A stretch of DNA of 64,000 nucleotides from Humibacter albus DSM 18994 (GTDB taxonomy: Bacteria > Actinomycetota > Actinomycetes > Actinomycetales > Microbacteriaceae): positions 124,001 through 188,000 of the forward strand of contig NZ_ATXT01000014.1 in NCBI RefSeq assembly GCF_000421825.1, in the 5' to 3' direction. The position numbers were made by a program, and so were the translations under genes. Positions 1 through 64,000 of this stretch are shown here, in pieces. The notes beneath the pieces were generated by a model. It did not search any database and was not told the origin of the DNA. It worked only from the letters and a program-made list of their open reading frames with translations. The first letter of the stretch is position 1, and every line of letters starts with the position of its first letter.

Positions 1-603
1 CTGCTGTTCTCCGGCGGTTCGCAGTTTGCGTTCATCGGCGTGCTGGCCGGTGGGGGAGCCGGCGGCGCCGCGCTCGGGTCGGCGGCGCTGCTCGGCATTC
101 GCAACGCGGTCTACGGCATGCAACTCAACAGTCTGCTGCAGCCGAAGGGATGGCTGCGCCCGCTGGCCGCGCATGTCACCATCGACGAGTCCATGGCCAC
201 CGCCACGGCGCAGAGCGATCCGGCAGAGCAGAAGCGCGGGTTCTGGGTCGCCGGCGTCGGCATATTCCTGTTGTGGAATGTGTTCACCGCGCTCGGATCG
301 CTGCTCGGGAACGCTCTCGGCGACCCGAAGGCCTGGGGCCTCGACGGCGCCGCGGTCGCCGCGTTCCTCGGGCTACTCTGGCCGCGCCTGAAAGCGCGCG
401 AGCCCGTCGCCATCGCGGTCGCCTGCGCTGTTGTGACGATCGTCGCGGTGCCGTTCGTGCCGCCGGGCGTTCCGGTGCTCATCGCCGCGGTGGTCGCGGC
501 GGTGTGGGGTGCGATCGGCAGCGGCGCCGCCGACGAGGGGCTGGAGCCCGACGTCGAACCGCATGAGTGGCACGAGCGATCCGAGGAGGACCGCCTGCCG
601 TGA
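1..603 (+). CDS. azlC: AzlC family branched-chain amino acid export permease, 5' end cut by window
   Basis: Large subunit of the AzlCD exporter, which moves branched-chain amino acids (and analogues) out of the cell; it is an inner-membrane protein. The reading frame is open from base 1, so the start lies upstream. The visible beginning carries the FSGGSQFAF stretch typical of AzlC, followed by hydrophobic segments rich in Ala, Gly, Leu and Val and a short charged C-terminal tail. About 200 residues are visible, so only a short N-terminal part is missing. The stop overlaps the GTG start of the azlD gene, so the two are translationally coupled, as is usual for this pair. The substrate is inferred from the family only. 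Confidence 0.85.
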   Translation: MLFSGGSQFAFIGVLAGGGAGGAALGSAALLGIRNAVYGMQLNSLLQPKGWLRPLAAHVTIDESMATATAQSDPAEQKRGFWVAGVGIFLLWNVFTALGSLLGNALGDPKAWGLDGAAVAAFLGLLWPRLKAREPVAIAVACAVVTIVAVPFVPPGVPVLIAAVVAAVWGAIGSGAADEGLEPDVEPHEWHERSEEDRLP

Positions 604-911
604 TCACCTGGATCTACGTCATCGCCGCCGGAGTCGTCTCCTACCTGACCAAGTTCGTCGGGTATCTGGTGCCGGCGAAGCTGCTGAAGAGCAAGCGCAT
701 GACACGCATCGCCGGCACGCTGACCATCGGGCTGCTGGCATCCCTCACCGTGCTCAACACCGTGTCGAACGGCCAGCAGCTCGTGCTCGACTCGCGCATC
801 GGCTCGCTCGTCGCCGCGTTCATCGCGCTGCTGCTGCGCGCCCCATTCCTCGTGGTCGTCGTCGTGGGGGCTCTCGCGGCGGCGCTGCTGCGGCTGGCCG
901 GGCTGCCATAG
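600..911 (+). CDS. azlD: AzlD domain protein, small subunit of branched-chain amino acid exporter
   Basis: Small hydrophobic partner of AzlC, 103 residues. The GTG at 600 overlaps the azlC stop codon; an ATG-initiated extension to 567 would run into azlC and adds residues unlike the family, so GTG is preferred. The protein reads as three to four membrane segments, beginning ITWIYVIAAGV and ending in an Ala/Leu/Val-rich helix, with the short basic loop KLLKSKRM between the first two. Size and position directly after azlC fit the family. No other gene appears to follow in this operon; the next start is 170 bases downstream with its own ribosome binding site. Confidence 0.82.
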   Translation: MITWIYVIAAGVVSYLTKFVGYLVPAKLLKSKRMTRIAGTLTIGLLASLTVLNTVSNGQQLVLDSRIGSLVAAFIALLLRAPFLVVVVVGALAAALLRLAGLP

Positions 912-1008
912 GCGCCTCGCCGTGGCCCCGTGCCCGCCGTGGTCCCGTGCCTGCCGTGGTCCCGGAGGTACCGGGTGGCGGGGCGCCGAGCGACAGCGAC
1001 GGGGAGTA

Positions 1009-1022
1009 GGTTGCTGGCAACC
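1009..1022. promoter_or_regulatory. Inverted repeat GGTTGC-TG-GCAACC upstream of the acyl-CoA ligase
   Basis: Perfect 6-bp arms around a 2-base spacer, 63 bases before the ligase start. The TAGGTT at 1007-1012 could be a -10 element, which would put the repeat over the transcription start. It may be an operator for a regulator encoded elsewhere. The surrounding 912-1084 gap also holds three imperfect copies of a roughly 17-base GC-rich word (about 918-966) and no gene. Confidence 0.4.
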
Positions 1023-1084
1023 CGACAGGATTCGTCGATGGGGACGACATCCGGATGCCATGTCAAAGGAGACAAGGAGCAGCC

Positions 1085-2683
1085 ATGACCAACGCAGCCG
1101 AGGCCATCGCACCGACATCGACGAGTGCCCAGCCGACCGGATTCGCCACCATCTCGGTGGCCGCGATCCTCGCGGAGGCGGCCCGCGCGAACCCCGAGCG
1201 CACGGCGGTGATCTTCGGCGACCAGCAGATCACGTACGACCGGCTCTGGTGGGAGACGCGGCGATATGCCGCTGCCCTGCGCGCTCGCGGCGTGGGGGAG
1301 GGGACGCAGGTGGCGGTGCTCATTCCGAACGTGCCCGACTTTCCGCGTGTCTACTTCGCGATCCTGGCGCTCGGCGGCGTCGTCGTGCCCGTGCACGCCC
1401 TTCTCAAGGCCGACGAGATCGCCTACGTTCTGCGCGACTCCGGTGCCACGGCGTTGATCTGCGCAGCGCCCCTGCTCGGCGAGGGCGCGAAGGGGGCGGC
1501 GATGGCCGGCGTCGACGTGCTCAGCGTGCTGGTGCCGGACGAGGCGCAGGCTGCGCTGCCGTTCCCGCGGTTGGAGGACGAGGCATCCGCTCTCGATCCG
1601 ATCGACGGCTACGTGCCCCGCAACCCTTTCGACACCGCGACCATCCTCTACACGAGCGGCACCACCGGCAAGCCGAAGGGCGCGGAGGGATGCCACTTCG
1701 CCATCGTCGAGCAGACCAGCTCACTGCTCACCGACGCGTTCGACCTGACCGACGACGACGTCGTACTCGGATGCCTGCCCCTCTTCCACACGTTCGGCCA
1801 GGTGTGTGTGATGAACGTCGGATTCCGCGCGGGAGCGACGGTCGTGCTGGTGCCCAAGTTCGACGGCGCCACCGCGCTCGACCTCTTGAACAAGCACGGC
1901 TGCACGATCATGACGGGCGTCCCGACGATGTACATCGCACTGCTGGAGGCCGCCAAGGCGAATGCCGAGCGGCCGCCCCTGAAGTATGGGCTTTCCGGCG
2001 GGTCCGCGCTGCCGCTCGCGGTGATCGAGCGGTTCAAGGATGTCTACGGCGTGAACATCCACGAGGGCTACGGCCTCACGGAGACCTCGCCGGTCGCCAC
2101 GTTCAACGTGGTCGGCAAGCCGACGCGGCCCGGCACGGTGGGCCAGCCCCTGTGGGGCATCGAGGTCGAGGTGGCCGACGCCGAGACCGACGATCGCATC
2201 GAACTGCTGCCGCGTGGCGAGCTCGGCGAGATCGTGGTTCGCGGACACAACCTGATGAAGGGGTACCTGCACCTGCCGGAGGCGACGGCCGAGGCGGTGA
2301 TCGACGGCTGGTTCCGCACCGGCGACCTCGGCACCAAAGACGAGGACGACTACGTGACGATCGTGGACCGCAAGAAGGACATGATCGTGCGCAACGGCTA
2401 CAACGTGTATCCGCGCGAGGTGGAGGAGGTGCTGTCGGCGCATCCGGCCGTCTCGATGGTGGCGGTGTTCGGGGTCTCGCACGCCACGCACGGGCAGGAG
2501 ATCATGGCCGCCGTCACGCTCATGCCGGGCGCCACGGCGACCGAAGAGGAGCTCATCGAGCACGCGAAGGAGCACGTCGCGGCCTACAAGTTCCCGCGGC
2601 GCATCGAGATCGTCGAGACCCTCCCGCTCGGGCCGAGCGGCAAGGTGCTGAAGCGCGAGCTGATCCGCGTCTACGACGTCTGA
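1085..2683 (+). CDS. Long-chain fatty acid--CoA ligase (AMP-dependent synthetase)
   Basis: Activates a fatty acid with ATP to an acyl-adenylate and transfers it to CoA, feeding beta-oxidation or lipid synthesis. 532 residues. ANL-superfamily motifs are in order: the phosphate-binding loop YTSGTTGKPKG near residue 190, YGLTETSP in the adenylation domain, GWFRTGDLG, and in the C-terminal domain the hinge DRKKD, NGYNVYPREVEE, and the catalytic lysine context GPSGKVLKREL close to the end. The ATG at 1085 is preceded by AAGGAG at good spacing; an upstream in-frame ATG at 1055 lacks this. The 3' end overlaps the convergent MFS gene by 13 bases. The exact chain-length preference cannot be read from sequence. 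Confidence 0.88.
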   Translation: MTNAAEAIAPTSTSAQPTGFATISVAAILAEAARANPERTAVIFGDQQITYDRLWWETRRYAAALRARGVGEGTQVAVLIPNVPDFPRVYFAILALGGVVVPVHALLKADEIAYVLRDSGATALICAAPLLGEGAKGAAMAGVDVLSVLVPDEAQAALPFPRLEDEASALDPIDGYVPRNPFDTATILYTSGTTGKPKGAEGCHFAIVEQTSSLLTDAFDLTDDDVVLGCLPLFHTFGQVCVMNVGFRAGATVVLVPKFDGATALDLLNKHGCTIMTGVPTMYIALLEAAKANAERPPLKYGLSGGSALPLAVIERFKDVYGVNIHEGYGLTETSPVATFNVVGKPTRPGTVGQPLWGIEVEVADAETDDRIELLPRGELGEIVVRGHNLMKGYLHLPEATAEAVIDGWFRTGDLGTKDEDDYVTIVDRKKDMIVRNGYNVYPREVEEVLSAHPAVSMVAVFGVSHATHGQEIMAAVTLMPGATATEEELIEHAKEHVAAYKFPRRIEIVETLPLGPSGKVLKRELIRVYDV

Positions 2684-4056
2684 CCAGCACCGGCGGTGTC
2701 TGTGTCTGTGTTTATGTTTGTGCCGTTGCCAGGTCCAGTGCCGGTGTCGCTGCGTGCCGGCGGCCACTGAACGAGATCGGCCTCCCACGTGCTGGGCACG
2801 CCGACGCGACGCACCGAGCGGTTGGCGGCGAACGCGATGAAGCCGACCAGGAGCATCCCGGCGAAGGCCGCGAGGGCGAAGCCGACGCCGACGGTGCTGA
2901 GCAGGATGCCGCCGAGCAGCGGGGCGATCGGGGCGACGGCGTTCCACGAGAGTGAGAGCACCGAGTTCATGCGCGCCTGCACGTTCTGCGGTGTGATGGC
3001 GCTCACGTAGCCGAGCAGTCCGGCATTCACCGGCGGGATGAACACGGTCATCACGACCATGAGCAGCACATACCCCAGATAATCCGTGTCCAGCGCGAGG
3101 GTGAAGCCGCCGACGACCGAGGGAACCATGCAGGCGATCGCCAGCGGGCCGCTGGGGAATCGCTTCACGAGGGCGGGGGAGGCGATGGCGCCGACCAGCA
3201 TGGACGCACCGGAGACCACGTCGATCAGCGCGATCAGCAGGGGTGCGGTGTGCGTGGCCACCAGGTGCAGATTGATCACCACGATCATGCCGCCGAAGGC
3301 CAGGTTGAGCAGGGCGAAGACTCCGATGCCGGTGCGGATGATGGGCACGGCCCAGACGAAGCGGAAGCCGTCGGCGAGCGCGGCCACCGAGCTCTGCTCG
3401 TGCCCTCCCGCGTGGCTGTCGTTGAGAGGACGGCGCACGAAGAGCGCCGTCACCCCGGCCACCACGTAGCCGAGCGAGCTGGCGAGGAACGGCAGCGCGC
3501 GGGAGAGCCCGTAGAGCAGTCCGCCGAGCGGGCCGGCGACGAGGCTGGCCACCGCGCCGCGCCCCTGCATGGCGGCCATCGCCGAGCCGAGCTGCTCTGC
3601 GGGCACGACATAACGGATGCCCGCCGCTTCCGTCGGCGCGTAGAACGCCGACACCGCCGAGACGACCAGGGGAGCGATCGCGAGCTCCGGTGCGGTGAGC
3701 GCGCCCGAGGCATCCGCGATCCACAGCCCGATCCAGATCGCGAAGCCCACCGCCGAGCAGACCAGGAGCAGTCGCCGTCGATCGATCCGGTCGGCGATGA
3801 CGCCGGCAGGCAGTGTGGCCAGCAGCACACCCGCCTCGCTGATCGCGCCGATGACGCCCGCGAGGAAGACGGACTGCGTGATGCCGAACGCGATCAGCGG
3901 AACGGCGAACAAGGCGGCTCCGTTGCCGACCAGCTGCGCCGTCTTGCCCGTCATCAAGAGGAGGTACGGCGCGTTGCGCCAGAGGCTCGGCGCGACGGTG
4001 GATGCTTCGCGCGCTCCGATCGCGGACCCCGACGGCGGTCTCGTGGACTGGGTCAT
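2671..4056 (-). CDS. MFS transporter, likely drug/metabolite exporter
   Basis: Twelve-helix major facilitator protein, 461 residues from the ATG at 4056, which lies seven bases behind a TACACT -10 element (leaderless). Motif A-like loop GVIADRIDRRRLLL follows the second helix, typical of proton-driven efflux permeases of the EntS/DHA3-like group. It is divergent from an ArsR-type regulator and shares with it a long operator palindrome that covers the exporter's -35 region, so it is probably repressed until a toxic ligand appears. The C-terminus ends in an odd Asn/Asp/Thr/Gly tail (NINTDTDTAG) coded by 6-base repeats at about 2695-2724. The substrate is unknown. Confidence 0.85.
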   Translation of the reverse strand: MTQSTRPPSGSAIGAREASTVAPSLWRNAPYLLLMTGKTAQLVGNGAALFAVPLIAFGITQSVFLAGVIGAISEAGVLLATLPAGVIADRIDRRRLLLVCSAVGFAIWIGLWIADASGALTAPELAIAPLVVSAVSAFYAPTEAAGIRYVVPAEQLGSAMAAMQGRGAVASLVAGPLGGLLYGLSRALPFLASSLGYVVAGVTALFVRRPLNDSHAGGHEQSSVAALADGFRFVWAVPIIRTGIGVFALLNLAFGGMIVVINLHLVATHTAPLLIALIDVVSGASMLVGAIASPALVKRFPSGPLAIACMVPSVVGGFTLALDTDYLGYVLLMVVMTVFIPPVNAGLLGYVSAITPQNVQARMNSVLSLSWNAVAPIAPLLGGILLSTVGVGFALAAFAGMLLVGFIAFAANRSVRRVGVPSTWEADLVQWPPARSDTGTGPGNGTNINTDTDTAGAGQTS

Positions 4057-4063
4057 GTCCGCA

Positions 4064-4092
4064 AGTGTAAGTGCGCAACAACCATTGCGCAA
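4064..4092 (-). promoter_or_regulatory. Promoter of the MFS exporter (TTGCGC - 17 - TACACT)
   Basis: On the minus strand TTGCGC (4092-4087) and TACACT (4069-4064) are separated by 17 bases. The ATG at 4056 begins seven bases after the -10, so the transcript is probably leaderless. The -35 falls inside the left arm of the operator palindrome, which fits repression by occlusion. Confidence 0.6.
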
Positions 4093-4115
4093 GGATCAGT
4101 GCGCAATGGTTGTTG
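4076..4115. promoter_or_regulatory. Operator: 16-bp perfect inverted repeat between MFS exporter and ArsR-type regulator
   Basis: CAACAACCATTGCGCA (4076-4091) and its exact reverse complement (4100-4115) flank an 8-base spacer. Each arm contains a GCGCA core and the left arm also holds TTGCGCAA, itself palindromic. The element lies between the two divergent starts and covers the exporter -35. The natural reading is the binding site of the regulator encoded at 4138. Confidence 0.8.
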
Positions 4116-4137
4116 TCGTTTTTGATAGCCTGATGTT

Positions 4138-4776
4138 GTGGTCGAGCAGTCGTATGCGGTGACGGATCCTGCGGTGCTGCGGGCACTGGCGCATCCGCTG
4201 CGGCAAAGGATCCTGTGGGAGTTCGGTGCGCGCCTTCATCTGCGGGCCGCGGACCTCGCGAAGATCACCGGGGAGCCGGCCAACTCGATCAGCTTCCACC
4301 TCCGGTCGCTCGCCAAGGCCGGACTGATCGAGGAGAAGCCGGAGCACGCTCGTGACGGCCGGGACCGCGTCTGGGGCATGACGCACCCGGAGGGCGTCTA
4401 CTTTCCCGAGGCCGACGCCACGACGAATGTGCTGGTGGCGGATCGGCTCGACTGGCTGCGAACGCTGATGGATGACAGCCTGCCGCGTGACCCGCGCGCA
4501 GCGCGCATGCAGTACATGGCGGCGGCGGTGCTGACGAAAGACGAAGCGCAGCAGATGTCCGACGAGGTGGCGGAGGTCTTCGAGAAGTGGCGGCTGCACG
4601 GAGCCGAGGCGGCGGCCGAGCATCCTGACGATCCGAACCGTGTGTTCCACTTCACAGCTGCGTTCGTCGGCAATCCTCGGCCGGAGGCCGAAGCGATGGA
4701 GACCGAGGCGACGAAGACCGAGGCGACGGCGCCGGGCGACGAAGGAGCGGTGTCGGCATCGGGGGCGCCTGAGTAG
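4138..4776 (+). CDS. ArsR-like winged-helix transcriptional regulator
   Basis: DNA-binding repressor, 212 residues. The N-terminal 80 residues form a winged helix: LRALAHPLRQRILWEFG is the ArsR-type first helix pair, LAKITGEPANSISFHLRSL the recognition helix, followed by a wing. The remainder is a long mostly helical domain of unknown ligand, and the last 30 residues are Glu/Thr/Ala-rich and probably disordered. No metal-binding Cys pair is visible, so it is unlikely to be a metal sensor. GTG start with TAGCCT six bases upstream and no Shine-Dalgarno: leaderless. Its divergent neighbour, an MFS exporter, is the presumed target along with its own promoter. Confidence 0.8.
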   Translation: MVEQSYAVTDPAVLRALAHPLRQRILWEFGARLHLRAADLAKITGEPANSISFHLRSLAKAGLIEEKPEHARDGRDRVWGMTHPEGVYFPEADATTNVLVADRLDWLRTLMDDSLPRDPRAARMQYMAAAVLTKDEAQQMSDEVAEVFEKWRLHGAEAAAEHPDDPNRVFHFTAAFVGNPRPEAEAMETEATKTEATAPGDEGAVSASGAPE

Positions 4777-4786
4777 CGTTGACGTC

Positions 4787-5614
4787 ATGACCACCACCGT
4801 TCCCACCATCGCCCTGAACAACGGCACGTCCATTCCGCAGCTCGGCTTCGGCGTCTTCCGGGTCGACCCGGAGCGCACGGCCGAGATCGCCGGCAACGCC
4901 CTCGAGGTCGGCTACCGGCACATCGACACCGCGGCCGGCTACCACAACGAGGCCGGCGTCGGTGAGGCGGTACGCGCCTCGGGCATCGCCCGCGAGCAGC
5001 TCTGGATCACGACCAAACTGGCCAACGGCGACCAGGAGCATCCCGAGGATGCCTTCCAGGCCAGCCTCGATGCGCTCGGCTTCGACTACGTCGACCTCTA
5101 CCTCATTCACTGGCCGCTCCACGAGAAGGGCATCTTCCCGCAGGTGTGGAAGTCGCTCATCTCGATTCTCGAGAGCGGTCGGGCCAAGTCGATCGGCGTC
5201 TCGAACTTCCAGGTCGAGCACCTGCAGCGCGTCATCGACGAGACCGGGGTCACCCCCGCCGTGAACCAGGTGGAGCTGCACGTCGAGTTCCAGCAGCGCG
5301 AGCTGAAGGCCTTCCACGACCAGCACGGCATCGCGACCGAGGCCTGGTACCCGCTCGGCGGCGGGTCGCTGAGCGAGGCGCCGGTGCTGGAGCGTATCGC
5401 GCAGGCGCACGGCAAGTCGGTGGCGCAGGTCGTGCTGCGCTGGCACATGCAGGTGGGCAACATCGCGATCCCGAAGTCGAACCACCGCGAGCGCGCCGCG
5501 GAGAACCTCGACATCTTCGATTTCGAGCTGACCGCGGACGAGCTGTCGCAGATCGCCGGCCTCGACAAGGGCGAGGGCGGTCGGCGCGGAACGCACCCGC
5601 TGCAGATGCGCTGA
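4787..5614 (+). CDS. Aldo/keto reductase, 2,5-diketo-D-gluconate reductase type
   Basis: NADPH-dependent carbonyl reductase with TIM-barrel fold, 275 residues, cytosolic. Catalytic tetrad is present: Asp in GYRHIDTA, Tyr in AAGYHNE, Lys in WITTKLAN and His in LIHWPL. The C-terminal half carries IPKSNHRERAAENL, the cofactor-binding loop that gives NADPH preference. ATG at 4787 is seven bases behind TAGCGT (leaderless); a longer frame from 4640 would overlap the regulator gene and has no family similarity. Family members reduce 2,5-diketogluconate, methylglyoxal or other small carbonyls; the physiological substrate is not determinable here. Confidence 0.87.
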   Translation: MTTTVPTIALNNGTSIPQLGFGVFRVDPERTAEIAGNALEVGYRHIDTAAGYHNEAGVGEAVRASGIAREQLWITTKLANGDQEHPEDAFQASLDALGFDYVDLYLIHWPLHEKGIFPQVWKSLISILESGRAKSIGVSNFQVEHLQRVIDETGVTPAVNQVELHVEFQQRELKAFHDQHGIATEAWYPLGGGSLSEAPVLERIAQAHGKSVAQVVLRWHMQVGNIAIPKSNHRERAAENLDIFDFELTADELSQIAGLDKGEGGRRGTHPLQMR

Positions 5615-5643
5615 GGGAGGCGACGCCTGTCTAGGCTCTAGCC

Positions 5644-6354
5644 ATGGACCTCATCGCGCAGGGACGCACGGCCGACGTCTTCGATCTCGGGGAGGGCCGA
5701 GTGCTGCGCCGGTACCGGGACGGCGACCACGACGAGGCCGCCCGAGAGGCGAAGCTGCTCGAGCACCTCGCCGTGCTCCACTACCCGGCACCGCACGTGT
5801 ACGGCGTCGACGGCGCCGACCTCGTGCTGGAGCGCGTCGATGGCGGCACCCTGTTCCAGGAGATGATGCACGAGCCTGCCCAGTTCCGCCGGTACGGACG
5901 CCTCCTCGGCGAGCTGCACGCGCGACTGCACCGGTTGAGCGCGCCGGCGTGGCTCGTCGATCAGGCGGGGCCGGCCGTCGGCGACGCTCCCGTCATCGTG
6001 CACCGTGATCTGCACCCGCAGAACGTGATCCTCTCCGAGCGGGGACCCCTCGTCATCGGGTGGGGCAGCGCATCCGCGGGACGTGCGGAGGTGGACGCCG
6101 CCGTCACCGCGATACTGGTGCTCGGCGCCGATCTCGGTCTGGAGGCATCCGTCGCCCAGCGCGTCGAGCCGTTCCGCATCATGCTCGTCGACGCGTTCCT
6201 GGAGACGTGCGGTGTGGACCCGCGGGACGGCCTCGACGAGGCGATCGGCTTCCGGCTCTCCACCGCGAACAACACGGCCGAGGAGACGCGCTGGCTGCGC
6301 GAGGAGGCACCGGACTGCCTCGACGCCTTCTACCTGGAGCCGCGGGCGGTCTGA
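5644..6354 (+). CDS. Aminoglycoside phosphotransferase-family kinase fold protein with altered metal site
   Basis: Small-molecule kinase fold (APH/choline kinase family), 236 residues, cytosolic. The catalytic loop is recognisable as VHRDLHPQNVIL, with the general-base Asp and the Asn kept. The following strand, normally VIDW with the magnesium-binding Asp, reads VIGWGSA here: the Asp is replaced by Gly (codon GGG), a two-base change from either Asp codon. The N-lobe has VLRRYRDGD in place of an obvious nucleotide-binding Lys. ATG at 5644 is six bases behind TAGGCT, so it is probably leaderless. It may be a pseudokinase or use another residue for metal; resistance activity should not be assumed. 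Confidence 0.75.
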   Translation: MDLIAQGRTADVFDLGEGRVLRRYRDGDHDEAAREAKLLEHLAVLHYPAPHVYGVDGADLVLERVDGGTLFQEMMHEPAQFRRYGRLLGELHARLHRLSAPAWLVDQAGPAVGDAPVIVHRDLHPQNVILSERGPLVIGWGSASAGRAEVDAAVTAILVLGADLGLEASVAQRVEPFRIMLVDAFLETCGVDPRDGLDEAIGFRLSTANNTAEETRWLREEAPDCLDAFYLEPRAV

Positions 6355-6358
6355 GCGC

Positions 6359-6715
6359 TCACTCCTCTTCCGCGTGCCCGCGACGCGTCGGCACGAGCGC
6401 GAGCAAGAACATCAGGCACAACAGCACGAAGATGACCAGCCCGCACAACAGGTCGCTCGGCTTCGACGGGAACAGCCGCCCGTCGATCGAGATCACCATC
6501 GCGGTCTCCACGAGGCCGAACGCGACATAGAACGTCGCCAGTCCGGCGATCAGCCAACCGGGGCGCGTCCCGCGCCGGTGCAGGGCCGTGCGTCGCAGCT
6601 CGACAGTGAAGGCCAGGAGCAACACGGGCAGAATGTTGGCGAGCGCGGCGGCGGTGGGCGCGTCCACGATCACCAGCTTCACGCTGGGCACTCTAATCCA
6701 GGTGCGCACGTTCAC
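6359..6715 (-). CDS. Hypothetical membrane protein, three predicted helices
   Basis: I do not recognise the family. The 118-residue frame reads as three hydrophobic segments: around residues 22-40 (ANILPVLLLAFTVE), 53-75 (WLIAGLATFYVAFGLVET) and 90-108 (LLCGLVIFVLLCLMFLLALV), with a basic cytosolic loop RRTALHRRGTR and a charged end GHAEEE. It is convergent with the phosphotransferase gene, four bases apart. Start is uncertain: ATG at 6715, or GTG at 6682 which lies closer to a plausible TAGAGT element. A function cannot be assigned. Confidence 0.65.
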   Translation of the reverse strand: MNVRTWIRVPSVKLVIVDAPTAAALANILPVLLLAFTVELRRTALHRRGTRPGWLIAGLATFYVAFGLVETAMVISIDGRLFPSKPSDLLCGLVIFVLLCLMFLLALVPTRRGHAEEE

Positions 6716-6759
6716 TGCGGAACCGGTGCATGATGCGTCTGCGAGCCTAGGCTTGTCGC

Positions 6760-8703
6760 GTGCCGAACCGACTTGCGGATGCCGTCAGCCCCTACCTGCG
6801 CGCGCACGCGGACAACCCGGTGGACTGGCATCCGTGGGGCGAGGAGGCGCTCACCGAGGCCGCCGAGCGTGACGTGCCGCTCTTCCTCTCGATCGGCTAC
6901 GCGACCTGTCACTGGTGCCATGTGATGGCACGAGAGAGCTTCAGCGACGCGGCGCTCGCCGCCCGGCTCAACGCGGAGTTCGTGCCGGTCAAGATCGACC
7001 GGGAGGAGCATCCGGACGTCGATGCCGCCTACCTCGCGGCCGCCGCCGCATTCACGCCGAATCTCGGCTGGCCGCTCAGCGTCTTCGCGACGCCCGAGGG
7101 ACAGACGTTCTTCGCCGGCACCTACTTTCCGCCGGAGCCGCGCGCCGGCATGCCCGGGTTCGGGCAGATCCTCGATGCGGTGACGGATGCCTGGAAGAAC
7201 CGCCGTGCGGACGTCGCCGACACCGCCCGTCGCGTCACGCAGGCGCTGCGCTCGCTGCGCGAGGACGCGGATGCGGGCGCCGACGCCGCCGGGAGCGCCG
7301 CCGGCGCGGATGACGGTGGCGGAACAGCGCTGCCGACGGTGGGCTCCTTGCGCCGCGCCGCTGAGTCGCTCGCGCTCGCGGAGGACCCGGAGTTCGGGGG
7401 ATTCGGCAGCGCACCGGCCTTCTCAGGACCGAAGTTCCCGGCGGTGCCGGCGCTCGGGTTCCTGCTCGTCGCGGGTGATCCGGTCGCCGATCGCGCCGTT
7501 CGGCACACCCTGCGCGCCATGGCGGTCTCACCGCTGCGCGACGGCGTCGACGGCGGGTTCTTCCGCTACGGCACGCGCCGCGACTGGAGCGAGCCGCACT
7601 ACGAGCGCATGCTCTACGACAACGCGGGCCTGCTGCGGCTCTACGCCGACGCTGCGACCGGCGACGACGCGCGCGAGTTCGCAGCCGTGGCCGACGGCGT
7701 CGCGTCGTTCCTGCTCGGCACCCTGCGCGTAGGCGGCGGCTTCGCCTCGGCACAGGACTCCGAGAGCGAGGTCGACGGCGTGCGACGCGAGGGGGCGTAC
7801 TACCGGCTGGCCGCATCCGAACGCGAGAGGCAGCCCGCACCGGCCCTCGACGAGAAGGTGCTGACCGGCTGGAACGGTCTCGCCATCGGCGCGCTCGCGC
7901 ACGCCGGCGCCCTGCTGTCCCGACCCGAGTGGGTGGACGCGGCACGTGCGGTCGCCGACGGGCTGCTCGCCGCGCACGTCTCCTCCGACGGCGGGATGCT
8001 GCTGCGCGCCTCGCTCGACGGCCGTGCCTCGGCGGCGTCGGCAGCGCTCGACGACTACGGCCTCTTCGCGTGCGGCCTGTTGGATGTCTTCCTCGCCACC
8101 GGCGAACCGGGTTATGCCCGCGCCGCCCGCGCTCTCGTCGACGCGACGCTGCGGGCGGCCGAGGCCGGCCCTCGCCCCGCGGTGTTCGCCGTGCCGGGCG
8201 GCGGCGATCCCGTGCTGGCGGCGCACGCCCTGGTGGCGGACGCCGATGCCTCAGAAGGCGCGTATCCGGGCGGGATGTCGTCGCTTGCCGACGCGGCACG
8301 CGTGCTGTACGCGCTCAGCGACGATGCCCGGTACCAGGAGGCGGCCGGCGCGGCGATCCGCACCATCGCGCCCGCGGCGCTGCGCTCGCCGATCGCCTTC
8401 GGCGGCGCGCTGCAGGTCGCTGTCGCGCTCGCCGGGGAGCTGCAGCAACTCGTCGTCGTGGTGCCGCATGGCGGCGAGGGCGCCGGCAACGGCGACGGCG
8501 CGGACATCCGCGCGGCCGTCGCGGAGCGGGTGCGTCGCGAGTCTGCGGGAACCGTCGGTGTCGTTGTGACGCAGGCACAGGCATCCGCTCTCGCCGACGA
8601 CGGATTCGGGCTGTTCGACGACCGCAGCGCCCGCGACGGCGTCGCCACCGAATACCTCTGCCGCGCGTTCACGTGCGAGCTGCCGAGACCGTTCGCACGG
8701 TAG
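6760..8703 (+). CDS. Thioredoxin domain-containing protein, DUF255/YyaL (SSP411) family
   Basis: 647 residues. The N-terminal 170 residues form a DUF255 thioredoxin-like domain with the hallmark [10 protein letters not shown] Cys-x-x-Cys motif near residue 50 and [10 protein letters not shown] later. The rest is an (alpha/alpha)6-barrel like that of N-acylglucosamine 2-epimerases and glycosidases, with [13 protein letters not shown] and SAQDSESE, both characteristic of the family. Human SPATA20 is a homologue; the biochemical role is not established. GTG at 6760 is six bases behind TAGGCT, so the mRNA is probably leaderless. An Ala/Gly/Asp-rich insertion about residues 165-185 looks like a linker. 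Confidence 0.85.
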
Positions 8704-8725
8704 CGGGGCCGATCGCCGAGAGGAG

Positions 8726-8773
8726 CCCTCCCCGGTGGAAGCTCGTCAGCCCTCCCCGGTGGAAGCTCGTCAG
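8726..8773. repeat. 24-bp tandem direct repeat, two perfect copies
   Basis: Bases 8726-8749 and 8750-8773 are identical and adjoining, in the gap between the DUF255 gene and the convergent small gene at 8809. It looks like a recent slippage duplication; I see no hairpin or gene in it. Confidence 0.9.
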
Positions 8774-8808
8774 TGGGTGCGCGGCGGCGGGCGCGCGGCG
8801 GCCCGACG

Positions 8809-9150
8809 TCAGGCGGCGTTCAGGCGTCCGAGCATGCCCCACACCGCCGGCGTGAGGTCGGGATGGTCGAGGGCCACACGGCGCAGCAGCTGGTATTCGA
8901 ACCGCTCGCGCGCCTCCCGGCTCGCCGCAGGGTGATAGGCACGCGCGCGGGCCTCGCTCAGGTCGTGCGCCTCGATCGTCTCCTCGCGCAGCGTGAGCAC
9001 CACCTGCTCGTCGACGCTCGGCAGATCGGGCAGGAACTCCCAGGGATCGTCGCCGAGCCGGCAGCGCAGCTCGATCACGGCCGCGAGCTCGTCGCGGGCC
9101 TCCTGGCGCAGCACCTCGAGGCTCATCGGGTGCTGGTACCGAGCATCCAT
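8809..9150 (-). CDS. Hypothetical protein, 113 residues
   Basis: Soluble, acidic, helix-rich protein without a family I can name. It contains EVLRQEARDELAAVIELRCR, a pair of short motifs DDPWEFLPDLPSVDEQVV and a C-terminal RRVALDHPDLTPAVWGMLG. Start ATG at 9150 is supported by GGGAGG eight bases upstream on the minus strand. It is a single-gene unit convergent with the DUF255 gene. Regular codon use and the good ribosome binding site support a real gene. The following 9151-9409 gap (about 260 bases) shows no gene or clear repeat, only upstream sequence for the flanking genes. Confidence 0.65.
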   Translation of the reverse strand: MDARYQHPMSLEVLRQEARDELAAVIELRCRLGDDPWEFLPDLPSVDEQVVLTLREETIEAHDLSEARARAYHPAASREARERFEYQLLRRVALDHPDLTPAVWGMLGRLNAA

Positions 9151-9409
9151 CCCAGACCTCCCGTGAAGTTCGTCGACCTACTGCGCGTCGACCGTGCCCG
9201 TCGGCCATGCCGCGCACGATGCAGACAAGGGTACGACGCCGCGCCGACAGGGGCGAATCGCCTCGCGCGGAGCGTGAAGCCCGTGCGGATGGTCGGTGAC
9301 GCATAACGATTCGTCACGAGAACGCCCAGTTGCCGCCTGCAGAGCCCACGACGCCCGGTGGTCGCGGCACAATGGGGTGTCCCCCGTCTGCTCGCCGAGA
9401 AAGGCCGTC

Positions 9410-10066
9410 ATGCTTGCCGTGCTCGACTGGTTGAACGGCTCGCTCGTCTCGGTCGGTTCGCAAGACGTCACGCCCGCCGCGATCGTCGGTGTCTTCGTGC
9501 TGCTCGCGTGCGAGATCGCGATTCTGCGCGACCTGCGGAGCGCCTGGCCGCTGGCCGCGCTCGCCGCCGCGGTCTTCGCGCTGCTCGCCCTGGCCGATGG
9601 GCGGTTCGCGGATGCCGGTGTGCGCCTCATCCTCGCGGCACTGTGCGTCTACGGCTGGGTCGCGCGCCGTCGAGGCCGGGTGTGCGCTCCGCGACGCGCG
9701 GAGGGTCGGGAGATCGCCTACGGCGTCGTGCTGTTCGGAATCGCGACAGTCGTGGCGGCCTACGCGCTCACCGACCAGAACGGGGACTCGTTCCCCTGGG
9801 GATCCGCCGCGCTCGTCGCCGCCGTGTTCGTGCAGGTCGCCGCGCTGGCACGCGGGCTCCTGGTCGGCTGGTGGACGGCGCTCGGCGGTGCCGCACTCGC
9901 GACCGCACTGGCGGTGGCGGCGCAGGCCTGGGCATCCGCTGCTGCTGCCGTCGTCGTCGGCGTGGTCGCCGCGTACGGGTGGCGGCGCTGGCGGTGCATC
10001 GTCGAACCCGATTCGGCCCGCGTTCCCGTGGCCGCCGACGAACTGGACGAAGACGTCGTCGTCTGA
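9410..10066 (+). CDS. PnuC-like nicotinamide riboside transporter family membrane protein
   Basis: Membrane protein of 218 residues with about seven hydrophobic segments. Two features resemble the PnuC vitamin transporters: the internal repeat where each half ends in a Tyr-Gly-Trp-basic element (VYGWVARRRG near residue 85 and AYGWRRWR near 195), and overall size. PnuC moves nicotinamide riboside (or thiamine/riboflavin in relatives) by facilitated diffusion. Similarity is judged by eye and is modest, so another small membrane family is possible. Start ATG 9410 follows GAGAAAGG; the longer frame from 9296 has no membrane character. The acidic end ELDEDVVV is cytosolic. Confidence 0.55.
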   Translation: MLAVLDWLNGSLVSVGSQDVTPAAIVGVFVLLACEIAILRDLRSAWPLAALAAAVFALLALADGRFADAGVRLILAALCVYGWVARRRGRVCAPRRAEGREIAYGVVLFGIATVVAAYALTDQNGDSFPWGSAALVAAVFVQVAALARGLLVGWWTALGGAALATALAVAAQAWASAAAAVVVGVVAAYGWRRWRCIVEPDSARVPVAADELDEDVVV

Positions 10067-10162
10067 GCCTGGGTTCGAGCGTCGTCGGCTCGGCTCGTGG
10101 TCAGGGCTCTTCGGCTGAGCAGAGCCCGCCCGGGAACGGGTCCCAGCCGCCACGATGGTGTC

Positions 10163-11203
10163 ATGACGAATCTGAACCATCGAAACCTGGGGCGCAGCGG
10201 CACGTCCGTGAGCGACCTCGCACTGGGCACCATGACGTTCGGCCATGAGGCGAGCGAGGAGGCCTCCCACGGCATCCTCGACGCGTACGTGAAGGCCGGC
10301 GGCAACTTCATCGACACCGCGGATGTCTACACCCACGGGGTCTCGGAGGAGATCGTCGGCCGGTGGCTGGCCGCGCACCCGACGGAGGCCGACCAGCTCG
10401 TCATCGCCACCAAGGGGCGCTTCCCGATGGGCGACGGGCCGAACGACCTCGGGCTGTCACGACGCCACCTCTCGCGTGCCCTGGACGCGTCGCTGTCACG
10501 CCTCGGCGTCGAGACGATCGACCTCTACCAGATGCACGCGTGGGATGCCCTCACGCCGATCGAGGAGACGCTGCGGTTCCTGAACGACGCGATCACCGCC
10601 GGCAAGATCCTGTACTACGGCTTCTCGAACTTCACCGGCTGGCAGCTCACCAAGGCGGTGCACGTGGCACGCGCGCACGGCTGGGCGGAGCCGGTCACGC
10701 TGCAGCCGCAGTACAACCTCATCGTGCGCGGCATCGAGCACGAGGTCGTTCCCGCGGCGCTCGACGCGGGCGTGGGACTGCTGCCTTGGTCGCCGCTCGG
10801 CGGCGGCTGGCTGACCGGCAAGTACCGGCGTGACGAGGCACCGAGCGGCGCGACGCGTCTCGGCGAGGATCCCGAGCGCGGCATGGAGTCGTGGCGTGCG
10901 CGCAACGACGACCCGCGCACCTGGCGGATCCTCGACGTCGTGCAGGAGATCGCCGGGGTGCACGAGGCCTCCGCGTCGCAGGTCGCGCTCGCGTGGCTGT
11001 TGACGCGGCCGGCCGTGACCAGCGTCATCCTCGGCGTCCGCACGCTGCAGCAGCTGAACGACAACCTCGGGGCGAGCGGGCTCGAGCTCACCGAGGCCCA
11101 GGTCGCCGCCCTCGACGAGGCGAGCGCTCCCCGCGTCGAGGACTACCCGTACGGCGAGCCGGGCGTGCGCCAGCGCCATCGCCGCATCGACGGCGGGCGT
11201 TGA
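10163..11203 (+). CDS. Aldo/keto reductase, YajO/Tas-like (AKR family)
   Basis: NAD(P)H-dependent oxidoreductase with TIM-barrel, 346 residues. The tetrad is visible as Asp and Tyr in FIDTADVYTHG, Lys in VIATKGRF and His in YQMHAWD; the cofactor region near the C-terminus reads PAVTSVILGVRTLQQL. It begins with NLNHRNLGRSGTSVSDLALGTMTFG, the typical start of the large Tas/YajO/voltage-channel beta-like AKR branch. ATG at 10163 follows CACGAT by six bases, a degenerate form of the leaderless promoter pattern used nearby. Substrate unknown; not related in operon to the earlier AKR at 4787. Confidence 0.87.
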   Translation: MTNLNHRNLGRSGTSVSDLALGTMTFGHEASEEASHGILDAYVKAGGNFIDTADVYTHGVSEEIVGRWLAAHPTEADQLVIATKGRFPMGDGPNDLGLSRRHLSRALDASLSRLGVETIDLYQMHAWDALTPIEETLRFLNDAITAGKILYYGFSNFTGWQLTKAVHVARAHGWAEPVTLQPQYNLIVRGIEHEVVPAALDAGVGLLPWSPLGGGWLTGKYRRDEAPSGATRLGEDPERGMESWRARNDDPRTWRILDVVQEIAGVHEASASQVALAWLLTRPAVTSVILGVRTLQQLNDNLGASGLELTEAQVAALDEASAPRVEDYPYGEPGVRQRHRRIDGGR

Positions 11204-11266
11204 ACGCCTCGACGTGCGCGCCGGCCGATCGGCGTGCACGTCGGTGGCCGGCGCTAACGTGGCGGC

Positions 11267-14200
11267 ATGTTCCTCCTGTCCGATGACGCGGCGAGCGCCG
11301 ACACCACGGCGCCGAGCACGGTGGTGCTGAGCCCCAGCGACCTCACCACCGCGTCCGCCTGCGAGTTCGACTTCCTCCGCAGGCTGGATGCCCGGCTCGG
11401 CTGGGGACCGCAGGTCGAGACCCCCGCAGACGCCATGTACGAGCGCACCTCGAGGCTCGGCGACGAGCACGAGCACCGCGTGCTCGAGCGTTACCGGGCG
11501 GAGTTCGGCGAGGCGGTCGCGGAGTTCGAGCGGCCGGACCACCCGAACGCCGAGACGCTGATCGAAGCGGCGGATGCCACGACCGCGGCTTTCCTGGCCG
11601 GCGCGCCCGTCGTCTATCAGGGCGTCTTCTTCGACCCGGCCGACGACGACGGCGTCGCCTTCGTCGGCTACGCCGACTTCATCGTGCGCGAGGCGGACGG
11701 CCGGTACCGGGTCGAGGACACCAAGCTCGCCAGACACGCGAAGGTGACGGCCCTGCTGCAGGTGGCGGCCTACGCGCTGCAGCTGGAGCGCATCGGCGTG
11801 CGGCCGGCCGACGAGGTGCTCCTGCTGCTGGGCAACGGGACGCAGAGCCGTCACCGGCTGGCGGACATCCTCCCCGTCTACCGCAAGCGGATCGCGCGAC
11901 TGCACGCCATCGTGCGGGAGCACCTCGCCGACGGGGCGGCCGTCGCGTGGGGCGACGAGCGGTTCTCGGCGTGCGGACGCTGCGACGTGTGCGCCGCCGA
12001 GGTGGAGGCGCACCGCGACGTGCTGCTGGTGGCCGGGCTGCGGGTGACGCAGCGTCCGCGGCTGCGGGCCGCAGGCATCCTCACCATCGACGATCTCGCC
12101 GGGCAGAGCGACGACAGCGAGGTCGAGGGGATCGCGACGCATACGCTGACGACGTTGCGGCACCAGGCGCGGCTGCAGCTGGCGGCCGAGGTCGGCAGCC
12201 CGCCACCGGTGGAGGTCTACGACCCGCGGGCGCTCGCGGTGCTGCCGGAGCCCGACGACGGCGACATCTTCTTCGACTTCGAGGGCGACCCGCTGTACAC
12301 CGAGGGCGACGACCGGGTGTGGGGACTCGACTACCTGTTCGGGGTCGTGCAGACCGACGGTGAGTTCAAGCCCTTCTGGGCGCATTCGTTCGCGCAGGAG
12401 CGCGAGGCGCTGATCGCGTTCCTGGATGACGTCGCGCGGCGCCGCGCGGAGCATCCGGGCATGCACATCTACCACTACGCGTCGTATGAGCGAACCCACC
12501 TGCTCTCTCTGGCCGCCCGGCACGGGGTAGGGGAGCAACAGGTCGACGATCTGCTGCGCGACGACGTGCTCGTCGACCTCTACCCGCTGGTGCGCAAGTC
12601 GGTCAGGGTCGGCAGCCGGTCGTACTCGATCAAGAAGCTCGAGCCGCTCTACATGGGCGAGCGGCTGCGCTCCGGAGACGTGCAGAACGCGGGAGAGTCG
12701 ATCGAGGAGTACGCCTCGGCGATGGCGCTCGTGCGATCCGGCGACGTCGAGATCGGGCAGCGGGCGCTCGACTCGATCGCCGACTACAACCGTTACGACT
12801 GCGATTCCACGCTCGCGCTGCGCAACTGGCTGCTGGGGATCGCGGCGGAGCACGGCGTGATGATCGGACTTCCCGAGCCGGAGCGCGACGTGCCGGAGCT
12901 GGAGCAGTCCACGCTGCGGGACGAGCTGCTGGCGCTCTCCGGCGACCCGGCGGTGCCGCACCGCGCGGGAGCGGACGTGACGCGCACCCGTACCGACGAT
13001 CAGACGGCGGCAGCGCTCGCGGCGGCAGCCCTCGACTACCACCGCCGTGAGCAGAAGAGCTTCTGGTGGGGCCACTTCGCGCGGCTCGTCGACCCTGTCG
13101 AGGCATGGGCGAACACGCGTGACGTGCTCATCGTCGAGCGCATGGCGGTGGAGCGCGACTGGTACCAGGAAGGGGCGCAGCGCACCCAGCGCCGGCAGCT
13201 CCGGCTGACCGGCGCGTTCGCACCGGGCTCCACGCTCAAGGCGGGCGGCGAGGTGTACCTGCTCTATGAGAACAGCGCGTCGGAGCCCGGTCCGTATCCG
13301 GTGACGCACGGCAGTCGCGGCTCGCGGTCATCGCACCGTGTGCGCATCCTCGATGCGGGCGACGACTGGCTGCTCGTCGAGGAGAAGCTGCCGCAGGCGC
13401 TGCCGCCGCACGATCGCGTTCCGCTCGCGGCGACGCCCGGGCCGCCTCCGCCTCCCGGTCAGCAGGTGTCGGCCATCGCCTCGTGGTGTCAGTCGATCGT
13501 GGACGCGCAGCCGCAGTGGCCGAGCGACCCGGTGACCGACCTGCTGCGGAGGGTGCCGCCGCGTGCGCGCGGGGCGAGCGTCGCCGATCGGGTGGAGCGG
13601 GCATCCGATGAGGATCGCATCGCTGCCGTGACGTCGACGGTGGCGGATCTCGACGACTCCTACCTCGCGGTGCAGGGGCCGCCCGGCACGGGCAAGACGT
13701 ATCTCGGCGCGCACGTGATCGCCTCGCTCGTGCGCGATCATCGGTTCGCGGTCGGCGTCGTGGCGCAGTCGCACGCCGTCGTCGAGCATCTGCTCGGCGA
13801 GATCGTGACGAAGGCAGGACTGGATGCCTCGCTCGTCGGCAAGGCACCCCAGACCGGCACCGATGCCGGTGCGCCGCGCCCCTACACGGTGCTGCCCCAG
13901 GACGGCCAGCTCGCCTTCGCGCAGCAGAACCGCGGCACCGGGTTCGTGCTCGGCGGCACAGCCTGGGTCTTCAGCAATCCGGCCCGGGTTACGGCACGAA
14001 GCCTCGATCTGCTCGTGATCGACGAGGCTGGCCAGTTCTCCCTGGCCTCCACCGCGGCCGCGGCGGTCGCCGCGCGCCGGCTGCTGCTGCTCGGCGATCC
14101 GCAGCAGCTGCCGCAGGTCAGCCAGGGGCTGCATCCCGAGCCGGTGGACGGGTCGGCACTCGGCTGGATCAGCGACGGGCACGACGTGCTGCCGGCATCC

Positions 14201-14827
14201 CTCGGCTTCTTCCTCCCGCAGAGCCGGCGCATGCATCCCGCGCTCGCGCGGCGGGTCTCCACGCTCTCGTACGAGGGCAGGCTGCACGCGCACTCGGAGG
14301 CCGCGGCGCGCCGGCTCGACGGCGTCGAACCGGGCCTGCACGCGGTTCCGGTCGAGCACGAGGGGGATGCCACGGACTCCGCCGCGGAGGCGCAGCGCGT
14401 CGTCGAACTGGTCGAGCAGACGCTCGGGCGTCCGTGGCGCGACGACTCGGAAGGGCGTGGCGCGGGGCAGCGAGCGCTGGGCGAGGGCGACGTCATCGTC
14501 GTCACCCCCTACAACGCCCAGCAGGTGAGGGTGCGGGCCGCGCTCGACGGGGCCGGGCATCCGGGTGTGCGGGTCGGCACCGTTGACAAGTTCCAGGGTC
14601 AGGAGGCGGTTGTCGCAATCGTCACGCTCGCGGCGTCGTCGCCCGAGTACGCTCCGCGCGGCATGGGGTTCCTGCTCATGAAGAACCGGCTGAACGTCGC
14701 CGTCTCGCGTGCCCAGTGGGCCGCATACGTCGTCTACTCGCCGCTCTTGACGGAGTATCTGCCGGCGAAGCCGGACGGCCTCGCCGAGCTCAGCGCGTTC
14801 ATCACGCTCGTGGAGGGTTCTTCTTAG
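11267..14827 (+). CDS. TM0106-type RecB-like nuclease / RNase H-like / SF1 helicase fusion
   Basis: 1186-residue multidomain nucleic acid enzyme. Residues 15-215 form a Cas4/RecB-like PD-(D/E)XK nuclease: Asp in GYADF about 135, the D-T-K of VEDTKL about 150, then the QVAAYA helix. A Cys cluster CGRCDVC lies about 235. Residues 330-530 resemble a YprB-type RNase H-like domain: FFDFEGDPLY, IYHYASYE and YNRYDCDS. The C-terminal half is an SF1B Dna2/UPF1-like helicase: Walker A GPPGTGKTY about 803, DEAGQF about 918, GDPQQLPQ and GTVDKFQGQE. ATG at 11267 is six bases behind TAACGT (leaderless). Its role is probably DNA repair or defence; family members are not well characterised. Confidence 0.85.
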   Translation: MFLLSDDAASADTTAPSTVVLSPSDLTTASACEFDFLRRLDARLGWGPQVETPADAMYERTSRLGDEHEHRVLERYRAEFGEAVAEFERPDHPNAETLIEAADATTAAFLAGAPVVYQGVFFDPADDDGVAFVGYADFIVREADGRYRVEDTKLARHAKVTALLQVAAYALQLERIGVRPADEVLLLLGNGTQSRHRLADILPVYRKRIARLHAIVREHLADGAAVAWGDERFSACGRCDVCAAEVEAHRDVLLVAGLRVTQRPRLRAAGILTIDDLAGQSDDSEVEGIATHTLTTLRHQARLQLAAEVGSPPPVEVYDPRALAVLPEPDDGDIFFDFEGDPLYTEGDDRVWGLDYLFGVVQTDGEFKPFWAHSFAQEREALIAFLDDVARRRAEHPGMHIYHYASYERTHLLSLAARHGVGEQQVDDLLRDDVLVDLYPLVRKSVRVGSRSYSIKKLEPLYMGERLRSGDVQNAGESIEEYASAMALVRSGDVEIGQRALDSIADYNRYDCDSTLALRNWLLGIAAEHGVMIGLPEPERDVPELEQSTLRDELLALSGDPAVPHRAGADVTRTRTDDQTAAALAAAALDYHRREQKSFWWGHFARLVDPVEAWANTRDVLIVERMAVERDWYQEGAQRTQRRQLRLTGAFAPGSTLKAGGEVYLLYENSASEPGPYPVTHGSRGSRSSHRVRILDAGDDWLLVEEKLPQALPPHDRVPLAATPGPPPPPGQQVSAIASWCQSIVDAQPQWPSDPVTDLLRRVPPRARGASVADRVERASDEDRIAAVTSTVADLDDSYLAVQGPPGTGKTYLGAHVIASLVRDHRFAVGVVAQSHAVVEHLLGEIVTKAGLDASLVGKAPQTGTDAGAPRPYTVLPQDGQLAFAQQNRGTGFVLGGTAWVFSNPARVTARSLDLLVIDEAGQFSLASTAAAAVAARRLLLLGDPQQLPQVSQGLHPEPVDGSALGWISDGHDVLPASLGFFLPQSRRMHPALARRVSTLSYEGRLHAHSEAAARRLDGVEPGLHAVPVEHEGDATDSAAEAQRVVELVEQTLGRPWRDDSEGRGAGQRALGEGDVIVVTPYNAQQVRVRAALDGAGHPGVRVGTVDKFQGQEAVVAIVTLAASSPEYAPRGMGFLLMKNRLNVAVSRAQWAAYVVYSPLLTEYLPAKPDGLAELSAFITLVEGSS

Positions 14828-15020
14828 CCGCGCGCCGTTTGCCGATGTACATGCCGATCATCACGGCGCCGATTGCGGCGAGCACGAATCCCGAGGCCTG
14901 CAGCCAGCCGATCCCGTCCGTCGGCAGACCGGTGTTGATCGCCACCACGACCTGGTAGCCGAACCCGGCCACGAGCCCGAGAACGATGAACACGATGCCG
15001 ACGGTGAGGAGCGCTTTCAC
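14802..15020 (-). CDS. Small membrane protein, 72 residues, two helices
   Basis: Two hydrophobic segments, LLTVGIVFIVLGLVAGFGY and ASGFVLAAIGAVMIGMYIG, joined by a short loop and ending in the basic tail KRRAAKKNPPRA. GTG at 15020 lies seven bases behind TAGGCT on the minus strand, the leaderless pattern of this region; the longer frame to 15125 is arginine-rich and not protein-like. The 3' end overlaps the end of the helicase gene by 26 bases, tail to tail. No function can be given. Confidence 0.7.
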   Translation of the reverse strand: MKALLTVGIVFIVLGLVAGFGYQVVVAINTGLPTDGIGWLQASGFVLAAIGAVMIGMYIGKRRAAKKNPPRA

Positions 15021-15123
15021 GTCCGTCAGCCTAGGTCGTCTGTGCTGAGCGAGCGGTCGACAGCGGTTCGACGACGATCGCCGACGGCAGCGGCCGTGGC
15101 AGTGGCCGTGGGAGCATGGGCGC

Positions 15124-16413
15124 ATGGCATTCGGCTACATCGACGACTTCGCCGCGTTCATTCAGGCATCGCCCTCCTCGTACCACGCGGCCTCCGAAGT
15201 CGCCCGACGGCTGGAAGCCGCGGGGTTCGAGCGTGTCGACGAGACGGGTGCCTGGCCCCGGCCGAGCGCGAGCGCTCCGTCGCGGGGCGTGCTGGTGCGC
15301 GACGGAGCCGTGGTGGCCTGGTCGGTTCCCGCCGGCGCGGGGCCCACGGCGCCGTTCCGAGTCGTGGGTGCGCACACGGACTCGCCGGGCTTCAAGCTCA
15401 AGCCGAAGCCCACGACGGGCAACGCCGGATGGCTGCAGGCCGGCGTCGAGGTCTACGGCGGTCCGTTGCTGAACTCCTGGCTCGACAGAGAGCTGGAGCT
15501 CGCCGGTCGCGTCGTGCTGAAAGACGGAGTCGAGCATCTGGTGCGCTCGGGGCCGCTGCTGCGCATTCCGCAGCTGGCGGTGCACCTCGACCGGGCGGTG
15601 AACAACGACGGACTCGTGCTCGACAAGCAGCGCCACACTGCTCCGGTGTGGGGTCTCGGCGATGCGCAAGCCGCAGACCTGCTCGCGAGCGTGGTCTCGG
15701 ACAGCGGCCTTCGGGCATCCGAGATCGCCGGTTATGACTTGGTCACATGCGACACCCAGGCGCCCCGGGTCTTCGGGCTCGACGCCGCGTTCTTCGCAAG
15801 CCCGCGGCTCGACAACCTGAGCTCCGTGCACGCCGGGCTGCGCGCCCTGGAGTCGGCGGCTACGGCCGATCCCGCTCCCGGGCACATCAGCGTGCTCGCG
15901 GCGTTCGACCACGAGGAGCTCGGATCGCAGTCGCGCTCAGGAGCGAGCGGCCCGATTCTCGTCGACGTGCTCACGCGGATCAGCGCCTCGCTCGACGCGG
16001 GGACGGACGAGCGGATGCGCGCGCTCGCCGACTCCTGGTGCGTGTCGGCCGACGCCGGCCACGCCGTGCACCCGAACTACCCGGAACGGCACGATCCGGT
16101 CAACAGGCCGATCGCCGGCGGCGGCCCCCTGCTGAAGATCAACGCGCAGCAGCGCTACGCCACCGACGCGTCCGGCGCCGCACTGTGGGCGAGGCTGTGC
16201 GCCGCGGCCGGCGTGTCGTACCAGGAGTTCGTCTCCCAGAACGACGTGCCGTGCGGGTCGACGATCGGACCACTGACCGCGACGCGGCTGGGCATCCGCA
16301 CCGTCGACGTCGGCGTGCCGTTGCTCTCGATGCATTCCGCGCGCGAGCTGTGCCACGTGGACGATCCCGTGTCGCTCGCGAGGGCGCTCGGCGCGTTCTT
16401 CGCGGGAGCCTGA
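15124..16413 (+). CDS. M18 family aminopeptidase (aspartyl aminopeptidase type)
   Basis: Dinuclear zinc exopeptidase, 429 residues, cytosolic, which removes N-terminal (often acidic) residues from peptides. Metal ligands can be followed: His in GAHTDSPGF about residue 83, Asp in SPRLDNLSS about 226, the Glu pair in FDHEELGSQ about 261, Asp in SADAGHAVHPNY about 308, and His in LLSMHSARELCH near the end. HDPVNRPIAGGGP and PCGSTIGP are typical family blocks. ATG at 15124 is the only start that preserves the family's N-terminus (FAAFIQASPSSYHA). It stands alone between convergent and divergent small genes. Confidence 0.9.
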   Translation: MAFGYIDDFAAFIQASPSSYHAASEVARRLEAAGFERVDETGAWPRPSASAPSRGVLVRDGAVVAWSVPAGAGPTAPFRVVGAHTDSPGFKLKPKPTTGNAGWLQAGVEVYGGPLLNSWLDRELELAGRVVLKDGVEHLVRSGPLLRIPQLAVHLDRAVNNDGLVLDKQRHTAPVWGLGDAQAADLLASVVSDSGLRASEIAGYDLVTCDTQAPRVFGLDAAFFASPRLDNLSSVHAGLRALESAATADPAPGHISVLAAFDHEELGSQSRSGASGPILVDVLTRISASLDAGTDERMRALADSWCVSADAGHAVHPNYPERHDPVNRPIAGGGPLLKINAQQRYATDASGAALWARLCAAAGVSYQEFVSQNDVPCGSTIGPLTATRLGIRTVDVGVPLLSMHSARELCHVDDPVSLARALGAFFAGA

Positions 16414-16488
16414 ACGCACCGTGACTGAACGCGGCCCGGACGCACCGGGTCTGAACGCGCCCGCTCGAGCCCGCCGGGGCCGAACCCC

Positions 16489-16752
16489 TCAGCGGATCGT
16501 GAAGCCGTCGAGGCCCTCCGGCGGTTCGTCGACCACGTCGACGCCGGTCACGTGAGCCACTGACGGACCGTGACGGCACCACTCGACGGCGGCGCCGACT
16601 TGCTCGTCGCGACCCTCGAACACCGCCTCGACGGCGCCGTCCGGCCTGTTGCGCACCCAGCCCGCGATGCCGAGCGATCCGGCCGTCGCGGCACACGCGT
16701 ACCTGTAGCCGACGCCGTGCACGCGACCGTGAACGAGAAGGTGTGCGCGCAC
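16489..16752 (-). CDS. acyP: Acylphosphatase
   Basis: Hydrolyses carboxyl-phosphate bonds of acylphosphates; a small cytosolic alpha/beta enzyme. About 87 residues from GTG 16752, matching the usual 90. The catalytic Arg is in GRVHGVGYRY and the catalytic Asn in GWVRNRPDG; both are intact. The start is uncertain: the frame is open to 16896, and a TTG at 16779 would add nine residues, but family length and the RAHLLVHG beginning favour GTG 16752. Confidence 0.82.
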   Translation of the reverse strand: MRAHLLVHGRVHGVGYRYACAATAGSLGIAGWVRNRPDGAVEAVFEGRDEQVGAAVEWCRHGPSVAHVTGVDVVDEPPEGLDGFTIR

Positions 16753-16888
16753 CGTCTTATGCGTGGTCTCAGCCGTCAAACGGAACCCCGCGTCCGTGCC
16801 GGAGAAAGATAAGGCATCCGCCCGATCCGTACTCCCTACCTTAGCGAGAAACATCGTTCCCAGAACGCGGGAGAAGAAGGAGCGGACG

Positions 16889-17143
16889 ATGTACAACGAG
16901 GCTTTGGCGGGAGCGTTGAACGCCGATCGCGAGCGGTTCTACGCCCAGCGGGAGAGGGAGCGGGCGCAGCGCGAGGTGCTCGCCGAACGGGCGGCGAGCG
17001 CGGCGGCGAAGGCGATGAACGTTGCCGTGGCCCCGCAGGGGGACGCTTCGAGCGATGAGGGCACCGGCACGCCACCGGCACGGCGGATTCGAGCCGGACA
17101 AGCCCGGCGTCGGGGCCGCGCAGTGGGCGTCGCGACCCGGTGA
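16889..17143 (+). CDS. Small hypothetical protein, charged and helical
   Basis: 84 residues. The first 45 are strongly helical and charged (RERFYAQRERERAQREVLAE), probably a short coiled coil; the rest is Gly/Thr/Arg-rich and likely disordered, ending RRGRAVGVATR. The ATG at 16889 has a good AAGGAG eight bases upstream, the main support for a real gene. I do not recognise a family. It could also be a small basic nucleic-acid-associated protein, but nothing proves this. Confidence 0.5.
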   Translation: MYNEALAGALNADRERFYAQRERERAQREVLAERAASAAAKAMNVAVAPQGDASSDEGTGTPPARRIRAGQARRRGRAVGVATR

Positions 17144-17246
17144 GGGCGCCCATCGGCCCGCAGGCGAATGTGCCGGTGACGTGCTCCGAGCAGGTACCGG
17201 GTGAGGGCGGCGGTCGATGTCGGTGGCACGTGGCACGATCGAAGGC

Positions 17247-20200
17247 ATGAGGTCACCGGTCAGCAGCCCTCGCATGATCGGCCGAGAGGTCGATCTGGAG
17301 GCGTTGCGCGCCGAGTACGTGCGCAGCGCTTCCGAGCCGCGCGCCGTGGCGATCGGCGGTGAGGCCGGAATCGGCAAGACGAGGCTGGTGACGGAGTTCG
17401 CCCGCGAACTCGGCGACGACACGCTCGTGCTCACCGGTCGCGTCGTCGACATCGGCACCGAGAACGCGCCTTACGCGCCGTTCACGGCGATCCTGCGTGA
17501 ACTGGCGCAGGCGATCGGCACGGACGAGCTGCTGGACGCCGCCGGTCCGGCACGCGCCGTGCTGTCGGTGCTCCTGCCCGAGCTCTCGCTCGACGGGGCG
17601 CTGCCGCAGCGAGCGGGCACCGAGCGCCTCTACGAGCTCGTCACGGTGCTGTTCGAGCAGGTGGCCCGCGATCGCCGCCTCGTGCTGGTGATCGAGGACA
17701 TCCACTGGGCGGACCGCTCGACGCTGGAACTGCTGAGGTTCCTGGTCGGCATGCTGACGGGTGCGGGCATCCTCATCCTGGTCACGTACCGCAGCGACGA
17801 GATCGTGCGTGGCCACCCGCTGCGCCCTGTGCTGCCGGAGCTCGAGCGATCGCGCCGGCTCACCCGTTGGGAGCTGGCGCGACTGACGCGCGATCAGGTC
17901 GCCGCACAGGTCGAGGCGATCGCGTCGGCGACGTCGGGGCGCGCCACAGTGGGGCAGTCCGACGTCGACGAACTCTTCGAACGCAGCGAGGGGGTGCCGT
18001 TCTTCGTCGAGGAGCTCGCGGAGTCGGGCTCGGGAGGGACGGAGGCCGGACCGCTGCCGGAGACGCTGCGAGGCATCCTGCTGGCCCGCTACGACCGGCT
18101 GGATGACGATTCGCAGAGCCTGCTGCGGCTGCTCGCCGTGGGTGGCGCGTGTGTTCCACACGAACTTCTCGCACGCGTGCACACGGGCACGACGGCACAG
18201 CTGGATGTCGCGGTGCGTGCGGCGATCGACGGCGGTGTGCTGATCGCAGACAGCGTGGGATACGACTTCCGGCACGCGCTGGTGCGCACGGCGATCCTCG
18301 GGGAGGTGCTGCCGGGAGAGCGTGTGCGATACCACACGGCCTACGCCGATGCGCTCGAGGCGCAGGCGGCCACCGGGCAGCGGGTGGCGTACGACGTCGC
18401 TCAGCATCGCATGGAGGCGCACGATGCATCCAGGGCATTTCCGGCGGCCATCGCCGCGATGCGCGAGGCTCGTGAAGCGTACGACTTCGCGCGCGCCGCG
18501 CACATGGGCGAGAGGGCTCTCGAGCTGTGGGAGCAGGTGAGCGACCCGGCGGCAGCCGCGGGAATGGACCATGTCGAGTTCATGCAGCGCACGGCCACAG
18601 CGTGGCGCGACGCCGGCGACAACGATCGGGCGCTCACCGTGGTGGATGCCGCCCTCGAGGAATGCCCGCCAGACCGTGTCGAGCATCGAGCCGAGCTCCT
18701 GACCGAGAAGGCTCGCTACCTGGCGGCGCTGAGCAGAACCGGTTCGACGGGGCTTCTCGAGGAGGCACTGGGCGGACTCGGCCCCGACGCCTGCTCGGAG
18801 ACGGCGGCGGCGGTGCTCGGAGATCTCGCTGGGCGGCTGATGCTCGAGGCGCGATTCGATGAGGCGATCGGCGTGGCATCCCGTGCGCTCGCCCAGGCGG
18901 AGGCGGCCGGTTCGCTGTCGCGGCGCTCGGTGTCGCACAACATCCGCGGCGTGTCATTGGTGGTGTCGGGACGCATCGACGAAGGACTGGCAGACCTGCA
19001 TGAGGCGGGGCTGCTGGCCGCGCAGCGCGACGGTGCGATGCTGCGCTATCGCGTCAACATGTCCGACGTCATGCATCTGCTGGGCCGGTACGCCGAGGCG
19101 GTGCGGATCGGCGACGCGGGCATCGAGCGGGCACGCAGTCTCGGCGTCGAGCGCACGAGCGGGATCATGCTCGCCGCCAACACCGTGGAGCCGCTGGCCG
19201 CGCTCGGTCGGTGGGACGAGGCGACCACGTTGCTCGAGCCTGCGCTCGCCCTGACGCCACCGCCCGGGTTCCGGGTGCACCTGCAGCGCATGAAGCTTTG
19301 GCTGCTCACCTGGCAGGGCGAGCTCGCCGCCGCCGACGAGCTGTGGCATGCCTGGGCTCCGATGTGGCGTGTGCAATCGCAGATCGAGGAGCAGTCACGG
19401 CTCGGCGGCGCGCGCGTGGAAGCGGAGCTCGCGCTCGGGCTGGGTGACATCGATCGCGCGTGGCGCGCCGTGGGGGTGCTGCTGCACGATCACCGTCCGA
19501 TGAGCGGCTACGACCTGCCGCTTCTCGCATCGGCCGCGAAGACGCTGACGCTGCTGCGCCGTGGTTCCCGCCGGAGCGACGACGAGCTCGATCGTGCGGA
19601 GTCGGCATTTCGCGCCGTGCTCGACGGTGCCCGCGATTGGCCGACCGCGCGGGTCTGGGGGCCCGTCGTCGAAGCAGAGCTCGCCGACGACGGCATGGAT
19701 GCTCCGGGCTGGCACGTGGCCGTCGCAGCAGCGGATCTTGCGCTCGCCCCTGCGCACCTGGCGGCGTACACCCGGTTCCGACACGCCCGAGCCCTCATCG
19801 CGGCGGGAAGGCGCGCTGAAGGGCAGGCCGAGCTCGTGGCCGCCCATGAACGGGCCGATGCAGTCGGGTCCGGGCTCCTGATCTCGTGGATCGACGACCT
19901 CTCGCGACGCGCGGGCCTGGAGCCGGCGGCCGCGGGCACCGGAGCCGTGGTCGCCGGCGCGACGGCAGCCGGATCGACGGAGGACCCCGCCTCGCGGCTC
20001 ACCGATCGCGAGCGGCAGGTTCTCGAACTCCTCGCTCAAGGCCTGAGCAACAAGCAGATCGGCGAACGCCTCTACATCAGCACGAAGACCGCGAGCGTGC
20101 ACGTCTCGGCGATTCTGCGCAAGCTCGGCGCCACCAGCCGCACCGAGGCGGCCTACCTGGCGCGGCGGGAGCCGGCGGCGGATGCGCTGCGGTCCGCTGA

Positions 20201-20267
20201 CGCGCAGTCCGCTGACGCGCGGCGCGCGGACGTGCAGGCCGCAGAGGCGCAGCCGACACGGATCTAG
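17247..20267 (+). CDS. Large ATP-binding LuxR-family transcriptional regulator
   Basis: About 1006 residues of MalT/LAL type: an N-terminal AAA domain with Walker A GGEAGIGKTRL about residue 45 and Walker B LVLVIEDIHWAD about 150; a long middle of helical TPR-like repeats (roughly 400-880); and a C-terminal LuxR helix-turn-helix, LTDRERQVLELLAQGLSNKQ with TKTASVHVSAILRKLG. Such proteins sense a ligand through the repeats and activate transcription. ATG 17247 follows CACGAT by seven bases; ATG at 17274 is an alternative. The last 30 residues contain a duplicated SADA/Q unit encoded by a 15-base tandem repeat. Target genes are unknown. Confidence 0.87.
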   Translation: MRSPVSSPRMIGREVDLEALRAEYVRSASEPRAVAIGGEAGIGKTRLVTEFARELGDDTLVLTGRVVDIGTENAPYAPFTAILRELAQAIGTDELLDAAGPARAVLSVLLPELSLDGALPQRAGTERLYELVTVLFEQVARDRRLVLVIEDIHWADRSTLELLRFLVGMLTGAGILILVTYRSDEIVRGHPLRPVLPELERSRRLTRWELARLTRDQVAAQVEAIASATSGRATVGQSDVDELFERSEGVPFFVEELAESGSGGTEAGPLPETLRGILLARYDRLDDDSQSLLRLLAVGGACVPHELLARVHTGTTAQLDVAVRAAIDGGVLIADSVGYDFRHALVRTAILGEVLPGERVRYHTAYADALEAQAATGQRVAYDVAQHRMEAHDASRAFPAAIAAMREAREAYDFARAAHMGERALELWEQVSDPAAAAGMDHVEFMQRTATAWRDAGDNDRALTVVDAALEECPPDRVEHRAELLTEKARYLAALSRTGSTGLLEEALGGLGPDACSETAAAVLGDLAGRLMLEARFDEAIGVASRALAQAEAAGSLSRRSVSHNIRGVSLVVSGRIDEGLADLHEAGLLAAQRDGAMLRYRVNMSDVMHLLGRYAEAVRIGDAGIERARSLGVERTSGIMLAANTVEPLAALGRWDEATTLLEPALALTPPPGFRVHLQRMKLWLLTWQGELAAADELWHAWAPMWRVQSQIEEQSRLGGARVEAELALGLGDIDRAWRAVGVLLHDHRPMSGYDLPLLASAAKTLTLLRRGSRRSDDELDRAESAFRAVLDGARDWPTARVWGPVVEAELADDGMDAPGWHVAVAAADLALAPAHLAAYTRFRHARALIAAGRRAEGQAELVAAHERADAVGSGLLISWIDDLSRRAGLEPAAAGTGAVVAGATAAGSTEDPASRLTDRERQVLELLAQGLSNKQIGERLYISTKTASVHVSAILRKLGATSRTEAAYLARREPAADALRSADAQSADARRADVQAAEAQPTRI
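20192..20221. repeat. 15-bp in-frame tandem repeat in regulator tail
   Basis: Two copies (20192-20206, 20207-20221) differing at the last base, coding a repeated Ser-Ala-Asp-Ala pentapeptide near the C-terminus of the LuxR-type regulator, beyond the DNA-binding domain. Confidence 0.85.
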
Positions 20268-20306
20268 CGGCCCAGAGTCAACGGTACGCCAGTGAGAAGC
20301 GCCGAG

Positions 20307-20720
20307 CTAGCGGCGTTTATTGTCCGTCCCGCCGCTGTTCTTCTTGGCGCGCTCCGCCTTGACCCGCGTATTCTCCGCGCGCACTGCGGCCTGTGTCGCC
20401 CGCTCCCGCACGAGCCATTCCGGCGGCGCGGCGAGCAGGGCACGGATCTGCTCGGTGGTGAGGGCATCCGTGATGCCGGCCCGGGCGAGACCGCTCGTGG
20501 AGACGCCGAGCTTGCGGGCCACGACGTCGCGAGGGTGGGGTCCTTCTCGGCGCAGGTCGGTAAGCCACTGCGGCGGATCCGACTGCAGGGCGGCGAACTG
20601 CTCACGCGTCACCGCGGACGTGCGGAACGCGTCCGGCGTCGCCGGCAGATAGACCCCGAGCTTCTTCGCGGCCGTCTCGGGCTTCATCGCGCCCGGCCCG
20701 GGCTGCACGGTCTCGCTCAT
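20307..20720 (-). CDS. DUF5997 family protein
   Basis: 137 residues, soluble, basic C-terminus. The sequence MKPETAAKKLGVYLPATP, then DPPQWLTDLRREGPHPRDVV and ARKLGVSTSGLARAGI, matches the actinobacterial DUF5997 family as I remember it; function unknown. There are two similar halves (a DPPQWL and an APPEWL element), and the GVSTSGLARAG portion could be a small helix-turn-helix. ATG at 20720 is six bases behind TACCCT on the minus strand (leaderless). It is divergent from a LysR-type effector-domain protein, an arrangement that suggests the two work together. Confidence 0.8.
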   Translation of the reverse strand: MSETVQPGPGAMKPETAAKKLGVYLPATPDAFRTSAVTREQFAALQSDPPQWLTDLRREGPHPRDVVARKLGVSTSGLARAGITDALTTEQIRALLAAPPEWLVRERATQAAVRAENTRVKAERAKKNSGGTDNKRR

Positions 20721-20739
20721 CAGACCAGGGTATCGCTGC

Positions 20740-20785
20740 GCGGGTGCTCGAGCGCGCGGTACCGTGCGGGTGCTCGAGCGCGCGG
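20740..20785. repeat. Direct repeat of 20 bp around GCTCGAGC, between DUF5997 and LysR-like gene
   Basis: Two identical 20-base copies at 20740-20759 and 20766-20785, phase 26 bases, each centred on the palindrome GCTCGAGC. They fill the middle of the 146-base divergent promoter region. Could be paired operator sites or a duplication. Confidence 0.7.
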
Positions 20786-20866
20786 GACGACGACACCGCG
20801 GCGTCGCCGGGTAGCGTGGGGTGCGGCAGGCGGCCGCGCGTACGCGCACACGAGGGGAATGCATCC

Positions 20867-21490
20867 ATGGCGACTGCGGGCTCGGGATCGAATGAGACAT
20901 CGCGTTCGGCCGCGAGGCGGCCTCCGGCGACGCCGTTCCGGCTGGGCTACGTGCGCGGCGTCACGCCGGCCAAATGGGTGCGTATCTGGGAAGAACGAAT
21001 GCGTCGGGTCCCGATCGAGCTCGTGCGCACCGATCGAAGCGACCAGGAATCCGTGCTTCGCGACGGCCTCGTCGACATGGCCTTCGTGCGGCTCCCGATC
21101 GACCGCGACGGACTGCACGCCATCCCGTTGTACGAGGAGCGACCCGTGGTCGTGGTGCCGAAGGACCACGTGCTGGCCGCAGCGGATGCCGTCACGCTCG
21201 CCGAGGTGGCGGAGCTCGGTTCGCCAGGGCATCCGTTCGATGCGACCATCGAAGACACCCTCGCGCTCGTGGCCGCCGGCGTGGGCAGCGTGGTCGTTCC
21301 ACAGTCGGTGGCGCGGCTGCACTCGCGCCGCGATCTCGTCGCCCGTACGGTGAGCGATGCCGAGCCCACGCGCATCGCGCTCGCCTGGCTGAGCGAGCCC
21401 GGTCCCGCGCGTAGCGACTCGGCCCAGCACCGCGTCGACACGTTCATCGGCATCGTGCGAGGCCGCACTGCGCACAGCTCGCGCGGCTGA
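20867..21490 (+). CDS. LysR-type substrate-binding domain protein without DNA-binding domain
   Basis: 207 residues corresponding to the periplasmic-binding-like effector domain of LysR regulators: FRLGYVRGVTPAKWVRIW, LRDGLVDMAFVRLP, and PLYEERPVVVVPKDH are the usual blocks. The winged-helix part is absent: the first 25 residues are a Ser/Ala/Arg-rich tail. It therefore cannot bind DNA alone in the normal LysR manner. ATG 20867 has GAGGGGAAT upstream. The divergent DUF5997 protein could be its DNA-binding or signalling partner. Such free-standing effector domains with DUF5997 neighbours occur in actinobacteria; ligand unknown. Confidence 0.78.
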   Translation: MATAGSGSNETSRSAARRPPATPFRLGYVRGVTPAKWVRIWEERMRRVPIELVRTDRSDQESVLRDGLVDMAFVRLPIDRDGLHAIPLYEERPVVVVPKDHVLAAADAVTLAEVAELGSPGHPFDATIEDTLALVAAGVGSVVVPQSVARLHSRRDLVARTVSDAEPTRIALAWLSEPGPARSDSAQHRVDTFIGIVRGRTAHSSRG

Positions 21491-21539
21491 GAGCCCTGGC
21501 CCGCACAGACGCGCTCGGCCACGTCGGTAGCCTGGACGG

Positions 21540-24167
21540 GTGAGTCCGGCAGAGAGCATCCGCGCGCGTCTCGATGAACGGATCCGCGGACTCGACTCGC
21601 CGGACGACGTCTTCGACGTCTTCGTCGACTGGGTCTCCGAGGGCGGCATCACGCTGTATCCGGCGCAGGAAGAGGCGCTGATCGGCATCGTCTCCGGCGC
21701 GAACGTCATCGTCTCGACCCCGACGGGCACCGGCAAGTCCCTGATCGCGGTCGGCGCCCACGCGGCCGCCCTCGCCGACGGGCGTCGCACGTTTTACACT
21801 GCGCCGATCAAGGCGCTGGTCTCGGAGAAGTTCTTCGCACTCGCCGACACGTTCGGCGCCGAGAACGTGGGCATGATGACCGGCGACTCCCAGGTGAACC
21901 CCGACGCGCCGATCATCTGCTGCACCGCCGAGATCCTCGCCAACCTCGCGCTGCGGCTCGGTCCGGATGCCCCGGTCGGCCAGGTCGTGATGGACGAGTT
22001 CCACTTCTACGCCGACCCCGACCGCGGCTGGGCGTGGCAGGTGCCCCTGCTGCTTCTCGAGCGCGCACAGTTCGTGCTGATGAGCGCCACACTCGGCGAC
22101 GTCAGCGGCATCTCCGACGACCTCTCCCGCCGCACGCACCGCGAGACGATCGCGGTGACCGGTGTGGAGCGCCCGGTTCCACTGGACTACGACTACGTGC
22201 TGACACCCGTGCACGAGACCATCCAGGAGCTGCTGGATGCCGGCAGCGCGCCGATCTACATCGTGCACTTCTCGCAGAAAGACGCTCTGGAACGAGCGCA
22301 AGCGCTGGCGGGGGCATCCATCGCCTCTCGTGAGCAACGGGATGCCATCGCCGCCGAGATCGCCTCCTTCCGCTTCGCCGCGGGATTCGGTCAGACACTG
22401 TCCCGGCTTCTGCGCCTCGGGATCGGCGTGCACCACGCCGGCATGCTTCCGAAGTACCGCCGACTCGTGGAGCAGCTCGCCCAGCGCGGGATGCTGCGCG
22501 TGGTGTGCGGGACGGACACGCTCGGGGTCGGCATCAACGTGCCGATCCGCAGTGTGCTGCTCACGGCGCTGACCAAGTTCGACGGCACGAAGATGCGGCA
22601 GCTGACCGCACGCGAGTTCCACCAGATCGCGGGCCGTGCCGGACGTGCGGGCTACGACACGGCGGGTACCGTGGTCGCGCAAGCGCCCGAGCACGACGTG
22701 GAGAACGCCCGGCTGGTGGCGAAGGCCGGCGACGATCCGAAGAAGAAGCGCAAGATCGTGCGCAAGAAGGCGCCGGCCGGCTTCGTCTCGTGGGGCGAGC
22801 CGTCGTTCCGGCGGCTGATCGAGGCGGAACCCGAGACGCTCGTCGGCCACATGCAGATCACCAGCGCGATGATCGTCAACGTGATCGCCCGCGGCGGCGA
22901 TGTGTTCGGCAACGTGCGCACTCTCGTGTTCGACAACCACGAGCCGTGGAAGCGTCAGCTGGAGCTCGCACGCCGCGCGCTCGGGATCTACCGCACGCTC
23001 GTGACCGCCGGGGTCGTCGAGAAGGGGCCGGACGGCGTCCCGCGGCTCACGGTCGATCTGCAGCCGAATTTCGCGTTGAACCAGCCGCTGTCTCCCTTCG
23101 CCCTGTCGGTGTTCGAGCTGTTCGACCCGGCCGAGCGGCCGAGTTCCCTGAGCGAGGGACGCGGCGTGGGCACCGGCGACTATGCGCTCGACATCGTGTC
23201 GGTGGTGGAGTCCACGCTCGACGACCCGCGTCCCGTGCTCCTGGCCCAGCAGCACGCGGCCCGCGGCGACGCCGTCGCGGCCATGAAGGCGGAGGGCGTC
23301 GAGTACTCCGAGCGCATGGAGCTGCTCGAGGACGTGACGTGGCCGAAGCCGCTCGAAGGCATCCTTCAGCAGTCCTTCGAGGTCTACAGCGAGAGTCAGC
23401 CGTGGGTGCGCGACTTCGAGCTGCATCCCAAGTCGGTGGTGCGCGACATGTTCGAACGCGCGATGACGTTCGCGGAGTACGTCTCGTACTATTCGCTCGC
23501 GCGCAGCGAGGGCGTGGTGCTGCGCTACCTCTCCGACGCATTCCGGGCGCTGCGCCAGACGGTGCCCGACGAGGCGAAGAGCGACGAGCTCCGCGACATC
23601 ATCGAGTGGCTCGGCGAACTCGTGCGCCAGGTGGACTCCAGCCTGCTCGACGAGTGGGAGGACCTGGTGCACCCGGATGCCGCGTACCACGCCGCACACC
23701 AGACGGCAGGAGCCGCCGTGGTTCCGCCAGCGCCGCGCACCCTGACGAGCAACCGGCGTGCGTTCACCGTGCTGGTGCGCAACGAGCTGTTCCGGCGGGT
23801 GCAGTGGGCCGCGCTCGACCGGCCGGACAAGCTCGGTGAACTCGACCCGGAGTTCGGCGAGGATGCCTGGACCCGCGCCCTCGACGCCTATTACGCCGAA
23901 CACGACACGATCGGCACGGACGCGGACGCCCGCAGCCCGGCGATGCTGATGGTCGACGACGGCGCTGGCGGAGCGGGCAAGGGCGCTGGCGGGGCGGTCG
24001 ACGGCGGGAGCGGGGGAGAGGGAGCGACGCGGCGGTGGCGGGTGCGGCAGATCCTCGCCGACCCGCAGGGCGATCACGACTGGGGCGTCGCCGCCGACGT
24101 CGACCTTGACGCCTCCGACGAGGCCGGTGCCGCTGTGCTGCGGGTGACGTCCGTCGACCGGTTGTAG
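21540..24167 (+). CDS. DEAD/DEAH-box helicase with C-terminal DUF3516
   Basis: 875-residue ATP-dependent helicase of the Ski2-like/DUF3516 group, probably acting on RNA. Domain 1: STPTGTGKSLIAV (Walker A) about residue 62, TAPIKALVSEK, and DEFHFYADPDRGW as motif II, with SATLGD as motif III. Domain 2: HHAGMLPKYRRLVEQ, CGTDTLGVGINVP and QIAGRAGRAGYD (motif VI). After residue 400 a lysine-rich stretch leads into DUF3516, which runs to about 740. GTG at 21540 is six bases behind TAGCCT (leaderless). A Gly/Ala-rich insert near residue 805 may be disordered. Its cellular target is not known. Confidence 0.87.
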   Translation: MSPAESIRARLDERIRGLDSPDDVFDVFVDWVSEGGITLYPAQEEALIGIVSGANVIVSTPTGTGKSLIAVGAHAAALADGRRTFYTAPIKALVSEKFFALADTFGAENVGMMTGDSQVNPDAPIICCTAEILANLALRLGPDAPVGQVVMDEFHFYADPDRGWAWQVPLLLLERAQFVLMSATLGDVSGISDDLSRRTHRETIAVTGVERPVPLDYDYVLTPVHETIQELLDAGSAPIYIVHFSQKDALERAQALAGASIASREQRDAIAAEIASFRFAAGFGQTLSRLLRLGIGVHHAGMLPKYRRLVEQLAQRGMLRVVCGTDTLGVGINVPIRSVLLTALTKFDGTKMRQLTAREFHQIAGRAGRAGYDTAGTVVAQAPEHDVENARLVAKAGDDPKKKRKIVRKKAPAGFVSWGEPSFRRLIEAEPETLVGHMQITSAMIVNVIARGGDVFGNVRTLVFDNHEPWKRQLELARRALGIYRTLVTAGVVEKGPDGVPRLTVDLQPNFALNQPLSPFALSVFELFDPAERPSSLSEGRGVGTGDYALDIVSVVESTLDDPRPVLLAQQHAARGDAVAAMKAEGVEYSERMELLEDVTWPKPLEGILQQSFEVYSESQPWVRDFELHPKSVVRDMFERAMTFAEYVSYYSLARSEGVVLRYLSDAFRALRQTVPDEAKSDELRDIIEWLGELVRQVDSSLLDEWEDLVHPDAAYHAAHQTAGAAVVPPAPRTLTSNRRAFTVLVRNELFRRVQWAALDRPDKLGELDPEFGEDAWTRALDAYYAEHDTIGTDADARSPAMLMVDDGAGGAGKGAGGAVDGGSGGEGATRRWRVRQILADPQGDHDWGVAADVDLDASDEAGAAVLRVTSVDRL

Positions 24168-24178
24168 CCGGCGGGCGC

Positions 24179-25117
24179 CTATTCGTGCGGAACGATGGTC
24201 GTCAGCGGTGCATTCTCGTCGGCGGCCCACTCGGCGAGCGAGCCGTCGTAGATCGTCACGTCGTCGCGTCCAAGGAGTGCGAGCGCGAGCGCGTTGGCGG
24301 CCGAGATGATGCCGCCCGCGCAGTACGCGACGATCGGGTCGGGCGACTCGAGAGCATCCTTCAACGACGTGCGGAGTGCGTCGTCAGCGAGGAACGTGTT
24401 GGTCTCACGGTCGACCAGGCGCGAGACAGGGGCGCTGAGGCTGCCGGGGATGTGTCCCAGGCGTGGCCGGTGGCCCCGTTCGCCGGTGAACTCGCGGTAC
24501 GGCAGGCCGCAGACGAGCGTCGCAGGCTCAGAACCGTCGAGCGCGCGGTGCACGCGGGAGGCGTCGGTCCAGAAGCCGTCTTGCTCGGTGACGGCGACTC
24601 CCGCCGAGGCCGGCGGCGGAGTGTAGCCGATCTCCACCGCGCGCTCCTCGGCGGTCCACTTGCGCAGGCCGCCGTCGAGCACGAGCACGTTCTCGAACCC
24701 GAACGAGCGGAAGATCCACCAGAGACGTGCCGCCCACTGCCCGAAGCTGTCGTCGTAGAGCACGATCGTGCTCGAGGCGTCCACCCCGACAGCCTCGGCA
24801 GCGCGGGCGAACTGTTCCGCGCCCGGCCTGGTGAACGGCAGCCCGCTGGCGGCATCGCTGAACTCCTCGAGCAGATCGGCGAAGACGGCGCCGGGGATGT
24901 GCCCGTTCACGATGTACTGCTCGTGCCCCGTCACGTAGGCGGAGTGCCCGTCGAAGGCGGTGACCTGCAGCACCGTGGCATCCAGCACGAGAAGCGGTGC
25001 CGCACCGGGCTCGTCCGCGCCCGCCATCAGCACGGCCAGTTCCCGTGTCGACACGAGCGGCCGGCGCGTCCCGGCCCCGTCGGCCTCGAGTGAGGGGAAG
25101 CTGCGGGCGATGGTCAC
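24179..25117 (-). CDS. Sulfurtransferase (two-domain rhodanese)
   Basis: 312 residues, two rhodanese domains. The N-terminal domain (residues 25-170) includes IVLYDDSFGQWAARLWW and VLVLDGGLRKW and has no catalytic Cys; the C-terminal domain carries the active-site loop IVAYCAGGIISA, with the persulfide-forming Cys. Enzymes of this kind move sulfane sulfur from thiosulfate or 3-mercaptopyruvate to a thiol or cyanide. GTG 25117 is six bases behind TACCGT on the minus strand (leaderless). It is convergent with the helicase gene, 11 bases apart. The loop sequence suggests a mercaptopyruvate- or thiosulfate-type donor but does not decide which. Confidence 0.87.
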   Translation of the reverse strand: MTIARSFPSLEADGAGTRRPLVSTRELAVLMAGADEPGAAPLLVLDATVLQVTAFDGHSAYVTGHEQYIVNGHIPGAVFADLLEEFSDAASGLPFTRPGAEQFARAAEAVGVDASSTIVLYDDSFGQWAARLWWIFRSFGFENVLVLDGGLRKWTAEERAVEIGYTPPPASAGVAVTEQDGFWTDASRVHRALDGSEPATLVCGLPYREFTGERGHRPRLGHIPGSLSAPVSRLVDRETNTFLADDALRTSLKDALESPDPIVAYCAGGIISAANALALALLGRDDVTIYDGSLAEWAADENAPLTTIVPHE

Positions 25118-25189
25118 GGTCTCACGGTAGGTTCTGGCGGCCTCCGACGCCCATCGCGGCGAAACAGACCGTAACGCAGGGCGCGGGAC

Positions 25190-26689
25190 TCAGTCCGTCT
25201 GGGAGTCTGTTCCGGAGTCCGTGTCGACGTTCATGTCGACGTTCATGTCGACGTTCATGTCGGTATTCACGTCGGCGTTCACGTCGGTGTTGACCGAGGC
25301 GTATCGGCCCACCGGCGACGAGCTCAGGTCGGGATGCGCGAGCTCGGCGATGCCGCGCGCGGCCAGAATGTCGGCGGCTGCGGCGTCCGTCGACGTCACG
25401 AAGGCGGGGTCGAATCCGGCGGAGCAGAGCTCCACCCACGTCTGGAACACAGCGCCGCCGGGACTCAGCGCCGTGCGGCTGACCGGGATGCCCGCCTCGT
25501 CGACCTCGACGACGATGGCCGTCGTGCGCGCGGCGGGTGCGGGACGGTGCGCACGCAGCTCGGCGGCGAGGGCCGCGTACCGCTCACCGATCGGTTTCAC
25601 GCCGCCGCCCTGGTCGATCAGACCCAGCGAGTACTCGAGCTCCGGGAAGTCGGTGAGCGCGCGGCTGACATCGTGCGAGCACCACCAGGTGATGCCCCAC
25701 AGCCCCGCGCAGCGCGCCGCCGAGCGCACCGTCGCCTCGAGGAATCCGGGCATCTCGTCGGTGTTCAGGCAGTTCGACGGCGCACCGACCTCCTGGAGCC
25801 AGATGGGCCGGGAAGGATCGCTCTGGAAGGCGCGCGCGAGCTCGATCAGGTACTCCGCGTGCCGGTCGGACGCCGTCGACCGGCCTCCGTAGCGCTGCGC
25901 TGTGCCGTTGAAGATCCAGGAGTGCACGGTCGTCATGGCGCCGAGCCGCGCGGCGTGTGCAGGAGTGAACGGATGGTCGTCGAGGTACCAGACGGCGTCG
26001 TACTCGCTGTGCACGTGGGCGGCGCGCGGCGCGGAGGAGTGCGCGGCATCCAAGAGCGCGGTCAGCCAGGCCTCGGCCTGTGCCACGGTGATGGGCCAGG
26101 GCGTCGGATGCGGGCGGTCGGAGAACTGGTTCACCTCGTTGCCGAGCGTGAGACCCAGAAAGTTCGGGGCGTCGGCGAGCCGGGTGCCGAGCGCGCGCAC
26201 CAGGTCGGCCTCGGCGGCCACGACCTGCGGATCGGCGAACATGTTGCGGTCGTGCCAGGTCGCGAGCCACGACGGCACGAAGTCGAAGCTCGACAGGTGT
26301 CCCTGCAGTGCGTCGACGCTGACGTCGAGGCCGAACTCCGCGGCGATGTCGACCACTGTGCGCACGTCATCGAGCGCCTGCTGTCGGATGAGCGTGCGGT
26401 TCGGCTGCAGAACCGGCCAGAGCGGGAACACCCGCACGTGATCCAGTCCGAGAGCGGCGAGCCCGGCGAAGTCGCTCCGCACGTTCTCGGGCGAGAACGA
26501 GAGCCAGGAATGCATCCACTCGGCTGACGGCGTGTAGTTGGCCCCGAAACGCAGAGACGGCGCGGCGGCGGGTGCGGCACTCGTCGCCGTGGGCACGGCG
26601 CTCGATGCGGCGGTGGGGGAGTCGGGGATCAACGGTGGCCTCTCGGAGCGGAGCGGACGGGTCGCCTCCACGGTACGGCGCGCTGCCAT
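25190..26689 (-). CDS. Glycoside hydrolase, cellulase/mannanase-like TIM barrel (GH5-type)
   Basis: 499 residues. The TIM barrel starts about residue 45 with [17 protein letters not shown]. The acid/base Glu lies in [12 protein letters not shown] and the probable nucleophile Glu in [10 protein letters not shown], the order of clan GH-A enzymes (cellulases, mannanases). There is no signal peptide, so the enzyme seems intracellular and would act on imported oligosaccharides. The C-terminal 35 residues are a low-complexity Asn/Val/Asp/Met tail from six 12-base repeats. The ATG at 26689 lies 12 bases from one of the three palindromes shared with the HTH/Clp-N promoter. Substrate unknown. Confidence 0.78.
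25223..25294. repeat. 12-bp in-frame tandem repeat, six units, in glycosidase tail
   Basis: Three perfect units of GTCGACGTTCAT (25223-25258) are followed by three degenerate units to 25294. On the coding strand they encode a repeated Asn-Val/Thr-Asp-Met/Val tail at the protein's C-terminus. Confidence 0.92.
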
Positions 26690-26701
26690 GTCATCCGTGA
26701 A

Positions 26702-26782
26702 GCAACCACGGTTGCCTATCTGAAGGATGCCTGTGAACTAAGCAACGCAGGTTGACTAGCGTGAACGGGCAACCTAGGTTGC
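26702..26782. promoter_or_regulatory. Three copies of a GCAACC-NN-GGTTGC palindrome
   Basis: Sites at 26702-26715 (AC spacer), 26742-26755 (imperfect: GCAACGCAGGTTGA) and 26769-26782 (TA spacer, a perfect 14-bp palindrome) fill the 99-base gap between the glycosidase and the small HTH gene. Site 2 overlaps the -35 and site 3 the -10 of the rightward promoter; site 1 is just upstream of the glycosidase start. The simplest reading is an autoregulatory operator of the HTH protein. Confidence 0.75.
26752..26780 (+). promoter_or_regulatory. Sigma70-type promoter TTGACT - 17 - TAGGTT for the HTH/Clp-N genes
   Basis: TTGACT at 26752-26757 and TAGGTT at 26775-26780 are 17 bases apart, the best consensus promoter in the window. 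The GTG at 26789 is eight bases beyond the -10, so transcription would begin at or next to the start codon. Two palindromic sites overlap the two elements. Confidence 0.75.
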
Positions 26783-26788
26783 TTAACC

Positions 26789-27028
26789 GTGAACCCTGTA
26801 CGAATTCCCTCGCCGGTGGGCGGAGCGGCCGACGAACTGGCCGCCGTCGTCGCGCTGCGCGACCTGGCCGACCGGCTCGAAGATGCCGCCGTGGAGCATG
26901 CACTCCGTGACGGTTGGAGCTGGAGCCAGGTCGCCGAAGCCCTCGGCGTCACCCGCCAAGCCGTGCACAAGAAGCACCTGAAGCGTCTCGCCGACGCCGA
27001 CATCGATCTGAGGAGGCGTCGTGGCTGA
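26789..27028 (+). CDS. Small helix-turn-helix DNA-binding protein
   Basis: 79 residues. An N-terminal helix with LAAVVALRDLADRLEDAAV is followed by a helix-turn-helix, DGWSWSQVAEALGVTRQAVH, and a basic end. It is probably the repressor or activator of its own promoter, which carries three palindromic sites. GTG at 26789 lies directly behind the -10, with no Shine-Dalgarno. The last eight bases overlap the Clp-N-domain gene, so the two are coupled. I recall this small HTH plus Clp N-terminal domain pairing from other actinobacteria but know no proven function. Confidence 0.8.
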   Translation: MNPVRIPSPVGGAADELAAVVALRDLADRLEDAAVEHALRDGWSWSQVAEALGVTRQAVHKKHLKRLADADIDLRRRRG

Positions 27029-27629
27029 CGACACATCACGCGCACGCGAGGATCGCATCCCACAGCCGATGCGCGACATCATGATCGGAGCGACCCAGGA
27101 GGCGCAACGCCGCGGGTCCGCTGCGGTGGCTGCCGAGCATCTCATGCTGGCGATCCTCGCGCAGGACGACTCTCCGGCCTCCGCCGTGCTCGCCGACTTC
27201 GGCCTGGATCACGCCGCGCTCGACTCGGAGATCGCGCATTCGCTCGCCGTCATCGGCATCGAAGGGCTCGATTCCGCTCTGCTGGAAGCGACGGGCCGGG
27301 ACTCCCGCCCGATGTGGTCCTCCTCCATCCGCGAGGCGTTCCGCCGGGCGCAATCCAGTGGTCGCCGTCGTCGCCGCGCGGCGGAGCTCGACCTGCTGTA
27401 CGGCATTGTGACCGCGAACGTCGGCACGGTTCCCCGCACGCTCGCGTACGCCGGCATCGACCGGGATGCGCTCATCGGACGCGTCGAGCGTGAGCGACTC
27501 GCCTCCGACGACGAGGATCCGCGACCGGGTCACCAGGGTGCCACGGCGCAGGAGCGCCAGGCCATGCGCCGCGAGGCAGCCAGACGAGGTCAGGCGGGGC
27601 GGCGCGACACGGGGCGTGAGCATCCGTAA
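27021..27629 (+). CDS. Clp N-terminal (Clp-R) domain protein without ATPase
   Basis: 202 residues. Two Clp-R repeats occupy residues 10-150: MRDIMIGATQEAQRRGSAAV with AAEHLMLAILAQDDS, then IREAFRRAQSSGRRRRRAAE with LDLLYGIVTANVGTVPRTL. No AAA+ module follows; the C-terminus is an Arg/Gln-rich tail. In ClpC/ClpA the N-domain binds adaptors and substrates, so a free copy could be an adaptor, decoy or sensor feeding information on protein damage to the HTH protein. GTG at 27021 has GAGGAGG seven bases upstream and overlaps the HTH gene. Confidence 0.8.
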   Translation: MADDTSRAREDRIPQPMRDIMIGATQEAQRRGSAAVAAEHLMLAILAQDDSPASAVLADFGLDHAALDSEIAHSLAVIGIEGLDSALLEATGRDSRPMWSSSIREAFRRAQSSGRRRRRAAELDLLYGIVTANVGTVPRTLAYAGIDRDALIGRVERERLASDDEDPRPGHQGATAQERQAMRREAARRGQAGRRDTGREHP

Positions 27630-27704
27630 GCGTCGCGTAAGCGTCGCGAAAGCGGTGCGCACCAGGCTGAACATCGACTTCACAACCACACGAAAGGACT
27701 CGCT

Positions 27705-28751
27705 ATGAACGCACCACGGTACAGCGCGGACACGCGCGCCGGGTCGGGCGAGGACTGGGCCATCGAGGCCCACGGACTCGTCAAGACCTTCGGCAGCAAC
27801 CGCGCGGTCGACGGCGTCGACCTGCTCGTCAAGCCGGGCACCGTCTACGGCGTGCTCGGCCCGAACGGCGCCGGCAAGACCACCACTATCAACATGCTCG
27901 CCACCCTGCTCAAGGCCGACGCCGGCACGGCGGCGGTCTTCGGCCACGACGTGCAGAAAGAGGCGCAGATCGTGCGCCAGCTGATCGGCGTCACGGGACA
28001 GTTCGCCTCGGTCGACGAGACGCTCTCGGCCACCGAGAACCTCATCATCTTCTCCCGTCTGCTCGGCCTCGGCCGGGCGGAGTCGAAGGTGAAGGCGGCG
28101 GAACTGCTCGAACGCTTCGGGCTCACGGATGCCGCCAAGCGGCCTCTCAAGAAGTTCTCCGGCGGCATGCGCCGTCGCCTCGACCTCGCGGCCTCGCTCA
28201 TCGCGCAGCCACCGCTGATCTTCCTCGACGAGCCGACGACGGGTCTCGACCCGCGCACCCGGGGGCAGATGTGGGACACGATCCGCGAGCTCGTCGCGAG
28301 TGGATCGACCATCCTGCTGACCACGCAGTACCTCGATGAGGCCGATCAGCTGGCCGACCGTATCGCGGTGATCGACCGCGGGCGCGTGGTGGCCGAGGGG
28401 ACCGCCGACGAGCTGAAGGCATCCGTGGGCACGTCATCGCTGCAGCTGCGCATCGAGGACGCGGCCGACACCCAGGACGCCCTCACCGCCATCGAGCGTG
28501 TGCTCGGCGTGCGCGGCACGCTGACCCCCGAGGCGGCGCGCATCACGGCGCCGATGGCCGACCCGGACCGCGTGACGGACCTGCTGGTCACCTTCCGCGA
28601 GGCAGGCATCCATCTCACCGAGATGAGCGTTCAGAAGCCCAGTCTCGACGAGGTCTTCCTCACCATCACCGGCCACGACGCGGCCGACCAGAACGAGACG
28701 ACGCCCGGCTCTGACGAGAACGGCGTCGAGAAAGAGAAGGTGAACGCATGA
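27705..28751 (+). CDS. ABC transporter ATP-binding protein, DrrA-type
   Basis: ATPase of an ABC-2 exporter, 348 residues. Walker A is GPNGAGKTTT about residue 53, the signature KFSGGMRRRLDLA about 152, Walker B LIFLDEPTTGLDPRT about 174, with the switch His in TTQYLDEADQ. The C-terminal 120 residues are the DrrA-type extension ending PSLDEVFLTITGH. Daunorubicin-resistance-like systems export drugs, lipids or peptides; which one here is unknown. ATG 27705 follows GAAAGGA. The stop overlaps the permease start by four bases (ATGA), so the pair is translated together. Confidence 0.88.
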   Translation: MNAPRYSADTRAGSGEDWAIEAHGLVKTFGSNRAVDGVDLLVKPGTVYGVLGPNGAGKTTTINMLATLLKADAGTAAVFGHDVQKEAQIVRQLIGVTGQFASVDETLSATENLIIFSRLLGLGRAESKVKAAELLERFGLTDAAKRPLKKFSGGMRRRLDLAASLIAQPPLIFLDEPTTGLDPRTRGQMWDTIRELVASGSTILLTTQYLDEADQLADRIAVIDRGRVVAEGTADELKASVGTSSLQLRIEDAADTQDALTAIERVLGVRGTLTPEAARITAPMADPDRVTDLLVTFREAGIHLTEMSVQKPSLDEVFLTITGHDAADQNETTPGSDENGVEKEKVNA

Positions 28752-29593
28752 GCACCATCGTTCAAGCGCCGCTCAAGCAGACACCCGGACGCATCACACC
28801 GCCGTCCGAACGCAAGCTCAAGAACCACACGAGTTTCAGCCAGACGCTGCGCAACACGTTCACCATGGCCTATCGCGGTCTGGTGAAGATCCGCCGCACG
28901 CCGGAGCAGCTCGTCGACGTGACGGTGCAGCCGATCATCTTCACCCTGATGTTCGCCTACCTGTTCGGCGGGGCGATCGCGGGCAACGTGCAGAACTACC
29001 TGCCGACGTTGATCCCCGGCATCCTGGTGCAGACCGTCATCACGACCTCGGTCGTCACCGGCGTGCAGTTGCGCGAGGACATGGACAAGGGCGTGTTCGA
29101 CAGGTTCCGTTCACTGCCCATCGCGCGCATCGCCCCGCTCTCCGGAGCGCTGCTGGCCGACACCGTGCGGTACGCGATCGCGACCACGATCACGTTCGTC
29201 GTCGGCTACGTGATCGGATACCACCCGGCAGGCGGCATCGGCCCGGTCGTGCTCGCCGCTCTCGTGGTGATCGCGTGCTCCTGGGCGATCAGCTGGATCT
29301 TCGCGTTCTTCGGCGTGATCGCACGCACCGCGTCGAGCGTGCAGGGCATCTCGATGCTGGTGCTGTTCCCGCTCACGTTCCTCTCGAACGCCTACGTTCC
29401 GGTGAAGAGCCTTCCGCAAGTGCTGCAGTGGTTCGTCAACATCAACCCGATCTCGCACCTGGTCACCGCCGTGCGCGATCTGGCCAACAACGGCACGGTC
29501 GGAGCGGACCTCTGGATCTCGCTGCTCGGCGCCGCCATCATCGTCGTGGTCTTCGCACCGCTCACGGTGCGTGCCTACATGCGCAAGGCGTAG
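28748..29593 (+). CDS. ABC-2 type permease, DrrB family
   Basis: 281 residues, six membrane helices, partner of the preceding ATPase. Family landmarks: QPIIFTLMFAYLFGG, LREDMDKGVFDRFRSLPIAR (the conserved cytoplasmic coupling element) and FPLTFLSNAYVPVKSLP before the last helices, then NPISHLVTAVRDL. The N-terminal 40 residues are a polar cytosolic extension. It forms the membrane half of the exporter with DrrA-like protein. Two PH-domain membrane proteins follow 30 bases later, so they may share the transcript. Confidence 0.88.
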   Translation: MSTIVQAPLKQTPGRITPPSERKLKNHTSFSQTLRNTFTMAYRGLVKIRRTPEQLVDVTVQPIIFTLMFAYLFGGAIAGNVQNYLPTLIPGILVQTVITTSVVTGVQLREDMDKGVFDRFRSLPIARIAPLSGALLADTVRYAIATTITFVVGYVIGYHPAGGIGPVVLAALVVIACSWAISWIFAFFGVIARTASSVQGISMLVLFPLTFLSNAYVPVKSLPQVLQWFVNINPISHLVTAVRDLANNGTVGADLWISLLGAAIIVVVFAPLTVRAYMRKA

Positions 29594-29623
29594 GCAGGCG
29601 CTGCGCGCAGGGAGGAAGAGCTC

Positions 29624-30142
29624 ATGAGCATCTCGGAGTCGTCCGGCCGGATCTCGCGTCTCGTGCGTGAGCCCGCCGGACGGCCGAGCCGCAGGGCCGT
29701 GCCGTTCTGGGCGTGGAACGCCGTGGTCGCCTGGTGCGTCTTCACGCTGCTCCAACTGGCGTGGATGTTCTTCGCGGATGCCTGGGCCGGCCCCCTGCAC
29801 CTGGCCGGCCTCGTGCTCACGGTGTCCGTCGCCGCCGCCCACGTGTCGATCATGCCGCGCTGGCGCTACCGCGTGCACCGCTGGGAGATCACCGACGACG
29901 CCGTGTTCGTGCGCAGTGGCTGGCTCACCCAGGAGACCAGGGTCGCGCCGATCGCGCGCCTGCAGACGGTGGATGCCCGCCGCGGCTTCCTGCATCGCCT
30001 CTACGGCCTGACGACGGTCACCGTGACCACCGCGTCGTCGGCCGGGGCGCTGAGCATCCACGCCCTCGACGACACCGTGGCGCGCGAGGTGATCGCGACG
30101 CTCACCGCCGTGGCGCAGAACACCGAGGGCGACGCGACATGA
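29624..30142 (+). CDS. PH domain-containing membrane protein (YdbS-like)
   Basis: 172 residues: two membrane helices (about 25-65) followed by a bacterial PH (bPH2/DUF304) domain, with YRVHRWEITDDAVFVRSGWL and APIARLQTVDARRGFLHRLYGL, as in Bacillus YdbS. ATG 29624 has GGGAGGAAG upstream. The stop overlaps the start of the larger YdbT-like gene. YdbS/YdbT-type pairs have been connected with envelope stress and antimicrobial peptide tolerance in Bacillus; that role is only inferred here. Confidence 0.83.
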   Translation: MSISESSGRISRLVREPAGRPSRRAVPFWAWNAVVAWCVFTLLQLAWMFFADAWAGPLHLAGLVLTVSVAAAHVSIMPRWRYRVHRWEITDDAVFVRSGWLTQETRVAPIARLQTVDARRGFLHRLYGLTTVTVTTASSAGALSIHALDDTVAREVIATLTAVAQNTEGDAT

Positions 30143-31797
30143 GTGCGCCGCTTCCCGAGCGCGCGAAGCGATACACCGGCGTGCCCCCTGAACGAGCGGA
30201 GCGAGTCGAAGGGTCGCCCGACGCCCCCGATCCCGTTCCGTGGCGCCGCCTGAACCCGCGCATGCTGCTCGTGCACCCGGTGCGCGAGCTCATCAAGTAC
30301 CTGCCCGTGCTGCTTCTCGCCGTGGTGGCCGGCTCGGTGGGCGGCGAGCCATGGTGGACGTACGCGCTCAGCGCGCTGGGAGTCGTGGTGGGCATCCTGC
30401 GCTGGGTGACCACCAGCTACCGCATCACGCCGAGCCACATTCAGGTGCGCCGCGGGCTTCTGAACCGCCGGATGCTGTCGGTGCCGCGGGAGCGCATCCG
30501 CTCGGTCGACGTCGATGCGACCCTGCTGCACCGGCTCGTCGGCCTCGCCGTCGTGAGGGTGGGCACGAGCGCGTCGCACGGCCAGGACGGACTCGACTTC
30601 GACGGGATCGCCTCCGGCGATGTGGTGGGTTTGCGGGCGGAACTGCTGCGCGGTGCCCGCGTGGAAGCGCGGCCTGCCGAGAACGACGCGGCCGAGAACC
30701 CCCCGGCGGTGCCGATGGCCACTGCCGAAGCCGAGGGCCACGACTTCAGCGGATGGCGCTGGTCGTGGGCCCGCTTCGCCCCGTTCACGCTCACCGGCGT
30801 CGCCGCGCTCGCCGCGGCCGCGTTCTTCGCCCTGCAGCTGCAGTTCTTCGATGGCGGGCTGCTGGTCAGACTGCCCATCGTGCGCGCCGGGATCGACACG
30901 GCGGAGCGCATCCCCACCGCGGAGCGCATCCCCACCGCGGAGCTGGTCGCCGCCGCCGCGCTCGCGCTCGTCGTGGCGGCGTCCGTGATCGCGCTCGTGC
31001 GCTACGTGCTCGCGTACAGCGGCTTCGCCCTCTGGCGATCGGATGCCACCACGCTGCACGTTCGGCACGGCCTGCTCCGCACGCGGCAGGTCACGCTCGA
31101 CGAACGGCGCCTGCGCGGCGTGAGCCTGAACGAGCCGCTGTCTCTGCGGTCGGTGGGCGCGGCATCCGCCCACGCGATCATGACCGGGCTGGGCAGGGAG
31201 CGCGCGGGCTTGCAGGTCGTCGAACCCGCCGGGCCGCGTGAGGATGCGCTGCGTGTGGCCGGCGCCGTGCTCGGTCAGACCGACCCGCTCACCTGCGCGC
31301 TCGAGCAGCACGGTCCGCGAGCGCATCGGCGCCGGTACACCCGGGGCGCGACCGGCGTCGGCGTGCTCGCGGTCATCGCACTCGTTCTGCAGCTGCTCGG
31401 GTACGTGGGGCCGTGGGTCTGGAGTGCATTCGTCGTGGTCGTGCCAGCAGCGGCGTTCCTCGCCGCCGACCGCTGGAGGTCGCTCGGGCACAGGCTTCTG
31501 CCGGGGCTCCTCGTGACCCGGCACGGCTCGCTCGCGCGCAAGCGCGTCGCGCTGCAGACGGCGGGCATCATCGGCTTCACGGTGCGGCGTTCGCTGTTCC
31601 AGCGGCGTGCGGGCCTGGCGACGCTCATCGCAACCACGGCCGCAGGCAGGCACCGCTACTCGATTCCCGACGTCCCCGTCGAGGAGGCGTGGCGCATCGT
31701 CGAGGACGTGCTGGTGCACGAGCCACCGGCGCACCTCTCAGCCGACCGCGGAACCGGCTACGCGAAGAGCGACCTCAGCGAGCGCACCACCTCGTGA
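30139..31797 (+). CDS. PH domain-containing membrane protein (YdbT-like)
   Basis: 552 residues with three bacterial PH domains separated by membrane-helix pairs. Domain starts: TSYRITPSHIQVRRGLLNRR about residue 95, ALWRSDATTLHVRHGLLRTR about 300, and LLVTRHGSLARKRVALQTAG about 460; each has the RIRSVDVDATLLHRL-like turn. It pairs with the preceding YdbS-like protein, overlapping by four bases. Between residues 250 and 270 an 18-base tandem repeat gives two copies of AERIPT. The 3' end overlaps the convergent regulator gene by 40 bases. Cellular function unknown; envelope-related by family. Confidence 0.83.
   Translation: MSAPLPERAKRYTGVPPERAERVEGSPDAPDPVPWRRLNPRMLLVHPVRELIKYLPVLLLAVVAGSVGGEPWWTYALSALGVVVGILRWVTTSYRITPSHIQVRRGLLNRRMLSVPRERIRSVDVDATLLHRLVGLAVVRVGTSASHGQDGLDFDGIASGDVVGLRAELLRGARVEARPAENDAAENPPAVPMATAEAEGHDFSGWRWSWARFAPFTLTGVAALAAAAFFALQLQFFDGGLLVRLPIVRAGIDTAERIPTAERIPTAELVAAAALALVVAASVIALVRYVLAYSGFALWRSDATTLHVRHGLLRTRQVTLDERRLRGVSLNEPLSLRSVGAASAHAIMTGLGRERAGLQVVEPAGPREDALRVAGAVLGQTDPLTCALEQHGPRAHRRRYTRGATGVGVLAVIALVLQLLGYVGPWVWSAFVVVVPAAAFLAADRWRSLGHRLLPGLLVTRHGSLARKRVALQTAGIIGFTVRRSLFQRRAGLATLIATTAAGRHRYSIPDVPVEEAWRIVEDVLVHEPPAHLSADRGTGYAKSDLSERTTS
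30901..30942. repeat. 18-bp in-frame tandem repeat within the YdbT-like gene
   Basis: Two perfect copies (30901-30918, 30919-30936) plus the first six bases of a third. They code AERIPT twice in a loop before a membrane helix. Confidence 0.9.
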
Positions 31798-34700
31798 AAG
31801 CGGGCGGCGCGCTCGCGCAGGGTGAGGGCATCCACGCGCGCGATCGCGTCGTCGACGTCGAGCTCCGGATGCCCGTTCCTCACCTCGGCGACGATCCGCT
31901 CGGGGTCGAGTGACGGGAAGTCGCGGCGCGCGTGCATGCCGCGTCCGAGGGTGAGGAGCTCGAGTCCGGCGTCGATCTCGGCCGTGCTCGCTCCCTCGCG
32001 TTCCGGAGCGAGCAGCCAGACGCCGATGCCCACCCCGGCGGCGCCCGTGACAGGAAAGTCGATCATGCCGGCTCGGGCGCGGGCATCGCGCAAGACCCGC
32101 CGGCGGATGCGTCGCGCGACGAGCTTCGCCTTCGGATCGTCCGCGTGAGAGTTGTGCACCATCGTGGCGAGGAGTCCGGCAGCCACGTTGTAGTACCACG
32201 GGGCGAAGCCCGCGGGCGGGTCGCCCCACGTCTGCTCACCGCGGGCGTACAGGCGCTCCGCCTCGGCGGCGTCGCCACCGGCGCGCGCGACTTCGGCGAG
32301 GCCGCTGATGCCGATCGCCTTCAGATCGTTCCAGTCGAAGTTGCCGCTGTCCGGTTGCAGGGCTGCCAGCTCCTGAAAGATCTCCCGTGCCGGCTCGAGT
32401 TCACCGAGTGAGACCAGATTGATGGCGCGCAGCCACTCGACCTGCCGCAGGTCCTCGCCGGCATGCAGCAGTTCGAGCTGGGGCAGCGCGCGATCGGCCC
32501 ACGAGATCGCTTCGGCGGCAGCGCCGAGCTCGCTGTGCAGCTGCGCGAGGGTCTGGGCGGCCATACCGATGGTCCAGGCATCCTGAGCGGCCTGAGCGTG
32601 GGCGAAGGCCTGCGTCGCGTCCGATACGCCGTCGTCGAGGCGGCCGCCGTTCTCGGCCAACTGAGCGGAGATGAGGAATGCGAACGACGCGATCGCGGGA
32701 TCGTCGCTGGCGCGCATCCGCTCCACCACTGCCGCTCCGGCGACCATGTCGGGCATGACCAGCAGAAGGCTGAGCATCGCCTCGAGCTGCGGGCTGCTCG
32801 CCGGCCCGCGTGCGTGCAGTCTGCGCACGCGCACGATGGCGCGTAGGCCGCTGCGCATGTCGCCGATCATGGCGGTGCTGCCGATGAGCGCGAGTGCGAC
32901 CATGGCGGCATCGCGGTGCTTCTCGTCGGGGTCGTAGCGTCGCAGCGTCTGCATCACCTGCGGAGCGAACGAGAGCACCTCCGAGTGGGCGCCGCGCACC
33001 GTCCAATGCATGCCGAGGGCGGCATAGACGCTGCACGTCGTGTCGGAGTCGCCGGCCGCGATGGCGTCGCGCAACGACGCCAGCAGGTTGTCCTGCTCCT
33101 CTTCGACCCGGTGGAACGTCTCGATCTGCTGGGGGCCGTACGTGGAGCCGAGGGCGGCCTCAGCGACGGAATCGGCCCAGGCGCGGATGCCGGCGCCCAC
33201 CGCCTCGTGCAGGCCCGCTTGCCGCAGACGCTGTTCGCCGAACTCGCGCACGGTCTCGAGCATGCGATAGCGCACCCGCCCGGTGAGCGTGCTCTCGGCC
33301 GCGGTGAGCAGCGACTGGTTGACCAGGCCCTCGAGGTCGGCGTCGACGTCGGCTCGCCCGTCTCCGCCATCGTCGCCGCAGACCGCGTAGGCGGCGTCGG
33401 CGGCGAAACCGTCGGCGAACAGCGAGAGACGGCTCAGGGTGCGCTGCTCGGATGCCGTGAGCAGGTTCCAGCTCCAGTCGATCACCGCGAGCAGGGTGCG
33501 ATGCCGCTCGGGAGCGGCACGGTCGCCGCCGCGCAGCAGCGCGAACCGGTTGTCGATGCGCCGTTCGATCTCCTCGACCGACATCGACCGCACGCGGGCA
33601 GCAGCCAGCTCGATCGCCAGCGGCAGGCCGTCGAGCTTGTCGCACAGGCTCTCGATCGTCTCGACGGGCAGCACGACGGAGGGACGTGCGGCACGGGCGC
33701 GCTCCATGAACAGCCGCACCGCGGGCCCGGGCTGCGATTCCATGGTCGTCGCCGGCAGCGGCTGAAGCTGGTAGACCTGCTCGGCCGCGATCATCAGAGG
33801 CGCCCGGCTGGTGGCCAGCACCCGCACGTTCGGCCGGGAAGCGAGGATGTCGGCGATCCATTCCGCCGCGGCGTCGATCAGGTGCTCGCAGTTGTCCATG
33901 ACGAGCAGTGTCGGGCGTTCACCCAGAACGTCCAGAATGCGCTCGCGCACGTCCACTCTGGCCACCGGGTCGCTGAGCGGGAGGCGCGTTCCCGAGTACT
34001 CGCGAATTCCGAGTGTCGAAGCGAGCGCGAGCGGAACATCCTCTCCGCTGCGCACGCCGGCCAGCTCGACCACGACGACCCCCGGCATCCGCTCAGCGGC
34101 GCGGGCAGCGAGCGCCTGTGCGAGCCGGGTCTTGCCCAGGCCGCCGGCGCCGAGCAGAGTGGTGAGCCGAGCGGATGCCATCAGGCTCTCGACGGCCGCG
34201 ATGTCGGCATCCCGGCCGAGCAGCTCATTCGGCGGCGTGCGGATGCCCACCCGCAGCACGCGGGCGGTCTCCGCCGCCTGTTCCGGGCCGCGCAGCAGAG
34301 CGGCGTGGAACTCGACCAGCTCGGGCGAGGGATCGGTGCCCAGCTCGTCGCGCAGTCGAACTCGGAACTCGCCGAACTCGCGGACCGCGTCGTTGATCCG
34401 GCCGTTCGCCTTCAGCGCGCGCAGCCGCAGGAGCTCGACGTCGTCGTCGAATGGCGCCGCGTCGGCGAGCGGCGCCAGGTCGGCGAGCGCCTCGGCAGCG
34501 TCACCCGCTTCGAGGCGGCCACGAGCGCGGACGAGGGTCAGCTCACGGCGCACGCGTTCGGCGGTGCTCGCCCATCGTTCGGCCAGTTCCGTCTCGCCGA
34601 GGTCGAGACCGGGTTCCCCGCGCCAGAGACCGAGACCCGCGGATGCCCGCGCCTCCGTCTCGCTCATGTCACCTCGCGCGGACGCCGCGCGGGCCTCCGT

Positions 34701-35030
34701 CAGCGCGAGGCGCGCGGCGGCGATGTCGGTTCGAGACGCGTCCGTGAGCGCGTACCCGCCCGGGGTGGAGGCGATGAGCCCGTGGCCGGCCACGGAGCGC
34801 ACGCGGGAGATGAGGGTCTGCAGGGCCGCCTTCTCGTTGCGCGGCGGGTCGTCCTGCCAGACGTCGTCCACGAGCGAGCGCACCGACACCGGTCCGCCCG
34901 CGAGTGCGAGAGCGACGACGAGCGCCTTGGCGGTCGCACCACCCGGTTCGACCGCCGTGCCCTGTGCGGAGCGCACGGTGACGGGACCCAGCGCCGCGAC
35001 GTCGTACGGTTGCTCGCTCGCCTCGCCCAC
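31758..35030 (-). CDS. SARP/BTAD-type regulator with NB-ARC ATPase and helical repeats (AfsR-like)
   Basis: 1090 residues. Residues 1-95 are an OmpR-like winged helix (LGPVTVRSAQG through ISRVRSVAGHGLIAS), 96-245 a bacterial transcriptional activation domain, then an NB-ARC ATPase with Walker A LLGAGGLGKTRLAQ about 280 and Walker B LLVMDNCEHL, and an 800-1050 tetratricopeptide-like part. This is the AfsR/SARP architecture that controls secondary metabolism or development in actinobacteria. GTG at 35030 is seven bases behind TAGACT on the minus strand; the ATG at 35054 would precede the promoter. No biosynthetic cluster lies beside it, so its targets are unknown. Confidence 0.87.
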   Translation of the reverse strand: MGEASEQPYDVAALGPVTVRSAQGTAVEPGGATAKALVVALALAGGPVSVRSLVDDVWQDDPPRNEKAALQTLISRVRSVAGHGLIASTPGGYALTDASRTDIAAARLALTEARAASARGDMSETEARASAGLGLWRGEPGLDLGETELAERWASTAERVRRELTLVRARGRLEAGDAAEALADLAPLADAAPFDDDVELLRLRALKANGRINDAVREFGEFRVRLRDELGTDPSPELVEFHAALLRGPEQAAETARVLRVGIRTPPNELLGRDADIAAVESLMASARLTTLLGAGGLGKTRLAQALAARAAERMPGVVVVELAGVRSGEDVPLALASTLGIREYSGTRLPLSDPVARVDVRERILDVLGERPTLLVMDNCEHLIDAAAEWIADILASRPNVRVLATSRAPLMIAAEQVYQLQPLPATTMESQPGPAVRLFMERARAARPSVVLPVETIESLCDKLDGLPLAIELAAARVRSMSVEEIERRIDNRFALLRGGDRAAPERHRTLLAVIDWSWNLLTASEQRTLSRLSLFADGFAADAAYAVCGDDGGDGRADVDADLEGLVNQSLLTAAESTLTGRVRYRMLETVREFGEQRLRQAGLHEAVGAGIRAWADSVAEAALGSTYGPQQIETFHRVEEEQDNLLASLRDAIAAGDSDTTCSVYAALGMHWTVRGAHSEVLSFAPQVMQTLRRYDPDEKHRDAAMVALALIGSTAMIGDMRSGLRAIVRVRRLHARGPASSPQLEAMLSLLLVMPDMVAGAAVVERMRASDDPAIASFAFLISAQLAENGGRLDDGVSDATQAFAHAQAAQDAWTIGMAAQTLAQLHSELGAAAEAISWADRALPQLELLHAGEDLRQVEWLRAINLVSLGELEPAREIFQELAALQPDSGNFDWNDLKAIGISGLAEVARAGGDAAEAERLYARGEQTWGDPPAGFAPWYYNVAAGLLATMVHNSHADDPKAKLVARRIRRRVLRDARARAGMIDFPVTGAAGVGIGVWLLAPEREGASTAEIDAGLELLTLGRGMHARRDFPSLDPERIVAEVRNGHPELDVDDAIARVDALTLRERAARFHEVVRSLRSLFA

Positions 35031-35063
35031 CGGCCACAGTCTAGTGAGCGTCAATGGCGTCCA

Positions 35064-35858
35064 TCACGTGGGCGATTCGGTCACCTTGAGCTCGCGCACG
35101 TCGAGGCGCGAGCCGAAGCGACGCATCGCCTCACGCACCAGCATCACCACGATCGCCGCCACGAACGCCGCCGTCACCACAGACCAAATGACCACCGCGA
35201 TCGTCGAATGCAGGGGCCAGAGAATCCAGCCGACGGTGAGGAGATATCCGACGCCGTAGACGCACGCGGTCATGAACACGCCCTTGCTCGGCACCCAGCC
35301 GAGCAAGGAGGCGCCGAGCCAGAACCGTGACCAGCGCGTCGAGATCGTCGGGATCAGCGAGAGCGCCGTGGGGAACACGGTGACCGGACCGAGCGCCTCG
35401 CGCGACCAGCCCGTCGAGGACAGGCGCGTGCCGCGATACCGGGGCCTCAGGCTGCGCACGACATAGGTGAGCGCGAGCATCGCGAGCGGACCCGACGCCA
35501 ACGGCAGAGCGAGAAACGCGTAACCGAAGATCGGTACCAGCAAGCCCAGCGTGATCAGACCGCCCAGGATGGCGGAGCCGAGGCCCATCTGGAGAATGAA
35601 GTCGGCCGTCGTAAAGTCGGGTCCGTCAGCGAGGATGCCGAGGGGCAGCATCGCGGGCAGAGCCAGCGTCACGGCGAAGAGTGCGGCCCACACGACGGCG
35701 ACGAGAAGGTATCCGAGCGGTCGCAACACCACCTCCCAGCCTGCGGGCGGGGTGGCCGCGCGCTCGGCCGCCGAGAGATGTGGCTTCTTCGACCGGCCGC
35801 CCGAATAACGTGCTTCCACCGACGACGGATTGGGCCGCATAGGCGTGTAGTGGGGCAT
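35064..35858 (-). CDS. Hypothetical membrane protein, 264 residues
   Basis: Not recognised. The first 45 residues are polar and basic (RYSGGRSKKPHLSAAE), then about six hydrophobic segments follow: LLVAVVWAALFAVTLALPAM, LGSAILGGLITLGLLVPIFG, a Leu/Ala segment ending in TYVVRSL, and three in the C-terminal half (GVFMTACVYGVGYLLTVGW, STIAVVIWSVVTAAFVAAIV). It ends in a charged tail RRFGSRLDVRELKVTESPT. It lies upstream of and in the same direction as the SARP gene, 33 bases away, but that gene has its own promoter. The true start could be the second ATG six codons in. Confidence 0.65.
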   Translation of the reverse strand: MPHYTPMRPNPSSVEARYSGGRSKKPHLSAAERAATPPAGWEVVLRPLGYLLVAVVWAALFAVTLALPAMLPLGILADGPDFTTADFILQMGLGSAILGGLITLGLLVPIFGYAFLALPLASGPLAMLALTYVVRSLRPRYRGTRLSSTGWSREALGPVTVFPTALSLIPTISTRWSRFWLGASLLGWVPSKGVFMTACVYGVGYLLTVGWILWPLHSTIAVVIWSVVTAAFVAAIVVMLVREAMRRFGSRLDVRELKVTESPT

Positions 35859-35988
35859 CGCAGGATCCTTGCCGGGTTTATGGCGGGTGCCCGCGCGAGG
35901 ACGCCTGGGCGCCGCTGCGTTCTCGGTGAGCGCAGCGATGCGGCCACGCTAGCAGCACCCCGGCTGCCCCAGACGGCAGGATGGAACG

Positions 35989-36612
35989 ATGGATTGGTCC
36001 GGCTTCTACGCACATCAGACGGGACGCGCGGTGCGCCCCACGTTCTCCGCGGCGCTCGAGGCGGCCGCCGAGGCTGCCGACGGGGCGAGGTTCGGGGCGA
36101 GCGGCGACGAGAAGCGCACCGCGGTCGATCTCGGCTGCGGCGACGGGCTCGAGTCGCGCACGCTCCTGGCAGACGGATGGCGCGTGCTCGCGATCGACGC
36201 GGATCCGAACGTCGTGCAGCGCGTCACGGCCGACGTCCCGGAGGGCGAGCAGGAGCGGCTGACCGTGCGACAGGCATCCTTCGCCGACGTCGCCGAGACT
36301 CCTCTGCCGGATGCCGATCTCGTCTACGCGGGGTTCGCGCTGCCGTTCTGCACGCCGGAGGTCTTCGAGAAGCTGTGGTCGAACATCCGCTCGGCGCTTC
36401 AACCCGGCGGCGTGTTCGCCGGGCAGCTGTTCGGTCCGCACGACGACTTCGCCGCGTGGGAGGAGACGAACACGCACGGCCGTGCCGACGTGGATCGTCT
36501 GCTCGACGGGCTTGAGGTGCTGCAGCTGCACGAGGAGGACAGGGACGGCACCTCGTTCGCGGGCCCGAAGCACTGGCACGTCTTCCACATCGTCGCGAGG
36601 AGGCCGCGATGA
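35989..36612 (+). CDS. Class I SAM-dependent methyltransferase
   Basis: 207 residues, Rossmann fold. Motif I is AVDLGCGDGLESRTLL about residue 45, motif II WRVLAIDADPNVV, motif III QASFADV, and motif post-III DLVYAGFALPFC, then FAGQLFGPHDDF. The substrate cannot be told. The ATG at 35989 follows CAGGAT by six bases, a degenerate leaderless promoter. The stop overlaps the next gene by four bases (ATGA), so the two form a coupled pair. Confidence 0.83.
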   Translation: MDWSGFYAHQTGRAVRPTFSAALEAAAEAADGARFGASGDEKRTAVDLGCGDGLESRTLLADGWRVLAIDADPNVVQRVTADVPEGEQERLTVRQASFADVAETPLPDADLVYAGFALPFCTPEVFEKLWSNIRSALQPGGVFAGQLFGPHDDFAAWEETNTHGRADVDRLLDGLEVLQLHEEDRDGTSFAGPKHWHVFHIVARRPR

Positions 36613-36992
36613 GCGTTCCCGGCGACTGGATCGAGCACCGCAGGCACGACCGCGAGCTCGTCGGATGGATGCGCCCTGCGGCGAGCGAAGAAGGCGACGG
36701 TTTCGTCGTGGTCGACATGCTCGGGCGCGAGCGCACCGGCGTCGTGGACTGGCTTCGTGCCGAAGAGACACTCGACGAGCTCGGTCTCGGCTATCTGGCA
36801 GACCCGTACGAGCTGCTGCTCGACGACGGGCGCTGGCTGCGCGTGCGCATCACCGAGGTGTCACCGGATGGCATCCGCGTGAAGCGGGACGACTGGGGCG
36901 CGATCGACGTGCCGCTGCTCGAGTACTCGCTGGCGTTCCCGGCTCCGCACGAGTTGCGGCCGGTCGAGCCGGGGCGGCCGCTCGTGTTCTGA
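36609..36992 (+). CDS. Hypothetical protein, 127 residues
   Basis: Soluble acidic beta-rich protein of no family I can name; it has DWIEHRRHDRELVGWMRP, GRERTGVVDWLRAEETLDEL and GRWLRVRITEVSPDGIRVKRDD. The last stretch resembles a small SH3-like or OB-like barrel. It starts within the stop of the methyltransferase, with GAGGAGG upstream, so it is co-translated and may share its function. Confidence 0.7.
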   Translation: MSVPGDWIEHRRHDRELVGWMRPAASEEGDGFVVVDMLGRERTGVVDWLRAEETLDELGLGYLADPYELLLDDGRWLRVRITEVSPDGIRVKRDDWGAIDVPLLEYSLAFPAPHELRPVEPGRPLVF

Positions 36993-37039
36993 GCAGGCTC
37001 GCGATCCTGACGACGCTGGGACGACGCGGGCAGCGCTCC

Positions 37040-37639
37040 TCAGCGCGCAGTCTTGCGCGAGGAGATGACGCCCGTGTCGAAGCCGAACAGGTACAGGTTG
37101 CCGTGGAAGCGCGCGTGCTCGATCTTGATGCAGCGGTCCATGACGACGGTCAGGCCCTTCTCCTCGCCGTAGCGCGCGGCATCCTCGTTCCAGATGCCGA
37201 GCTGCACCCACACCGTGGGGGAGCCGACCGCGACGACCTCGTCGATGACGGAGGGGATGTCGGACGGCTTGCGGAAGACGTCGACGATGTCCGGCACCTC
37301 GGGCAGGTCGGCCAGTGACTTGTACACCGGCTGGCCCAGGATGGTGTCGGCGTTCGGGTTCACGAAGTACACCCGGTAGTCGCTCGACTGCAGCAGGTAC
37401 GTTCCCACGAAGTAGCTGGCACGGGACGGGTTGGCGGAGGCGCCGACGATCGCGACCGACTTGGCGCGCTGGAGGATGCCCAGTCGCTGCTTCGCGTCGG
37501 GTCCCGCCCAGGTGCGCTGCGAGCGCAGCAGCCGTGCGAGCGGGGAGTCGGCGGGAAGCGAGCAGCTGAGGCCGTTCGGCAGCTGCGTGACAGCCGTGCC
37601 GGTGGCCGGGTCTTGTGTTTGCGTGACCGTGCTCATCAT
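37040..37639 (-). CDS. CoA-binding (YccU-like) protein
   Basis: 199 residues. A Rossmann CoA-binding domain covers residues 55-180: AKSVAIVGASANPSRASYFV, VYFVNPNADTILGQPVYKSL, DIVDVFRKPSDIPSVIDE, and GLTVVMDRCIKIEH with its conserved Cys. The N-terminus is a longer polar segment. Tandem ATGs at 37639/37636 overlap the stop of the O-acetylhomoserine sulfhydrylase gene. This association is common in actinobacteria, and the protein may modulate sulfur amino acid metabolism, but no mechanism is shown. Confidence 0.83.
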   Translation of the reverse strand: MMSTVTQTQDPATGTAVTQLPNGLSCSLPADSPLARLLRSQRTWAGPDAKQRLGILQRAKSVAIVGASANPSRASYFVGTYLLQSSDYRVYFVNPNADTILGQPVYKSLADLPEVPDIVDVFRKPSDIPSVIDEVVAVGSPTVWVQLGIWNEDAARYGEEKGLTVVMDRCIKIEHARFHGNLYLFGFDTGVISSRKTAR

Positions 37640-38928
37640 TTGCCCTTCAGCGCTGACGTGAGCGCCTGATCCAGATCGTAGATGATGTCGTCGGCCTCTT
37701 CGATGCCGACGCTGATGCGCACGAGACCCGGCAGCACGCCGGCGTCGTGCAGCTGTTGCTCGGTGAGCTGGGCGTGCGTGGTGGAGGCCGGATGGATGAC
37801 CAGGGTCTTCGTGTCGCCGATGTTCGCCAGGTGGCTGGCCAGGTTCACCGACTCGATGAACCCCTGTCCCGCCTCGCGTCCTCCGGCGATCACGAAGCTG
37901 AACACGCTGCCGGGTCCCTCCGGCAGGTACTTCTTCGCGCGGTCGTGGTGCGGATGCGAATCCAGACCCGCCCAGTAGACGTGCTCGATACGGGGGTCGG
38001 CCTCGAGCCATTCGGCCACCGCACGTGCGTTCGCGATGTGAGCCCGCATGCGCAGCGGCAGAGTCTCCACGCCCTGTGCGAGCAGGAACGCGGCGAACGG
38101 GTCGAGCGCCGGACCGATGTCGCGCAGCTGCTCGGCGCGCAGCCGGGTGAGGAACGCGTACTCCCCGAAGTTGCCGTTCCACTGCAGGTTGCCGTACGTG
38201 TGCACGGGCTCGCCGAACAGCGGGAAGCGCGGATTGTGCCAGTCGAAGCGCCCCGACTCGATGACCACGCCGCCGAGCGTCGTGCCGTGGCCGCCGAGGA
38301 ACTTGGTGGCCGAGTGCGTCACGATGTCGGCACCCCACTCGATGGGCCGGTTGAGGTAGGGAGTGGAGATGGTGGAGTCGACGATGAGCGGAACCCCGGC
38401 GGCGTGCGCCACCTCGGCGAGGCCCTCCAGGTCGGCGATGTCGCCCGACGGATTCGCGATGGTCTCGGCGAACACGAACTTCGTCTTGTCCGTGATGGCC
38501 GCGGCGTAGTCGGTCGGATCCGCGCTGTCGATGAACGTGGTCTCGACGCCGAACCGGCGCAGCGTCACGTCGAGCTGCGTCACCGATCCGCCGTACAGGC
38601 TCGAGGAGGCGACGACGTGGTCGCCCGCCCCGGCGAGGCTCGCGAACGTGATGTACTGCGCGCTCAGGCCGGATGCCGTCGCCACCGCCCCGAGACCGCC
38701 CTCGAGGCTCGCGATGCGCTCCTCGAACGACGCGACAGTCGGGTTGTTCAGCCGCGAATAGATGTTCCCGTACTTCTGCAGGGCGAACCGTGCCGCGGCA
38801 TCCGCGGAATCGTCGAAGACGAACGCCGCCGACTGGTAGATGGGGAGCGCACGGGCTCCGGTCACGGGGTCGGGGATGTTGCCGGCATGGATCGCACGTG
38901 TGCGAAAGCCGAATTCGCGGTCTGCCAC
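37636..38928 (-). CDS. metY: O-acetylhomoserine/O-acetylserine sulfhydrylase
   Basis: PLP enzyme making homocysteine (or cysteine) from the O-acetyl amino acid and sulfide, in direct sulfhydrylation. 430 residues: [20 protein letters not shown] at the start, the SRLNNPT element, the PLP lysine in [14 protein letters not shown] about residue 208, and FSFVIAGG near the end, typical of the Cys/Met metabolism family. GTG at 38928 is six bases behind TACGGT (leaderless); the ATG seven codons upstream lies within the promoter. Followed in the operon by the CoA-binding gene. Presence of MetY points to direct sulfhydrylation for methionine. Confidence 0.9.
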
Positions 38929-39012
38929 CCCGCTACCGTAGCGGAGCATCCGCGCCGGGGCGCCCGGCGCCGTAACAGAGCGTCAACCACCGCATCGAGC
39001 GCGGTTCGACCG

Positions 39013-40590
39013 TCACGAGTTGGTCGTCAGGGCCTGCAGCAGCGCCTCGCCGTCCGGAACTCCGAGACCGGTGCAGGCGTCCCAGCCGGCGTGCGCCCGA
39101 TAGGCGCCGTTGTCGCCGCTGACGATGTCGCGGAACCCGGGTGCCGTCGCGCCATCCGAGGCGCCGGGGTAGACCCGCAGCGGCAGGAGGCCGAGCGGTT
39201 TGCCGGTCGCTTGCACGAGGCGTGCCGCCAGTGCCGCCCAGAGCGGTGCGACCGCGCTCGTGCCGCCGATCACGGTGTCGGTGCCGTCGACACGCACCCG
39301 GTATCCCGTCTCCGGGTCGGCGTTGCCCGCCACATCCGGCACGCCACGCCCCGTGCCGCCGGAGGCGGACGGCGGAACGCCGACGTTCCGCTGCCACGAC
39401 GGCGTGCCGAAGGAGTCGCTCACGCCGCCGCCGGTGGCGCCACGGCCGGAGCCGTCGTTCCACACCACTTCGCTTTGCACCTCACCGGTGGCGGCGTTCG
39501 CCTTCAGACTCGTGCCCCCGCAGGCGAGGAGGTGCGGGCTCGAAGCCGGGAAGTCCACGTGCGCCGCACCGTCATCCACGCGGTCGGAGCTGCCGTCGTC
39601 TCCCGCCGCGGCCGTCACCGTGACGCCGAGTGCTGCGGCATCGACGAGGGCGTCGTCGAAGGCAGAACGGGCCTGCGCGGTCCACGCGTCCTCGCTCTGT
39701 CCCCAGCTGATGCTGAGGGCGTCGGGTGTCGGGCTGGCGTGCGCGGCCTGCGTGATGGCATCCACGAATCCCGCGTCGGTGTTCGGGGCGAAGTACACGA
39801 GGAGGTGTGCGGCGGGCGCCAGCGCCCCGATCACCTCGATGTCGAGCAGCACTTCGCCGTCGGCGCCGTTCGGATCGCCGCCCGGCTGATTGGATGCCCC
39901 GTCCACGCCGACAGCCGAGACCTGCGGCGTGCTCAATCCCAGCGAGGAGAAGTACGTGTCGAGATCCGGCTGGTCGAATCCGCCGCCGAGCTCGACGATC
40001 GCCACGGTGCGGCCGGCGCCGGGAGCCGCGCCGCCGGGTGCTGCGGGGAAGCGGTAGATCTCGCCGACCTCGACCGGAGAGTAGCTGACCGCAGCGGCCG
40101 CGGCCGGCATCGCCACGAAGTGCGCTGTGGCCTGAGGGCGGTCGTCGAGGCCGAGCACCGCGACCACGCGCTCGTGCAGCTCATCGGGCAGCCGGATGGG
40201 CCCGGTGCGTTGCCGGAAGCGCACCTCGGCACCGTCGGGCGGCGTGTGCGTCGCGCTCTGCAGGCTCGTGCCGAACAGCTCGCGCACCACGGCGGCGCTC
40301 GCGCGGATGCGAACGCGCCGTTCGCCGGGATCCACGCTCAGCACCTCGGCTCCCGCGGCTTCCGCCTCGGCCGTCACGGCCCGCACATCGTCCGGATCGG
40401 CGCCGTAACGTCGCACGAACTCGTCTCGCGGGATCGGGTTCAGCAGCACCTCGTGCGGCACCGGCTCGCGCCGTCGCAGCACGAGGGTCGCCTCGATCTG
40501 CTCGTCGTCGGGCACCGGGGCGGTCGCCGGAGCGAACTCCTCGCGGTGGCTTCCCGGCAACTCGTGCGATGCGCTCTGCTTCTCGCTCAT
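39013..40590 (-). CDS. S53 family peptidase (sedolisin/kumamolisin type) with prodomain
   Basis: Serine-carboxyl peptidase of 525 residues. Residues 30-155 form the pro-kumamolisin activation domain (LVLRRREPVPHEVL to TGPIRLP). The catalytic domain then shows the Glu/Asp pair in GEVLLDIEV about residue 240, the oxyanion Asp in AAAGDDGSSD about 325, and Ser in IGGTSAVAPLW about 450, followed by the calcium site near DACTGLGVPDG. I find no signal peptide, as in kumamolisin-type precursors, so the export route is unclear. The ATG at 40590 begins MSEKQSASHE. It stands alone; an acidic-pH protease role is inferred from the family. Confidence 0.88.
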   Translation of the reverse strand: MSEKQSASHELPGSHREEFAPATAPVPDDEQIEATLVLRRREPVPHEVLLNPIPRDEFVRRYGADPDDVRAVTAEAEAAGAEVLSVDPGERRVRIRASAAVVRELFGTSLQSATHTPPDGAEVRFRQRTGPIRLPDELHERVVAVLGLDDRPQATAHFVAMPAAAAAVSYSPVEVGEIYRFPAAPGGAAPGAGRTVAIVELGGGFDQPDLDTYFSSLGLSTPQVSAVGVDGASNQPGGDPNGADGEVLLDIEVIGALAPAAHLLVYFAPNTDAGFVDAITQAAHASPTPDALSISWGQSEDAWTAQARSAFDDALVDAAALGVTVTAAAGDDGSSDRVDDGAAHVDFPASSPHLLACGGTSLKANAATGEVQSEVVWNDGSGRGATGGGVSDSFGTPSWQRNVGVPPSASGGTGRGVPDVAGNADPETGYRVRVDGTDTVIGGTSAVAPLWAALAARLVQATGKPLGLLPLRVYPGASDGATAPGFRDIVSGDNGAYRAHAGWDACTGLGVPDGEALLQALTTNS

Positions 40591-40764
40591 GTCTCAGGCG
40601 TACCACCGGCGCCCGACACGGGCGACGTGCGTGACCGTGCAGCTGGTCAACCGCGGTGCGCCGGACCTAACACCTCTGCGAGGCGTCGGCGTGTACGGCG
40701 CCGTGCTGTGTGACTGCACGGGCCGACTGCGGTGCGCCGGCCAGGGGACGGCGCACGAGACAAC

Positions 40765-42453
40765 TCAAATCCACCCGATCGTTCCGATACCGGTCGTGAA
40801 GTTCGGCAGCCACATGTGCATCTGCCAGTACGAGAACGGGATCTGCATGCCCGTCCAGATCGGGTAGAAGAAGACACTGACGCCGGTGATGATCACGAGG
40901 AACACGACGAGCGTGCTGAGTCCGCGCACCCGGTCGTACGACTCGTCGGTGGGCCTGCCGACGATGAGCGCGAACACCGCCGCGAGCGCGAGGTACAGGT
41001 ACGGGGCGAACGCGATCGAGTAGAACGTGAAGATGGTGCGGCCGGTGTAGAGCATCCAGGGCAGATAGCCGGCGGCGAGCCCCATCAGGATCATGCCGTG
41101 ACGCCAGTCTCGGTAGCGGATCAGCCGGTAGATCAGGTAGATCACTGCCGCCGTGCCCGCCCACCAGATGATCGGATTGCCGAGGTCGGTGATGGCCGAC
41201 GCGCATCCGCCGCTCGAGGTGCAGCCGCCCGAGCCGTCGTTCGTGCCGAGGTAGTACATGCTCGTCGGACGCAGCTGCAGCAGCCAGGTCAGCGGGTTCG
41301 ACTGGTACGGGTGCGGCGTGTGCAGGTTGATCGAGTACCCGTACATCTCGCTCTGGTAGTGCCACAGGTTCTGCGCCCAGTCCGGCACCCACGACAGCGC
41401 CCCGGTCCAGTGCGCGCCCGGTGTGGTCTGCACCCAGTTCCGGTAGTAGCCGCCCGGGTTCAGCAGCCAGCCGGCCCAGGTTCCCACGTAGACGACGAAC
41501 GCCACCGGCACCATGAGCACGAAGGCGACGATGCCGCCCTTCAGGATGCCCGCCTCCGGCCAGTCGGAGACGCCCGCCCGCCTGCGCGCCAGCACGTCCA
41601 CCAGCACCACGTACACCGCGAAGAACGCGAGAAAGTAGAAGCCGGTCCATTTCACGCCCGCGTCGAGCCCGAGCAGGATGCCTGCGGCGAGCAGCCACGG
41701 ACGCCACCACATCCAGGGTCCCCAGCCGAGTGTGCGGCCTTGCTCGACGCGGGCCGCCACCCACGCGGCGAGCCGTTTCTCGTGCCAGGAGCGGTCCAGC
41801 AGCAGGCATCCGAAGGCGAGCAGCGCGAGGAACATCACGGAGTCGTCCAGGATGGCCACCCGGCTCATCACGATGGCGTTGCCATCGATCGCCATGATGA
41901 ATCCGGCGACCGACGCGATCAGCGTGGAGCGGAACATCCGCTTCGCGATCAGCATCAGCAGCACCACGGCGAGGATGCCGACCACCGCGGTCGAGATGCG
42001 CCAGCCCACCGCGTTCTGCGCGCCGAAGATCGCCAGGCCGACCGCCATCATCCACTTGCCGAACGGGGGATGCGCGACGAACTCCGGATCGTTCGTGTAC
42101 GAGTTCACGTCGCCGTCGGCGAAGGCCTGGTCGATGTTCGCCGGCCACGCCGCCTCCCAGCCCTTGTGCAGAAGGGTCCAGGCGTCTTTGACGTAGAACG
42201 TCTCGTCGAAGATGAGCGAGTGCGGATCGCCGAGCGCCCAGAGCCGCGCGACGATGGCGACGAGTGTGACGAAGGCGGGGAGCCCCCAGTTGTAGAGCCG
42301 CAGCTTCGCCGGCGTGTTCACGGTGCGCGCGAACCAGCGGTCGAGGCGGGAGCCGCGCGGCTCGTCGAACCCGTCCGGCTCGTCGAACCCGTCCGGCTCG
42401 TCGGCGTCGCGGGGCGCATCGGCGCTCGCGGCCGTCGATCCGGGGGCAGTCAC
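40765..42453 (-). CDS. Dolichyl-phosphate-mannose--protein mannosyltransferase (GT39)
   Basis: 562-residue polytopic membrane enzyme that transfers mannose from a polyprenyl phosphate to Ser/Thr of secreted proteins, as actinobacterial Pmt does with Sec-exported substrates. The key DE pair is in IFDETFYVKDAW after the first helix; HPPFGKWMMA, GVKWTGFYFLAFF and a C-terminal six-helix block follow. The N-terminal 40 residues are acidic and contain two copies of DEPDGF from an 18-base tandem repeat. GTG at 42453 is seven bases behind TAGCAT; that -10 overlaps the -10 of divergent rsmI. The pairing with rsmI is common in actinobacteria. Confidence 0.88.
   Translation of the reverse strand: MTAPGSTAASADAPRDADEPDGFDEPDGFDEPRGSRLDRWFARTVNTPAKLRLYNWGLPAFVTLVAIVARLWALGDPHSLIFDETFYVKDAWTLLHKGWEAAWPANIDQAFADGDVNSYTNDPEFVAHPPFGKWMMAVGLAIFGAQNAVGWRISTAVVGILAVVLLMLIAKRMFRSTLIASVAGFIMAIDGNAIVMSRVAILDDSVMFLALLAFGCLLLDRSWHEKRLAAWVAARVEQGRTLGWGPWMWWRPWLLAAGILLGLDAGVKWTGFYFLAFFAVYVVLVDVLARRRAGVSDWPEAGILKGGIVAFVLMVPVAFVVYVGTWAGWLLNPGGYYRNWVQTTPGAHWTGALSWVPDWAQNLWHYQSEMYGYSINLHTPHPYQSNPLTWLLQLRPTSMYYLGTNDGSGGCTSSGGCASAITDLGNPIIWWAGTAAVIYLIYRLIRYRDWRHGMILMGLAAGYLPWMLYTGRTIFTFYSIAFAPYLYLALAAVFALIVGRPTDESYDRVRGLSTLVVFLVIITGVSVFFYPIWTGMQIPFSYWQMHMWLPNFTTGIGTIGWI
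42361..42403. repeat. 18-bp in-frame tandem repeat in the mannosyltransferase N-terminus
   Basis: Two perfect copies (42361-42378, 42379-42396) and a partial third, giving the repeated DEPDGF hexapeptide. Confidence 0.9.
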
Positions 42454-42460
42454 GACGGCA

Positions 42461-42470
42461 ATGCTATGAC
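42461..42470. promoter_or_regulatory. Overlapping divergent -10 elements of mannosyltransferase and rsmI
   Basis: TAGCAT on the minus strand (42466-42461) precedes the mannosyltransferase GTG by seven bases, and TATGAC on the plus strand (42465-42470) precedes the rsmI GTG by seven. The two elements share the TA step at 42465-42466, so the promoters cannot be used at once. Confidence 0.6.
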
Positions 42471-42477
42471 TGAACAC

Positions 42478-43287
42478 GTGATCATCCTCGCGGCGACGCC
42501 TATCGGCAATCTGGGCGACGCCTCCCGTCGGCTCGTGGACGCGCTCGAGAACGCCGAGGCGGTGGCCGCCGAAGACACCAGGGTCGCGCAGCGACTGCTG
42601 AAGGGCCTCGGGGTCGACAACCGGCCGCGCCTGATCGCGCTGCACGACCACAACGAGCGCGAGCGTTCCGCGGATCTCGTGGAGTTCGCGCGCGAGGGCG
42701 ATCTGCTCGTGCTCTCGGATGCCGGCATGCCGACCGTCTCGGATCCGGGCTATCACCTGGTGACGGCGGCGATCGAGCAGGGCGTCGAGGTGACCGTCAT
42801 CCCCGGGCCGAGTGCCGTTCTGACGGCGCTCGCCGTCTCCGGACTGCCGACGGACCGGTTCACGTTCGAAGGGTTCCTGCCGCGCAAGGCGGGGGAGAAG
42901 GCATCCGCTCTGGCGTCGCTGGCCGACGAGCGGCGCACCATGGTGTTCTTCGAGTCGCCGAACCGGCTCGCCGAGTCGTTGAAGGCGATCGCGCACGCGT
43001 TCGGCGCGCGCCGCGTCGCCGTCTGCCGGGAGTTGACGAAACTGCACGAGGAGGTGCGCCGCGGTATCGCCGAGGAGCTCGTGGAGTGGGCGGAGGGCGC
43101 TCGGGGCGAGATCGTCATCGTGGTCGCCGGCGCACCGGCGCGCGTGGTCGATCTGGAGACCGCCGTGCAGGAGGTGCTGTTGCTCACTGCGACCGAGAGC
43201 CTGAAGGATGCCTGCGCCTCCGTCGCCGCCCGCACCGGCCTCTCGCGCCGGACCCTCTACGAGGCCGCGCTCCGCGCGCGGGCCTAG
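42478..43287 (+). CDS. rsmI: 16S rRNA (cytidine(1402)-2'-O)-methyltransferase
   Basis: SAM-dependent enzyme of the tetrapyrrole-methylase fold, which 2'-O-methylates C1402 of 16S rRNA in the decoding centre. 269 residues. Family blocks: IILAATPIGNLGDASRRL at the very start, AEDTRVAQRLL, LSDAGMPTVSDPGYHLV, IPGPSAVLTALAVSGLP and VCRELTKLHEEV. GTG at 42478 gives the usual RsmI N-terminus; the ATG at 42466 lies within the promoter element. The C-terminal helix-turn-helix-like portion (SRRTLYEAAL) is standard for the family. Confidence 0.9.
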   Translation: MIILAATPIGNLGDASRRLVDALENAEAVAAEDTRVAQRLLKGLGVDNRPRLIALHDHNERERSADLVEFAREGDLLVLSDAGMPTVSDPGYHLVTAAIEQGVEVTVIPGPSAVLTALAVSGLPTDRFTFEGFLPRKAGEKASALASLADERRTMVFFESPNRLAESLKAIAHAFGARRVAVCRELTKLHEEVRRGIAEELVEWAEGARGEIVIVVAGAPARVVDLETAVQEVLLLTATESLKDACASVAARTGLSRRTLYEAALRARA

Positions 43288-43415
43288 GCCGTCCGCCCCG
43301 CCCGGCATCCGGTGCTGTTGCCGGCACCCGGGAACCGTCGGTGCAGTGTGCGTGGAACCCGTGGGTGTGGGCTGTCGAGAGCTCGCTGGGGAGCCCGCCG
43401 GGGGAGAATGGGACG

Positions 43416-44468
43416 ATGACCGAACCCCGCGGAGCGCTGCTGGTCGGCAGCGTCAACTACGACGACGCCGAGACGACGATGCGCACGGCCGCGCAGCTGA
43501 TGGGACCGCTGTTGAAGCGCATCCCGGACGGCGAGCCCGGCCGCCGCTTCCACTGGATCATGTTCCAGCCCGACGTGCTGGGACAGGCGGTGGGCATCGA
43601 GCGCGTGGGCGAGCATCCGGTGCCGCTGCGCATGCTCGACGCCCGTCCGCTTCGCGTCGCCGACGGAGTCGACCCCGCGTCGATCGAGTTCCCGCCGCTG
43701 GGCTATGCGGCGGCAGCCGTCGAGTCGTATGAGATCTTCCGCCGTCTTCGCGATGAAGGCCACATCCGGCCGGGGACACGGTTCCAGGTGTCGCTGCCCA
43801 CGCCGCTCGCGGTGGTCGGCGCGTTCTTCCCGCCCGAGCAGCGCGCGGCCATCGAGCCCGTGTACCGGCGGGCGATGTATCGGGAGCTCGACGCGATCCT
43901 GGATGCCATCCCGCACGACGATCTCGCCATTCAGTGGGACAACGCGGTCGAGTTCGGCATCATCGAGGACATCGCGCATCGGGGCGGCCACGGCGCGGAA
44001 TCCTGGTGGGGCGACGACGTGTGGGCCGGACTGACGCAGCGGTCGGCGGACCAGGCATCCCGTGTGCCCGAGGACGTCGAGGTCGGGTTCCACCTCTGCT
44101 ACGGCGATGTGGCCGAGAAGCACTTCATCGAGCCGGCCGACGCGGGCAACCTCGTGCGCTTCGCGAACATGGTGACGGATGCCGCCACCCGGCCGATCAC
44201 GTGGATCCACCTGCCCGTGCCCATCGAGCGCGACGACGACGCGTACTTCGCGCCGCTCGACGGCCTCCGGCTGCACGAGGACACCGAGCTGTACCTGGGG
44301 CTCGTGCACCGCGAGGACGGCCCGGATGGCGCGCGCCGCCGTATCGCCACGGCCCTCCGGCACGCGCCGGCGTTCGGAGTGGCGACCGAATGCGGCATCG
44401 GGCGGGCGCCGGAGGGGACGACGGACGGCATCCTGCGCACGCACGCGGAGGTCGCCGCCGCCTGGTGA
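43416..44468 (+). CDS. MetE C-terminal-domain-like protein (cobalamin-independent methionine synthase fold)
   Basis: 350 residues, UROD/MetE-like TIM barrel. Two regions recall the zinc-binding catalytic domain of MetE: FHLCYGD about residue 225 (His-x-Cys) and VATECGIGRA about 324 (the second Cys, compare PDCGLKTR in MetE). The N-terminal folate-binding half of MetE is missing. Relatives act in methyl transfer with other donors or are of unknown use. The ATG at 43416 is six bases behind GAGAAT. No methionine genes are directly adjacent, although metY is 5 kb away. Whether it makes methionine is untested. Confidence 0.7.
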   Translation: MTEPRGALLVGSVNYDDAETTMRTAAQLMGPLLKRIPDGEPGRRFHWIMFQPDVLGQAVGIERVGEHPVPLRMLDARPLRVADGVDPASIEFPPLGYAAAAVESYEIFRRLRDEGHIRPGTRFQVSLPTPLAVVGAFFPPEQRAAIEPVYRRAMYRELDAILDAIPHDDLAIQWDNAVEFGIIEDIAHRGGHGAESWWGDDVWAGLTQRSADQASRVPEDVEVGFHLCYGDVAEKHFIEPADAGNLVRFANMVTDAATRPITWIHLPVPIERDDDAYFAPLDGLRLHEDTELYLGLVHREDGPDGARRRIATALRHAPAFGVATECGIGRAPEGTTDGILRTHAEVAAAW

Positions 44469-44561
44469 CCGCACTCGGGATGCCGGGTCGTCGCTCGGGA
44501 TGCGGTGCGGGATGCGGGTCGCGCGCCGTCGTCGACATGACGGATCGCGCTCTTCCGACCG

Positions 44562-44586
44562 AAAACATGGCAGATGGGCATGTTTT
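44562..44586. terminator. AT-rich 8-bp inverted repeat between convergent genes
   Basis: AAAACATG (44562-44569) and CATGTTTT (44579-44586) flank a 9-base loop in the 184-base gap between the convergent MetE-like and DUF488 genes. The stem ends in four T on both strands, so it could serve as a weak bidirectional terminator; an operator is also possible. The rest of the gap is G/C repeats (about 44604-44640) with no gene. Confidence 0.5.
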
Positions 44587-44652
44587 GAGGCGGACGTCAT
44601 GTCGGGCCGGAGCGGACCGGGCCGGACCGGCTCGGACCGGATGGCGACGGCG

Positions 44653-45192
44653 TCAATCGGACGGGTAGGTGACCTGCCCGTCGACTCCGACGTGAGCGCC
44701 CGGCGTGAGCGTGGCCGGGTCGATCCGGGGTCCGTCGGCTGAGCCCATGAGGTGACGCACGTCTTCCCCGGCCGCGAGCAGGTGGTCGGCGATGATGCGG
44801 CGGTGGCAGCGCCACCACACGGCTTCGGAGCACATCACGGCGACCTGCTCGGCACCCTCGGACCGCAGCCGTCGCAGGGCGTCGCTGAAAGCATCCGAGA
44901 GCGCGTAGTCCGCGTAGTTGTGGAAGCTGCGGTTGCGCCAGAGCGCGTTCACCTCGAACGGGATGGTCTTCGAGACGGGCCGCAGTCCGCCGAGCGCGGC
45001 CTCGTGCCGGTATCGGATGCCGGCGTCCGCCAAGGCGGGCTCCAGCGCCTCCTCGTCGAACTGCGGATTGCTGCGCGAACCGGGCAGCTTGCGCACGTCG
45101 ACGAGCAGGGTCACGCGCGCTTCGGCCAGCAGAGCGAGGAAGGCCCCGATCGTGCGGTCGGAGTGCCCGACCGTGAAGAACCTGTTCGTCAC
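44653..45192 (-). CDS. DUF488 family protein
   Basis: 179 residues, cytosolic. Family blocks: FFTVGHSDRTIGAFLALLAE, LLVDVRKLPGSRSNPQFDEE, YRHEAALGGLRP, and VAVMCSEAVWWRCHRRIIAD with two Cys. Function of DUF488 is not established. GTG at 45192 overlaps the stop of the DUF2945 gene by four bases, so the genes are coupled. Confidence 0.82.
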   Translation of the reverse strand: MTNRFFTVGHSDRTIGAFLALLAEARVTLLVDVRKLPGSRSNPQFDEEALEPALADAGIRYRHEAALGGLRPVSKTIPFEVNALWRNRSFHNYADYALSDAFSDALRRLRSEGAEQVAVMCSEAVWWRCHRRIIADHLLAAGEDVRHLMGSADGPRIDPATLTPGAHVGVDGQVTYPSD

Positions 45193-45410
45193 CCGTCGCC
45201 GTCGATCAGGTGCAGCGCCGACCCCTTGTGCGCTGCGATGTGGTCGGTCTTGTCGCTGGCGATCTCGTACTGCGGGTCCGAGACGCTCGCACGGTGGGTG
45301 TGACCCTTGTAGTCGAAGTCCGCGGTGTGCACCGCGATGATGCGGCCCGACACCTGCCCCGCCTCGGAGTTCCAGCCCACGTGGTCGCCGATCGTGAAGC
45401 GCTGCGTCAT
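45189..45410 (-). CDS. DUF2945 (hypervirulence-associated TUDOR-like) small protein
   Basis: 73 residues, a small beta barrel. QRFTIGDHVGWNSEAGQVSG, KGHTHRASVSDPQYEIASDK and HKGSALHLI match the DUF2945 family. ATG 45410 has GGGAGG six bases upstream. The gene is followed directly by DUF488, which agrees with common actinobacterial arrangement. Biochemical role unknown. Confidence 0.83.
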   Translation of the reverse strand: MTQRFTIGDHVGWNSEAGQVSGRIIAVHTADFDYKGHTHRASVSDPQYEIASDKTDHIAAHKGSALHLIDGDG

Positions 45411-45552
45411 GATGCCTCCCTCTGCGGTCGCGGCGAGGTCGCCTGGCGCGATGGCCCGGCCGCACCGGTTGCGATCGCCCCAGTGCACGAATGCCGTCGG
45501 CCGCGTCTCCAGACTAGGATCCGCGACCGACGGTGGGGCGTTTCGGAGGCCG

Positions 45553-48888
<3,336 letters not shown>

Positions 48889-50238
48889 CTACTTTCCGGT
48901 GACCTTGAAGCCCTGCTTGTTCCCGTAGCTGACGATCGCCTTCTGCCAGGCCTGCAGGCCCGGGTTGAGCGACGTGTTGTTGCTGTACGACGCACTCATG
49001 GCATCCGAGTACACCGAGTTCGCGTACTGCTGGTACGGCAGGTACTGCCAGCCGGAGAGCACGCTGTCCGAGGCATCCGCCAGCACCTTGTTGATCTTCT
49101 GACCGCCGAAGTACGCCGGCGCGTCGGAGAGCCAGGCCGAGGCGGAGAGGTCGCTCTTGGTCGACGGGAAACCGCCCTGCTCGCGGAAGATCCGCGTCGA
49201 GGTGGTGTTGGCGCACAGCCACTTGAGGAACCCCGCCGCCAGGGTCTGGTTCTTGCCCTGCTTCAGCACGGCGTGCGAGCTCCCGCCGTTGGCGGCGTTG
49301 GCGGGCGTCCCGTCGTATGTGGGGATCGGCGCGACGCGCCACTGACCGGATGCCTGCGCCACCGACGTCTCCAGAATTCCGGGCATCCACGATCCGGTCA
49401 CCACGCTGGCGATCTCGCCGTTGCCGAGCTGGGCGTACCAGGCGTCGGTCCACGCGGTGGTCTGATTGAGGAGCTTGCCCTCGACGAGCTGATCCCACGT
49501 CGAGGTCCATTTCTTGGTGCCGGAGTCCTGCAGGTCGACGGTCACGGTGGTGCCGTCGACCTTGAACGGGCGGCCGCCTGCCTGCCAGATCATGCTGGTG
49601 GTGAAGCCGGGGTCGCCGGCGTCGTTGAGCAGGTAGAGCTTCGGGTTCGCGGCGTGCAGCTTCTTGGCCGCGGCGACGAACTCGTCCCAGGTGGTAGGAA
49701 CGGAGATGCCGTACTTGTCGTAGACGGTCTTGTTGTAGAAGTACGCCATGGGGCCGTAGTCCTGTGGCAGGCCGTAGAGCCCGCCGTTCACGTTCACCGA
49801 GTCCCAGGTGCCGTTCGCGTAGAGCTTCTTCAGCGAGCCGAAACCGAAGTCGCTGAGCTCGACGAGGGACTTGGCGAGCACGAACTGGGGCAGGGCGAAG
49901 TATTCGATCTGGGCGACGTCGGGAGCGCCGGAGCCGGCCTTGATGGCGTTCGACAGCTTCGTGTACTGGGTGCCGCCGCTGCCGACGTTGCGCAGCTTGA
50001 CCTTCACCTTCGGGTACGCCTTCTCGAAGGCGGCGAGCTGCTTCTTGGCCTGGGGCGTCCATGTCCACCAGGTGATGGAGCCGCCCTTCTTCATCGCCTT
50101 CTCGATGTCGTCGTCGCTGGCCGCGCTGCCTCCGGAACCACCGGAGCACGCGGCGAGCATGGTCGTGGCTGCGGCAGCGGCGCCGAGGCCGAGAAAACCG
50201 CGCCGAGTGAAGGCGGCGCCGGTCGATTCGGATGCCAT
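48889..50238 (-). CDS. Sugar ABC transporter substrate-binding lipoprotein
   Basis: 449 residues, family 1 solute-binding protein. N-terminus: FTRRGFLGLGAAAAATTMLAACSG, a twin-arginine-like signal with lipobox LAAC, so it is lipid-anchored outside. The mature part shows SITWWTWTPQAKKQLAAFEK and GWQYLPYQQYANSVY. Its position between permeases and beta-galactosidase suggests a beta-galactoside ligand. The ATG at 50238 has AAAGGAAA upstream. A perfect hairpin follows the stop. Confidence 0.9.
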   Translation of the reverse strand: MASESTGAAFTRRGFLGLGAAAAATTMLAACSGGSGGSAASDDDIEKAMKKGGSITWWTWTPQAKKQLAAFEKAYPKVKVKLRNVGSGGTQYTKLSNAIKAGSGAPDVAQIEYFALPQFVLAKSLVELSDFGFGSLKKLYANGTWDSVNVNGGLYGLPQDYGPMAYFYNKTVYDKYGISVPTTWDEFVAAAKKLHAANPKLYLLNDAGDPGFTTSMIWQAGGRPFKVDGTTVTVDLQDSGTKKWTSTWDQLVEGKLLNQTTAWTDAWYAQLGNGEIASVVTGSWMPGILETSVAQASGQWRVAPIPTYDGTPANAANGGSSHAVLKQGKNQTLAAGFLKWLCANTTSTRIFREQGGFPSTKSDLSASAWLSDAPAYFGGQKINKVLADASDSVLSGWQYLPYQQYANSVYSDAMSASYSNNTSLNPGLQAWQKAIVSYGNKQGFKVTGK

Positions 50239-50309
50239 GGGTGTGTTTCCTTTCGCTGTTATACGGGGATTGCGGGCACGACGCCCTGGGGAGATCGATG
50301 TCGAGGGAC

Positions 50310-51233
50310 TCACTGTTTGACGCTTCCGGTGGCCAGGCCCGACTGCCAGAACCGCTGCAGGAAAAGGAAGATGATCACGACCGGGATGATCGTCAGCAGC
50401 GAGCCGGTGATCACCAGGTTGTAGATGGGGACCGCGCTCGCGCCGGTTCCCTGCTGACTCCAGTTGCTGAGTCCGACGGTGAGCGGGTACCACTTCGGGT
50501 CGGAGAGCATGATCAGTGGCAGGAAGTAGTTGTTCCAGGTCGCGACGATGGCGAACAGCAGCACGGTGACGATTCCCGGGGCGAGCAGGCGCGAGGAGAT
50601 CGTGAAGAAGGTGCGGAACTCGCCCGACCCGTCGACGCGCGCCGCTTCGAGGAGCTCGGTGGGCACGGCCTCGATGGCGTAGGTCCAGATGAGGTAGAAC
50701 CCGAACGGGCTGATCAACGACGGCAGGATGATCGCCCACGGCGTGTTCGTCAGGCCGAGGCTGCTGAACAGCAGGAACGTCGGAACGGCCAGCGCGGTGC
50801 CCGGCACGGCGATGGCGCCGATGACGACGGCGAACACGGCGCGGCGGCCGGGGAACTTGAACTTCGCCATGCCGTATCCGGCGATGGTGGCGAGCAGGGT
50901 CGCGCCGCCAGCGCCGACGACCACGTAGAGGAGCGTGTTGCCGAACCAACGGAGGAAGATGCCGTCGTCGTAGGTGAGCGTGGTCCAGATGTTCGTGAAC
51001 AGGGAGAACGGACCGGAGAACCACAGGCCGAATGACGCGAAAAGGCTCGCCTGCGTCTTGGACGCGTTGATGATCAGCCACAGCAGCGGCACGATGGTGT
51101 AGATCACGAGGATGACCATCACGATGGTCAGGCCCACCGAGTGCCGGCGACGGCGTCGGGGGCGACCGTGCACGGCCACGACGTGGGAATGCTGTGCGGC
51201 GCGGGAGGGGCGACGGCTGGTCACGGTGGTCAT
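50310..51233 (-). CDS. Carbohydrate ABC transporter permease (MalG type)
   Basis: 307 residues, six helices. The EAA motif is ELLEAARVDGSGEFRTFFTI with the following Leu/Pro-rich coupling helix; WNNYFLPLIMLSD precedes the last segments. It pairs with the MalF-type permease encoded immediately upstream; its ATG overlaps that gene's stop by one base. The N-terminal 30 residues are basic (RRRRRHS). Together with the binding protein it imports the galactoside; no ATPase gene is present here. Confidence 0.9.
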   Translation of the reverse strand: MTTVTSRRPSRAAQHSHVVAVHGRPRRRRRHSVGLTIVMVILVIYTIVPLLWLIINASKTQASLFASFGLWFSGPFSLFTNIWTTLTYDDGIFLRWFGNTLLYVVVGAGGATLLATIAGYGMAKFKFPGRRAVFAVVIGAIAVPGTALAVPTFLLFSSLGLTNTPWAIILPSLISPFGFYLIWTYAIEAVPTELLEAARVDGSGEFRTFFTISSRLLAPGIVTVLLFAIVATWNNYFLPLIMLSDPKWYPLTVGLSNWSQQGTGASAVPIYNLVITGSLLTIIPVVIIFLFLQRFWQSGLATGSVKQ

Positions 51234-52153
51234 CAGCGGTTCTCCTGTCGGGTTCCTCGGACCTGCACGACGTAGGCGATCACAGCGGTGATGACGCCCA
51301 TCACGATGGCGACGGCGGCGGCGTAGTTGAACTGCTGCCCGGCGAACGAGAGGTTGTAGGCGTACATGTTGGGCGTGAAGTACGTGCTCACCGCGTTCGG
51401 TGCCAGCCCCTGCAGCAGCTGCGGCTCGTTGAAGAGCTGGAAGCTGCCGATGACGGAGAACATGGTCGCGATGACGATGGCGCCGCGGATGCCCGGGATC
51501 TTGATGCTGAAGATGGTGCGCCACGAGCCGGCGCCGTCTATCTCCGCAGCCTCGTAGAGCTCGGCCGGGATCACCTTCAGCGCCGAGTAGAAGATGAGCA
51601 TGTTGTAGCCCATGAACTCCCAGACGACGATGTTGCCGATCGACACGAGGATCCAGCGCAGCGTCAGCGGCTGCAGCACCTGGCTGCCGAGGAAGTCGTT
51701 GATGTTGGCGGCGAGGCCGAACTGGGTGCCGTACATGAAGCCCCAGATCAGGGCGGCGACGACGCCGGGCACCGCGTACGGCAGGAACAGCATGATGCGG
51801 TAGAACCCGACGGCGTAGAGCCGGAGGCTGTCCAGCGCCAGCGCCGCGATCAACGACAGGATCAGCATGATCGGCACCTGGATGACGAGGAAGATCGCGA
51901 CCCGCCACATGCCGGACCAGAACTTGGCGTCGGAGAGCACGTCCAGGTAGTTCTGAAGGCCGACGAAGGAGTTGCCGCCGACCAGCTGATCTCGGAACAG
52001 GCTCAAGTAGATCGCGTACACGATCGGAACGACCGTCATCGCGAGGAACACGAGGGCGAAGGGCGCGATGAATGCCCAGCCCTTCCAATCGCGGCGATCG
52101 CGCCTCAGCGTTCCAGGAGTGCCGGCACGGCGCCGTACGGACATCGTTGTCAT
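51233..52153 (-). CDS. Carbohydrate ABC transporter permease (MalF type)
   Basis: 306 residues, six helices. EAA motif: ELYEAAEIDGAGSWRTIFSI; other typical parts are YAIYLSLFRDQLVGG, FVGLQNYLDVLSD and FLPYAVPGVVAALIWGFMYG. First gene of the leftward operon. Its promoter region has a TACTGT -10 (52214-52209 on the minus strand) between two identical palindromes bound, presumably, by the divergent LacI-family protein. Confidence 0.9.
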   Translation of the reverse strand: MTTMSVRRRAGTPGTLRRDRRDWKGWAFIAPFALVFLAMTVVPIVYAIYLSLFRDQLVGGNSFVGLQNYLDVLSDAKFWSGMWRVAIFLVIQVPIMLILSLIAALALDSLRLYAVGFYRIMLFLPYAVPGVVAALIWGFMYGTQFGLAANINDFLGSQVLQPLTLRWILVSIGNIVVWEFMGYNMLIFYSALKVIPAELYEAAEIDGAGSWRTIFSIKIPGIRGAIVIATMFSVIGSFQLFNEPQLLQGLAPNAVSTYFTPNMYAYNLSFAGQQFNYAAAVAIVMGVITAVIAYVVQVRGTRQENR

Positions 52154-52180
52154 GGAGTCGGACCTTCGTCGTCGGAGGTG

Positions 52181-52232
52181 ATGTTGACGTCAACATCGGA
52201 CGGGCGTCACAGTAGCATGTTGACGTCAACAT
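52181..52232. promoter_or_regulatory. Tandem LacI-family operators, two copies of ATGTTGACGTCAACAT
   Basis: Perfect 16-bp palindromes at 52181-52196 and 52217-52232, centres 36 bases apart (about three and a half helical turns). They flank the TACTGT -10 of the leftward transporter/lacZ operon. The central CG and symmetric AACRT-like arms are typical of LacI-family sites; the divergent gene at 52280 is the obvious ligand-responsive repressor. Confidence 0.88.
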
Positions 52233-52279
52233 GTGCGAGCGTTCATGGCGAACCGTGATCGCACCGTGAGGAGGTGCGC

Positions 52280-53302
52280 GTGGGCACGCGCAGCGTTCGA
52301 GTCAGAGAGCCCTCGATGAACGACGTCGCCCGGCACGCCGGGGTGTCGTCGCAGACGGTGTCTCGCGTGGCCAACGGTCTCGACAACGTGGGCGAGTCCA
52401 CGAAGGAGCGCGTGCTGGCATCCATGCGCGAGCTCGGCTACCGGCCGAACAGCGCGGCGCGGGCGTTGCGCTCGGGACGCTTCCGCGACATCGGTGTGGC
52501 GATGTTCACGCTGTCGTCGTACGGCAACATGCGCATGCTCGACGCGATCACGCAGGCTGCGTCGGAACTCGGCTACTCACTCACGCTCGATCTCATGCGG
52601 GAGCCGACGCAGCGAGCCGTCAGCGGTGCCGTGACTCGGCTGCTCGACCAGGGCGTCGACGGCATCGTGATGATGATCGAGGCGGAGCTCACCGACAGTG
52701 CGATGGCCGAGCTGCCCGCCGGGCTCCCGGTGGTGGTGAACACGTCGACCGCGAGAACGGACTACCCCGTGGTGGATGGCGACCAGGCGGCGGCCGGGCG
52801 GCTCGCGACAGAGCATTTGCTCGATCTCGGTCATCGAACGGTGTGGCACGTTCCCGGGCCGGTCAGCTCGTATTCGGCGATGCGACGCCGGGACGCCTGG
52901 GCCGCCACACTGAGGGCGGCGGGACGTGAGGTCCCCGAGGTGCTGCAGGGCGACTGGACTGCGGAGTCCGGATACCGCGTCGGGCTCTCGATCGCCGAAC
53001 GGGACGACATCACAGCGATCTTCGCGTCGAACGATCAGATGGCGCTCGGACTGATGCGCGCGCTGCACGAAGCAGGCAAGGACGTTCCCGGAGACGTCAG
53101 CATTGTGGGATGCGACGACACCACGGAAAGTGCGTCGTACTGGCCGCCGCTGACCACGGTGCACCAGGACTTCGAGGAGCAGGGGCGGCAGGCGGTGCAC
53201 GCCGTGGTCGCCGAAATCGAGAATGGGCCCGTGACGCCTGCGCGCATACTCGCGCCGGTATGGCTGGTCGAGCGGTCCAGTACGGGGAGGCCACGCGCCT
53301 AG
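52280..53302 (+). CDS. LacI-family transcriptional regulator of the galactoside operon
   Basis: 340 residues. N-terminal LacI helix-turn-helix: MNDVARHAGVSSQTVSRVAN with the hinge YRPNSAARALRSGR, then a periplasmic-binding-like effector domain including DGIVMMIEAELTDS, VVDGDQAAAGRLATEHLLDLG and AIFASNDQMALGLMRALHEAG. It likely represses the divergent transporter/beta-galactosidase operon through the two palindromes and is released by a galactoside. GTG 52280 with GAGGAG six bases before it is preferred to GTG 52274, which touches the ribosome site. Next operon begins 200 bases on. Confidence 0.88.
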   Translation: MGTRSVRVREPSMNDVARHAGVSSQTVSRVANGLDNVGESTKERVLASMRELGYRPNSAARALRSGRFRDIGVAMFTLSSYGNMRMLDAITQAASELGYSLTLDLMREPTQRAVSGAVTRLLDQGVDGIVMMIEAELTDSAMAELPAGLPVVVNTSTARTDYPVVDGDQAAAGRLATEHLLDLGHRTVWHVPGPVSSYSAMRRRDAWAATLRAAGREVPEVLQGDWTAESGYRVGLSIAERDDITAIFASNDQMALGLMRALHEAGKDVPGDVSIVGCDDTTESASYWPPLTTVHQDFEEQGRQAVHAVVAEIENGPVTPARILAPVWLVERSSTGRPRA

Positions 53303-53308
53303 CGCACT

Positions 53309-53353
53309 CGAGCCGTACGACTCGCGTTTTGTCGACTCCCTGTGCGTTTTTTT
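53309..53353 (+). terminator. Weak terminator candidate after the LacI-family gene
   Basis: An imperfect palindrome (53309-53324, CGAG/CTCG ends) is followed by TTTT, and a run of seven T lies at 53347-53353. The stem is short, so this is only a candidate. The gap 53303-53505 has no gene; TGTGC-N6-GCACA at 53461-53476 could be an operator of the following operon. Confidence 0.35.
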
Positions 53354-53505
53354 GCGACTTCGTGATCGTTCACGGGCAGGAAGTGCGCGGGCGCGTTCGC
53401 GGAAGGAATCGTGTCCGCCTTGTTATCCCGGCCCGGCTTGTGCTCGAATATGGTCGAGATTGTGCGATTCTGCACACACCCTCTGCACGTTACAAAGGAG
53501 TCAAC

Positions 53506-54804
53506 ATGCAAGAGCTCAACCAGGGCGCGGGCTTCGACCGCCGCACGCTGCTGAAGGGCGTGGGAGTCGGGGCGCTCGGACTGGGCGCCGTTCCGCTTCT
53601 GGCCGCCTGCACAGGGACGTCGTCCGGAGGATCCGACTCCGGCTCGAAGTCCCTCAGCTTCGGTTCGAACGCCTCCGACCCGGTGCCGAAGAAGGCGTAT
53701 GCCGCCTTCGTCTCGGCCTACAAGAAGAAGTCCGGCGACAAGGTGAGCGTCAACACCGTCGACCACAACTCGTTCCAGAACAAGATCAACAACTACCTGC
53801 AGGGCAGTCCCGACGACGCGTTCACCTGGTTCGCCGGCTACCGCATGCAGTACTACGCGAAGAAGGGCCTGGTCGCCGACGTCGACGACGTGTGGGACAA
53901 GATCGGCGACAACTTCTCGTCAGCGCTCAAGAAGGCATCCACCGGTGAGGACGGCAAGCAGTACTTCGTGCCGAACTACAACTATCCGTGGGGCTTCTTC
54001 TACCGCAAGTCGTTCTGGCAGGAGAAGGGCTACCAGGTTCCGGAGACCCTCGACGACCTCGAGTCGCTGTGCAAGAAGATGCAGGCCGACGGGATCATTC
54101 CGATCGAGTTCGCCGACAAGGACGCCTGGCCGGCCTGCGGCACGTTCGACTACATCAACATGCGCACCAACGGGTACCAGTTCCACGTCGACCTGTGCGC
54201 GCACAAGGAGTCGTGGAACTCCAAGAAGGTGCAGAACGTCTTCGACACCTGGAAGATCCTGCTGCCCTATCAGGACCCCGACGCGCTGGGCCTCACCTGG
54301 CAGGACGCTGCGCAGAAGCTCGGCGACAAGAAGTCCGGCATGATGCTGCTCGGCTCGTTCATCACGCAGCAGTTCACGGATGCCACGGTGCTGGCAGACA
54401 TCGACTTCTTCCCGTTCCCGTCCATCGCGGTCGAGGGCAGAGACGCGGTCGAGGCGCCGATCGACGGTCTCATGCTCTCCAAGCGTGGGGGCGACAACCA
54501 AGCCGCCCGCGAGATGCTGCAGTTCATGGGCACCGGCAAGGGCCAGGAGGCGTACTACTCCGTCGACAAGTCGAACATCATGACGGCGAAGGATGCCGAC
54601 ACTTCCGACTACAGCGCGTTCACCAAGAAGCTGGCCGGCGTCATCGCCGACGCGAAGTACATCAGCCAGTTCTTCGACCGCGACGCGTTGCCCGCCATGG
54701 CATCCAACGTGCTCGAGCCGGCGATGCAGACGTTCATCAAGAACGGCAGCATCGACCTCGCCAACATCGAGTCGCAGGCGAAGACGCTGTACGCGGCCGA
54801 GTGA
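53506..54804 (+). CDS. Sugar ABC transporter substrate-binding lipoprotein (second system)
   Basis: 432 residues. N-terminus FDRRTLLKGVGVGALGLGAV with lipobox LLAAC gives a lipid-anchored (RR-containing) exported protein. The mature part includes AYKKKSGDKVSVNTVDHNSF, YNYPWGFFYRKSFWQEKGY and LMLSKRGGDNQAAREMLQFM, all usual for family 1 sugar-binding proteins. ATG 53506 follows AAAGGAG. First gene of a rightward operon ending in alpha-galactosidase, so an alpha-galactoside such as melibiose or raffinose is the likely ligand. Confidence 0.9.
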   Translation: MQELNQGAGFDRRTLLKGVGVGALGLGAVPLLAACTGTSSGGSDSGSKSLSFGSNASDPVPKKAYAAFVSAYKKKSGDKVSVNTVDHNSFQNKINNYLQGSPDDAFTWFAGYRMQYYAKKGLVADVDDVWDKIGDNFSSALKKASTGEDGKQYFVPNYNYPWGFFYRKSFWQEKGYQVPETLDDLESLCKKMQADGIIPIEFADKDAWPACGTFDYINMRTNGYQFHVDLCAHKESWNSKKVQNVFDTWKILLPYQDPDALGLTWQDAAQKLGDKKSGMMLLGSFITQQFTDATVLADIDFFPFPSIAVEGRDAVEAPIDGLMLSKRGGDNQAAREMLQFMGTGKGQEAYYSVDKSNIMTAKDADTSDYSAFTKKLAGVIADAKYISQFFDRDALPAMASNVLEPAMQTFIKNGSIDLANIESQAKTLYAAE

Positions 54805-54823
54805 CCGCGGGAGTATTCGTCTC

Positions 54824-55783
54824 ATGACGGTCACGTCTGCTCGCACGCAGAAGACGACCGCTTCCGGGCAGGGAGAGCTCCCCGCCCGGAAGCGGCGCCG
54901 GCTGCGTCAATTCACTCGCAGGGACGTCGTGGTGCTCTCGATCATGGTGGGCATCCCCACCCTGATCCAGCTCTGCCTCGTCTGGCTCCCCACCCTGTTC
55001 TCGATCGGCCTGTCGTTCGTGCGCTGGAACGGCCTCGACTTCAGCGATATGAAGTGGGCGGGCTGGGGCAACTATCAGTATGTCTTCCAGGACTACACGC
55101 AGTTCTGGCCGGCAGTGCTGCACAACATCATCTGGTTGCTGTTCCTGGGTGTCATCGGCACGCCGCTCGGCCTTCTGCTTGCGGTGCTGCTCGACCAGGC
55201 CATCCGCGGCACCCGCATCTACCAGAGCATCTTCTTCGCTCCCGTGATGCTGTCGCTCGCGCTGATCGGCATCATCTGGCAGCTGTTCTATTCGCAGGAC
55301 AACGGTCTGCTGAACTTCTTGCTCGGCACGGCGGGCAAACCGAATGCGATCGACTGGCTGGGCAATCCGAGCGTCAATCTGTGGGCGGCGATGGTCGCCG
55401 CCACCTGGCGGCACGCCGGCTACGTCATGATCCTGTATCTGGCCGGCCTGAAGAGCGTTGACCCCGGCCTGAGGGAGGCCGCGTCACTCGACGGCGCGAA
55501 CTCCTGGCAGTCGTTCTTCAGCGTCGTGTTTCCGGCGATGAAGCCGACCAACATCATCATCGTGGTCATCACGATCATCGAGTCGCTCCGCGCGTTCGAC
55601 ATCGTGTACGTCATCAACAAGGGGACCAACGGCCTCGAGCTGCTCAGCGTGCTGGTCATCCAGAACCTCATCGGCGAGGGACAGGTGATCGGGGTCGGAT
55701 CGGCGCTCGCCGTGGTGCTGCTGGTCATCTCGCTGGTGCCGATCGTGTTCTATCTCGCGCGCACGTTCCGAAGGGAGGCGTGA
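54824..55783 (+). CDS. Sugar ABC transporter permease (MalF type, second system)
   Basis: 319 residues, six helices after a basic N-terminal 35 residues (ARKRRRLRQFTRRD). Family parts: FSIGLSFVRWNGLDF, FFAPVMLSLALIGIIWQLFY, and the EAA motif GLREAASLDGANSWQSFFSV. It follows the binding-protein gene by 19 bases and overlaps the start of the second permease, so the genes are one transcription unit. Confidence 0.9.
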   Translation: MTVTSARTQKTTASGQGELPARKRRRLRQFTRRDVVVLSIMVGIPTLIQLCLVWLPTLFSIGLSFVRWNGLDFSDMKWAGWGNYQYVFQDYTQFWPAVLHNIIWLLFLGVIGTPLGLLLAVLLDQAIRGTRIYQSIFFAPVMLSLALIGIIWQLFYSQDNGLLNFLLGTAGKPNAIDWLGNPSVNLWAAMVAATWRHAGYVMILYLAGLKSVDPGLREAASLDGANSWQSFFSVVFPAMKPTNIIIVVITIIESLRAFDIVYVINKGTNGLELLSVLVIQNLIGEGQVIGVGSALAVVLLVISLVPIVFYLARTFRREA

Positions 55784-56694
55784 TGAGCGCCACCACGACA
55801 TCCGTGCGCATTCCGCCGCACGAGGCGACGCCGGATCGCCGGCACAAGAAGAGGCACTGGCCCACCATCGTCTTCGTCACGGTGATGGCGATCATGTGGC
55901 TGCTGCCCCTGGTGTGGGCGCTCTATACGTCGTTGCGGCCGAAAGCCGATACCGATAAGTACGGGTACTTCTCGATCGGCGGACACTTCAACTTCCAGAA
56001 CTTCATCGACGCCTGGACGCAGGGCGGGTTCCCGATCTACTTCTGGAACTCGGTGATGATCACGGTGCCGGCCGTCATCCTCACGCTGTTCTTCGCCTCG
56101 ATGATGGCGTTCGCCGTCTCGCGATACAGCTGGAAGTTCAACATCACGCTGCTGATCATGTTCACCGCGGGCAACCTGCTGCCGCCCCAGGTGCTGGCCG
56201 CGCCGCTGTTCGAGCTGTTCAAGCACACGGCGCTGCCGTACTGGCTGAGTGACTCCGGCACGCTGCTGAACACCTACGTGAGCGTCATCGCGGCGAACAC
56301 GGCCTTCCAGATCGGCTTCTGCACGTTCGTGCTCTCGAACTTCATGAAGGCGATTCCGCACGAGCTCACCGAAGCGGCGCGGGTCGACGGTGCGAGCGTG
56401 TGGCGGCAGTACTGGAACGTCATCCTCCCGCTGACCAAGCCGGCGTTGGCCGCCCTGGGCACGCTCGAGGTGATCTTCATCTACAACGACTACTTCTGGC
56501 CGTTGATCTTCATTCAATCGGGCGACCGGCTGCCGGTCACGACGGCGATCAACAACCTGCAGGGGCAGTTCCTGTCGAACTACAACCTGCTGGCCGCGGG
56601 TGCCATCATCACCGTCGTCCCGACGCTTATCATCTATCTCGTGCTGCAGCGTCAGTTCGTCGCCGGCCTGACGCTGGGCGCCAACAAGGGATGA
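55783..56694 (+). CDS. Sugar ABC transporter permease (MalG type, second system)
   Basis: 303 residues, six helices. EAA motif ELTEAARVDGASVWRQYWNV; also MWLLPLVWALYTSLRPKADT and FIYNDYFWPLIFIQSGD. AAGGGAGG precedes the ATG at 55783; a GTG three bases upstream is also possible. It completes the membrane part of the second galactoside importer. The DeoR-family gene begins five bases later. Confidence 0.9.
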   Translation: MSATTTSVRIPPHEATPDRRHKKRHWPTIVFVTVMAIMWLLPLVWALYTSLRPKADTDKYGYFSIGGHFNFQNFIDAWTQGGFPIYFWNSVMITVPAVILTLFFASMMAFAVSRYSWKFNITLLIMFTAGNLLPPQVLAAPLFELFKHTALPYWLSDSGTLLNTYVSVIAANTAFQIGFCTFVLSNFMKAIPHELTEAARVDGASVWRQYWNVILPLTKPALAALGTLEVIFIYNDYFWPLIFIQSGDRLPVTTAINNLQGQFLSNYNLLAAGAIITVVPTLIIYLVLQRQFVAGLTLGANKG

Positions 56695-56698
56695 CCCG

Positions 56699-57517
56699 AT
56701 GATGCTCGCCGCCGCGCGCCAGAGCGCGATAGTCGCCCGCGCCCGGGAACGGGGCACGGTGCGGGTCACCGAGCTCGCCGCGCAGTTCGCGGTGAGTGAG
56801 ATGACCGTGCGGCGCGACATCGATGTGCTGGTGACCAGCGGCCTGCTCGAGCGGGTGCACGGTGGTGCGACTCTGCCGGGCGGGGGGCTCAGCACCGATG
56901 AGCCGGGCTTCGAGTCCAAGGTCGTGCTCCAGGAACCGGAGAAGCTCGCGATCGCGCGGGAGGCGGCATCCCTCGTGCGCGCGGGCAGCGCGATCGGGAT
57001 CAGCGCCGGCACCACCACGTGGCGGCTCGCGTCACTGCTCGCGGAATCGCCGCTGGACTGCACGGTGGTGACGAACTCGGTGCAGGTGGCGAGCGTGTTC
57101 TATCAGCGGGCGCGGCGACGGGCGTGGCACGTCATCCTCACCGGCGGACAGCGCACGCCGTCTGATGCGCTCGTGGGGCCGATCGCCATCTCGGCGCTGC
57201 GCCAGCTGCACCTGGACTACCTGTTCCTCGGCGTGCACGGCATGGACGAGCACGAAGGATTCACCACGCCGAACATGCTGGAAGCGGAGGCGGACCGCGC
57301 GTTCGTCGCGGCGGCCCGGCGGGTCGTCGTGCTGGCCGACCACACCAAGTGGGGCACTGTCGGCATGTCGACCATTGCGGAATTGGACGAGGCCGCTGTC
57401 GTGATCAGCGACGACGGCCTGGGCCCGCACGCCCGTGAAGTGCTCAGCGCCCGTGCGGGCGAGTTGCGCATCGTCTCCGACGACCGGAGCCGACCCCGTT
57501 CAGAAGGGATCTCGTGA
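56699..57517 (+). CDS. DeoR-family transcriptional regulator
   Basis: 272 residues. DeoR winged helix: VRVTELAAQFAVSEMTVRRDI with the following LVTSGLLERVHGGA; effector domain of DeoR-C type with ISAGTTTWRLASLL, VVTNSVQVASVFY, LFLGVHGMDEHEGFT and VVVLADHTKWG. Such regulators respond to a phosphorylated sugar. It lies inside the operon between permeases and alpha-galactosidase, so it probably controls the operon itself. Tandem ATGs at 56699 and 56702; the stop overlaps galA by four bases. Confidence 0.87.
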   Translation: MMLAAARQSAIVARARERGTVRVTELAAQFAVSEMTVRRDIDVLVTSGLLERVHGGATLPGGGLSTDEPGFESKVVLQEPEKLAIAREAASLVRAGSAIGISAGTTTWRLASLLAESPLDCTVVTNSVQVASVFYQRARRRAWHVILTGGQRTPSDALVGPIAISALRQLHLDYLFLGVHGMDEHEGFTTPNMLEAEADRAFVAAARRVVVLADHTKWGTVGMSTIAELDEAAVVISDDGLGPHAREVLSARAGELRIVSDDRSRPRSEGIS

Positions 57518-59706
57518 TCGACAGCCTCCATCTCCGCTCCGGCGGAGTCAGCCTCCTGCTCCAGCTCATCGACGGCGACGTGCGCGTGGTGCACTGGGGC
57601 GCCGACCTCGGGGAGCAGGTGGGCGACCTCGCTGCGTTCGGCGGATCGGTGCCGAACTCGTCGTTCGACAGCCCGCTCCCGGCCTCGCTCATCCCGCAGG
57701 CGGCGCGCGCCTGGCGCGGCGTCCCGGGGCTTTCCGGCGACCGAGGTGCACTGGCGTTCTCACCGCGACTGACGGTGCAGGAGGCATCCCTCGATGAGGT
57801 GCCGGGCGGTGGACTCGGGTCGAGGGCGACGCTGGTGCTGACGGACGAGGCATCCGGGCTGCGGGTCGATGCGGTTCTGACGCTGGATGCCACGGGCCTG
57901 CTTCTCGTGAACCAGACGGTCACGAACACCGGCGGCGACGACTACCGCGTTCACGCTCTGGACGTGTCGCTTCCGGTGCCGTCGCAGGCGACGGAAGCCC
58001 TGGACCTCACAGGACGCTGGGCGCGGGAGAAGCATCCGCAGCGTCGACGCATCGAGCAGGGCGCGTGGGTGCGCAGTGCTCGGCACGCGCGCACAGGACA
58101 CGACTCCACGCTCGTCATCGCGGCCGGGACTCCGGCGTTCTCCTGGCGCTCGGGCGAGGTCTGGGCGATGCACCTGGGCTGGAGCGGCGACCACACCAGC
58201 CGGGTGGAGCAGGTGGGCACCGGCCAGAGGGTGCTCGCGGTCGGCGAGCTGCTGCACTCCGGCGAGCTGACGCTCGCGCCGGGGGAGAGTTACCGCGCCC
58301 CGACCGCGTACGCCGCGTACTCCGCCAGGGGCCTGGACGGCGTGAGCGCGCGGTTTCACTCGTACCTGCGGGCGCGGGACGGGCATCCGTCGACGCCGCG
58401 TCCCGTCGTGCTCAACACGTGGGAGGCCGTCTACTTCAACCACGATCTCGGTGTTCTGACCGAGCTGGCGGATGCCGCGGCCGACCTCGGCGTCGAGCGG
58501 TTCGTCCTCGACGACGGCTGGTTCCTCGGCCGCAGGGACGACACACGGGGACTCGGCGACTGGTTCGTCGATCCCGACGTCTGGCCGCAGGGCCTCACGC
58601 CTCTCGTGGAGCACGTGAAGAGCCGAGGGATGCAGTTCGGACTCTGGGTCGAGCCGGAGATGATCAACGAGGACTCACGCCTCGCGCGCGAGCACCCGGA
58701 CTGGGTCGCGCGGCCGAACGGGGCCGACGGTCGCACCTCGCTGGCGTGGCGCAGCCAGCAGGTGCTCGATCTGGTGAACCCGGATGCCTGGGCCTTCATC
58801 CACGAGCGGCTCGACTCTCTGCTGACCGAGTACCCGATCGACTACCTCAAGTGGGATCAGAACCGCGACCAGCTCGAGCTCGGGCACGACGGGCGGGCGT
58901 CGGTGCACGAGCAGACGCTCGCCGTGTACCGTCTGCTCGACACGCTGCGGGCCGAGCATCCCCGCGTGGAGATCGAGAGCTGTTCCTCGGGTGGTGCGCG
59001 CGTGGATCTCGGGATCCTGGAGCGCACCGACCGGGTGTGGGCATCCGATACGAACGACGCGCTGGAGCGGCAGACGATTCAGCGCTGGACTGGCCTGGTG
59101 CTGCCGCCCGAGCTGGTCGGCGCGCACGTGGGCCCGGCGACCTCGCACACCACGGGACGCACCCACGACCTCTCGTTCCGCGTCGCGACGGCGCTGTTCG
59201 GGCACTTCGGCATGGAGTGGGACGTACGAACGCTGACGGATGCCGAGCGGACCGAACTGCGTGCCGCGATCGCGTTCTACAAGCAGAATCGGCCGCTGTT
59301 GCACGGCGGAGAAGCGGTGCGCATCGACCGGTCCGACGAGAAGGACACCGCGTACGGCGTCGTCGCGCCGGACTCCTCGCGCGCTCTGTTCGTGTACGCC
59401 ACCCTCGCGAGCTCGCCGTACGAGGCACCCGCGCGTCTGCGCTTCGACGGGATCGACCCCGATCGCGTGTACCGCGTCTCGCTCGGGCTGTCGCTCGATC
59501 CGCACGCGGTGGCGCACCGCGGCCTGCCGGCCTGGCTGAGGGCTGGCGCCTCATCCGATGCGCCGACCGACGGTGCCGCACCGGGCACGACCGCGTCCGG
59601 CGCAGGCGTCGTCCTGACCGGTCGCGTGCTGCGGGAGGTGGGCCTTCCGATGCCGGGCCTGCACCCCGAGCACGCGATCGTGGTGGAGCTGACCGCGGTC
59701 GGCTGA
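57514..59706 (+). CDS. Alpha-galactosidase, GH36
   Basis: 730 residues, the length of bacterial GH36 tetrameric enzymes. N-terminal beta domain, then a TIM barrel with FVLDDGWFLGRRDDTRGLGD, FGLWVEPEMIN, the nucleophile Asp in YLKWDQNR about residue 448, SCSSGGARVDLG, and the acid/base Asp in WASDTNDALER about 512. Splits alpha-1,6-galactosyl ends from melibiose, raffinose or stachyose, in the cytosol (no signal peptide). GTG at 57514 overlaps the DeoR gene. Together with the transporter this gives import and cleavage of alpha-galactosides. Confidence 0.92.
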   Translation: MIDSLHLRSGGVSLLLQLIDGDVRVVHWGADLGEQVGDLAAFGGSVPNSSFDSPLPASLIPQAARAWRGVPGLSGDRGALAFSPRLTVQEASLDEVPGGGLGSRATLVLTDEASGLRVDAVLTLDATGLLLVNQTVTNTGGDDYRVHALDVSLPVPSQATEALDLTGRWAREKHPQRRRIEQGAWVRSARHARTGHDSTLVIAAGTPAFSWRSGEVWAMHLGWSGDHTSRVEQVGTGQRVLAVGELLHSGELTLAPGESYRAPTAYAAYSARGLDGVSARFHSYLRARDGHPSTPRPVVLNTWEAVYFNHDLGVLTELADAAADLGVERFVLDDGWFLGRRDDTRGLGDWFVDPDVWPQGLTPLVEHVKSRGMQFGLWVEPEMINEDSRLAREHPDWVARPNGADGRTSLAWRSQQVLDLVNPDAWAFIHERLDSLLTEYPIDYLKWDQNRDQLELGHDGRASVHEQTLAVYRLLDTLRAEHPRVEIESCSSGGARVDLGILERTDRVWASDTNDALERQTIQRWTGLVLPPELVGAHVGPATSHTTGRTHDLSFRVATALFGHFGMEWDVRTLTDAERTELRAAIAFYKQNRPLLHGGEAVRIDRSDEKDTAYGVVAPDSSRALFVYATLASSPYEAPARLRFDGIDPDRVYRVSLGLSLDPHAVAHRGLPAWLRAGASSDAPTDGAAPGTTASGAGVVLTGRVLREVGLPMPGLHPEHAIVVELTAVG

Positions 59707-59768
59707 CGCCCGTCGCGGCTGCGCCGCGTGACGTCGGCCTCGGCGTCGCCGTCGGCCTCGGCATCCGG

Positions 59769-59774
59769 TAGTCT
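59769..59774 (+). promoter_or_regulatory. -10 element (TAGTCT) of the Trp leader transcript
   Basis: TAGTCT ends six bases before the leader-peptide ATG at 59781, so the transcript probably begins at the start codon. No clear -35 is visible; the region upstream is CGGCCTCGGC-like repetitive. Confidence 0.6.
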
Positions 59775-59780
59775 GCCGGT

Positions 59781-59816
59781 ATGCGTTCGACCTTCCTCAC
59801 CTGGTGGCCCGCCTGA
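59781..59816 (+). CDS. trpL: Trp leader peptide (attenuator ORF), 11 residues
   Basis: Reads MRSTFLTWWPA and stops; the two Trp codons are at 59802-59807. It is too short for usual gene finding. Ribosome stalling at the Trp codons when charged tRNA-Trp is scarce would free the downstream anti-terminator hairpin. The peptide appears leaderless, with TAGTCT six bases upstream. Similar leader peptides precede actinobacterial anthranilate synthase genes. Confidence 0.85.
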   Translation: MRSTFLTWWPA

Positions 59817-59876
59817 TCGGCGGACCGACGAACGCGCACCCACGCAGACGACGACCGCCTCTCGGCGGTCGTTTCT
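59809..59876 (+). promoter_or_regulatory. Trp attenuator: pause hairpin, antiterminator and terminator
   Basis: Segment 1 CCGCC (59809-59813) pairs with segment 2 GGCGG (59819-59823). Segment 3 (ACGACCGCC, 59851-59859) and 4 (GGCGGTCGT, 59864-59872) form a perfect 9-bp terminator stem with a TCTC loop, followed by TTTCT. Segment 2 can instead pair with CCGCC of segment 3 (59855-59859), which prevents the terminator. This is the classical attenuator arrangement. Confidence 0.8.
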
Positions 59877-59923
59877 CGTATGCGTGAGGAGCGATCTCCG
59901 GCAGGCGGCCGGGAGAGACCGCC

Positions 59924-62002
59924 ATGAACACGAATACCCCGCCCGCGCTGAGCGACCCGCGGCACGACGTACCGAACGACGCCAGACCCGGCTCGCTGCT
60001 CGCCGAGCTCGTCGACGCGGCGCTTCGTCCGCGTGCCCGCGGCGAACACCTCGCGGTTGATGCGGCAGGCAGCGCCACCGTCGCCTGTCCGCCCTTCGCC
60101 CTGCTGCGCCGCGGCACCGAAGACCTCGAGGTCTTCAGCGGTGACGTCGTCGACGTCGACGCGCTCGCAGGCATCCCGCTGCACGACGCGCCCGTGCTGG
60201 CCGCGGTGCCGTACCGGCAGATCGCCGAGCGCGGGTTTCAGGCGCATGACGACGGCGCGCCGCTGCGCTGCCTCGTGGCGACCCGTCGCGAGCGCGTGAG
60301 CCTGCAGGATGCCCTCGCCCAGCTTCCCGCGCACGCCCCACGCACCACGTTCCACGGCCCGGACACCTCCGATGCGGAATACGCGCAGACCGTGCGAGCG
60401 GTGATCGACGACGAGATCGGCCGAGGCGAGGGCGCGAACTTCGTCATCGCCCGCCGTTTCGAGGCGACGCTGCACGAGGAGCCGGTCTCCTCACTGCTGG
60501 CGTGGATGCGTGCCCTGCTCACCGGGGAGAGCGGCGCCTACTGGACGTTCGCGGTCTTCCTGCCCGCGCCTCCCGTGGCCGAGGAGGGAGCGCCGGCGGC
60601 GTCGGGCGAAGCGGCCGAACCCGTCATGCTCATCGGCGCCACCCCGGAGCGTCACCTCACGCTGAAGAACGGTCATGCGGTGATGAACCCGATCAGCGGC
60701 ACGTACCGGCACGGCGATGACGGCGCGACGCGCGCCGGCCTCCTCGACTTCCTCGTCGACCCCAAGGAGACCGATGAGCTGTTCATGGTGGTCGACGAGG
60801 AGCTCAAGCTGATGAGCGCCTTGTGCCCCGATGGCGGCCGCATGGCGGGGCCGTTCCTGAAGCGGATGTCACGCCTCACCCACACCGAGTATCTGCTCGA
60901 CGGGCATTCGTCGCTCGATCCCCGTGAGGCGCTACGCCTCACCATGTTCGCGCCCACCGTCACCGGCTCGCCCATGCAGAACGCGTGCCGCGTGATCGCG
61001 CGGCACGAGACCCGCCCCCGCGGGTACTACTCGGGCGTGATGGCACTGTTCGAGCCGGAGCGCGACGGGTTCTCGCTCGACGCGCCGATCCTGATCCGCA
61101 CGGCCCGCATCCAGCCAAGCGGACGCGTCACCGTCACGGCCGGAGCGACCCTGGTGCGGCACTCCGACCCCGTCTCGGAAGCGGCGGAGACGCGCGCGAA
61201 GGCGGCGGGCATCCTCACCGCTCTCGGCCTGATGGATGCGACGCCCGCCCGCCCCGAGACCTCGCCCGTCGCCGACGGGCCCGGCTTCGACATCGAGGGG
61301 GACGCCGAAACCGTTGCGGCACTGCAGCGCCGCAACGCCGCGCTCGCGCCGTTCTGGATGCGCGAGCAGGAGCCGAGTGCGGCCGGCGGCGAGCGCCCAA
61401 GCGTGCTCGTCGTCGACAACGAAGACGGCTTCACGCAGATGCTCGCGCATCAGCTGCGACACCTGGGCCTCGCCACCCGCGTGCGGCAGTGCGCCATGGT
61501 CGACGACGTTCTCGAGGACGACCTCGTGGTGTTCGGCCCAGGGCCGGGCGATCCGCGGCGCAACCGGCCCCGCATCGGCCGGCTGCGTGCACTGATGCTG
61601 GAGCGCATCCGCAGCGGGCGCCCGCTGCTCGCAGTGTGCCTCAGCCATCAGGTGCTCGGGATGCTCGGCGGCCACGAGGTGGCGCCGCTCGCCGAGCCGC
61701 GACAGGGGGTGCAGCTGGCGGTGGATGTCTTCGGTCGGCCGGCCAGGGTCGGCTTCTACAACACGTTCGGGGTACGCGGCACGACGCGAGGCGGGGAGCA
61801 GGCGGGCGGGCGACGCGTGGAGGTCGGGCTGGAGGCATCCGTCGACGCCAACGGGTTCGTCACCGCGTTCCGGGCGCCGGGCATCGCCTCGGTGCAGGCC
61901 CACCTGGAATCGGTGCTCTCGCCCGATGGGGAGGCGCTGCTGCGCTCGCTCGTCGAACACGCCCTGACGACGGCGCCGGCGGTGACGTCCGTGGGCGCGT
62001 AA
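59924..62002 (+). CDS. Fused anthranilate synthase family protein (PhzE-like, TrpE-TrpG fusion)
   Basis: 692 residues, chorismate-using enzyme fused to a glutamine amidotransferase. The synthase part (to about 450) has PISGTYRHG, DPKETDELFMVVDEELKLMS and LTHTEYLLDG, which is the PhzE-type variant rather than the usual TrpE wording. The C-terminal domain has the nucleophile Cys in LLAVCLSHQVLGML about 571 and the His/Glu pair in VQAHLESVLS, so ammonia supply is intact. Product may be anthranilate or 2-amino-2-desoxyisochorismate. The Trp attenuator upstream points to tryptophan, and no phz genes are adjacent. Confidence 0.87.
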   Translation: MNTNTPPALSDPRHDVPNDARPGSLLAELVDAALRPRARGEHLAVDAAGSATVACPPFALLRRGTEDLEVFSGDVVDVDALAGIPLHDAPVLAAVPYRQIAERGFQAHDDGAPLRCLVATRRERVSLQDALAQLPAHAPRTTFHGPDTSDAEYAQTVRAVIDDEIGRGEGANFVIARRFEATLHEEPVSSLLAWMRALLTGESGAYWTFAVFLPAPPVAEEGAPAASGEAAEPVMLIGATPERHLTLKNGHAVMNPISGTYRHGDDGATRAGLLDFLVDPKETDELFMVVDEELKLMSALCPDGGRMAGPFLKRMSRLTHTEYLLDGHSSLDPREALRLTMFAPTVTGSPMQNACRVIARHETRPRGYYSGVMALFEPERDGFSLDAPILIRTARIQPSGRVTVTAGATLVRHSDPVSEAAETRAKAAGILTALGLMDATPARPETSPVADGPGFDIEGDAETVAALQRRNAALAPFWMREQEPSAAGGERPSVLVVDNEDGFTQMLAHQLRHLGLATRVRQCAMVDDVLEDDLVVFGPGPGDPRRNRPRIGRLRALMLERIRSGRPLLAVCLSHQVLGMLGGHEVAPLAEPRQGVQLAVDVFGRPARVGFYNTFGVRGTTRGGEQAGGRRVEVGLEASVDANGFVTAFRAPGIASVQAHLESVLSPDGEALLRSLVEHALTTAPAVTSVGA

Positions 62003-62044
62003 CGCGGCCGAGTCGGCCATCCGGCTCCAATTAGGATGGAACGC

Positions 62045-63628
62045 ATGTCCGACGGCTCCTCGTTCTACGTCACCACGCCCATTTTCTACGTGAATGATGT
62101 TCCCCACATCGGGCATGCGTACACGGAAGTCGCGGCCGACGTGCTCGCGCGCTGGCACCGCCAGTCCGGCGACGACACCTGGTTCCTCACCGGCACCGAC
62201 GAGCACGGGCAGAAGATCTTGCGCACCGCCACCGCGAACGGCATGGAGCCCCGCGAATGGGCCGACCGGCTGGTCGACTCGGCGTGGAAGCCGCTGCTGA
62301 AGACCGTCGACATCTCGAACGACGACTTCATCCGCACGACCGACGAGCGGCACGAGACCGCCGTCACCCGGTTCCTGCAGAAGCTGTACGACGACGGGCA
62401 CGTCTACGCCGGCGAGTACGAGGGCTACTACTGCGTCGGCTGCGAGGAGTACAAGCAGCGCGACGAGCTCGACGAGCCGCTCAGCGGCGAATACCAGGGC
62501 CAGCTGGTCTGTAAGATCCACTCGCGGCCGGTGGAGATCCTCAAGGAGAAGAACTACTTCTTCCGCATGAGCGCGTTCGAGGGCAAGCTGCTCGACCTCT
62601 ACGAGTCGCAGCCCGACTTCGTGCAGCCGGAGAGCGTGCGCAACGAGATCATCCAGTTCGTGCGTCAGGGGCTCTCCGACCTCTCCATCTCGCGCTCCAG
62701 CTTCGACTGGGGCATCAAGGTGCCGTGGGATCCCACGCACGTCGTCTACGTGTGGTTCGACGCGCTGCTCAACTACACCACGGCGGTGGGCTACGGCACC
62801 GACCAGGAGCTCTTCGACCGCCGCTGGCCCGCCTACCATCTGGTCGGCAAAGACATCGCGCGATTCCACGCCGTGATCTGGCCCGCCATGCTCATGGCCG
62901 CCGGGGTCGAGGTGCCGCACAAGGTCTTCGGGCACGGCTGGCTGCTCGTCGGCGGCGAGAAGATGAGCAAGTCCAAGCTCACCGGCATCGCGCCGTCGCA
63001 GATCACCGACACGTTCGGCTCTGATGCCTTCCGCTACTACTTCATGCGCGCCATCAGCTTCGGGCAGGACGGCTCGTTCAGCTGGGAGGACCTCTCGGCC
63101 CGCTACCAGGCCGAGCTCGCGAACGGCTTCGGCAACCTCGCCTCCCGGGTGATCGCCATGCTGCAGCGCTATTTCGACGGCGAGGTGCCCGCCGCCGGTG
63201 ACCCAGGTGAGTCCGACCTGCACGTGCAACAGACCGTCGCCGAGGCGACGAAGGACGCCGACGCCGCCATGCAGCGCTTCGCGATCCACGATGCGCTGGC
63301 CGCCATCTGGCGCGTGGTCGACGAGCTCAACGGCTACATCACGGAGCAGGAGCCCTGGGCGCTGGCCAAAGACGAGGGAAACCGCGCGCGCCTGCAGACC
63401 GTTCTCTACACCGCGGCGGAGGGCCTGCGCGCGCTCGCGGTGCTGCTTTCGCCGGTCGTCCCGCAGGCGACGGCGAAGCTGTGGGCGGCACTCGGCGCGA
63501 GCGACGCTCTCGGCGAGCTGACGGCACAGCCGCTGCGGGACGCCGGCCGGTGGGGCCAGCTGCCGGCGGGCATCCGAGTGGAGGCGTTGGAGGCGCTCTT
63601 CCCGCGCATCGATCAGGCCGCCGCCTAG
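62045..63628 (+). CDS. metG: Methionine--tRNA ligase
   Basis: Class I aminoacyl-tRNA synthetase, 527 residues, which charges initiator and elongator tRNA-Met. HIGH motif in VPHIGHAYTE about residue 22; zinc-knuckle Cys in YYCVGCEEYK and a second pair around VCKIHSRP; KMSKS motif in GGEKMSKSKLTG about 306; then an anticodon-binding helical domain. There is no C-terminal dimerisation/tRNA-binding domain, so it is the short form. ATG at 62045 is seven bases behind TAGGAT (leaderless); an ATG nine bases upstream lies within the promoter. Confidence 0.93.
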   Translation: MSDGSSFYVTTPIFYVNDVPHIGHAYTEVAADVLARWHRQSGDDTWFLTGTDEHGQKILRTATANGMEPREWADRLVDSAWKPLLKTVDISNDDFIRTTDERHETAVTRFLQKLYDDGHVYAGEYEGYYCVGCEEYKQRDELDEPLSGEYQGQLVCKIHSRPVEILKEKNYFFRMSAFEGKLLDLYESQPDFVQPESVRNEIIQFVRQGLSDLSISRSSFDWGIKVPWDPTHVVYVWFDALLNYTTAVGYGTDQELFDRRWPAYHLVGKDIARFHAVIWPAMLMAAGVEVPHKVFGHGWLLVGGEKMSKSKLTGIAPSQITDTFGSDAFRYYFMRAISFGQDGSFSWEDLSARYQAELANGFGNLASRVIAMLQRYFDGEVPAAGDPGESDLHVQQTVAEATKDADAAMQRFAIHDALAAIWRVVDELNGYITEQEPWALAKDEGNRARLQTVLYTAAEGLRALAVLLSPVVPQATAKLWAALGASDALGELTAQPLRDAGRWGQLPAGIRVEALEALFPRIDQAAA

Positions 63629-63645
63629 GCGAGACGCGAAAGCCC

Positions 63646-64000
63646 ATGCCCAGCGATCCGACCTACCCGCCGCTTCCGACACCGCTCACGGTGCCGGTGT
63701 ACGACAACCACACGCACATCGATCCGTCGGCGCGCCCGGGACGGATCGAGGACGGCCTGGCACTGGAGTACCGGGAGCAGCTCGATCGGGCGTCCAGTGT
63801 CGGGGTGCGCGGCGTCGTGCAGGTCGGCACCGACGTCGCCTCCTCGGTGTGGGCGGCCGAGACCGCCGCGATCGAGCCGCGCATGCTGGCGGCCGTGGCC
63901 ATCCACCCGAACGATGCTCCCGAGTTGGATGCCGCGGGCGAGCTGGACGACGCCCTCGGCGTCATCGACTCACTCGCCTCGCGTCCCCGAGTGCGGGCGA
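63646..64000 (+). CDS. TatD family hydrolase, 3' end cut by window
   Basis: The first 118 residues are visible. VYDNHTHIDPSA contains the metal-binding HxH, GVVQVGTDVASS and AVAIHPNDAPELD are the next blocks of the TatD/YcfH DNase family. In actinobacteria the gene commonly follows metG and precedes rsmA/ksgA, and starts 17 bases after metG, so it is probably in the same operon. The longer N-terminus (SDPTYPPLPTPLTVPV) is usual for the actinobacterial version. Confidence 0.88.
   Translation, partial: MPSDPTYPPLPTPLTVPVYDNHTHIDPSARPGRIEDGLALEYREQLDRASSVGVRGVVQVGTDVASSVWAAETAAIEPRMLAAVAIHPNDAPELDAAGELDDALGVIDSLASRPRVRA

Follow-up and report, generated by a model that had tools for sequence, protein, structure and literature searches.

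A predicted leaderless tryptophan attenuator ahead of a PhzE-type fused anthranilate synthase gene in Humibacter albus

Our analysis of a 64,000-nucleotide stretch of the Humibacter albus DSM 18994 genome (contig NZ_ATXT01000014.1, positions 124,001 to 188,000; hereafter the window) indicates that a classical ribosome-mediated transcription attenuator very probably couples a monocistronic PhzE-type TrpEG gene to charged tRNA-Trp, and that the enzyme, the first of tryptophan synthesis, very probably makes anthranilate for that pathway. We computed the parts of this arrangement (Table 1) and how far they are conserved, compensatory change within the terminator stem, the clade of the protein and a pattern among relatives in which the fused protein appears as the sole enzyme. 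The gene product is, with high confidence, a Trp-attenuated TrpEG and not a phenazine enzyme, controlled by a type of attenuator that has been described before in related soil bacteria.

Table 1 Features of the predicted attenuator and its gene in the Humibacter albus DSM 18994 window.
Feature	Position	Strand	Basis or remark
-10-like hexamer TAGTCT	59769..59774	+	6 nt ahead of leader start codon; sequence
Putative leaderless leader ORF MRSTFLTWWPA + TGA, 11 codons	59781..59816	+	ATG at 59781, stop TGA at 59814-59816; sequence
Control codons (tandem Trp codons)	59802..59807	+	Sequence; TGGTGG in leader alignment
Outer arm of hairpin 1:2, TGCGTTCG	59782..59789	+	Overlaps start codon; pairs with 59829-59836
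Inner arm 1, CCCGCC (codons Pro10-Ala11)	59808..59813	+	Immediately 3' of Trp codons; can pair with GGCGG
Arm 2, GGCGG	59819..59823	+	Partner is arm 1 or arm 3 (CCGCC, 59855-59859)
Outer arm of hairpin 1:2, CGAACGCG	59829..59836	+	Pairs with 59782-59789
Arm 3, terminator left side, ACGACCGCC	59851..59859	+	9-bp stem with arm 4
Arm 4, terminator right side, GGCGGTCGT	59864..59872	+	Compensatory changes in relatives
Short interrupted T-rich tail, TTCTCGTA	59873..59880	+	Sequence; below strict-scan threshold
Shine-Dalgarno-like GGGAGAGA of structural gene	59911..59918	+	Sequence; 38 nt past arm 4, outside terminator stem
Predicted PhzE-type fused anthranilate synthase TrpEG, 692 aa	59924..62002	+	Pfam, PDB relative, tree side

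An earlier note on this DNA had described an 11-codon ORF with adjacent Trp codons, starting six bases after TAGTCT, together with a 1:2 hairpin and a G/C-matching 2:3 alternative. The sequence bears out the ORF, and complementary arms were found at 59808-59872, the window leader containing 1:2, 2:3 and 3:4 complementarity. The note's 9-bp terminator stem, which ends 51 nt from the structural gene, also stands, but its U-rich tail proved weak and interrupted.

For H. albus we infer the transcription start, the stalling, the response to Trp and the product. Transcription would most likely start with the first base of the leader ATG (59781), in which case the ribosome would load on a leaderless 5' end. 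With sufficient Trp the ribosome would get to the stop codon, arm 2 would be unavailable to arm 3, and the 3:4 terminator would form. When charged tRNA-Trp is scarce, the ribosome would stall at codons 8-9, covering arm 1 in the next two codons and freeing arm 2 for arm 3, and transcription would proceed into the gene, whose enzyme would supply anthranilate for tryptophan beside a canonical TrpE encoded elsewhere in the genome.

Of 20 family loci, 19 carry the leader with adjacent Trp codons (WW leader), as do 78 of the 80 nearest relatives (the best 80 of 571 in genome_contigs), the remaining two having just 112 and 1 nt of upstream DNA. A WW leader with a TANNNT box 4-9 nt ahead of it is present in 144 of 182 distinct relatives; in its place, 23 have a neighbouring isochorismatase (PhzD) gene, 13 show neither feature and 2 lack enough upstream DNA; 40 loci (L156-L195) were hand-picked from listings, favouring multi-copy genomes, and are not a random sample, and L025, the second piece of one gene, was excluded from all counts. 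The box lies 4-9 nt ahead of the start in 154 of the 155 loci having a WW ORF, with a gap of 6 nt in 75, 7 nt in 75, 8 nt in 3 and 9 nt in 1. Alignment of 135 promoters on this box revealed an extended -10 (T at -5 in 63%, G at -4 in 62%, T at -3 in 53%, G at -2 in 83%) and no -35 element; the window copy matches the extended -10 at positions -5 (T) and -2 (G) only. A Shine-Dalgarno-like 4-mer precedes none of 138 distinct leaders; for the structural genes the count is 87 of 138, under a laxer test that accepts any in-frame start. By sequence, the claim that the leader peptide is itself leaderless holds up.

TGGTGG is invariant in all 58 aligned leaders, which were selected by their WW and remained after 40 of the 138 had been dropped (no terminator or a longer peptide) and a further 40 of the 98 for closeness. 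The leaders of four relatives are 28-30 residues long. In a same-genus relative, near-identity with the window begins at the ATG and stops at the terminator, the DNA upstream and downstream having diverged.

Scanning both strands of the window for a TANNNT box followed after 5-8 nt by a short ORF with WW returned a single site, this leader, whereas 60 dinucleotide-shuffled windows gave 0.033 such ORFs per window, none of those ORFs having a terminator, and the full constellation was absent from all 60. The ORF is short and GC-rich arms arise easily at such composition, yet a chance resemblance in G+C-rich DNA is extremely improbable, being refuted by the conservation of the constellation in those 144 relatives and, with diverged flanks, in the same-genus relative. 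Folding of 59781-59924 gave a z-score of -3.09, with 1 of 200 shuffles equally stable. Scans of 59000-62300 for strict terminators (at least 5 T in 8) and for sigma-70 promoters returned no match, and an Rfam scan of 57000-62000 returned eight chance-level matches, none at gathering score. The earlier note had suggested comparison with the Rfam Trp leader models; RF00513 (Trp_leader) matches nothing in this interval, even with the limit relaxed to E 5. Our model R1 reached E 5e-11 or better in 12 of 17 genomes, those carrying the gene, all 12 being rows of R1's own alignment, and gave nothing better than E 0.005 in the five without it; weak matches occur elsewhere (best 5.5e-4). Within the H. 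albus genome, R1 matches the leader site and its antisense shadow only, and no second WW leader behind a -10 box was found in the stretches covered around the canonical trpE, PabB-like, MenF-like or PabA/TrpG-like genes. An ORF with two separated Trp codons near those genes sits within a long ORF and was judged to be chance.

At the RNA level, five of the nine 3:4 terminator pairs have changes on both sides (27 cells, compared with 7.8 in shuffles and 0 of 500 as high), as computed on the 58 leaders, a set for which the presence of a terminator was one of the selection criteria. The longest outer helix of hairpin 1:2 averages 6.9 bp in the 138 leaders versus 5.5 bp once the right side is shuffled. 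In relatives, arms 1:2 and 2:3 hardly vary, so covariation speaks neither for nor against those pairings. Computed energies are -13.6 kcal/mol for 2:3 before arm 4 and -16.9 kcal/mol for 3:4 alone, and the terminator wins even with everything up to arm 2 removed (-26.4 kcal/mol, arm 4 present), so that antitermination would have to be kinetic. The weak U-tract and the negative strict scan would also suit a leader peptide that matters without intrinsic termination, its stem serving mainly to gate Rho or translation in place of classical attenuation, and for the S. lividans leaders thrL, leuL1 and trpL2 no typical U-rich intrinsic terminator is described (PMC8079986). We consider this unlikely, since compensatory change maintains the 3:4 stem, a perfect stem of at least 7 bp followed by at least 3 T is present in 111 of the 138 leaders (27 are without it), and the GGGAGAGA of the structural gene lies outside the stem. 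Both the attenuator and the tryptophan link claimed for it hold up.

The gene encodes a protein with PF00425 (chorismate-binding) and PF00117 (class I glutamine amidotransferase) domains. Consistent with its description as a lone gene, no trp or phz gene was found among the neighbours scanned by Pfam, which comprise two ABC permeases, DeoR and a GH36 alpha-galactosidase upstream, and MetG, TatD, rRNA dimethylase, GHMP kinase and MFS downstream. The motif DEELKLMS, earlier taken as PhzE-type wording, is not diagnostic: PhzE 3r74 has DEELKMMA at the same place, and family members carry DEELKLMS, DEELKMMS, DEELKMMA or DEEMKMMS, in a protein alignment that leaves out L010, L011, L019, L024 and L025.

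The gene could instead encode a true phenazine/ADIC synthase (PhzE) with an incidental Trp attenuator tying phenazine-type precursor supply to tryptophan. Its best PDB relative is indeed the PhzE structure 3r74 (455.7 bits), it scores far under the cut-offs of the TrpE equivalog models, including TIGR01815 (TrpE-clade3, fused TrpE; 118.8 bits against 739.15), and the same genome has a canonical TrpE (717.5 bits against a cut-off of 693), meaning that the fused enzyme is not the sole anthranilate source there. We nevertheless regard a phenazine function as very improbable. None of the 182 distinct relatives combines a WW leader with a PhzD neighbour, and one branch (SH-aLRT 99) splits the PhzD-linked proteins from the rest of the tree, with the window protein on the leader-bearing side; in the tree, the four relatives with 28-30-residue leaders are still labelled 'n'. 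The H. albus genome itself has no good PhzD match (best 35.4 bits at 26% identity), and PMC3111181 cites work on S. venezuelae TrpEG that identifies it as an anthranilate synthase, not an ADIC synthase.

The genomes of relatives weigh in the same direction. In 52 genomes chosen for carrying the gene, and so not a random sample, a canonical TrpE exceeds the cut-off in 30, two more reach 663-666 bits, and nothing above 265 bits was found in the other 20. All 20 have trpD and trpB and no other good anthranilate synthase, the 17 of them that were scanned containing just 2-3 chorismate-binding enzymes (PF00425) each, the fused protein included; the fused protein is thus likely the anthranilate synthase there. 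A WW leader was not detected in 8 of these 20 genomes, so the attenuator is not required wherever the gene occurs.

Only five alignment columns separate leader-bearing from PhzD-linked proteins at 90%/80%, and a ranking of such residues confounds function with ancestry. Tentatively, and with more doubt than belief, we propose from these sequences that the PhzE-type family may comprise two natural sets, Trp-attenuated anthranilate synthases and PhzD-coupled ADIC synthases, and that pyruvate elimination from ADIC may hinge on a few positions next to the catalytic His320 and the substrate Arg392 (numbered as in the window protein), chiefly Leu325 (to Ile), Ala387 (to Ser) and Pro388 (to Ala/Ser), along with Phe287 (to Tyr). 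That these residues lie near the active site is our assumption, made by counting along the 3r74 alignment. Applied to this large group of actinobacterial genes, the name 'phenazine-specific' is misleading. A WW leader or a PhzD neighbour provides two simple labels that sort most of the family and would prevent genomes being credited with phenazine potential from a PhzE-type gene alone. The useful remainder is the contrast between the two clades, which form matched sets for asking why one branch halts at ADIC and the other continues to anthranilate, an outcome described in PMC5958127 as not readable from the sequences.

Much of this arrangement has precedents. The trp attenuator of S. venezuelae trpE(G) was reportedly tested experimentally by Lin, Paradkar and Vining in 1998, and the 2015 survey of Trp attenuators in Actinobacteria by Korolev et al. 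may already include the Humibacter attenuator. Among the literature matches listed, no title or abstract opening deals with the fused gene in Microbacteriaceae. Two features presented earlier as standing out are familiar: the combination of a PhzE-like fused enzyme with a trp attenuator is known from Streptomyces TrpEG, cited for S. venezuelae as a fused anthranilate synthase under such an attenuator (PMC3111181), and actinobacteria commonly have leader peptides that are leaderless, S. lividans trpL1, trpL2, leuL1 and leuL2 among them (PMC8079986).

Like the Humibacter gene, S. venezuelae trpE(G) has its attenuator ahead of a PhzE-like fused anthranilate synthase. PhzE 3r74, an ADIC synthase that is itself outside our tree, shares the fused architecture, and PhzD-adjacent PhzE genes, unlike the Humibacter gene, belong to the other clade and have no Trp leader. 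The leader trpL1 of S. lividans TK24, MFAHSTRNWWWTAHPAAH, is a leaderless WWW leader ahead of a monocistronic trpE; according to PMC8079986, it shares with the Humibacter leader the leaderless start (predicted in Humibacter), adjacent Trp codons, hairpins with a U-rich stretch (weak in Humibacter) and a lone downstream gene, and differs in its three Trp codons, 18-residue peptide, measured transcript start and host (Streptomyces versus Microbacteriaceae). Locus L174 has MFAHSTQNWWWTAHPAAH ahead of a PhzE-type gene in the leader-bearing clade, with 17 of 18 residues identical to S. lividans trpL1, and by this leader identity S. lividans trpE probably belongs to the same PhzE-type clade. The covariance model RF00513, cited as Trp_leader in PMC4046766, describes the same mechanism but does not match the scanned Humibacter sequence. 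Finally, the trp attenuators that comparative analysis predicted in Corynebacterium and Streptomyces (PMC1262725) resemble that of Humibacter in their tandem UGG leader, GC-rich terminator and triples of mutually complementary segments, but they precede trp operons, whereas the Humibacter attenuator precedes a lone fused gene.

The earlier note had placed an 11-codon ORF with adjacent Trp codons behind a TAGTCT box, followed by pairing arms and a 9-bp terminator stem, and all of these were confirmed in the sequence. Its U-rich tail stood in part: a T-tract does follow the stem but is short (TTCTCGTA), too short to pass a strict terminator scan. Of 200 dinucleotide shuffles of the stretch 59781-59924, only one folds as stably as the native sequence (z -3.09). 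A TANNNT box followed, after 5-8 nt, by a short ORF holding two neighbouring Trp codons was sought on both strands of the window, and this leader was the sole match; 60 shuffled windows gave a mean of 0.033 such ORFs and none with a terminator.

Window coordinates of the attenuator, the gene behind it and the downstream metG start region
Feature	Position	Strand	Description
Box	59769-59774		TAGTCT
Leader ORF	59781-59816	+	MRSTFLTWWPA
Outer helix	59782-59789 with 59829-59836		extends hairpin 1:2
Arm 1	59808-59813		CCCGCC
Arm 2	59819-59823		GGCGG
Arm 3	59851-59859		terminator stem
Arm 4	59864-59872		terminator stem
PhzE-type gene	59924-62002	+	fused TrpEG
First ATG of metG ORF	62036		methionyl-tRNA synthetase
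Box and later ATG	62032-62047		TAGGAT, ATG at 62045 (MSDGSS...)

Between the window and its same-genus relative L006, near-identity runs from the leader ATG to the terminator, with both flanks divergent. Among 154 loci with a TANNNT box 4-9 nt before the leader start, the gap is 6 nt in 75, 7 nt in 75, 8 nt in three and 9 nt in one. No Shine-Dalgarno-like 4-mer precedes any of 138 distinct leaders; in 87 of the 138 the structural gene has one before at least one of its in-frame start codons. Promoters aligned on the box (n=135) contain an extended -10 and no -35 element. These sequence features agree with a leaderless transcript starting at the A of the leader ATG. Downstream, a TAGGAT box lies 7 nt ahead of an ATG that follows the first one of the methionyl-tRNA synthetase ORF, and metG may also be leaderless, starting at this later ATG.

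The two codons directly after the Trp pair are exactly arm 1, so that a Trp-stalled ribosome would mask it. Folding RNA stripped of everything up to arm 2 gave the 2:3 pairing (-13.6 kcal/mol) before arm 4 and a preference for the terminator (-26.4 kcal/mol) once arm 4 was included; antitermination must therefore depend on timing. In the proposed mechanism, a ribosome stalled at the Trp codons would cover arm 1, and 2:3 would form before arm 4 appears. Across 58 leaders, chosen partly for possessing a terminator, which inflates the paired percentage, both sides of the terminator stem have changed in five of nine pairs; double-change cells number 27 versus 7.8 in shuffles (0 of 500 shuffles as high), and shifted registers pair much more poorly. 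The cores of arms 1:2 and 2:3 (CCGCC/GGCGG) are nearly constant in these leaders, so covariation speaks neither for nor against these pairings. The first codons can also pair with the RNA that follows arm 2; this outer helix has a mean length of 6.9 bp, versus 5.5 bp with one side shuffled. In the window this helix takes in the leaderless start codon, where RNA folding may compete with ribosome loading.

PhzE-type genes (E 1e-60 or better) occur in 20 of 150 sampled Microbacteriaceae genomes, H. albus included, and 19 of these loci carry a short ORF ending ...WWPA(S) or a variant, every one behind a TANNNT box. The 80 named genome-collection loci, the best of 571 relatives, cover Microbacterium, Agromyces, Rathayibacter, Plantibacter, Promicromonospora, Myceligenerans and others; the WW leader is present at every one of the 78 whose upstream DNA is long enough. 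A covariance model of the leader matched at E 5e-11 or better at the TrpEG gene only, in 12 gene-carrying genomes that all contribute rows to its own alignment; weak matches away from the gene reached E 5.5e-4 at best, and five genomes without the gene (one same-genus) gave no match better than E 0.005.

The one locus of the 20 without this leader, L023 in the 1.4-Mb genome G027, retains the PhzE-type gene, with TAGCAT 7 nt ahead of the gene's own ATG, and canonical TrpE was not found there; this gene may itself be leaderless. At 11 further loci whose gene belongs to the leader-bearing clade (L125, L129, L130 and L132-L136 of family f20; L185-L187 of family f45), the nearest 900 nt hold no WW leader preceded by a -10 box, and canonical TrpE is absent in all seven genomes examined from these. 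Two other f20 genomes (G339, G230) lack canonical TrpE and have kept the leader. The attenuator seems to have been lost repeatedly.

The 692-aa product, a chorismate-binding domain joined to a class I glutamine amidotransferase, has PhzE (PDB 3r74) as by far its closest solved structure (455.7 bits; runner-up 82.6). It falls far below the cut-offs of all TrpE models among the 25 families shown, scoring 118.8 bits with the fused TrpE-clade3 model (cut-off 739.15). H. albus has four chorismate-binding enzymes in total. Besides this protein, it encodes a canonical TrpE (717.5 bits, cut-off 693), adjoined by a hisI-like gene, a PabB-like protein slightly below its cut-off (310.7 bits, cut-off 328.4), an isochorismate synthase and a stand-alone amidotransferase.

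In 52 genomes selected for carrying a PhzE-type gene, canonical TrpE is above cut-off in 30 and scores 663-666 bits in two more; in the remaining 20 no score exceeds 265 bits, close to what the H. albus PabB-like protein reaches (238). All 20 have trpD and trpB, and the 17 scanned encode two or three chorismate-binding enzymes including the PhzE-type one, making the latter the likely anthranilate synthase there. The WW leader is present in 12 of the 20, with none found in eight. In H. albus, the protein is likely an additional, Trp-controlled anthranilate synthase.

Among 182 distinct proteins, a non-random sample, 144 have the leader, 23 a PhzD neighbour (an isochorismatase match ending <=170 nt upstream of the PhzE-type match), 13 neither, and two were not judgeable; none has both. 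A quickly built, midpoint-rooted tree of 90 proteins with long branches contains one branch (SH-aLRT 99) separating all 23 PhzD-linked proteins from all 50 then labelled leader-bearing; 17 unlabelled proteins are on the leader-bearing side, and four of them later proved to have longer WW leaders. Plasmid-borne named members from Rhodococcus and Pantoea lie among PhzA/B, PhzF and pyridoxine-phosphate-oxidase-like genes, and those of Burkholderia, Curtobacterium and two Streptomyces adjoin isochorismatase genes. One actinobacterial genome (G711) holds three copies, each beside PhzD (L156-L158). On Curtobacterium sp. plasmid P20 (Microbacteriaceae), the PhzD-linked gene L200 is accompanied by genes for an MFS transporter and an oxidoreductase, and together they may form a small pathway derived from ADIC.

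PMC5958127 reports no sequence clue to why anthranilate synthase proceeds to anthranilate while PhzE halts at ADIC. A few columns split our leader-bearing (n=144) and PhzD-linked (n=23) sets almost cleanly: residue 388 is Pro in 143 versus Ala/Ser/Thr/Val; 325, Leu in 143 versus Ile in 22; 387, Ala in 130 and Ser in 14 versus Ser in all 23; and 287, Phe in 112 versus Tyr in 20. Residues 325, 387 and 388 are close to His320 and Arg392. In the alignment with the TrpE chain 1i1q, these two positions match a His and an Arg, presumably the catalytic and substrate-binding residues. Ancestry alone could explain these differences.

Related systems are described in the literature. Streptomyces lividans has a leaderless trpL1 (MFAHSTRNWWWTAHPAAH) ahead of a monocistronic trpE, and RNA-seq supplied the transcript starts (PMC8079986). 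At L174, a leader-bearing-clade locus from a genus whose members have WWW leaders, MFAHSTQNWWWTAHPAAH precedes a PhzE-type gene. Attenuators of trp genes are predicted in Streptomyces and Corynebacterium in PMC1262725, which cites Lin, Paradkar and Vining 1998 for that of S. venezuelae; the title of Ashenafi et al. 2008 (cited in PMC3111181) calls the S. venezuelae fused TrpEG an anthranilate synthase, not an ADIC synthase; and Trp-dependent regulation has experimental support in S. venezuelae and C. glutamicum, according to PMC4833913. By analogy with these precedents, the element in the window is a Microbacteriaceae member of this known kind of actinobacterial trp attenuator.
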